From contig CALSCQ010003055.1 in NCBI GenBank assembly GCA_943704525.1, positions 1 to 41,360 on the forward strand: a stretch of DNA of 41,360 nt. The letters run 5' to 3'. Below are positions 1-41,360 of the stretch, piece after piece (positions within the stretch are counted from its first letter, which is position 1; each line of letters begins with the position of its first letter). Position numbers and translations under genes: made by a program. This DNA comes from Pigoraptor vietnamica (lineage: Eukaryota > Opisthokonta > Filasterea). Below the pieces are notes generated by a model. That model saw nothing but the letters and a program-made list of their open reading frames with translations. It was not told the origin of the DNA and did not search any database.

Positions 1-116
<116 letters not shown>

Positions 117-242
117 ATTCTCCATTTTCATGGGGTGAACAGGGCCTGGAGATAGTGGGGATGTCTGCGGTGGCTGAGTGGATCCATTGCCATGAAAGTT
201 CGTTGCGAATGCGCGAGACGTGACACACTTTGCCGGTCGCAG

Positions 243-607
243 GCACCGGGCGTCCCGGAGGACAGGGCGTCGGGCATTGTGGGCGCCGTCAACCAGCTCA
301 ACGCGCGCCTGGCAAGCTTTGTCGCCCAGGCGAAGGTGCGTGACCGTAGTATCAGCTGTTGTCGTCTCAAGAGCCCTTCCCCTCTTGCGCACGTGCATGT
401 TGCTCCAAGCACCCTCCTGTTGCGCACGTGCATGTTGCTCCAAGCACCCTCCCTCTTGCTCACGCGCATGTGTTCCCCACTGTGCGCGCTTTTCAGGCGA
501 TGGTCGCGTGCCTCGGGCAGAACCAGGCGGCGATGGACAAGTTTGTGGACACGGTCAAGGCGCTTGGGCTGGCTGCGTCGGGCGTGCTGGGCGCCGTGTC
601 GAACTAG
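243..607 (+). CDS. 3' end of an unidentified gene (partial, two exons)
   Basis: Two exons are supported. Exon 243-335 follows a CAG acceptor and precedes GTGCGT. Exon 497-607 follows TTTTCAG and ends in TAG. Both are in phase 0 and have lengths divisible by three (31 and 37 codons). The joined tail is about 67 residues, helical in character and rich in Ala/Gln, with 'GAVNQLNARLASFV' followed by 'DKFVDTVKALGL', which suggests an amphipathic or coiled-coil C-terminus. I do not recognise the family. The 5' part lies outside the window or beyond the microsatellite. It is in the same orientation as MND1, 306 bases upstream of the MND1 start codon. Confidence 0.55.
385..478. repeat. 35-base intronic tandem repeat
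   Basis: Inside the intron 336-496 a 35-base unit beginning TTGCGCACGTGCATG is present twice (from 385 and from 420), with a decayed third copy from about 456. The unit contains CACGTG and ends in a pyrimidine-rich stretch, so the duplication has multiplied the polypyrimidine context of the intron. Confidence 0.8.
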
Positions 608-913
608 CGTGCTGTAATGAAATTTCCCGGTGATCACGTGCCATCTCGCGCCAATTTCCTTGGCGCGCAATTCAAAATGATGACAAAGGAAGGGACTGCA
701 CATCCACCTGCATCCGCAGTCATTTGTCGCTGGTCTTCTGCACCATCGCACGCTCAACAAGCAACACGAAGTGTGGTAGTGTTCGCCTGTGCGCAATCGC
801 ACTCGTCGCTTGGATCGCCCAAAGCCTTGGCGTGTGCCGCTTGGGACCCCTGGTCGCACACGCGTTTCAGTTCGCTTGTCGCGCTTTTTTGGGATCAAAG
901 TGGTGCGCAGAAA
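608..913 (+). promoter_or_regulatory. MND1 upstream region with inverted E2F-like pair
   Basis: This 306-base spacer separates the upstream stop from the MND1 start codon. It holds a 7-base inverted repeat, GCGCCAA (648-654) and TTGGCGC (660-666), with 5 bases between. Each arm resembles the E2F/DP core TTSGCGC. A CACGTG lies just upstream (about 636-641). E2F-like control would suit a meiotic/cell-cycle gene, but that is inference from the motif alone. Confidence 0.4.
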
Positions 914-1513
914 ATGGTGAGTGGCTTTGTCTCTGAACAATTGTCCTTGCGTGTTATGCGTGATGAGCCGTTCACACGTCAGACGCCGTTGGCTGATGCC
1001 CTATTGGCGGAAGGGCAGTTGGTGGCAGCTGTCTCACGCCCTGTGTGCCCATTCGCAGTCTGGAAAGAAGAAGGGGCTCAGCGCGGACGAAAAGCGCAAG
1101 CGGCTGCTCGAAATCTTCTATGAGTCGGTGGGCTGTACGCACATGCACGATGTTCTGCGTGTGAGCACCCATTGACACACACTGCTGTTCTCATTTAAAC
1201 TAGTCTGCTGAATTGCCGTTAACGTGTGCGCGCAGCAAGACTTCTTCAACCTCAAGGACATTGAGAAGATTGCGCAGAAGGAGAAGGGCATCAGTGCGTG
1301 TCTTGGCCTGGAGAAGTTGCCATGGCTTGTGTATTGCACTCTGAATGTGACGCGAGTCTCTCTTGCTCCGTTCCTGTCGCTTTGAAGTTGCTTCAACGGT
1401 GTCTTTTGTGAATGGAACTGCGTAAACATCTTGCGTGCTAGGGCGCTGTGTATGTGTGTGTGAGGGTTTGTGTGTGTCTGTGTGTGTGTGTGTGAGTGTG
1501 TGTGAGTGTGAGG

Positions 1514-1571
<58 letters not shown>

Positions 1572-2534
1572 AGTGTGCTGTCCGTCTCAGTCCGTCCCTC
1601 CGCGCGCAGACTCGATGATAGTGAAGGAGGTTTTGCAGACGCTCATCGACGACAACCTGGTCGACCTCGAGAAGATTGGCGCCGCAAACTTCTATTGGGC
1701 CTTCCCCAGCAAGGGACTGCAAATTGTGAGTCCCTCGCAGTGCGATAAGACACTACACTACACACACAGCAGGCACACACACACGCACACACACACGCAC
1801 ATGCACTCGCACGCACACACGCATACACACACACACCTCACGCACCTCAGTGCTCAGCAGTCGTGCGCCACATGAACTCGCGCCCACACACGCATGTGAA
1901 CCCATGCTCCCACCCAGCGCAAGCGAAAGATCGCCGAGCTGTCCGACAGCCTCGCGGGACACAACGCCAAGATAGCCGCACTACGGGGCGAAATTCAGGC
2001 GGCCAAGAGGGGGCGCGAGGACTCGGTATGCTCCATGTGATATATCACCCCATTTATCTGTAACTTCTGTAACGCTTTTACCTTCCCTCTGGATCGCAGG
2101 ACGAGCGCGACGCCCTTCTGCTGCAAGTGAAGGCGGCCGAGGAGAAGCAGGCCGAGCTGGGCAAGGAACTCCAAAAGTACCGCGAGTGCGATCCCGAGGT
2201 TATTGACGCAAAGAGTGGGTGTGATTTGCAATCCGTTTTGCGAATGGGGTGCCTGTTAACCCGATTATTATTCACCGCGCACCACAGAAAAGGCGTGCAA
2301 ACTAGCCGTCGAGTGCGCGAATATGTGGACGGGTGAGTGCGCAGCGCAAGCAGACTGTGGGAAACACGCACGCATGTCACAGTGTGCAACGGACTGCCGC
2401 TGACATTCTTTCCGTGCACAACAACAGACAACATCTTCGTGATCAAGTCGTTTTGCCGCAACCAATTTGGGGTTGCCGAGAGCGACCTCGACACACAGTT
2501 TGGCATTCCCTCGGAACTCGATTACATCGAATGA
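914..2534 (+). CDS. MND1: MND1 meiotic recombination protein
   Basis: Partner of HOP2; the complex stimulates DMC1/RAD51 strand exchange in meiotic nuclei. Eight coding exons: 914-916, 1059-1127, 1236-1293, 1610-1725, 1918-2025, 2100-2214, 2288-2332 and 2428-2534. All phases agree and give 206 residues, against about 205 for the human protein. The N-terminus MSGKKKGLSADEKR and winged-helix segments 'VKEVLQTLIDDNLVD' and 'GAANFYWAFPSK' match the family. A charged coiled coil follows (about 85-150), ending in 'CDPEVIDA'. The C-terminus 'DNIFVIKSF...FGIPSELDYIE' is diagnostic. The first coding exon is the ATG alone, directly followed by GTGAGT. The intron 1294-1609 carries a long TG run. Presence of MND1 implies meiotic capability. 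Confidence 0.95.
1516..1569. repeat. (TG)n microsatellite in an MND1 intron
   Basis: A near-pure TG run of about 50 bases lies in the intron between coding exons 3 and 4, followed by a pyrimidine-rich acceptor ending at 1609. The next intron (1726-1917) holds an imperfect CA-rich stretch at about 1770-1835. Confidence 0.9.
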
Positions 2535-3218
2535 ACTCGTCCATTGAGTGCGAGCGAACCTTATTGAAGCGAGGGAAGAAGTGAAAACAGCCGATGTGTG
2601 AACTGGAGGAGAGAGCATGTGCGTGTGTATGGACACGCGTACGTGTAAGGGTCGAGACATTCGGATAGCCGGGAAGAGGAAAAAAACAACCGTCGCCAAC
2701 TATGCTAAAAGTTCGGCGTTCGCGAACGTGCGGGGCCTTCCCTGTCACGCAACCAAATTAGCGCGTCACGGGCTCGTCAGGGGACGGCATGCGAGTGGAC
2801 GGCGTTCTGTGAGTTGCACCGGTGACGGGAAGCGCCCGCGGAAAAACGCGTGCTTGCGCAACACGCAGACACGTGTTGGGTTGCGTGGAGGGTTGGAGTT
2901 ACCCTTGGGTGGCTATTTCTGTGTGTGGTGAGGGTCTGCTGGGGTAACTGGCGCGTTGATGGGAGGGTGAGGGTTATGCGTCATCGCTGTGGAGAGTGAG
3001 GGTTAACGTGCAAGGGAAGGTGGGAGTTAGCACGTGACGGAAAAATCGCGCACTGAAGAAATTAACGGCAGCGAATTGTCGCACCCGTAACGCATAAAGT
3101 GAAATTCGAGGGAAAAAGTGGGCAGAAAAAGGGAACATTCAAATTATGAGTCCCGGGTCAGACATTCCACGTGAAATTGTCAATTGTCTTGACACCCACA
3201 CACACGCTACACACACAC

Positions 3219-3257
<39 letters not shown>

Positions 3258-3372
3258 GGGTCACACTTGCAGCGACTCCGACACTGTTATAAGGCTCGCC
3301 CAACACCCAGTGGATAGCAAAAGCAGTGCCGAACACACTCGTTCAATGCCATAACACGACACGCAAGCGAGA
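2535..3372. other. Spacer between MND1 and the next gene, with (CA)n run
   Basis: About 840 bases with no convincing coding exon. It contains the MND1 3' flank, then GC-moderate sequence with repeated 'GTGAGGGTT'-like phrases around 2930-3005. A CA microsatellite covers about 3206-3255, and the region up to the next start codon (3373) probably holds that gene's promoter. The only long open frames here are microsatellite translations. Confidence 0.6.
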
Positions 3373-5013
3373 ATGCTGCTTGCGCTCGCCCTAGACGTCC
3401 CCCTGTGGGTGCTTGTGCTTGCGTCGGTGTCCGCGGCGATCGTCTTCGCCTTCCACAGCCAGCTCCTTGACCTCATCGTGTTATGGGTCATCGCAAACAA
3501 CGGCCGGGCGCGCCGTCTCAAGACTGACCTCAAAGCGCGGTGAGTTGCCTCGCGAGTTGTTTGTTTGCCTGTGTGGACGGCACCGCGCAGCCTCCGTGCG
3601 TGCAACTCAGCTGAGGGCGCATGCGTTGTTATTGCCACTGTGCTCGGGGTATTCTGTTACTGACGCTGCTGTGTCCCGCAGGCTCCAGGCGTACGTCGTG
3701 CGGAGTGCACTCTTGGACCACATTGCCATCAACGAGCTCTTTGTCCTTGCGCGCGACATGGTGGACGCTGACCAGGCGAGTGGCATTTCTGTGTGTGGCG
3801 CGTGTACTGCGTCCTTCTTACATGCTGTGGACTGTGTGTGTGACGCCTCGCTTACAATGCGCGCGCGTTGTAGATTGGAATCGACATATTCCACAAGTAT
3901 GTGCTCAGCTACAAGTACACGCTCATCTTCCGCGACCGCCTCGACGGCTCTCTCCGTGGCATGATGCTCATATCGCCGGAGAAAGGAGGTGCGTCCAGAG
4001 CCGCTTTCGCGAGAATTGTTGTGAGCTGCGTACGCAGTGGCTCACTGCGTGTCTTCTGTGCGTGTGCGCGCAGTGTCGCCCGACAACCGCCGCTTCATTT
4101 TTATCAAGTGCGGCCTCGGCCTGTTCAAGGAGGAGTTCCGCGGGGGACCCCTCTTCTACATGGTGGGCTTTTACTTTCTCATGGCCGAGATGCTCGCGCA
4201 CCCCTTCACCCCCATCTACGTCCTCTACAAGAGCTTCAGCGTCAAGAGCTACCAGGTCGGTGCGGGCGGCTTTCGGTCATCTGTTGGCGAGCATGTTGGG
4301 AGCGGTGGTAGACGCGCACGTGGCGGACGCAGTGGCACTGATGCACTCGCTTGGTATCACGCAGCTGGCCCTGCGCAACTTCCAGGAGGTCTATCCGCGT
4401 TACGACAAGCCGACGCCCGCGTGGGAGAAGAGCATCATGGACGACTTTGGGCGCAACACGGCGTCGGGGAAGGAGGTCTACGATGCCGACCGGTGAGTCT
4501 TAGCAAGGCTGCAAGGTCGGCATGTGTGTGAAGCAACACTGTGATGTGGTCCACCGGCCCTTCTTTGCCTGTGCTGACTCATTCGCATTCGCTTGCAGCT
4601 GCGTCGTGAACCGCGAGGTGACGCACTTGCGGGAGGGCGTCGTGCGCCTCTCGAAGGAGGACCTGATGGACCCGCACGTCCAGTTCTTCGTCAAGCAGAA
4701 TCCGGGGTGGCTGCGCGGACACCTCATGATCTCCCTGTGCCGCGTGCGCTGGAGCGACGTGTTTCGCATCGCCGGCAATCTCGCACGCCGCTCCGCGCGC
4801 GTGTTCATCTCGAGCACCCTTAAGGCCGCCGGCTTTGGGGGCGTCGCGCGCCGTGCGTTTGGCAGCGTGTCGGCGGAGGCCGTCAAGGAGCAGGAGGCGG
4901 AGCTGGAGACGCGCGACCGCTCTCGATCGTTTGGGGAGCGCGTGGCGTCCGCTCGGATTCAGCACGTGGACATCATGTCGAGCGAGGCCATTGTGGGTTC
5001 CTCGGGCTCGTAG
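3373..5013 (+). CDS. Unrecognised conserved-looking membrane-anchored protein
   Basis: Six exons: 3373-3539, 3682-3775, 3874-3988, 4074-4255, 4365-4492 and 4599-5013, giving 366 residues in a consistent frame. Residues about 2-38 form a long hydrophobic segment (LALALDVPLWVLVLASV...), so an N-terminal membrane anchor is likely. The middle has motifs that look constrained: 'RSALLDHIAINELF', 'HKYVLSYKYTLIFRDRLDGSLRGMML', 'EEFRGGPLFYMVGFYFLMAEMLAHPFTPIYV' and 'YPRYDKPTPAWEKSIM'. The second hydrophobic stretch (about 150-175) may be a re-entrant or second membrane segment. The tail after about 290 is basic, then acidic and serine-rich. I cannot assign a family. The intron 3776-3873 appears to start with GC rather than GT, because the GT alternative breaks the frame. 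Confidence 0.75.
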
Positions 5014-5423
5014 GCTGCCGTGTTCTCTTCAGCGTACTGCGATGCGTGCTTGTATTCCGTCGCGTGCTGCTGCGTGTGCGTGCATTCGTGCTCATATCGC
5101 CGCGTGTTTGTTCTTGTCGCTGTAGAGTCCGCAGCAGCAGCAACGGGCGTGCGTGTCGTATGCGTTCAGCGCAAAGCGGTTCTGAGCAACGGAGCCCTCG
5201 TTGGTGGCCGTCGTGGCGTTCTTCAGCGTGGGCACGCCATGTTGGCTATTCCCTGCGTTATGCATGTGCGTTGCAAGTTGAGGTGTTTTGTCTTCCTAGT
5301 GACGCGGCTGTGTGAGCCGCGCCTCGTGGACTGCCTCCTTTATCGATTGCGTTGCGTGCGCGTGTGCGGCAATGAAAAAATACTACTCTCCGATGTCGGT
5401 GTGTGGTGCAAGGGCGTGTATTT
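5014..5423. other. Convergent 3' spacer
   Basis: About 410 bases between the stop codons of the membrane protein (+) and the germ cell-less-like gene (-). No exon, RNA or ordered repeat is evident. It should hold both 3' UTRs and polyadenylation signals. Confidence 0.5.
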
Positions 5424-6917
5424 TCATGGACCATTGCGTGGAAAGAGCATGGTCAGGCTCACAAAGAGCGGAAAGGGCGCGTCAGAGTCAATCGCCAGCG
5501 CCACGACCTCCTCGTTCAGCGCAAAATCGCGCTCGCATAAATCCGTCGACCGGAAGTACGCCTTCTTCTCGACTACGCTCGTCTCCACGCTGTGCCCAAC
5601 CCCATTCGGAACAGCGGGTGACGTGGGCAACGGCGGTGCGCCGGGCAGCCCGATCGACGGCACGCGTGGCGGTGTCGCGGGTGTGCCTGAAGCGCGTGTG
5701 GGCGTGGGTGGCAGGAGTGGGGCCTGGTCCGCGTCCGCGAGCTCCGATTCATGGATGGCGCCCACGGAGAGGCGATAGAGGAGGCGGCGGCGCGGGTTGA
5801 GGCAGACGGTTGTTGGGGAAGCGCCCTGCAGCGCCTTGGTGTTGCGGCGCAGTGTGAGGATGCGGTTGGTGCTGTGGTACGTCACGAGAACGTCAAATCC
5901 ATGCGAGAACCCCATCCACCGCCACATAAGCTGCGTGTCGCTGACAAGAATGCGCCCGCAGCGCAGGCCCTCGCGCGCGAAGTCGGCGCGTGCGTTGGCG
6001 GGATCCCACCCGCCGCGAAGCATGAGCGACCACAGCGACCGGTAGGCCACGTCAAGCCAGTCCGAGGGTATGACGTTGTCGCGCGCAATGACGTCAATGT
6101 TACGGTGGTCGTTGAGCATGTGGGCCATGCGGAGGGCGCGGAACGCCGGCACAAAGGGGCGCCCCTCGTCCGTGTCCAGGAACGCCACGGCGCCCTTCCC
6201 CCGCCCGCGGAAAAACTCGGCCGAGTCCGCGACCACATGTCGGCCGCGCGTCACGGGCGCGCTTGGTTTCACGCGGAGGTAGAGCCACCTACGTGCAAGC
6301 AAGGGTCAGCCACTCATTCAGAGGCATGCATGCGACTGAGGACATTTCCCTCTGCGCTTTCCGCACTTCCGCAACACCGCATCAGCAACCCATTCATGCC
6401 CATGCACCGGTGGCGACTACACCCGCACTCCTCTGCATTCTCCGCACCTTCGCAACACCATGTAGACGTCCAGCTCAACATGCACGACGAGCAGCCGCGG
6501 CGACCGCACAATCTCCGCCATGAGCCCCGTGTCCACCAGCCGCAGCGCGTCGCTGGGCATCGCCGTGCACAGGTGCCGCTCCAGCCACGCCACGCACGCC
6601 GACGCAACATCCTCGCGTCCATATGCAACGCCCGCTGCGTGGAAGGTGGCGACCGTGTCCGCACGCACTGACGCGACCATCTGCGCCGCACACACGTCCA
6701 TCAGCCCCTCGATCTGGAGAAGCGTCGCCGCCGCAAGTACACCGACAATCCCCGGCAGGCCAATCACAATGTCGTCGCGATATAACGACTCGAAGGCCGT
6801 TTCGAGCGCTGCGCACACCAACCGCATTAGCACAGAAGAGCCTCACTACATAGCAATTACAAATGTACATGTACATGCACTGCATGTCACCCACTCCCCC
6901 ACTTCTCCCACAATCAC

Positions 6918-6993
<76 letters not shown>

Positions 6994-7410
6994 GCACACA
7001 CACAGACCTGTGCGGTCGACATTGGCGTCGAGGACTTCCACGTGCACCGTGTTATCCTCCAGCGCCTTCCACCGGCCCGAAAAGAGCGACTCAAAGTATT
7101 TGGCCTGCTTGAGATACACGCGGTGCAGTCGCCACTCGTGCCCTGCACACAAGTTCACATGAGCAGATGCTGGAACGACCATGGCGCCGTGCACACACCC
7201 ACCGAGCGCGCACACGGTCACGTCGCTGCCCTCCCCATTTACGAAGAGTGTTCGATATATGTAGTCGCTGGTCGTGCGCATGCGGCGGCGCACGTGTTCT
7301 TCAAACCGTTCCTCGCCGTTTGCACCATCGCTCTCGTCGTCCAAGCCGGCGTCATCCGCCGTACGCTTTCCGCGCACAAGCCGCGCGGGCGACGAGGCGC
7401 CCAGCCCCAT
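5424..7410 (-). CDS. GMCL1: Germ cell-less / GMCL1-like BTB protein
   Basis: Exons on the complement: 7410-7204, 7143-7008, 6808-6448 and 6288-5424, giving 522 residues (human GMCL1 about 515). The family's BTB entry is clear: '[21 protein letters not shown]' joins '[22 protein letters not shown]', then 'AFESLYRDD' and a BACK-like helical region. The GCL C-terminal domain follows with '[10 protein letters not shown]', '[13 protein letters not shown]', 'VIPSDWL', 'LRCGRILV', '[16 protein letters not shown]' and '[14 protein letters not shown]'. In animals GCL is a CUL3 substrate adaptor at the nuclear envelope; that role here is inference. The first intron (7144-7203) is 60 bases, in frame and stop-free, so a naive ORF reads through it. 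A Pro/Ser-rich insert follows at about 415-455. Confidence 0.9.
6915..7004. repeat. (CA)n microsatellite in a GCL intron
   Basis: About 90 bases of CA with a few interruptions lie immediately after the splice donor of the second intron of the germ cell-less gene (donor at 7007 on the complement). On the coding strand it is a GT run starting within about 5 bases of the donor, so many overlapping GT dinucleotides flank the true splice site. Confidence 0.9.
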
Positions 7411-8042
7411 TCACGACGCCAGCGCAGGAAACAGCCGCCACGCAAGATCCAGCCCAAAGACAAGCGGCCAAGCGAGTGGCCGGCCTCAGCGCACAAATTG
7501 GGACAACCGGCAACTGCCTAAATAGGTTATAGCCGCACCCAATCAGCGCATCCGTCCGCCACACAAGCGCATTACCATGTGCAGAAGAGTGCTCAGTCGT
7601 GAGTGTGAGGGGGGCAGAGCACGCGCACAACACGAAAGTGAGCCCTGAGACAGGATGTGTGTGGTGCTTTGGGAAGGCACGGCGTCAGCGATTCTCGTTT
7701 TCCGAATACACAGGACGTAACAAGGCAAATATTCCGATAGCCAGATCTGAAGCCAAATTTTACGATCAGGTTTGCGTTACAAGAAGATTTTTCATGGAGA
7801 TTTCGCGGGATTTTTCAGAGTTTACTCCATGGCAACGGTTGCCAGGTGCCTCTGCATACCTCTCGATTGGCGCACAGTGTGCGGGTTTGCATCTGCTCTT
7901 ACTTCAGGGGCTGTGCACTCAGAGACTTTCGTTCACGGTGGTTGACGTGTGTTTTTGTGTGTGTGGAGAGTGTGCGCTGAGGGATCCCACGAGGCGCCGT
8001 GTGCTCTAGTCAGGTCGCAGTCGCAGTGCGCCGCGGCGGAAA
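7411..8042. promoter_or_regulatory. Divergent promoter between GMCL1-like and DNAI1 genes
   Basis: This 632-base spacer separates two start codons that point apart. CCAATCAGCGCA lies at about 7537-7548, 130 bases upstream of the germ cell-less start; the same 12 bases recur near 14850. On the dynein side, GGCAACGGTTGCC (7831-7843) is a perfect everted repeat of the RFX X-box half sites, and CCATGGCAAC (7827-7836) matches one side of the X-box consensus. RFX control of axonemal genes is well established in animals; activity here is inference. Confidence 0.5.
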
Positions 8043-11000
8043 ATGGCGCCCGCGGCAGCAGCCAAGCCAAAGGCCAAGCTGGCCCCGGTGGGTGTTGGGG
8101 GTGGGGGGGACGTGGGGCGCGGACGGGGTGCCAGTGCATGGCGGCGCTGTCTCCGTTTGTGGTCGCCTGGTGTTTGTGCGCGTGATCGTGGGCGGTGATG
8201 CTTGAAACGCATGTAAACGAGGCTGTGTGGGTTGGGTGAGGATGGTGTGACTGAGTAGAGGCGTGCCTTACGCGTGTGATGCATGCACACAGGCGGCCGC
8301 GGTGGCTTCCAAGTCGAACATTACGAAGAAGGCGACGCTCGTGTCGATGAAGGATGACAAGACGCGGGCGTCGCGCGCGTCGTTTGGCACGGCCCCGGAG
8401 GACGAGGCGCACCCGGACGCCATGGGCGACGACGCCTTCGACGACCAGTGGCTCCAGGTGCGTCCCAGAGGAGGCTGTGTGTCTGTCTTTGGCTGGTGGC
8501 AGGTGTGGTTTGTCTATTGCCGTTTGCAAGGACCATTGAGCTGGTTTGTGCGTGACTTGCGGTTGCTGCGTGCGCTGTGCTGAGCTACGGCCGCGCAGCC
8601 CAAGACGCTGCTCAAGCCCGAGGACCAGCTGGAGCTGACGGAGGAGCAGCTGAAGGAGGACTTCACGCGCATCCTCAGCGCGAACAACCCGCACGCCCCG
8701 CAGAACATTGTGCGCTTCAGCCACAAGGAACAGGTGTACAAGCTCGCGCCCGCCATCGACCAGACGGCAGTGCACTTTGAGCTCGAGGGGTACATGCTCC
8801 ACAAGGGCTCGGACGAGGCCAAGCGACAGCTCACCGCGAGCGGCGTCGTCACGGCGGGCGCGCAGGAGGTCGCCGTCGAGGGCGCTGCCCCGGATGACGA
8901 CGGCGGCGATGGGGATGGGGAGGCTGCGCACGCGGGCGGTGAGGCTGCGGGCGCTGGGCCGCGCAAGGAGCACGTGCTGCGCAACCAGTTCAACTTCAGC
9001 GAGCGCGCTTGCCAGACGTTCAACAACCCTCTGCGGGACCGCGCGACGTCGACCGAGCCCCCGCCACGCGCCAACTTCAGCGCGACTGTGAATCAGTGGG
9101 AGATTCACGACGCGTACGCGGAAGACCAGCAGCGGCAGGCGCAGCTGAAGGACAAGAAGGCGGCGGCCGTGCCGAAGGGCCCCGGCATGAAGGAGGACGA
9201 GAAGAAGAAGAAGCTGACGCAGGTCGAGACGCAGACGGAGGACGTTGTGCACAGCGCGGCGATGCTGCGATCGGCGAAGATCATCGAGCGCATGGTGAAC
9301 CAGAACACATTCGACGACATTGCCCAGGACTTCAAGTACTGGGAGGACCAGTCGGACGAATTCCGCGACAACGAGGGTGCGTGCCGCGCGCTTTCGGCAG
9401 ATTGTCTCTGTGCGGCATGGCGTGTGTGGGTGTGCTTGTTGTCTCCGTGCAGATGTGTGGGTGTGTGACTGATGCCTCACGCGCGTTCCCCACTGCAGGC
9501 ACGCTGCTGCCGCTGTGGAAGTTTGTGTACGACAAGGCGAAGCGCAAGGCGGTGACGTCGCTGTGCTGGAACCCGCAGTACCACGACCTGTTTGCGGTGG
9601 GCTATGGCTCGTACGACTTCAGCAAGCAGGGCCCCGGCATGATCTGCGCGTTCACGATGAAGAACCCCTCGTACCCCGAGTACGTCTTCAACACGGAGTC
9701 TGGCGTCATGTGCCTCGACTTCAACCGGCAGGTGTGTGGCATGCGATGTGTGCGATGTGCGATAACGTCCTTTTGAGGGGCAGTGTGAGCAGAGATTCTA
9801 TCTTCGGTGAATTGCGCTTCATGGATGTATTTTGTGTGTACTGAATCTGTGCATTGCTTCGGCGAGCGCAGCATCCGTCGCTGCTTGCCGTGGGCCTCTA
9901 CGACGGGTCCGTGGCCATCTACAACGTGCAGGAGAAGACAACAAAGCCCATGTACCAGTCGACGGCCAAGACGGGCAAGCACACGGATCCCGTGTGGCAG
10001 GTGCGTCGGCACTCACTGTTCCTCGCGTGTGTGACTTTGATTGAATGACCTGCTGTGTGCGCGTGGTGCGACGATGTGTCCGTGCTGACCGGACTCCTTC
10101 CGCCCGCAGGTGTACTGGCAGGAGGACGACATTGACAAGAACCTCAACTTCTACTCTGTGTCGTCAGACGGCCGCGTGACGTCATGGACGCTCGTGAAGA
10201 ACGAGCTCCACTACAATGTGAGTGGATGCGTCCATTGCAGCAGCGTGGAGGCAATGGGACATCCCAGCGCACGCCGGTACTGACGGTACTCTCTTGTTTT
10301 GCGCCTCAGGACGTGATTGAGCTGCGGCTGGACGACGGCGCGGCCGAGGGCGAGGGCGGCGAGGAGGGCGCAGAGGGCGAGAAGGCCGACAAGGACAAGG
10401 CCGAGAAGAGCGAGAAGGCGCCGGTGTCGACGCGCGCGGACGCGGCTGCCGGCGAGAAGGGCCTCGTGGAGGATTCCGGGATCTTTGGGCTCGGGTGTGG
10501 CACGTGCTTCGACTTCAACCGTGCGAACGACCACCTGTTTATTGTCGGCACGGAGGAGGGCAAGATCCGCAAGTGCTCCAAGGACTACAGCAGCCAGTAC
10601 CTCGAGTCGTACAACGTGAGTGCGGCAGCGCATGCCCCTTCCATTTGCCTCTGTGTTTCGTTTTGCGATTCGCTGAGCCGCCGACCGCTCTGTTGCGCAG
10701 GCGCACCAAATGTCCGTGTACTCGGTCAAGTGGAACCACTTCCACTCGCGCGTGTTCCTGTCGTGCAGCGCGGACTGGACGGTGAAGGTGTGGGACCACA
10801 CGCATCCCGCGCCCATCCTCTCGTTCGACCTCAACAACGCCGTCGGCGACGTCGCGTGGGCGCCGTACTCTGCGACCGTCTTTGCGGCCGCTACGAGCGA
10901 CGGCAAGGTGTGCATGCGCGGCGTGGCACGTGTGCTGTCGCTGTGTGCAGTGCTGTTTTCGAATCGTCAGTTTTTTTACTGTGCGGCTGTCGGCTGACCT

Positions 11001-11545
11001 TGGTGTGATGCGGCGGTCGGCTGACCTTGGTGTGATGCGGCGGTCGGCTGACCTTGGTGTGATGCGGCGGTCGGCTGACCTTGGTGTGATTGGCGCTGCA
11101 GCTGCACATTTACGATCTCCACGAGAACAAGCACGAGCCGCTGTGCGAGCAGCAGGTCGTGCGGAAGGCCAAGCTCACGCACATTGCGTTCAACCCGCAC
11201 TTCCCCATCCTCATTGTGGGCGACGACCGCGGCGGCGTCACGGCGCTCAAGCTCTCCCCGAACCTCCGCAAGGCCCTCAAGGTGCGTGGGTTTGTCTGCT
11301 GTTGCCTGCGTGCTAGTACTAGCAGTACAGAACCCCTGTGTGCTGGCTGTGGCACGTGCGCTGACGTCATGCGCACAATGCAGGAGCCCCGCTCGTCGAC
11401 GGACGACGAGGTGGCCAAGATGGACCGCCTGCTCAACGCGCACGCCACTGAGAAGCCCGCGGACGCCGCCGCCGCCGCCGCTGCCGCCGAGGCACAGCGG
11501 CAGCAGCTCGAGGCTCAGAAGGCGAGCGAGGAGGCGGACAAGTAG
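8043..11545 (+). CDS. DNAI1: Axonemal outer-arm dynein intermediate chain (DNAI1/IC1 type)
   Basis: WD-repeat intermediate chain that scaffolds outer-arm dynein heavy chains on the axoneme. Ten exons: 8043-8087, 8293-8457, 8599-9376, 9499-9731, 9872-10000, 10110-10217, 10310-10615, 10701-10907, 11102-11281 and 11384-11545, giving 770 residues. Diagnostic motifs: '[20 protein letters not shown]' before the propeller, 'GTLLPLWKF', '[20 protein letters not shown]', '[17 protein letters not shown]', 'GCGTCFDFN', '[15 protein letters not shown]', '[13 protein letters not shown]' and '[16 protein letters not shown]'. Low-complexity acidic inserts occur at about 150-175 and within exon 7 (Glu/Lys/Ala-rich). 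The C-terminus is an Ala/Gln-rich helix. It proves a motile flagellum or a recent flagellate ancestor. It is convergent with the acyl-CoA synthetase gene 128 bases downstream. Confidence 0.96.
10991..11090. repeat. 27-base minisatellite, four copies, in a DNAI1 intron
   Basis: The unit CGGCTGACCTTGGTGTGATG plus CGGCGGT starts at 10991, 11018, 11045 and 11072. The copies are essentially identical, the last being partial. They sit in the intron 10908-11101 immediately before the acceptor. The identity of the copies suggests recent expansion. The direct unit is purely tandem with no spacers, so it is not a CRISPR array. Confidence 0.95.
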
Positions 11546-11673
11546 GCGTGTGCATTGCGTGGCAAAAGAAAACAAGCGTTGGCACTGCGCTCGCTGCGTT
11601 TCGTCGGTTCTGTATAAAAAACAAGAAAGGGAAGAGCGGACTTCTTTGATTCATTTTCAGATTAATGCGTGCC

Positions 11674-13989
11674 CTAGTGCCGCGCCTTTGTCGCGTGCTG
11701 GCGGTGCTCGTTGTGCCTGTGCTTGCCCTGGAGCAGCTCTGCGCTGCGCTCGCGCATCTTGAACTTCTGCACCTTGCCCGTCACTGTCATCGGGAAGGGC
11801 TCGTTGACCACAATGTACCGCGGCACCTGCGTCGCGCAAGACATTCGTAATACAGTCGCGGCAAGGCAATTGTCTGGTCGGCAACAGAGTACCCAACAGA
11901 CGCGTGACGCAGTTGTGACGCAGTTGGGGATCCCCACAAGCAGACACAGCCATCACGCACCTTGTAGTGCGCCATGTGCTCGCGGCAGTACCGCACAATC
12001 TCGTCGCGCACGGCCGCAAGCGTCGCCTCGTCCTCGCCCTCCACGTCCGCCACGTGCACCCACGCGCACACCTGCTCGCCGTACTTCTCGTCCGGCACTC
12101 CAATCACGGCGACGTCGCGCACCCGCCCGTGCCGCGCAATGACGAGCTCTACCTCCGCCGGGAAGATGTTCTCGCCGCCCCGGATAATCATGTCCTTGCA
12201 GCGGCCCACAATGCGGCAGTGCCCGCGCGCCCCCGCGTCGATCGAGGCGAGGTCCCCCGTCCGCATCCACCCGTCCACGATGCTCTCCGCCGTCTGCTGC
12301 GGCTGGTTCCAGTAGCCCGCCATGACGCCGTAGCCCCGCGTGTACAGCTCGCCCACCTCCCCGCGGCGCACCGTCCGCCCCGTCGCGCGGTCGACCACCT
12401 TCGACTCGACGTGCGGGTGAATCGTGCCCACCGTCTCGCAGCGCAGGGAACGGTCGTCGTCGCGCTCCGTCTGGAACGACACCGGGCTCGTCTCCGTCAT
12501 GCCGTAGCAGATGGTGAGCTCGCGCGCGCCCATTTCGTCAATGACGCGGGCCATGAGGTCCGGGGGACACGCGGCGCCCGCCATGATGCCCGTGCGCAGG
12601 GCAGGGTAGGCGCCGCGCTCAAACGACGGGTGCGACACGAGGGCGTGGAACATGGTGGGGACGCCGAGCAGCGCCGTGCAGCGCTCGTTGCGGAGAGCGC
12701 TCAGCACACTCGCGGCATCAAAGACCTCCGCCGGATAAACCATGGCGCCTGCAAGGGAAGGGGTGGAGTGACACGAGGGGAGGCAGACGCATTAGTACAG
12801 TGAGAGCAAGCAGGCGCCGTCGTGTGGCGACGATGTGTGTGCACACGCACTTGCGTTGGTAATTGCGGCGAGGTTGCCGAGCACGAGGCCGAGGCAGTGG
12901 TAGAGGGGCACGGGAATGCACACGGCGTCGCGCGACGAGAGGTCCATGCGGCGGCCTGTCATGTATCCGTTGTTGAGGGTGTTCGAGTGCGTCAGGGAGG
13001 CGCCCTTGGGAAGGCCCGTCGTCCCACTCGTGAACTGCACGTTCACAATGTCCGACGGGCTGAGGTGCGATTCGGCCGCGCGCACGGCGGGGTCGACGGC
13101 GCCGGCGAGCAGCGTGTCGAAGGCAATCGTTCCAGGGAGCGACTTTGGCCCCGCGACAAACACGTGGCGCAGCGACGGCACGCGCTCGGCCTGCACGTGC
13201 GTGGGCCGCATCGCGCCAATGTTGGGGATGAGCGTGGAGAGGATGGCGCCGTAGTCGGACGTCTTGATCGTCGGCTTGAGAACAAGGCCCTTGCAGCCCA
13301 CCAGGTTCAGCGCGTGTTCGAGCTCCGTCGCGCGGTACGCGGGGTTCACCGTCACAAGCACAACGCCGATCTTTGCGCAGGCAATCTGGCAGAGCACGTA
13401 CTCGTGCATGTTGGGAAGCCACACGCCGAGGCGGTCGCCGCGCCCATATCCCATGCGGAGCAGTCCCGACGCCAGCAGCTCGGCATTGTACTGCGTTTAC
13501 GCGCCAATGAGATGCGTGGGCATGTGCGCTACACATGTGAGTGCTGTTTAGTGTGCGCGGGTGTTGTGAATGTGTATCCGAGTGTCTGAGGTGCGCGTGC
13601 AAGCGCTTGTGCAGCGTGCGGGTACAATTCGCCGCGCAAAAGAATGAGACGGGTCATGCAGAAGAGCGCGTTTCTAGAGTGCATCTCAGCGCCACAATCA
13701 ACTCGCTTGCCTTGAGGTCGCTGTAGGTCCACCGCACGCCCTGGTGCACGGACACGAGCGCAAGCGCGTTCGGGTGTGCCGCGGCAATCGCATCAAATTC
13801 GCCGCCGATGGTGCGCGTGAGGAGCGGCGGGTCGAGGGAGCCGCGCACGTGCGCAAGCGCGCGGTCCAGTGCGCCCGCCGTCAGCGCAGAGGCATAGGCG
13901 CGCGCGTGGGCTGGGCGGGCACTGCGGCGGGTTGCAGCGCCCAGGTGAAGGGCCCACCGGCGAAGAGCAGTGAGCGGCTGCATTCGCAT
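11674..13989 (-). CDS. ACSF2: Mitochondrial medium-chain acyl-CoA synthetase, ACSF2-like
   Basis: ANL-superfamily enzyme that activates fatty acids with ATP and CoA. Exons on the complement: 13989-13711, 13490-12851, 12748-11961 and 11826-11674, giving 619 residues (human ACSF2 about 615). The N-terminus is Arg/Ala-rich with no acids (MRMQPLTALRRWALHLG...), a good mitochondrial presequence. Motifs in order: 'GDRLGVWLPN', 'VNPAYRATELE', P-loop 'FTSGTTGLPKGA', 'PLYHCLGLV', 'YGMTETSPV', 'GWMRTGDLA', 'GRCKDMIIRGGENIFPAEVE', and the C-terminal catalytic lysine in 'MTVTGKVQKFK'. The intron 13491-13710 needs a GC donor (AAG/GCAAGC) to keep the frame 'SDLK-YNAELLASGLL'. The gene is convergent with DNAI1. 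Confidence 0.93.
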
Positions 13990-15129
13990 GGCCTCCGTCT
14001 GTGTTGAGTGCCTCTGTGGGAATGTGCGCGTGTTTCATGCGGGAAGGGGCACTCTCCATGTTGCACGCAGCCCCCTTTATCTGCGCACTGTCTGGACACA
14101 CCGCCATGGCTGTTGAGCAACCGGGTTCATTTCTCTCGATGAGTCAACTCACACGGCGTCATGCTCGTCGTGCAAGACCCACGCAGGACAAGGCATTCGA
14201 TGGCTTGCTTTGGGGCTGTTGTTCAATGAGACGACCCGAAATATCGCGGGCATGGCATCCACCAGACCCGGCACCCCCCACCCCCCCACAAACACACACC
14301 CGGCCGTCCTCTGTCCTCCGTCCCAGACATCCGCATGTGAGGATGCGCACTCCTCTCTCCTCGACCATTTGGTCACCGACCCACACAGAGAGTCAAGGCG
14401 TCGACGGTGCGACGCCCAGATTGATTGAATCGGCACAACTGTATTGTCTCAGTCTGCGCAAGCGTCGAGCTGCACACCGCCCTATGGGCTGCAACGAGCG
14501 TCGTTTGCGACCGCAGCCTCGCACACTGCGCACCTGGTCGTGCCCTCTCAAAACTCGGGACGTTCACAGATGGCCGAATGGCGGCCAAGCCTGACGCTCC
14601 AAAAAGGCAAGTGGAGGCTCGCCAACAGCAAGGCCCAGCCTTCGCCCCACGCCCCAACAGACCGATGCAGCGTCGTCCAACGGACATTCGCGGCATCTCG
14701 TCCACCTTTTACCTCGCAGTGTCAGCATCTTTGGATTTTCCGCACTGCCTGCGCACACCCACTGTGCGCGTCACATCGCAGAGAACCGGCCTTGAGGTGG
14801 TGTGGCCTCATCGGCCGCTCTGATTGGTCCGTGGGATGCGCGCACAGCCAATCAGCGCACGCCGTTCGTGGCACGCGACCGCACGTCGTCACGACAAATG
14901 CACACACGCCAGAAATTGAACACACGCACATTCCGTGGGAGAACACGCCACACACGCACGCGTGCATGCGAAAGCAGCGCATCTCTTTGCGATTGGAGTG
15001 AAAAGGGTGCGCAGACAGTGGAAGGGCGTGCGAGCAGGTGGCAGATGCGCCGTATGTGTGCCTAGAAGAACCCAAATTTTAAAAATTCAAATTGGCTACA
15101 ACGGCAACTTTGGGGCCTGACGTCGTCCT
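13990..15129. promoter_or_regulatory. Divergent promoter region, ACSF2-like / IQM-A
   Basis: About 1.1 kb between divergent start codons. Several open frames exist (for example 14001-14594) but they are Pro/Arg/His-rich and unlike known proteins. Candidate control elements are an inverted CCAAT box (GATTGGTC, about 14821) and CCAATCAGCGCA (about 14850-14861), the latter shared with the germ cell-less promoter. GGCTACAACGGCAAC, 20-40 bases upstream of the IQM-A start codon, is one base off an X-box. No RNA gene is recognised. Confidence 0.4.
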
Positions 15130-16192
15130 ATGGGTGAGTCTCGCTATTTGTCCCTCCCCATGTTCTGCCGTGCGCTTCACTCACCGCGCGCGTCTGTTTG
15201 CGCTACCGCAGCGCCTGCCACGGCGGTCCACGCGGACGTCGGCGCCCATGCCAGCGGCGCGCACTCACCGCGGGCTCGATGCGTGCACGAAAAGCACACC
15301 CTTGAAGTGGCCGACCCAAAGTACGTGCACGCCCTCTTCCCGTCCGTATTCTGCACTTTCCACGCACCTCAAGCAGCCCTCTGACAGTCGTGCCACTATA
15401 CCGCAGACACCGCTACGGCAAGCACTTGGCACACTACCGGTCCCTGTGGGCGGCGAGCGGCTGCCCAGGTGACTTTTTCCAGTGGCTCGACTGCGGGGCC
15501 GGCGCCGGCGTCTCGCTCCCTCATTTGCCGCGCGCGCAACTCGAATCCTGCCGCGTCGTATATCTCAGCCCCGCCGAACGGGAGGTGTGTGCTTGTTATG
15601 CTGAGAATGCCGCTCTGTTGCGTGTGGCTTTTTTGTTAACATCGCGCACTTGCAGGCGTACCGCGTGTCCGTAAGGGGCGGGCGGCTTGTCTTGCACCGC
15701 ACCGGCGCGCCTTTTGGGTCCGCCGAGTCGTCAACCAAGGCCATCTTCGTGATGAGCCCGAGCGGCGAGCTGTACGCGGGGCTGAAGGAGGTCGGGCGCT
15801 TCCACCACTCGAGCTTCCTGTGCGGAGGGGCGGTGAAGTTTGCGGGGACGTGGTCGGTGCGGCAGGGGGTGCTGCTGGAGATTGGGCCGCACAGCGGGCA
15901 CTACCGGCCGACTGCGGCGGACCTGCTTGGGTTTCTCGAGTCGCTGGATGCGGCGGGGCTGGACCTTGCGCAGGCGCGGCTGAGCGTGAAGGAGACGTGC
16001 GTGAAGAAAGAGGTGGTCGTTGGCGGGCTGAGCTTCACGGGCGTCCACGGCAACACGGCCGCCGCACTCCTCGCGCGCTGGCGGCGCTTGACGCGCGGTC
16101 GCAGGGAGAGCGAGGCCGATGCGGTTGTGCCAGAGCCCGACGAATGGTCGCTGTCCGTGCCGGCAGACGACGAGCCGGCCTATGCAGTGTAG
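15130..16192 (+). CDS. IQM-like domain protein, copy A
   Basis: Exons: 15130-15133, 15212-15320, 15407-15584 and 15656-16192, giving 275 residues. The core resembles the plant calmodulin-binding IQM family: 'DPKHRYGKHLAHYRSLW', 'FFQWLDCGAG', 'VVYLSPAEREAYRVSV', 'GRLVLHRTG', 'IFVMSPSGELYAGLKEVGRFHHSSFLCGGAV' and 'GPHSGHYRPT'. No IQ calmodulin-binding motif is visible in the short N-terminus, so calmodulin binding should not be assumed. The first coding exon is only four bases (ATGG) before GTGAGT; it is chosen because it restores an in-frame Met. The last exon contains a 340-base tract almost identical to copy B on the opposite strand. Confidence 0.8.
15743..16082 (+). repeat. Inverted duplicate tract, arm A
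   Basis: These 340 bases inside the last exon of IQM-A match the reverse complement of 16634-16973 with only five mismatches that I count, about 98.5% identity and no indels. Outside both edges the paralogues diverge sharply, at protein and DNA level, within the same exon. Confidence 0.93.
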
Positions 16193-16484
16193 TTGTCTAG
16201 TGAGCTGCGTGCTGCGCGTGGCGTGCGTGCGATGGGCGCTTTCTCTCCGCGCATCTGAGGCTGGACCCGTGCGCGTGGGCTGTACATAGTAAAATAACAC
16301 ATACAGAGAATGAACTCAGCCACTCGCACTGCCAGTGCATAATGCATAATGTTATTTCACAGCGACAAAAATCTGCGCAACGCGACGCGGAGACGAGAGA
16401 CGGGAAACTATGTACACATTGCAAGAGCACGCGGCGACAACGCAATAGCAGTTGCGTGGAACGACACGTCAGCGCTTGCGATCC

Positions 16485-17847
16485 TCAGCTCATCTTCCCA
16501 ACCTCTACAGGCGAGGGCGACCCGCCGTTCGCCTCTTTTCGTTGCCCGCGGCGTACGCGGTCCGAACGTGGAGAGGCCGGGGCGGCCCCGCGCTGCAGCT
16601 GCGGCGAATGGAGGCGCTCGTGGTCGTTGTTGTGCCAGCGCGCGAGGAGTGCGGCGGCCGTGCTGCCGTGCACGCCCGCGAAGCTCAGCCCGCCAACGAC
16701 CACCTCTTTCTTCACGCACGTCTCCTTCACGCTCAGCCGCGCCTGCGCAAGGTCCAGCCCCGCCGCATCCAGCGACTCGAGAAACCCAAGCAGGTCCGCC
16801 GCAGTCGGCCGGTAGTGCCCGCTGTGCGGCCCAATCTCCAGCAGCACGCCCTGCCGCACAGACCACGTCCCCGCAAACTTCACCGCCCCTCCGCACAGGA
16901 AGCTCGAGTGGTGGAAGCGCCCGACCTCCTTCAGCCCCGCGTACAGCTCGCCGCTCGGGCTCATCACGAAGATGGACTTGTTCATGCCATCGACCGTGTC
17001 GAAGAGCGCACCCGAGAGATAGCGGTGCAGGCGGCCGTTCTGAATGACTATGCGGTAGGCCTGAGGGGGAAGAGAAACGTCGGGTTCGGTTTCAGTATGA
17101 AAAAACTACAGACGTTTGCCCATCGACTTCGCTGGATAAGAGGCAATTGGCATCCGCACACAGGGACACGCAGAACACTGCCGAGACAAGCGACTGTCGC
17201 GGCAGCAGCCATCCCCAGTGCACAGCGCACCTCTCTCTCCTTGACGGTCAAGTACTTGACCTGGCTCTCGTCGAGGTGCGCGCGTGTCACGCCCGCAATC
17301 TCCACGGCGCGGCCAGGCCCCCAGTCCAGCCACTCAAAGAAACCCCCGCTGCCCGAGCCGACGCCCCGCGCCGCTGGCGACGCGCCCTCCGCAAGGCCGT
17401 GTGGGGACGAGTGCGGCTGCTGACCGGACCACAGCTCATAGTACGGCATGAGTAGCTTGCCGTAGCGGTGCCTGTGGGTGACATGCCGGTGAGTCAGTGA
17501 GCTGGAGATGAAGGACTGCTACGGGGATCGATGCCTGCTACACATTCATGCGCCGCGATTCGCACACACGCTGACTCCCCCGCCTCTCTCTCTCCTGCCC
17601 TGGTGGAGTCGATGGACACACGTCTATGATTTAGGCTGATCCGACATCTCCCCTCCCCTTCAGCCGCCACCGTCATGCAATGAGGAAACACGAACAAAAG
17701 ACCAACATAGGGCCACACAACGCACAACCATTGACGCAAGCTGCCAAACGCCGTAAACAACACACGCGAAAGCACAGCCCTACCGTGGGTCCTCTGCTTC
17801 AAGCCAGTGCTTGCCGTGAAGCCGCTTGCAGCTCGCATTGGACGCTT
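16485..17847 (-). CDS. IQM-like domain protein, copy B (5' end unresolved)
   Basis: Supported exons on the complement: 17847-17784, 17471-17231 and 17060-16485, with matching phases. They encode 'LHGKHWLEAEDPRHRYGKLLMPYYELW', a Gly/Ser-rich insert, 'GFFEWLDWGPG', 'VKYLTVKEREAYRIVIQNGRLHRYLSGALFDT', then the tract shared with copy A. The segment 'KHWLEAEDPRHRYG' is closer to the plant IQM consensus than copy A is. The first exon, expected to end in phase 1, was not found; it should lie between 17848 and about 18700. The C-terminus differs completely from copy A after 'LLARW'. The two genes are tail to tail, with stops 292 bases apart. Confidence 0.75.
16634..16973 (-). repeat. Inverted duplicate tract, arm B
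   Basis: Partner of 15743-16082 in inverted orientation, with a 551-base spacer between the arms. Together they could form a large hairpin or cruciform, and they are a substrate for intrachromosomal gene conversion. Confidence 0.93.
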
Positions 17848-19004
17848 CTGCGCACGGACAGACAGCGTGAGTGTCACCAGTTTGCTGCGGGAGGGCATGC
17901 CCAGCACTGCACACAACGAAAATGCGCGCAACGACATGCGCACGCGCGTTGCCGCACCTCGTTCGTGCGGTGACAGCGGTGCGCTACGTTGGCTTTCGGA
18001 TGTCGCAACCGGCAGCGCACTCACTGCTGCGGGCGAAGCGATAAGCAATTGGCAAAGAAGGGGGACCAAAACGCGTGAACAGCCGAGCAGCAGCCGAGAG
18101 AAAGAACAGCAGAGAGATAGACGTCATGAACGTCGAGCTGGGAGCGTGCAGGATGCTTGGGAGACGAGTTCGCACCTCGCGTACTCGGTGCCTCGCGCGC
18201 CTCCGTCACCGCACCGCGCTGTGACTGCGCAGACTTGAGCGACGGCGGCATCCTGTTCGCGTCGGCCGCGTGAGACTGTTCGCGTGCGCCCTGCGCATTC
18301 CCGCCACGGGGCACCTCCACGTGCGCGCGCGCGTCGCCGGCGGAGCGGCAGATGGCCGGCGGCACGCGCCACGCCCCGGCGGCCGCGCTAGCGGTGGCGC
18401 CGACGCAGTGCGCCGCGCAGGCCGGCTGCGTCGCCAGTTCGGTGCGGGCGCAGGGCCGGCGGGTTGGTGCGGGCCGCGCGCGAGTGAGGCGTTCGAGGCA
18501 AAATGTGTGCGCTTGAGAGAAACACCAAACGGCGCAGTGCAGAAAAAGCGCGCTTGTGGCGCAATAGGCGCAGAAAAAAAGGGCACTGTCTCCACAGAAG
18601 TGCGCAAGCGTGGTGAGCGCGCGTGGGGCCGTTCGTGTGTGAAGAGAAGAGGGAGGTAAAGGAGATAAACTGGCGCTAATGTGCGTGTGCGTCGGTGGGG
18701 TGTGCCAGCCGCAGCTCAGCCAATAGACTCGACAGTCACCCGCGCGAGCAAATAGGAAACTGCGCGGTAAATGGCGGAAATTTTGGCGGATCTCGAATTA
18801 AGAGCCCCGGCTGAGCCACGTCAGCCGCGTGTCCGGGTACGTCGGCGTGCCAGCTGACCGTCGGCTGAAGAGGGAATCAACCCACACACGAATGACTGCT
18901 CACGGCACTGCACACGCGCACCGAGCGCGTTTTGAACAGCAGGGCAGTGTGCGCTAGAGGCAGTCGTTGCGGGCTGGACGGTCGATTTGTCGCCGATTGC
19001 AGCC
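17848..19004. other. Divergent spacer, IQM-B / coatomer zeta
   Basis: About 1.15 kb that must contain the missing 5' exon(s) of IQM-B and both promoters. A CCAAT box (AGCCAATAGA, about 18717) and TTTTGGCGGA (about 18780) lie 220-290 bases upstream of the coatomer zeta start. The stretch 18290-18480 is extremely CG-rich (CpG-island-like). Open frames here are compositional. Confidence 0.45.
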
Positions 19005-20374
19005 ATGGTAAGTTGTGAGTCGGTGTGCTGCCGGTGTGGCCGTGTGTGCGCTGTGAAAGAAGATTGTCCCCTCGCCGGCTGACTGGGCGTCGGCGGCAGG
19101 CGTCGCTGTTTACGGTGAAGGCGGTGCTTGTGCTGGACAGCGACGGCGAGCGCGTGCTGTGCAAGTACTACGACGGGACATATGCGACGACGAAGGAACA
19201 GCGCACGTTTGAAAAGGCGCTGTTTCAGAAGACGCATCGCGCGAATGGTGGGTGGAGGGGCTCGAAGGCGCACTGCATGGCTGGCAACAGGAACAAGCGC
19301 ACGCACGTGGCCGAGCATGCGCACGCCACAAACGGCAGACAACACCACTCAAGCATATACAAGCACACGCACACACACACTCATGCACACACATGCACAC
19401 ATGCACACTTCACATGGGCGCGTGCCTTCACACCCGCACACACACGGACACATGCATACACACGCATACACACACCAATTCACTCAAAAACAGACGCACG
19501 CCACACATTCATACAGACACGCACATACGTACACCCAACTGACTCTCATAACAAGCGCACTGGACGCGATACCATACGCAACTCACCACAGACAATGGGC
19601 GATGCATGAGGATGTTAAGAGCCAGCTGTTTTGATTCACACACGGCACGCACACACTGTTCTGAGGGCTTTGATCGCCTCTGTAGCCGAGATTATCATGT
19701 ATGACGGCGTCACGTGCGTGTATCGGAGCAACGTGGACCTCTTCTTCTATGTCGTGGGCGCGGCCGATGAGAACGAGCTCATCCTCGTGAGCGTGCTCAA
19801 CACGTTCTACGACACTATTGCGCAGCTGCTAAGGTATCACCGCGCGTGCGGTTGCTGCCTGCTGTTGTGCCCTACAATTCCCAACAAACACCACACACTG
19901 CCCGTCCTTGAAGGCACTTGACCGTGCACCCCTTCCCCTCCCCCCCCGTGCGGCAACTAACCCGTGTGTGCGTTTCGTTGGCGCGAGCAGAAATCAGGTC
20001 GAGAAGCGCGTGCTGTTGGACAACCTGGACGGCGTGTTGCTCGCGCTTGACGAGCTGATTGACAGCGGGTGCGTGGTCGGTCCCTCTGTATATGCGCGGT
20101 ATTGGCGATAATCTCTTGTACCCAGCGGCGCTTTGCCCTTTCTTCTATTGCATTCTCCATTTCAGCGCTCTCAGTGGGCGCATGGGCATGCATGATTCGC
20201 CCTTGGGGCTTCTCACGTGCTTCTCCCCGCAGTGTTATTCTCGAGTGTGAGTCTGCGGCGATTGCCCAGCGCGTGTCGCTGCGTGCTGTCGAGGAGGTCC
20301 CCCTCTCCGAACAGTCCATAAGCCAAGCGTTGCAAACGGCGCGAGAGCAGATCACGCGCTCGCTGCTAAAGTGA
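19005..20374 (+). CDS. COPZ1: Coatomer zeta subunit (COPI)
   Basis: Small longin-fold subunit of the COPI F-subcomplex, paired with gamma-COP in Golgi-to-ER transport. Exons: 19005-19007, 19100-19247, 19686-19833, 19991-20068 and 20233-20374, giving 172 residues (human about 177). Motifs: '[23 protein letters not shown]', '[16 protein letters not shown]', '[26 protein letters not shown]', '[22 protein letters not shown]' and '[19 protein letters not shown]'. The first coding exon is the bare ATG followed by GTAAGT. The intron 19248-19685 is rich in CA repeats. The stop codon is 49 bases from the stop of the convergent RapGAP gene. Confidence 0.95.
19360..19500. repeat. CA-rich imperfect microsatellite in a COPZ intron
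   Basis: CACACA/TGCACA-type simple sequence of about 140 bases lies in intron 2 of the coatomer zeta gene. It has no ordered unit beyond the dinucleotide and no coding value. Confidence 0.8.
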
Positions 20375-20423
20375 GGGCGCTGCCAAGCGAAGCAGGCGTG
20401 CACGACGATTGTGTGTATTTGCG

Positions 20424-20902
20424 TCACGCGCGCTCGTCGGTGTACGCTATCCTGTACAATGAACACGCTGACGTCCCCTCGGCATCGGCAACGTTGTTGG
20501 CGACGTACAGCGCCTTGCCCTTCTCGTCGTGGAGGAGCAAGTGGCTGCACTGGAACGGAAGCGCCTGCAGGAAGGCGCCGTTGACGATGCTGCGGACCTC
20601 GACGCTCGTCGGCGTGAACGCAAGCAGATGCGGGGGGACCGTGTACGCTGCGCACACGGAGGGCGTCAGTGACAGTGGAGGGAGGAGGGAGGGTGCACTG
20701 AGCGCACGCAGGGGGACGACGACACGCACCGAGTGCCAGTGGCACCGAATTCCACTTGATGGAGAGCTCACGGGCAGGCGCGCCGTCCGCGACGAAAAAC
20801 GAAATGTCTGATTGTGGTCGGTCAAGGAATGCACTGCAACAGCGGCAGACGCATGTGACAGGATAGAGAACGACGTACAAGAACGGACGACATGCAGCAA
20901 AA

Positions 20903-21001
<99 letters not shown>

Positions 21002-23959
21002 ACTGTTGTTCGTGAGGACCGTATCTGCCTCGATGCGCGTGATCGACACGGGCGCCACCTTCGCCGCCACGTGCAGTGGCAGCTCCACCTGCTGCACGCT
21101 GCTGCCGTCCAGCGCGGCGCGGTGCAGCTCGCCCGTCGACAGCCACGTGAGCACATGCGTCGGCTCTCGGAGGGCCATCAGCGACACGGCCTCCGGCAAC
21201 GCAATTTCCCGTTGCCGCACAAACTCGCGCGCGCCCACGTCCCACTGGTACACGAGCACCCCGCGACGCACAGCCACCGCTAGCACAGCTGACTTGCCCG
21301 GCAGCGGCGCCACGACAAGGTCATGCGCCATCCGCGCGTCGGCAAGCTTCGTGCCCTTGAGCGTGGCGCCCGCACGCCCGCCCTTTGTGCGAAGCGCCTC
21401 GCTCAGGCGGTAGCTGAAGACGTGGTTTTTGCCGCCCCGCCGCGCGCCGCACACAATGAGCGAGTCGATCTCCTCGACGGTGGCGACGCGCACGTAACTG
21501 CGGCGCTTGCTGGTGGGCAATTCGACGAGCTCGGCCGTCGCGGGAGAGAACACGTACATGCCATAGTCCGTGCCGAGCACAATGGAGCTCGCGCTGCCCC
21601 GCGCGGCGCACTGGAGGACGTGCGGGAGGTCCGCGATGACCGTCGAGACGTCGTACATGCTCATGTCGGCCGCCAGTGCGGCGAGCGCGCTTGCGCCGTC
21701 GAGGCGGAGGGTCTGCGGGGCCATGTTCATGCGCTTGTTCGGGTTGCTTCGCGTGCCGGACTCGTAAAACTGCGCAGATTGGGATTGTCAGTTCCATGCG
21801 GCGTCGAGTTGAAAGGGGGAGGGGATGCAACCAGATATTTCAGAAAAAACTTGCCTTCTCGTGGATGTACTTGAGAATGTTCGTCAGCGTGCGCACGCTG
21901 CGCTGTTGGAATGTCTCCGAAGTGTACGTGGACGTCTCGCCGTTGATGAGCTTGATCAGCAGAAACTCGCGAATGTCCGACGGCGCAAACAGCGGCGGGG
22001 AAGGAAGCGCCGGCCCAAAGGCAGGGACCTTCGAGTTCGAGCCCACATGCACGCGGTACACCGTCTTGCCCTCTGGGGACGTCTCCCGCCGCACGACGGC
22101 GAAGATGTGCAGGAAATGGGACGAGATGGTCTTCATCGAGAAGGGCGTGGACCCCTCGACGTAGACAATCGTGACAATGTCGTTGCCGATGTGCCGCTTG
22201 CGCTCGAGCTGCTGCCGGTCGTTGCGGTTGTAGGGCATCAGCGTGCTGACGTGGTACATGATCTCGTAGCCGCGCGGAAGCGTCGTGTACACGGACGTCT
22301 CCCCGGACAGGTTGCGCTTGTTGTCCAGACCCCCGCGGAACTTGGTCCACCCGAGCAGCTCGACGCGGTCGCCCATCGCCGCCAGAAATTCCTCAAACTC
22401 CGGCGAGCCCGTCTCGTTGCCAAACATGTCGCTCTCGTGCGTCTGCGCAGGGCGGCGCTGAGCAGCTGCCCATATGGAATGCACACGCAGAGCACTCCCC
22501 TCACACCCACACACGCACAATGCACATGCAGACCACGCGCGGGCCGCACATGGCGCACCTGTCCCTCCTTGCAGTAGAGAATGCCAAACTTGTACCGCTT
22601 GCTCGTCTGGCTGTCCTCCATCATCAGCAGCTGCTTCGTCAGGTCCTCCGTTGTCTGCCCGTGCATGTGCGCAAGACATTAGCCTCCTCGCACGTCAACG
22701 CACGCGTAGACTCGACACAAAACGCACCTCAACCTCGCGCAGCTTGCCGCGCGCCGCCGACAGCTGCGGGCACGCGTGCTCGAGGATCTCGCCCGGCGTG
22801 AGCGTCTGCTTCTCCTTGACGGGGATGACCATGCGCTCGTTGCCCGTCTTGCGCCACACAATCACGCGGTACTGGTACGTCGGCTGCCGCACGGCTGCGT
22901 GGGCGTCCACCACCGCGTGCGCGTGCCGGTCAATCTCGTGGATGATCGAGAGCACAAAGGGCCCCTCCTCGTCCGCAATGCCCACCAGGTTGCCGTGGTC
23001 TGCGCCGGCGGCAGTGAGCACCAAACCATCCTGCCATCAAGGACATGCACACGCCACACAACGCGGCACTCACTTCGCCCGAGAAAGTAGTTGCGGTACC
23101 AGCACACTTCGAGCTCGGCATTCTCCAGCACCGCAGCGCTGCTGAGGGCCGTCCGTTCCGTGCCGTCTTCGATGCGGAACCCCTCCATTGGCACAAGCAG
23201 AGGCGGTTCGGGCGCCGACTCGCGCAGGAGGCTCGGCCGCTCGGTCTCCTCGTCACTGTCGCTGTCGCCGCTGTCGTCGCTGTACACGACGCGCTCCGGG
23301 GCGCCGTCACCGCCTGTCTCGCGCGAGAACACGACGCACGTGGCAGGGCGGGGCGCGGGGGTGCCCGGCGGCATGCCCACGCCCTCGTACAGGTGCACTG
23401 CTCGCCACCCATGCCCCGCAAATGCCGCCAGCACGGCACACAGCGGCACGTGGCGTGCGCAGTACCATCCCCGCTCGTCGCGCCGCTTCTCGTCGGCCGT
23501 GCAGCCCTGCGAGAGCGAGCGAAGGACGCGGGGATGCACGCAGCCGGACACGCGCAGGCCCGCCAGCGCAAAAACCTCCGCCGTGGCGTACTCGCGCCGC
23601 GGGTGAGCCCGCTTGCGCGACGCTCCGTGTCGGGCGGCGTTGATGCAGCGCAGCCACTCGCGCATGTCCTCGTCGGTCTCCGCGCACAGGTAATACACGC
23701 GCCGCGAGTGCTCCGTGCCGCGCAGCGCAAAGCAGTGCGAGCGTGTGGGTCGCTCCACGGTGGGCTCTGCGGAGACAATCTCCTCCAGATAGATGATGCC
23801 GAGCGGGGCACCCGTGGCGGCCGAGTCGGCATCTTGAAAGTAAAAGACCGCGTTGCCGCGCAGCACAAACCAGCGGCGACGCCACGATTTGACGGATCCG
23901 CCTTCCTTGGTCAGATAGCCCTCCCGCGATGGCGCGGCGCTCGGCCCGGCGGTGGCCAT
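20424..23959 (-). CDS. GARNL3: PH-RapGAP-CNH protein, GARNL3-like
   Basis: Exons on the complement: 23959-23074, 22999-22728, 22654-22559, 22442-21855, 21769-21004, 20807-20730 and 20647-20424, giving 969 residues. Residues about 12-110 are a PH domain ('REGYLTKEGGSVKSWRRRWFVLR' to 'MREWLRCINA'). A region with 'CWYRNYFLGR' leads into the GARNL3 signature 'QYRVIVWRKTG'. The RapGAP domain has 'GGLDNKRNLSG', 'GYEIMYHVSTLMPY' and the Asn-thumb helix 'KRHIGNDIVTIVYVEG'. The CNH-like C-terminus ends 'PHLLAFTPTSVEVRSIVNG'. Expected role: GTPase activation of a Rap/Rheb-like small GTPase at membranes. As I recall it, animal GARNL3 lacks this N-terminal PH domain. The intron 21770-21854 needs a GC donor (AAG/GCAAGT). 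The intron 20808-21003 contains a long CT run. Confidence 0.9.
20907..20998. repeat. (GA)n microsatellite, about 92 bases
   Basis: A pure GA run on the plus strand is a CT run on the coding strand of the RapGAP gene. It begins immediately after the donor of intron 5, so it forms most of the intron and a very long polypyrimidine tract. Confidence 0.97.
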
Positions 23960-24477
23960 GGGCGTGTGCAAAAGTCGTGTGCCTCTGTGTGTGCTTGTTG
24001 GTGGTGCGTGAGTGAGTGAGTGAGTGAGTGAGTGTGTGTGTGTGTGTGTGTGCGTGCGTATGTACGCAGTATATGCGCACACGTGTATGTCCTTCTGCGT
24101 CCGCAAGGAAGGCGCAACAACGACTGCGTGACGCGCGAACGGACGACTGCCGTCGGCCGCGTTTTGTTTACGTGGCTGGCAGGGCTATTTTTGGCAAGGA
24201 AATGCCTTCCATTTGCGTCCGCAAATTGCCCCTTTCGGCTGATTCCATGTCTTCCAGGCTTTGTATTCCAGCAATCCGTGGAACAGAGACAACGCAAGCG
24301 ACTCTCTTGCCGACACCCCCGCATGCAGGTGCCGTTCAGGTGCAGCCATCAAGGCTGCCCTCTCTCCACACGCACGCCAGGCGCGGCGGATCTTACATAG
24401 CGACGCAAACGCCGCACGCACGCACACGCACGCACCACACGCAGCCGCATGTTACAATGCAAACGCAGAGTCAGCAC
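23960..24477. promoter_or_regulatory. Spacer between Yorkie-like 3' end and RapGAP start
   Basis: About 518 bases between two minus-strand genes. It holds a GAGT/GT simple repeat (about 24004-24056) within 100 bases upstream of the RapGAP start codon and otherwise unremarkable GC-rich sequence. It must contain the RapGAP promoter and the Yorkie-like 3' UTR. No separate gene is seen. Confidence 0.5.
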
Positions 24478-26164
24478 TCAACCCTCCAGAATGCCCATAA
24501 CAAACTCGGGCGCTGGCTCCATGTTGTTGAGGCCGAGGAAGTCGTCAATGGCCACCAGGTCCATCGCGGACGCATCCATGCCGCCGCTGTTTGCGTCGCC
24601 ATAGCCAGAGTCCATCGAAAGCTTCCGTGAGTGGCTCACGGCCGCTTCGTCGCTGAGGGGTTCCGCAAACGCCGGCGGCGCCACGTCACCGAGCCCCAGC
24701 GACATGCCAAACTGGCTGAAGATGTCCATCGCCGCGCCGTCGGCCATTGGCTGCTGCGAGTCCAGCGAGAGCGTCCCAAAGTCGACGCCGGGTATGTCCG
24801 CGTCGGCAAGGGGGGCCGCGTAGTCAGGCAGCGACAGTCCAGACACGCTGTGCTGGCTCTGGAGCGACGGGTGCAGATGATTGTACGACAGCGCCGGGAT
24901 GCCGCTGCCCACCGACGTCGAGCGCTGCAGCGTGCGCATGACCGTCTCGAGCTGATGCTCCTGCTGCATGAGGCGCAGCTGCTGCAAACGCAGCGCCTCC
25001 TTCTTCACCTGCAGGTTACGCATGTGCAGTTCCTGCGTCTGCCGGCGGAGGTCCTCGAGGTCGGCGCTCGGCGTCGGCGAATCGAGGGTCAGCGTCGCTG
25101 TCTCGGCGGGCACCTGCGCAAATCGCCGGGGGGACGGAATGGGCGACGGTAGCGAAGCCGAGCGAAAGTGCGCCGGCTCAGAGGGCGCCTCACGGGGCGA
25201 CACGGAAGGCACGTGCGCCGCGCCCTCCGACGACTGCGGCTGCTGCGAGTGGCGACGGGCGAGAACGTCCGCCTGGTGCCTCCGGAAGAGCGCGTGCATG
25301 TCGACGCTCGTGCGCGGGTCCACCCACGTAGTGGTGCGCGTGTTGTGGTTGATGAAGTACGGGACGCCGTCCGGGGTGATTGCCTGCTCCCAGCCCGGGG
25401 GCAGCGGCTGGCGGGACAGCGCCGGCTCCGACACAAACGCCCAGTCGCGCGACGGCTCCTTCTCGCCCCCGGGAACCTGCTGCGTGCCGGGCGTGGGGCG
25501 CTTGGTGCGCGGGTCCACCCATGTCGTAATCTTGTTCACGTGGCTGCGAAAAATGGTGCGCTGTTAACAACTGCCCTCACTCTCGTCAATGTTCTCGACT
25601 TTCAACGACCCACAGGAACACTCACTCAATAAAGTACACGTGGCCCTCGGGGGTCACGGCGCGCTCCCAGCCCTTTGGCAGCTCGCCCTCGACATCCTCC
25701 GCCATCGCACCGCGCGCATACACGGCCGAGTCCGACAGTTGGCGGCGGTGGGCTTCCGCGGCCGCACGCGCCCAATCGGACGAATCGCTTGCCTCGCGGC
25801 TGTGCGATGCACTCGCAGGAGCGCTGGCGACGGAGCCCGCGCTCGAAATGGACGCACCCCCCACCGACGACTGCCGCGAATACACGCCGCCCAGCATGAG
25901 CTGGCGCCTCACTTCGTCAATGGCTCCGCGGTTGTCGCTCGCGGCAGACGAGCGGCGCGAGAGGGCCTCGCCACCCTCGTCGATGGAGTGCAGCGGCTTC
26001 TTGCCCTGCACGAGTTGCTTCTTGCGCCCGGCCGACTTGGACGACGTCTTGGGCTTGAGAAAGGGGTGGAAAAAGCGCGCCTTCTTGCCAAGGTCCTTGT
26101 CGCGGTCTCCGACATCCGGCCGCTCAATCGTGAAATGGTGGATAAAGTCCTGCACGTCGGTCAT
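24478..26164 (-). CDS. YKI: Yorkie/YAP homologue, Hippo pathway co-activator
   Basis: Two exons on the complement, 26164-25626 and 25543-24478, give 534 residues. Two tandem WW domains: '[20 protein letters not shown]' joined across the intron to '[12 protein letters not shown]' (about 161-193), and '[20 protein letters not shown]...TTTWVDPR' (about 226-257). Residues 27-44 ('[12 protein letters not shown]') resemble the TEAD-binding omega loop of YAP. Four LATS/Warts consensus HxRxxS sites are present: 121-126, 139-144, 305-310 and 484-489; the first is where YAP S127 lies. A Gln/Leu-rich coiled coil (about 335-380) and an acidic C-terminal activation-like region follow. No PDZ-binding FLTWL end is present. 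Expected role: LATS-inhibited, TEAD-partnered transcription co-activator. Confidence 0.93.
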
Positions 26165-26700
26165 TTTCCCACGGCTACCCTCCGCAACAGCAAATTCGCG
26201 TCGGTGCCTAAGACTCCGTAACAGCGACCATGTGGAGATGCCGTGCACTTGAGTCGGTTGAGAACGAATGTCGCTTAGCACAGCGAGTGTGCGCGTATTC
26301 CGTCTTTTGTTTGTGGGGGCTGTTGCATTTGGAATGCGCGCGTGAGCGTGTGAGTGTGAGCGAGTGCGGGGGTGCGTGCGTCTGCGAGAACGGCCCGTTC
26401 CCACGGCGTGTGCATGCACCTCTCGCTCGGGCGCATTCCGATGTGCGATTGGCTGCCGATTGGACGGCGACTTGCCTTATTTGGCGCGCCCGACACACCC
26501 GCAAATCGCTGAATGGCAATGGCTCAGTATGCGCCAACTGCGGGTGCAATAGAGCGGCCGCTCACTATGGGCTGTGTATGGCGCCGATTGTATGGCGATT
26601 GTATGGACTGATGACTCAATGTGAGTAAAAAAGGAAAGGCTTCTTTCGGCCATTTTTAGGGGCGCGTGCAGCAGGAGGTAACCGCACCCGAGGAGTCGCG
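26165..26700 (-). promoter_or_regulatory. Yorkie-like upstream region with CCAAT and E2F-like motifs
   Basis: On the complement, two CCAAT boxes (GATTGGCTGCCGATTGG on the plus strand, about 26448-26464) lie some 290 bases upstream of the start codon. TTTGGCGC (26480-26487), an exact E2F/DP consensus, is just beyond. The downstream 26620-26700 part contains 'GAGTTCAATC', a weak B-box-like phrase, without a foldable tRNA. Confidence 0.35.
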
Positions 26701-27280
26701 AGTTCAATCAGCCGAATGGAACACCATTTTTTCGTAAGCTGTCCAAATCGCAGTCACCTGCCGGTCCCCACTTGTTCTATTTATAACCATTTAGAGTAAT
26801 CGGTCACCCGACTTAGGTAGCACGTACTGTAACTCGCGGAACGACTCACCATGCCACTTCACTCCTTCCGGGAGGTTCCCACTTCGAACTGCAGGGGTCG
26901 TTGCGCGAGTTGTGTGTGTTGCATTGGGTGGTGTGTACTGTGGACAAGTCTGCGTTGAGTTTATGATATGAGTGTGTGCTGCGTGCGCATCATGGATTTT
27001 GTATATGTCGGGAAGTGTGCGTGTTGTACACGGTGAAGTAGTGGCGCGACTATGCACGTTGTACTGTGTAAGGTGTCGCAGGGACTTTTGGTTTGCGTAA
27101 TTTCGAAAATTCTTTTCCTTACTGACGTGCTGCTTTCAGAAAACGTTTTCTGGTTGGATGTATTGGGATTATCTACAAAAAAGAGTTCAATCTTTTGAGT
27201 TGACAGACGCGCTGCCTAGCTTGGCTTACATGAATTCTGTATGCGTTTCACCCAAGCAAAGCGCTAAAACGCGTTCCACA

Positions 27281-27320
27281 GTGGTTGTTTTCTAGTGACA
27301 GTGTTTGTTTTCTAGTGACA
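27281..27320. repeat. 20-base tandem duplication
   Basis: GTGGTTGTTTTCTAGTGACA (27281-27300) is followed directly by GTGTTTGTTTTCTAGTGACA (27301-27320), with one mismatch. Confidence 0.95.
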
Positions 27321-27528
27321 GACAGCAGTTCCAAATTGTCTCCTGTTGTTTCTTGATTTCGCGCAAAAAGTAGTGCAGTAGTCAGTCAGCCGTGCTATTT
27401 TCCGATATACATATGTGCATATCTACACTACTATGTCGCATCTATTATCCAGTTATCCCAATACTTTGTAGCATCCTTATCGTCTGCTGATCGGTTATGA
27501 AATAAGTATATGTGTTATAAAAAATTAA

Positions 27529-27654
27529 AAAATTACATATACCGGTAGATGAATCTCACTTAGATTGAAATTATAGAGAGAAGCTGAAGAGAAATTACAT
27601 ATACCGGTAGATGAATCTCACTTAGATTGAAATTATAGAGAGAAGCTGAAGAGA
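27529..27654. repeat. 62-base tandem duplication
   Basis: Two head-to-tail copies of a unit beginning AATTACATATACCGGTAGAT start at 27531 and 27593. The copies appear identical, so the duplication is recent, although the surrounding sequence looks decayed. Confidence 0.95.
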
Positions 27655-29241
27655 AAGACATATAAGTACATTCGTAGGGAAATGTAGATAGGTCTTCTGC
27701 GGTTGAAATAACCGGGATTCAATTGGTGTTCAAATTCTTTGAGTACGTCTCTTATAACGGGCTTTGGCCTTGACGCAGAGCGACATGTGACTTCGGGCGA
27801 GTTGCCTGCCACAGCATTCAAAAGCTATGCAAATGAATGCCATCCCTTTGTGATTGGTCCTCAGGTCTTTTTGGTTCCATGAGTGGGGCTGTTGCTGCCC
27901 AGTCCTGTCAACAGCGTGGCATCCTGTCTGCTACCTCCTGCTTTCCATAGCATCGAGTTGGTGTTCGTGTAAATGCCATCCCTTCGTGTTTTGGTAAGGC
28001 ACTGTTGTTCAGTTCAGTCTTTGAAGCGTTCTTCTGCTTTTCGTCCTCAAAGGAGCGTCGCACCATCTTATCGGCCTTACAAGGGTGTTTCACGGCTGCA
28101 CGCATGAGCTCGTGTCTTCTTCTCTTTCCTATACGTTCTGTTCTTGTTCAAAGGGGCTGTGTGGGTTCAATAGATGACCGCACGCGGCCGTGGACTGTAC
28201 GGCGTTGATACAAAAGGAAAGCGTCCAAATGCCAGGCGCATTAAGTTTGTATTTGCGTGCAGTCATCGTCAGGAATGAACAGAACAACACCTGCACGGAG
28301 ATTGCAAACGGACCATTCAGCACATTGAACCCATGAGGCTTCGAGGCATGCATGTAGTTCTTTTTCTGCATCAGAACGTCTTATCTGAATTCAGCGCAAA
28401 GCTCGTAAACACAGACCAATTAAAGAACAAATCATCCTCTGCAGTGCAGCGAAGGCATCTTTGTGTGAAAAAACTTTCTCACCTGACAGATGTCCCGTGA
28501 TCTGTGCGCGCTGGGCCTGTGCGGACAGAACGAAACGGATGAGACCCCGTGGCAATGCACAAAGAAAAGTATAACAATGAAAAACCATGTCCGATCAGCG
28601 AATTGTAGTATTATTGAGGTCACACGGTTAGTTCAACACTCTGAAATCCTCCCTTCGGTACGCAGCACCATGGTCAGATCGCAATATACACACCTTCAGA
28701 GTTCGTCGAAACGAATCCAGGAAGACCTATGGTGAAATGGCAACGGTTTTGATCAGCGATATAGCGTCAAACCAGCAAGCACTAAGCAGTCAGTGCTTTT
28801 GCTGACAGTGGGTGCATCAGTGGTGTTTTAAAACGACAATGTTTCTCTTCAACGCTCGCTCTGAGAGATTCCCAATTATTATCGAGTCATCCCTGCAACT
28901 GCGTCAGCAACGCACTCTAAAATTGCGCGAACTTCCTTGCACTCACCGTAGCCGTGCTGAGACAGTTGAAAATGTGGGGTTGCATTTGACGTGTGCACAC
29001 TTGGGAGCCAACAACCACGTGCGTGCGATGTGTGCTTGTGATCGCCTCCACAATCCGGGGTGGCATTCCCAGATCAGCTGTTTCTCTCCCAGATATCCTC
29101 CAAAACATCACTCGTTGGCCTTTCTTTATCACGTCCATCCTCCATCCATCCATCCATCCATCGGCCATCCGTACACGACCAACTGTGTGCCACCTCGCCG
29201 CGCTTTGTCTCAAGCCCGCGCCTGTTTGCGTCAATTCAAAG

Positions 29242-30028
29242 ATGACGGTGGGTTTTGTCAAAGTGAAGTCGTGGCTACTTCCGTGTGCATCGTGTGATCC
29301 GCGCTCATTTGCCGCTGGGGGCGTCTGTGCCCTGCTGCGTTGGCCGACAGAGCGTCCCGATCAACCCGAAGCCCTTCCTGAACGACCTGATCAACAAGCC
29401 GGTGCTTGTGCGCCTCAAGTGGGGCATGGAATACAAGGGGTTCCTCGTCGCTGTCGACGGATACATGAACTTGCAGGTGCGTCCGCTGCATCTGCTGCGC
29501 CGCCGCGTGTCGCTTGGCGTCGGTCGTGGGATCCTTTTAGTGTTGCCCTGGTATTGTCTTATAGGTGGTCGCATCGCTCGAAATTGTTGTACTGGTGCTT
29601 GAGAGCATGGTATGCGTGCTGTGTGTTTGTCGCTGTGTGTGCATGGGCCGTCGCCATGCTTGAAGTTGCGCCACTGTGTGACAGTGGGTTTCTGTCCGGT
29701 CCCTTACCTTTGATATGTTTTGTTTGTCTCTAGTTGGCCAATACGGAGGAGTACGTGGACGGCGCCCTTGCCGGCAACCTGGGCGAGGTTCTCATCAGGT
29801 GCGTGTCGTGAGCCATGCCTCTTGCGCACGCGTGTTTGTGCTGGAGCGTGCTCTGCGTTTGCACGACACGTGCGCGAGTGCTTTTGCGATGCCACAACGT
29901 ATGTGCACGCGTGTTTTTCTGCTAGTGTCACGCAGCCTTCGTGCGCTCACGGTATCACTGTCTCCAGGTGCAACAACGTTCTCTACATTCGCGGGGCGCA
30001 GGACGGCGCGTCGGCCATGCAAGAGTGA
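29242..30028 (+). CDS. SNRPF: Spliceosomal Sm protein F
   Basis: Member of the heptameric Sm ring of U1, U2, U4 and U5 snRNPs. Exons: 29242-29247, 29351-29476, 29734-29798 and 29968-30028, giving 85 residues (human SmF 86). The sequence '[44 protein letters not shown]' contains the Sm1 motif; '[28 protein letters not shown]' contains Sm2 with the [11 protein letters not shown] signature of SmF. The first coding exon is only six bases (ATGACG) before GTGGGT. The gene is convergent with the proteasome gene; stops are about 205 bases apart. Confidence 0.96.
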
Positions 30029-30233
30029 TCGACTGGCCACACTCGCACTGCTATTGCGTTGCGTTGGGAGCCGTTTTGCCGCGTTTGTGCGTCGCGCGTT
30101 TTTGCACTAGCCATCACACACATGCACCTTTGCGTGTCCCGCTGTCGGGCGCTCTTGGCGGGCGCTCAGATGTGGGTATGAAGATCAGCTGCGTTTGCGC
30201 ACACGCTTGTTTTTATCAGGGGCGCCGTCTGCC

Positions 30234-31285
30234 TCACAATTCCATGGCATCCCCTTCGGCGACAACGACGTGCCGGAGGTCCTTCACGCTTGACGTGAGC
30301 GTTGCTGCGAGAGGGGGACTCGCGTGAGACATGCACACTGACACGTCGTAACACAAGAAGCAAATGCACGATTGAGGCGCACCTGTTGTGCCGCGCGCAT
30401 AGCGGTACGAGTTCTGCCGCTCGCCCTTGGCGTTTGCAACCTCGAACGGGCGGATGTAATCGACGCCATCGCGCGTAATGACGCACAGGTCGACGTTGCT
30501 GCCGGAGCCGAGATCGTTGAAGATGCCCGCGGCAATGGCGTCGCGCACGAGCAGCTTGGCCTCGTCCAGCTCCATGTCGGGCCGAAAGCCGGCCTCAAAC
30601 ACGGCCATCGCCGCAAGCGACCCAGATCCCATCGTCACAAAGGGTAGCGTGTCCACACTCCCGTGGGGATAGATGCTGTAGAGGTGCGGCCCCTCTGCGT
30701 CGACGCCGCCGAGAACGAGCGCGGCGCTAATGTGGCCCTGGTACTTGAATAGCATCTGCTTGAGCATGCGGCACGCAGTCACGACGCGCGAGGGCCGCCC
30801 GGTCGTAAGCCGGTGCAGCTCGAGCTGGGACGAGATGAGATCCGTCGTTTGCTGTCGGGGGAAAGTAATTGCAAAGGTAAGAAGCACGTCGTCAGATGCG
30901 CAAGAATATGTGCATCACAATGCAAAACCCACGTCTGTGTCTGCCGCCGTGCCAGCGCCGCAGCAGTAGATGTTCGGAGCAATGTAGTGAATTTTGCGGC
31001 AGTTCTTGTCGGCCACAATGTTGCCCTCTGTCGCACGCGTGTCGGCGCCAAGAACAACGCCGTGCTTGAAGACGATGCCGGCAATGGTTGTGCCCGTCTT
31101 GGTCGCCTTGGGCACCTTCATGCCCTTGGACGCAAGCAGCTCATTCCTGCAGGCGCGCGCCGTGAGAACCCTCGAATGACGTGCGATCCGCAAACCCGCA
31201 GTCAGCGGAAGTGACAATTAGCGTACCTTGCACAAAGGTCAAAGGAAAAGCCGCCCTGGGGTTCGCGGAGGCTGTGCGGGTCCAT
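30234..31285 (-). CDS. PSMB7: 20S proteasome subunit beta2 (PSMB7-like)
   Basis: Trypsin-like catalytic subunit of the 20S core. Exons on the complement: 31285-31227, 31146-30933, 30851-30383 and 30304-30234, giving 270 residues. The propeptide contains '[11 protein letters not shown]'; autocleavage is expected in 'KTG-TTIAG', making Thr1 (codon 31089-31091). '[17 protein letters not shown]' carries Asp17 and Lys33. '[13 protein letters not shown]', '[12 protein letters not shown]', 'YSIYPHGS' and '[13 protein letters not shown]' are typical, as is '[17 protein letters not shown]'. The C-terminal extension that wraps beta3 is shorter than in humans. The start is set by the spliced exon [15 protein letters not shown], not by an unspliced Met in the intron. 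Confidence 0.96.
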
Positions 31286-31531
31286 GATTGCGCCCGCAAA
31301 CACAAGGAACGACTAAATAACGGACAGCGACACACTAGCAAGACGAAAGAAACAATAGCAGTCGATATGTGGTTACAAAAAACAGCACACGCCCAGCAGT
31401 TGAAGTGTCGTTAAGTGCAAGTCTTCTGTTGTGCCATCATCCCATATCACCCATCATCAGCTGAGAAGGTTCCTTCCCTACTGGCGGCCCCTCCACAATT
31501 ACCCAAATTTCCCACGATCCCAATCGAAGTG

Positions 31532-31603
31532 TCCCACGTAGTCTAAACGGTTAGGATACACGGCTTTCACCCGTGAGATCCGGGTTCGATTCCCGGCGTG
31601 GGA
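31532..31603 (+). tRNA. tRNA-Glu (UUC)
   Basis: A 72-base cloverleaf without an intron. Acceptor stem TCCCACG/CGTGGGA pairs perfectly, anticodon stem CACGG/CCGTG encloses loop CTTTCAC with anticodon TTC, and T stem CCGGG/CCCGG encloses TTCGATT. Box A (TAGTCTAAACGG) and box B (GGTTCGATTCC) are good. CCA is not encoded, as expected for a eukaryote. Confidence 0.96.
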
Positions 31604-31654
31604 GCCCTACGTCAACTTTTTTTTTTGGGAGCCCTACGTCAACTTTTTTTTTTT
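31600..31654 (+). repeat. Tandem repeat of tRNA 3' end plus Pol III terminator
   Basis: Two adjacent copies (31600-31626 and 31627-31654) of GGGAGCCCTACGTCAAC followed by 10 or 11 T. The first begins in the last four bases of the tRNA gene. Each T run is an efficient Pol III terminator, so transcription should stop after the first copy. The unit could be a simple duplication or a footprint left by insertion or excision of mobile DNA at the tRNA 3' end. Confidence 0.93.
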
Positions 31655-31695
31655 GGGTTTGGGTGACCGCGGCGCAACTAAATTCTAGTCATCAG

Positions 31696-31938
31696 TTTGA
31701 TCCTTTTCAGTCGGATGCCAACCGGCCGCAGAGTTCAGTGACGCGCGATTATAGCGCCCTTGCCTATAGTTAACTAAGTACTGGATTTTGCATAGTGAGC
31801 GCAGTTTGATCCGGACATGCGCCTATTTGACAGGTATTTTGCAATTTGATCCGGGCATCGTTTTGGCTAAGTACTGGAGAGCACTGTTTGATCCGGACAC
31901 CTTTTTGGGTGCCCAAATTTGGCGCCCTTTTGACAGGT
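31696..31938 (+). promoter_or_regulatory. Direct-repeat array upstream of the recombinase gene
   Basis: Three kinds of short direct repeat are interleaved. TTTGATCCGG-A/G-CA occurs at 31805-31817, 31845-31857 and 31887-31899, with a partial TTTGATCC at 31696-31703. CTAAGTACTGG occurs at 31774-31784 and 31867-31877. TTGACAGGT occurs at 31827-31835 and 31930-31938. The order CTAAGTACTGG, TTTGATCCGGACA, TTGACAGGT appears twice, about 80-105 bases apart. TTTGGCGC (31918-31925) is an E2F consensus. The array is about 260 bases upstream of the first candidate start codon and could be a promoter or recombinase-binding arm sites. Confidence 0.75.
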
Positions 31939-32198
31939 GTCAGTGACCGACTTGTCTCCTCTTTTTTTCAGTCGTCTCAATGGCACGGCCGGCGCAGTCG
32001 CTCAGCCGGCGACACATTGTTCGGGCTGCTTAGAATTGGCCCAGCCTTCTGACGCGGTGTTAGACCGTCGGCATCGGCCCGCATCGCACCGACTGCGGGC
32101 CCGCAACCGGTCACCGGCGCGGCTGAAGTGCCCGCGGGGGCCTGAGCCGCCGCCGACGGAGGGGTCGCACGGTTCGGCGAACCGACCGTGAAGAGAGT

Positions 32199-35100
32199 AT
32201 GGCAACGGCGCAGCCGGCGCGGCCGTCAAGTGCAGCGCACGTTGCTGCCGCCGACGAAGCCGCCGAGTTTGCTGCGGCCATCAATGCCTGCCTCAATGAG
32301 GGCATCGGCCAGGGTATTCTGCGGATCGGACTTACGCAGACGCACCGCACAACGGCCTCAGCTCGGCGCAGCAGTTGACAGCTGAGGGTGGCATTAGTGC
32401 CTTGGTGGGTGCCGACGTAGATGGCTGCGTCGACGGTGTGGGGGTTGCTATCGCGGTCGAGGGCGGCGATGCGGCCGCGGACACGGCTGCCGATGCGCCG
32501 GCTGTGCTCAAGCTGGTCCGCGAGCTGTGTAAGGGCGATTTGAAGCCAACCGCGTGGAAGACCATGCCTGAACAACACGGAGAGGGCACGTAAGACCATC
32601 GCAAGATTGGTCGCTGCGGCGGTGCTGCCGGTGCTGTGGCCGGCGACTGCGGCCTATGACGACGACGACGACGAGCGAAGGCGACGCGCCGGCGCCGGGT
32701 ACAAGCTGCACGCTGTTGGCGAGTCGGGCGACGGCGCAGTTGACGCCGTGGCGGATGAATTGTGTCGGGACCGCTCTTTGGCGAGTACGCTAACCGAGAA
32801 GAGCTTCCTTTCGGCGACGCGTGCCGACCTCGAGAAGCTTGTCGACCGTGCTGCGGCTGCGGCCGCGGCCGCCGTGCCGCCCCCGCCGCCGGCTGTACGC
32901 GCTGTCGTGACGGAACGTCGCCGGGCTGCCGCCAACTCGGCTCTTTGTCGCGCGCAGTTTTTGTGGCTTATCCGCCTTCACGCGAGCGAATTTTTCGAAA
33001 CGGATCGCGGAGCGATGTACACGGCGAACGTTATGCGCTGGATGAGCGACGAGGCTGCCGTCGAGGACGAGGCCGCTGTTGCGCTGGTGCTTGCGTTCGT
33101 CCTGCTTTCTGTGGGTGGATATGGTGGCGAGTGCGAAGAAACGGCTCACCGGCATGTTCGCGCTTGGCTGCGCAGCAGTCAGGGCCAGCCGCTCCGCGAT
33201 GGTGGACTGCCGACTGCCGCGTCGGACACGTCGACGACGCCCGCGGACGTTCTAGTGTCAATGCAGAGTCTGTCGTGGACGGAGGAAGTTGTCGCCGGTT
33301 TCGTGCGGGCTGTTCAACCTGTTCCGTCGCTGTCTTCGGCTCTCTGGGGCAAGGACGCCAGCAACCAGGAGTTTGCGCAGCGGCCAACGATGGCAGGAGT
33401 CATTGCACATTTCATCGCTACTTGCCCCGAGTCGGTTCTCGCCGAGTTTGTCGACGATGCCATCGACAGGGCCGTCGTCGGCGAAGGCGGCCGCGGCGAA
33501 ATGGGCGACGAATGTGGCACGGTTGACCACGACGACGCCAACAGTTACTACGATGCATATTTGACGGAAGAACTCGCGATGTGCGATGCTGCGGTGCCAC
33601 GGGCATGCGCAGCCGCGTCTGCTGTCACCGGCGGCGGGCCGTCGTCCAATCAGAATGGCATCGGCGGACGAGGTGGCGCCCTTGAAATTCTTCGGGAGCG
33701 CGATTCGGACTTGTGGAACCTTGTTGACAAGCGTGCGGCAGATACCACGAAGCGCTGCGGTGAGCGTGTTGCCGTTGTTGGCATGGCTGGGCGCCGGCGA
33801 ACTTCCCGTGCCGGCGGCGGCGGAGCTGGTGGCGAGGCCGTGCCAGTCACGGCGGCTAGCGTTGGAAAGACGATCGTTGACTTTCGCGACACTCTACGCG
33901 CCATTCATCAGCACAAGGACGTGTCTGCCGCTCGCGCTCGATTCGTGTACGTCATGTGGCTGGCGAAGACGCGGAACCTCTCCGTGGACTCAGCTGGCCG
34001 TGTCGTGGTGACCGCCGCACTGTTGCGCGGCTGGATCTGCGCGATGCTGCACCCGCTGATGCTCGGGTTTGCGGTGTCGACGACGCGCCAGTACCTCAAC
34101 AGGCTGCGGACGTCGGGGCTCTTGGTGTTCGACTCGAGCCTAGTTCCTTCGACGATCTCGCGATTCTTCGCCAACTGCATCAAGCGGCTCGATCGCACCA
34201 CGGCCGAGACCGAAATCAATGAGCGGCAGCTGTCATTGACGCTCGCGACCGTGGCTGGGGTGGCGTGCAGCATCATACTCGGCTTTCTCGAGGGCGTGCG
34301 CTGCGGTGTTGACGCGGTTGAGCGTGCGTTGACGCTGCTCAGGGCGGATGCCGGCAGTCCGTCGAACACGGAGGTGGCGGCTCTTCTGCGCATGATTGCA
34401 GATCTGCACGGAACACTTGCGCTGGCATCGCGCCATCTCTCCCGCGTTCGCGCTTGCGCTCCGGCTCTTCAGGAATGCATGGACGCACTTGCCGCAACGC
34501 TTGCGGGGTCGCCATCGTACGCTGAGCCGCCGGTGGACGGGCCGGCGGCCTCACTTGCGGACTCGCCTGATCGGCCTCCTCGACGTCCACCCTCCCGGGC
34601 ACTTCATGAGGCAGAGGCCTGTGTGGCGTCCGGGTGCGCGCGCTCTGCTCGCTGCATCCAAGTCCTCGCGTACGTCACGATTCTTTTCGAGACAAACGTG
34701 CGCGGGCGGACGCTCTCGGCTCTTCGTGTCGGAGATATTGTCCCGGAAATGAGCATCCATGGACCTGCGTTGCGCATTCACCTCGGTCGCGAGAAGACGG
34801 CCGGCTTGTTCGAGGAGCGTGGATTTGTGCTGCTCCGGCACCTCTCTGAGGATGACCTCGCGGCGTCCCCCTTCGGCCGTGACATCGACGACCTGTGCCC
34901 ATATTGCAATGTGGCGTGCCTTCTCGCCGCCCGTGGCGTTGTGCGCCCGGCCCCGGCGGCGGCCGCCGCTCAGCAGCAGCGGCAGCGGCGGCCTGTTGAT
35001 GTCGGCGCCGGTGGGGCCAGTGACGGCGGCGTCGGCTGTCCGGACCGAGCGGCTGTCTGCGTCACATGTTGTTTGAGGTTGTGCCAGAGCGGGCGCGTGA

Positions 35101-38100
35101 CCTTTTGTTCATTGGAGCCCTTCCGCACGACGATCCCTCGCTGGCACTCTCAACAGTGCCAACGGCGGAGGCAGCAGCAGCACCCGAGGCACCATACATG
35201 GCGCGTTATTACGACGCCGCTCGTGCGCGTCCGCCTGAAGACGAGCTCGCAGCTTTGCGCGACAATCGGAACAGGGGCATTTTCTTGTCGGACGAACTCC
35301 GATATGCCGCCGCCTCCGTCGGGCTCGGTGACTACCGCGTCGGCATTTTGTCGTTCCGGCATGCATTCGCCACGCATCTCGTGTTCATGCGGTTACTCGC
35401 ACAGCGCGATGCGGGCCAAGTGCCATCCCTTAAGGCATCAGTCGATTACGTATCGCTACTCGGCCATTGGGCACGTCTCTCTTACATCATCACGAAGCAC
35501 TACCTTGCCGGAACCGGCGGCGTATGGATGAACGTGGTAGGTCTCACATTTATTTGACCGGAGTGTTCGGCGGTTTGTCTTTTGTCTGTGGGCCTCTGCC
35601 AGTGTGTACATGTGTGCGCAACGTGCAACGTGCATGTGTTTTTTTGTGTATGTTGTGGTCATGCAGATCAACACAGTCGGTTATTCAGTTAATATATGCG
35701 TGTTTGCCAGTGTGCCCGTGTGTGTGACATAGTGCTGTGCCGTGACTGTGTTTGTGTGTGCCGTAAGTGTGGCTGTGTGTTTGGCCTGTACCGCCGTCAG
35801 TGCTTCAGCCGGCAGTGCCATCACCAGTGTCATTGGATTAGGCTCCGTGTGCTTTTTTCTTTTCTTCTCTTCTTCTTTCCTTTCCTGAGTTAGCATTGTA
35901 ATTAACACTCCGTGTTCTCCATACTTTCGTTTTCAGCTGCTCCCCAACAGCTCGACCTTGCGGGCACGTACCGGGAATCCTGCTGACGCGTCGGCTGAGG
36001 ATCCCGAGGCAGTGCTTAACTCGACAGGCGACCGAGCGATCGCAGCGGCGGCGGCCATCTGCAATCGCAGGATTCGGGGCTTCGTTGACGACGTGGCCCC
36101 ATTCCCGAGCATCCCTCCCAACCGCCGCTCTGTCGCCGAAATGGCCGCCGCCAGGGCGATCGAGCGCAAGGAGCGGGTGGCACACGCAGAGACTTGCCCG
36201 TCGCTCCTCCTCGGCACGGGAGTGCCTGCCGTCGGCGTCAACCATTCGGACAACTTGGTCATCGATGGCACCGACTCGTTCAGCACGCGCAGGGGCGTGC
36301 GAGCAGTAATGCTTCGTAGGATGCAGGAAGCTGTTGCGGTGCATGCGGCATCCTCGGACGGTCAGCCGCAGTCGCCTCTGCACGGGCCGCCAGCTCGCGA
36401 TGACGACCGAGACGGCGGCGGCACGGGAGGGACTGAGGGAGGCGGAAGGGCTGCTGGCGAGCCACTGCAGCACGAACATGGCAGATCTAACAGCGGATCG
36501 GCGGCTGCCATTGGGGGTGAAAGCCCCGAGGAGCGTCTCGCTTTCCTTCTCGGAGGCGATGGGCAGGCGATAGTGAGCGCTGTGAGGACTGTTCTCGAAT
36601 TGGCAGGCGGCCATGTCGACGTGAACGGAGCCGCTGCCGCGGATGATGGGCGAGGTGCCAGCGACGTCGACGGATTTCATGTCGAGTTTGACGACGGGAA
36701 CAGCCCGCCTGACGATCTTCGCGAGTGGACGGTCGTTGATGTCCTTCGTCTCGCGGTAGCGTGTGGGATCGATGCGAACAGTCTTGATGCGGGAGCTGCC
36801 CGCCGTTCAAGTGCGCAGGGCTTGCGGTTCTTTAGCGCGTCTGACGGACAGGCACTCATCCGTCGGTTCGTCAGTGTCGACGCCGAGAACGAGAGCACAA
36901 TCGGCACGTTCGACGATGCGCGTAGGGTACTGTTCCTCAAGGCGGGCGGCTTGGGATGCCTTCTTCCGGGCGAAGTACTGTCATGGCTATGCGTTGCCGG
37001 GCACGAAAATGCGGCCACCGCGCTCGCCATGTCGGACGGTTGGCGAAGCAAGACCAGCTGCGGCAGTGTTGGCGGCCTTAACGGCGAGGTGCTCATAACG
37101 GATTTTTCGACGGCCACCAGTTGGCGAGCTCTTCGTGGCATATCGTACGTGCAGGCGGACGTGTTGGCCAAGGCCGTCGTCGAAGGCACTCCTCTCGACC
37201 GGCGTCTCTTGCGCGATGCAGTCCATCAGCAGCCGGCTACTGCTCAGCCACCCGCGGGACGTGCGGCTGACGACATGGAGTCGACAGCTGCCGGCGCCGG
37301 CGCCACCAGCAACACGCTCGGCAGCCATGCCTTCACGAGACAAGAGCGAGAATTGGAAGGGGTGTTGGCATCATACGTGCATAAGAGCCGTCTCGAGACT
37401 GCGCGGGCGCTGCACCTGTTCATCATTTACACCCGGATCCTCTTCAAGGCGGAAAATGATGGGCAGGAGGCCAGCAAAGACGTCTCCCCGTTTCCCATCC
37501 GTGATCCCGAGGTGCTTGGGCTCTTCTGTGCCTTCCTGAGACACGAGAGTGTCGGAGGGTGAGTGCTTGTTGATGGTGCGGCATATTTGGCACGCGCTGC
37601 GCTTTTTACTGTTTGAGTTATCATGTCCATTCTTCTGTCTGTCCTTCCGGGCTTTTTGTTTGTTTATTGTAGCTACATTATTGCTGATTATTACCTTCCC
37701 TCTCCCTGGTCCACTAATGTCCGAATGCATCCCCCCCCCCCCCCCCCCCCCCCTTCTCCCCAGCGCAACGTACGTGTATGGTACAAGGATGTACCAGCGT
37801 CTCACGACGTTTGTGGTGAAGAATGCAGACGTCACGCTCGGTCCGGAGGTCGACCCCATCGTCTTTTGCGCGAAGGCCAACGTCCCGTACCGCCGCGCCA
37901 ACCTGAAGATGGGGATATCGTTCCCCTTCAAGGCGCCCCCCCTCACGGACGACCTCCTCCTTCTCCTGTGCCACGCTGCGGACGGCTCTCACCCTGCCGA
38001 CATCCGAGATCGTGCGATTCTGCTCGTCCTGTCGGCATTGTTCGGTCGCGTGACCCTCGCCACGACTCTGCGGTATGCAGATATATCGTTTGCCACATCA

Positions 38101-40722
38101 CACGAGGACATGCTCTATCGCGCGATCGACGAGCCGCACTTATCTGCGACCGCTCGACGGATGGGCGTGTCGTTTGCTCAGGAAGAGGCAGCCGCGGCCG
38201 CTACTGCTGTGGCTGAGCGGCGCGGAGCGCCATGGACAGGGTACTTGAGGCTCCGCGCACGCGACGAGAAAGTTGTCACGGGCAATGACTGGCAGGGGCG
38301 CGACGTGACGGTGCCGTTCCGCGTCGGTGACAAGTCGGACGATGCGCGTACGAACGTCGGGCTGGCTCTCTTCGACTGGTTCGCGCTGACGGGGGCATTT
38401 GTGCACCCGCTGCCGGAGATCATCGCGGGGACAAAGCCCCCCGACATCCGGCCCGATTACGCGGACCTCTATGTCTTCTGTCCAGTGCACGGGGCGCCCG
38501 GGGCAGAGGCAACGATCAATGTTGGCATGGCACTCACAACGCACGATGCGTCGAACTCGCTCAAGCTGTTGGGGGACCGCCTGAAGCAGGACCCTGTCCT
38601 GGGTGCGGCCCCTTCCGTCCAGCAAATGGATCCCGCGACGCTGGTGGAGTCGTCGGCCCGGCCGGGTGCAACAACATGCTCATTTTCTGCGGAGTCGCAC
38701 GGCCCAGACGGCGTGCGGCGCAGTCCAGAAGATGTGCGGGAAGGTCTCGCGGGCGGCGGAGGGTGGGATGACATAGACGGCGCCATGATGCGCTACATCC
38801 GCGAACGCATTGCAGAACTGCAGGACGCTACGGGGGCGATGTTTGGCACGCAATTGCGCGGGGGACCGCTGGCGGCGACGGGCGGACGCCTGCCCGAGGT
38901 GGTCGCTGCGATCGAGTGTATACGCCAGTCGCTCCAGCGGCCGACGGTCGCGCCGCATGTGTGGACTACAAGCGTGCGCGGTGGCGTGAATGCGCTTCGC
39001 AAGAGGGGCGGCGCCTCCAATGCCGCGCCGACGGCAGGGGACGAGTCGGACCAGGATGACGCCGGTCCGGGCGGCGCCGACGATGACGAGGACTGCGGCG
39101 GAGCAGGCAGCTATGAGCGGTACGATGCCGAGAACAGCGGGCTGAGTTGTTGTGGGCCGTGCAGCGTGAGTGAGGCGAGCGCGGTGCGGCTGAGGCTGAC
39201 GGACGAGACGATTCCGCCCTTGAGCTCGTTGGGTGTGCGGGCAGCTGCGTCGTCGGCTGCTGCGACGGCGACCGAGCTTGGCGGCGGCGGCGGCGGCGGC
39301 GGAGCTGGGGCGCAGGTGGCTCTGCGGCGGCCGTGCCTGCGAAAGGCAGAGTGCCCCGGGTGCGAGGGGGTCGTGTGGCTTCGCTTTGTGACGTCGCAGA
39401 CCGAGGCGTTGCTTGCGGCTGGACCGACGCGCGCCGTGGTGCGGGTTGGGGGCGCGCGGATGCGCGAGAAGATCGGGCACGTGCTGAACAAGCACAATGC
39501 GCTGGCGTGCCTCGACGCCGAGTACGCCGGGAGCGAGCGGGTCGTGTCGACGTGTGAGCACTGCAAGGCGGAGGGGCCGCACCATGCGCTGGGGGGGGTG
39601 ATGACGAGCGGGATTCTGAAGGTGCAGTCGCACGTGTGCGGCGAGTGCCGGAAGGAGTTTCCGCGGGTGGTGCTCGACCGGATTGCGCCGGCGAATCCCG
39701 TTGCGGCGGGGTTTCCGCGGCTCGTGGGGCCATGCCGGTGCGGGGAGGCGTCATGCCCTGGGATGGGGCTGGAGCGCGTGATGATTCGAGACGGGAGCGG
39801 CAGGGAGGCGGGGGACGTTCGGTCCGGGGTGAGGCCGCGGCGGCTTGGGTTTGTGTGCGTCTCTGAGCGGAAAGCGCGCACGTCGGTCGACTTGCCTGAC
39901 GGCACGGCGATGGATCAAGTCGAGGGCCTCTTTCGGCGGGGCATTTCGACGGCCAACGAGCGGCGGGCAATGATGGCCGAGTCGGCGAACCTCGTGAGTG
40001 CGGCGGCGGCGGCTGTCGTTACGGCGCCGTCGGCGCAGCCGCAGCAGTCGTCGCCGCTCGGGGACATCGTGTGCTCGTGGTGCCGTGAGGTGCGTGGCGA
40101 CCACAGGGCGGCGACGAGGATTTTCGAGAACAAGGACAAGGGGGCGGCTGCTGCCAAGATGCTGCTGCAGGGCTTCTACTGCGCGGCGGGCACGGCGTGC
40201 GGCAAGGGCTTTGTGGTTCGCGTGGACGCCGACGGGCCTGTTCGACCGCGGCCCTTTGACATTCCGCCGTGGGTGCCTGCCGACGGCCTCGTGGGGTGCA
40301 CGGTGACGAGTTGCCCACGCGGCGGCGTCAAGTGCAAGATGCGCTTCTCGAGCTGCCTTGCATTTGGACTTTCTGCGTGGCCGGTGTATGGGTTCCGCTG
40401 CGTGTCGGCTGATCGCAACCGGGTCGGACCCGTGAAGTTTCAGATGCTCCTCGACTCGGAGCCCACGAGCTGGGAAGAGTTTGTCGCGCGGCCGGTGCCC
40501 TTTACGTTCGCGAGGGAGGTGCCGGACTGCGTGCGTGCGCCGCTCTTGTCGCAGCAGGGATCTGAGGATCAGGGCCAGCGCCGTGCGGTCGAGTTGCCAG
40601 CTGCTGCCGCCGGCGCTGGCGCGTTGTCTGTTGCGACCGTGGCCTGCGGCGGAGGCCAGAAGCGCGCCCGGACTGACGTGGGTGTGAATGTTTTGCGCTT
40701 TGCTTACTGTTGTTGTGGGTAA
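32199..40722 (+). CDS. Giant protein with two tyrosine-recombinase-like modules
   Basis: A candidate start is ATG 32199. The main blocks are 32544-35536, 35937-37558 and 37764-40722. The introns 35537-35936 (phase 0) and 37559-37763 (phase 2) join them in frame, for roughly 2,600 residues. Module 1 has a helical core-binding-like region (about 33860-34150), box I Arg (34701-34703, 'TNVRGRTLSALRVGDI'), Lys (34794-34796, 'REKTAG'), box II Arg (35357-35359, 'FRHAFATH', with Leu at the usual first His), His (35465-35467, 'LLGHW') and Tyr (35501-35503). Module 2 spans the second junction: 'GVLASYVHKSRLETARALHLF' and 'FCAFLRHESVGG' lead into 'PLTDDLLLLLCHAA' and box I 'FGRVTLATTLRYADI' (Arg 38047-38049). 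Its box II looks degenerate ('THDASNS', 38539-38559) and no Tyr is clear. The tail has many Cys pairs. Coding signal changes frame near 32350, 32590 and 35020-35095; small introns, frameshifting and lesions cannot be told apart here. Two separate genes are the alternative. Confidence 0.65.
35537..35936 (+). other. Intron between module 1 and the linker exon
   Basis: It starts GTAGGT and ends in CTTTCGTTTTCAG, 400 bases, phase 0. It is visibly poorer in GC than the exons and contains T- and TG-rich stretches. If unspliced, the module 1 frame stops at 35557, 54 bases after the putative catalytic Tyr codon, so intron retention would make a stand-alone recombinase. This is a possible two-product switch. 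Confidence 0.6.
37559..37763 (+). other. Intron inside recombinase module 2, with poly-C tract
   Basis: It starts GTGAGT and ends CCTTCTCCCCAG, 205 bases, phase 2. It is T-rich and carries a run of about 24 C just before the acceptor (about 37730-37753). Splicing joins 'FLRHESVGG' to 'ATYVYGTRMYQRLTTFV', which restores a continuous core-binding-like domain; this is the best evidence that the two exons belong to one gene. Confidence 0.75.
39300..40420 (+). other. Cysteine-rich C-terminal region of the giant protein
   Basis: After an acidic, Gly/Ala-rich linker the protein shows repeated Cys pairs: 'CPGC' (about 39350), 'CEHC' (about 39553), 'CGEC' (about 39640), 'CRCGEASC' (about 39735), 'CSWC' (about 40071), 'CAAGTACGKGF' (about 40180) and 'CTVTSCPRGGVKC' (about 40300). 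Their spacing suggests several zinc-binding units, possibly for DNA or RNA binding. No named zinc-finger family fits by eye. Confidence 0.5.
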
Positions 40723-41360
40723 TGCGCAGCCATTGCATGCATACTGTATGGCCGGTGCGCACAATCAGACTGAATGCGTGTGAATGTTATGCAACCTGAT
40801 GCGCGCTTTGAGAGCGCCAGTGCCATATGTGTTGTGTGAGCGTCGCGTGCGTGTGAGCGTGCGTGTGTGTGTGTGTGTGTGTGCGTGAATGTACTTGTGT
40901 GCAGAGTGTGTGCGTGTGAGTAACACTACTTGTGCGTGAGTAACACTACTTGTCAAGGGCTCTAAGAGGGGGTGCGCCACTCAAAATTTCTCAGTATGGG
41001 CCAACTACGAGGCTAAAGTATCCGCGGCCTCGAAAGTGGTAACATGATCACCATGTCATTGGACAGTAATAACGAGAATACCATTTATGGTATATGTCCA
41101 TTGGACAAAATGATGCATTATTTATTTTCCTCGAAAGTCGATCTGTAACTCTCACCTTGCTGTGCATGTGAAAGTGCCTCACGTGACCCTTTCACGTGAC
41201 TGGGACCGGTCGGCCGGCAGTTCCCTTATTTGGCACCCGGCAAAGGGGTGTGGCCGTGCTACGTGGCACAGGTTGTGATACGGCGTTAGTATCGTGCGCG
41301 TTTTGCGTGTGTTTGGGAGCGCGGCGCTCCTGCGTTTTGCGTAGATCTGTGATGCGCGGC
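40723..41360. promoter_or_regulatory. Right flank with tandem, nested and palindromic repeats
   Basis: No gene is seen. A 20-base period duplication, GTGAGTAACACTACTTGT, occurs at 40916-40933 and 40936-40953. Next is a nested site: CCTCGAAAGT (41028-41037 and 41129-41138) encloses CATTGGACA (41057-41065 and 41099-41107), which encloses the perfect palindrome ATACCATTTATGGTAT (41078-41093). TGTCCA-T-TGGACA (41095-41107) is itself an inverted repeat. TCACGTGAC occurs twice (41179-41187 and 41192-41200). This may be an element end, a replication or recombination site, or the promoter of the next gene. Confidence 0.6.

Follow-up and report, generated by a model that had tools for sequence, protein, structure and literature searches.

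Our analyses lean towards the existence, in Pigoraptor vietnamica, of one spliced gene that would encode a single polypeptide carrying two tyrosine recombinase (YR) modules and a Cys-rich tail, and that would descend from an old tRNA-associated integrative element; we judge this reading to be somewhat better than an even bet. It starts from features established at the level of sequence, namely the presence of both modules, their identical order in two copies of the gene, the introns that the copies share, and the conservation of a catalytic R-K-R-W-Y set across diverged copies. The analysed DNA, hereafter the window, is the entire contig C1268 (41,360 nt) of an assembly comprising 32,526,649 bases in 1,395 contigs, and the layout of the candidate gene and its upstream neighbourhood is given in Table 1.

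Table 1. Positions in the window of the candidate two-module gene, its proposed exons and catalytic residues, and the adjacent tRNA gene
Feature	Positions	Strand	Remarks
tRNA-Glu(TTC) gene	31532..31606	+	ARAGORN; Rfam RF00005, 65 bits; directly upstream of the recombinase gene and in its orientation
tRNA-Glu 3' end plus T-run, 27 bp, present twice in tandem	31599..31652	+	repeat detection
Proposed 5' exon(s)	32199..32543	+	ATG at 32199; that frame meets stops before 32544; without homology support
Module 1, N-terminal part and first half of catalytic domain	32544..34943	+	open frame; Arg 34701-34703, Lys 34794-34796
Module 1, second half of catalytic domain	35063..35536	+	box II Arg 35357-35359, HW 35465-35470, Tyr 35501-35503
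Intermodule intron, phase 0	35537..35936	+	position and phase common to C924 (504 bp)
Linker, further domain and start of presumed core-binding domain of module 2	35937..37558	+	C566 49% identity, E=1.2e-44; C924 E=5.3e-6
Intron within module 2, phase 2	37559..37763	+	site and phase common to C566 and C924
Module 2, end of presumed core-binding domain and whole catalytic domain	37764..39009	+	Arg 38047-38049, Lys 38269-38271, Arg 38659-38661, Trp 38764-38766, Tyr 38794-38796
HDAS	38542..38553	+	upstream of catalytic box II (three-copy and Cre-family alignments)
C-terminal tail with many Cys pairs	39010..40722	+	C566 45% identity, E=1.7e-35

Elsewhere in the window, other reading frames match the proteasome, Rap/Ran-GAP, CNH, WW and AMP-binding families (five of seven window frames scanned); together with the introns, these matches point to a compact eukaryote. 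Two frames, at 15605-16192 (+) and 16485-17105 (-), share a long near-identical stretch, which by eye looks like an inverted duplication about 0.4 kb long. A 27-bp unit is repeated four times at 10982-11090 with 98% matching, and a hit to Rfam IRE_II at 8870-8900 (-), scoring 31.7 bits against a cut-off of 30, is probably due to chance.

Two further copies were identified when the window's own genome was searched for relatives of module 2, one on contig C566 (E 7.6e-99, 48% identity) and one on contig C924 (E 2.0e-29, 31%); in a three-copy alignment their module 2 sequences are 48% and 29% identical to that of the window, respectively. In the C566 contig, 33 bases precede the acceptor-like site at the module 2 exon, the upstream part of this copy lying outside the contig. 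Upstream of module 2 in C924 there is an open frame of 1,418 residues, to which pairwise blastp aligns each half of the window's module 1 (E 5e-6 and 8e-6). Genome-wide this module 1 link is weak: hits of the C924 frame on the window have E 1.7 and 3.1, and the module 1 frame of the window, used as a genome-wide query, matches itself only. The order from module 1 to module 2 is identical in both copies with a visible upstream part (window and C924). Over 406 codons of module 2, the window and C566 have 49% identical residues and show differences of 0.37, 0.35 and 0.57 at the first, second and third codon positions, which is, as judged from the codons, the pattern of a protein maintained by selection. 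Outside this genome, no relative was found at E<=10 among the approximately 8,000 candidates scored per search of 5.8 billion proteins, nor was any found in viral contigs.

Two other contigs were discarded as additional copies. The match to C1330 (E 0.38) falls in frames that look, as judged by eye, like a glycosyltransferase; when nine segments taken from the three copies were run through tblastn, none hit that contig at E<=1. C84 has in common with the gene only a domain lying upstream of module 2 (E 1.5e-7), its other tblastn matches being at chance level (E 0.14 or worse). This domain, which in the window precedes the core-binding part of module 2, is found at C84:15955-16275, where no recombinase was seen, and the presence of similar frames nearby suggests two neighbouring genes.

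The Cys pairs of the C-terminal tail look zinc-ribbon-like by eye. C566 has a longer tail than the window. In C924, more Cys-rich frames follow downstream, and 3' of module 2 a Cys-rich unit recurs as several diverged repeats (11112-17744 of the reverse complement of C924:6001-26000), so that the tail may have grown through duplication of such repeats. Frame changes were noted in two copies: one in module 1 of the window, at about 34.95-35.06 kb and without a clear intron (intron or indel), and one in the presumed core-binding part of module 2 in C924, to which no intron could be assigned. Given one such change in each, the window or the C924 copy might be damaged or misassembled.

The recombinase identity of both modules was assessed with two profiles, one comprising 82 Xer-type and other sequences and the other 16 Cre-family sequences, 40 other reading frames of this genome serving as decoys in the single-sequence tests. 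Against the Xer profile, module 1 (two copies aligned) scored 30.7, a value reached by none of 152 and none of 320 shuffles (maximum 28.4), and module 2 (three copies) scored 31.2 (0/152 shuffles), with box I in register in each case. The Cre profile matched module 2 at 48.9 over 220 columns, with 0/72 and 0/608 shuffles reaching that score (maximum 27.3) and a p of about 2e-8 from a Gumbel fit, and module 1 at 29.9 for the two aligned copies (0/72 shuffles) and at 34.4 for the window sequence alone (0/320). Among single sequences, module 2 scored 34.6 in the window, 29.9 in C566 and 31.9 in C924 on the same profile, on which four of the five single sequences (29.9-34.6) exceeded all 40 decoy frames (maximum 18.45) as well as lambda Int (26.3), XerD scoring 100.3. 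The fifth, module 1 of C924 alone, scored like the decoys on both profiles (16.0 Cre, 18.1 Xer). On the Xer profile only the window modules (25.2 and 30.1) rose above the decoy maximum of 23.6, below which fell C566 (22.6), C924 module 2 (16.0) and C924 module 1; furthermore, the reversed sequence outscored the real one for module 1 of the window (26.2 vs 25.2) and for module 2 of C924 (20.8 vs 16.0).

Smith-Waterman comparison with Cre gave a score of 66 for module 1 of the window (0/500 shuffles), the match including box I and the Lys, and was not significant for the remaining sequences, the score being reached by 23/500 shuffles for module 2 of the window, 220/500 for C566, 141/500 for C924 module 2 and 52/500 for C924 module 1. 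The C-terminal halves of the modules each matched one profile. That of module 1 placed its box II on R247 of XerD in the Xer profile (29.3; shuffle maximum 16.1, 0/100) and did not match the Cre profile (86/100 shuffles), and that of module 2 matched the Cre profile (32.9; 0/100 shuffles) and not the Xer profile (30/100). A recent duplication as the origin of the two modules was rejected, hhalign returning a probability of 0.1 and no significant mutual similarity.

In domain searches, no recombinase family appeared among the Pfam matches up to E 10, neither PF00589 nor a related model; no PF00589 match was found anywhere in this genome, and a PDB search gave no recombinase match. DUF3504/GCR1_C (Crypton-type YR) and DUF3435 (Starship captain recombinase) were likewise absent among the Pfam matches, as were, across the gene's four reading frames, the reverse transcriptase and RNase H of DIRS/Ngaro. 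This silence of Pfam, of the PDB and of the candidates scored from the protein collection would be expected if the gene encoded an unknown GC-rich protein with chance motif matches instead of tyrosine recombinases, an explanation that we consider very improbable in view of the shuffle and decoy controls, not all of which were positive, and of the two modules independently reaching box I in register.

Catalytic residues could be located in both modules, which bears out the proposal of two YR-like modules in tandem made in an initial annotation of this DNA. For module 1, to which it had given R, K, R, H and Y positions, a box I Arg, Lys, box II Arg, His-Trp and Tyr were located as in Table 1, and the Arg, Lys, Arg, Trp and Tyr are kept in both copies of the window/C924 alignment, the HxxR His position being occupied by Leu in the window and by Pro in C924. 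In module 2, Arg 98, Lys 172, Arg 302, Trp 337 and Tyr 347 (numbered from 37756) are invariant in the three copies, which have Ser, Gly and Gly at the HxxR His position. In the alignment of module 2 with Cre, SSARPGATT falls on HSARVGAARD (R292), GGW on W315 and the Tyr of MMRYIRE on Y324; the pairing of the Tyr was read from the alignment of the C-terminal half with the Cre family, and the Lys was assigned by an invariant DEK motif and a second alignment. The box I Arg and the catalytic Lys were placed in both modules, box II has its Arg in both and its His in neither, and the Trp and Tyr have profile support in module 2 only.

These alignments revise the earlier description of module 2, which allowed it a box I Arg but took HDAS to stand in place of HxxR and saw no clear Tyr. 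In the alignments HDAS precedes box II by 39 residues, box II retains its Arg, and the Tyr is the invariant one aligned with Y324 of Cre. Two other segments considered as box II of module 2, TTSVRGG (38970s) and GPDGVRR, were rejected because the profile puts box II at 38659, though the second Arg of GPDGVRR is also invariant. The suggested pairing of an enzyme with a pseudo-enzyme was consequently abandoned, since, of the two, module 2 matches the Cre family better over the whole domain, its R, K, R, W and Y are present in all copies, and it is no different from module 1 in having no box-II His; from its sequence, module 2 is probably not degenerate. We hold it distinctly unlikely that module 1 is the enzyme and module 2 a pseudo-recombinase serving for DNA binding or regulation only: the Ser/Gly/Gly replacement of the box-II His and the missing Xer-type match of its C-terminal half would fit such a role, but the five invariant residues, four of them (R, R, W, Y) in register with Cre, do not, and the same His is missing from module 1. 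In the available text of one study, Cre H289A continues to recombine at reduced efficiency and Flp H305A is blocked after cleavage (PMC4381057). Because the first of these mutants recombines while the second is blocked, loss of the box-II His leaves activity undecided, the behaviour of Cre H289A counting against the pseudo-recombinase.

The introns shared by the copies, together with a missing Met, constitute the main evidence for a single predicted polypeptide with both modules. The intermodule intron starts 11 codons past the Tyr of module 1, in phase 0, in both the window and C924, and the C566 contig has, at its opening, an acceptor-like CAG, likewise in phase 0. The phase-2 intron of module 2 occupies one site in the three copies, with lengths of 205, 260 and 163 bp, its phase in C924 being called in the reading frame that follows the frame change of that copy. 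Both introns join their exons in frame, as had been proposed, the first also in C924 and the second also in C566 and C924. It is likewise reasonable that the second junction rebuilds a domain, since this intron falls in the helical region before the catalytic domain, where the core-binding domain is expected. Past the acceptor of the intermodule intron, Met is absent from the first 68 residues in the window and the first 61 in C566, the conserved block of module 2 included; with no Met before that block in these two copies, the upstream exon is therefore needed.

Two genes arranged head to tail, or transcripts mostly ending in the intron, would instead yield two recombinases made apart, in the manner of XerC/XerD. 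In line with separate products, the seventh codon of the window intron is an in-frame stop, and an ATG is the second codon of the downstream exon in C924; the phase-0 intron position shared by two diverged copies and the absence, in the window and in C566, of any Met ahead of the conserved block run against them, and we rate this arrangement as rather unlikely. The claim of one gene with two modules thus gains support, the order and the intron position being the same in C924 despite about 30% identity in module 2. That both modules also lie on one transcript, as originally put forward, is suggested by one line of evidence, the conservation of introns in diverged copies.

The proposed start in the window is 593 bp 3' of the tRNA-Glu gene and on its strand, and the module 1 frame of C924 opens 1,996 bp 3' of a tRNA-Val (CAC) gene, again on the same strand; a same-strand tRNA gene is found upstream in both copies that have an upstream flank. 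A genome search for tRNA genes gave 59 matches among the 63 candidates scored out of 584, 16 of them on C295, which looks mitochondrial. The chance of a same-strand tRNA gene within 1,996 bp upstream of both genes is approximately 2e-6 with 43 nuclear tRNA genes and approximately 3e-4 if all 584 candidates were real, for a link noticed afterwards and at two loci. The tandem 27-bp copies at the end of the tRNA-Glu gene are suggestive only, as they may be an integration footprint or an ordinary tandem duplication, and an 18-nt genome search for that tRNA end (<=2 mismatches) found nothing beyond these two copies. No direct repeat of the tRNA 3' end was found at the far end in the window or in C924, whose contigs may stop short of it; no terminal repeats or distal att copy were found, and the flanks of the window had no convincing match with C566 or C924. 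Two abutting segments near the end of the window, 40955-41166 (also on C215 and partly on C648) and 41167-41360 (also on C49 and C568), were rejected as element ends, being separate interspersed repeats.

According to the available parts of the literature, tyrosine integrases in bacteria and archaea often use tRNA genes (PMC8371274), and in the compact genomes of dictyostelids tRNA flanks are targeted by several retroelements (PMC5006619). The gene would stem from an integrative element whose targets were, or still are, sites close to tRNA genes, and the gene copies in this genome would be old. A domesticated origin, in which recombinase-derived host genes would act in DNA binding or genome processing without mobility, is a lesser possibility that nonetheless deserves weight. 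It would account for the few, old and diverged copies, for the introns and for the terminal repeats not found, and it has a parallel in the domesticated Crypton genes described in the sections available of PMC3212892; according to the same source, domesticated animal Crypton genes lost the catalytic Tyr and the second Arg, which both modules keep here, and a position at tRNA genes fits integration.

Comparison with known systems brings out what is particular to the gene. Module 2 resembles Cre-type recombinases (P1 Cre, Dre): the alignment runs from the junction of the core-binding and catalytic domains as far as the Tyr, R173, R292, W315 and Y324 are matched, and a GGW box III is shared, but here there is no HxxR His, and there are two modules per gene, introns, a Cys-rich tail and a eukaryotic host. 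Tyrosine recombinases generally act as tetramers of separate protomers. In XerC/XerD, two different recombinases share the work on one site; they are encoded by separate genes, unlike the modules of this single spliced gene. Cryptons have a single YR, and RIT, Tn554 and GInt have more than one YR per element, encoded by separate genes in bacteria. The latter three are multi-recombinase bacterial elements (see PMC5385486). Cryptons (PMC3212892) are similar to the present case as YR-encoding eukaryotic elements that have at times been domesticated, and differ from it in that the present gene has no match to DUF3504 or any other YR model of Pfam.

The nearest design found in print is an engineered one. 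As far as the text available of PMC8776779 goes, recombinase designers link one monomer to another so as to impose an asymmetric site, and in RecF8, a coupled Cre-type heterodimer, a linker joins two monomers and forces heterodimers on an asymmetric site. The pair described here is similar in that two recombinases are joined, but it is natural, RecF8 being laboratory-made, and its modules are mutually dissimilar by hhalign. No natural fusion of two tyrosine recombinases was found in the portions available of open-licence PMC articles.

In the single-polypeptide reading that we favour, the two modules of one chain would each bind one half-site of an asymmetric recombination site, and two such polypeptides would form a four-protomer synapse, that is, a tetramer on two asymmetric sites, with the box-II His being dispensable or replaced. 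The pre-formed heterodimer envisaged in the initial annotation would then be possible, as a pair of two catalytically equipped protomers. That the gene represents a natural covalent pair, in which the integrase of a eukaryotic tRNA-associated mobile element has two different catalytic protomers in one chain and the recognition of asymmetric sites and the order of strand exchange are thereby built in, is advanced here tentatively, as a possibility that falls well short of even.

If true in RNA and protein, a naturally linked recombinase pair would be an unusual design, and the natural fused pair would represent evolution's answer to the problems of linker geometry and ordered strand exchange. 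Furthermore, the alignment of paralogues from the same genome corrected a likely misreading, revealing catalytic residues that had been overlooked by eye. The gene would, if these readings are true, add an extra lineage of eukaryotic YRs, unrecognised by the Pfam models scanned, and a possible tRNA-associated recombinase.
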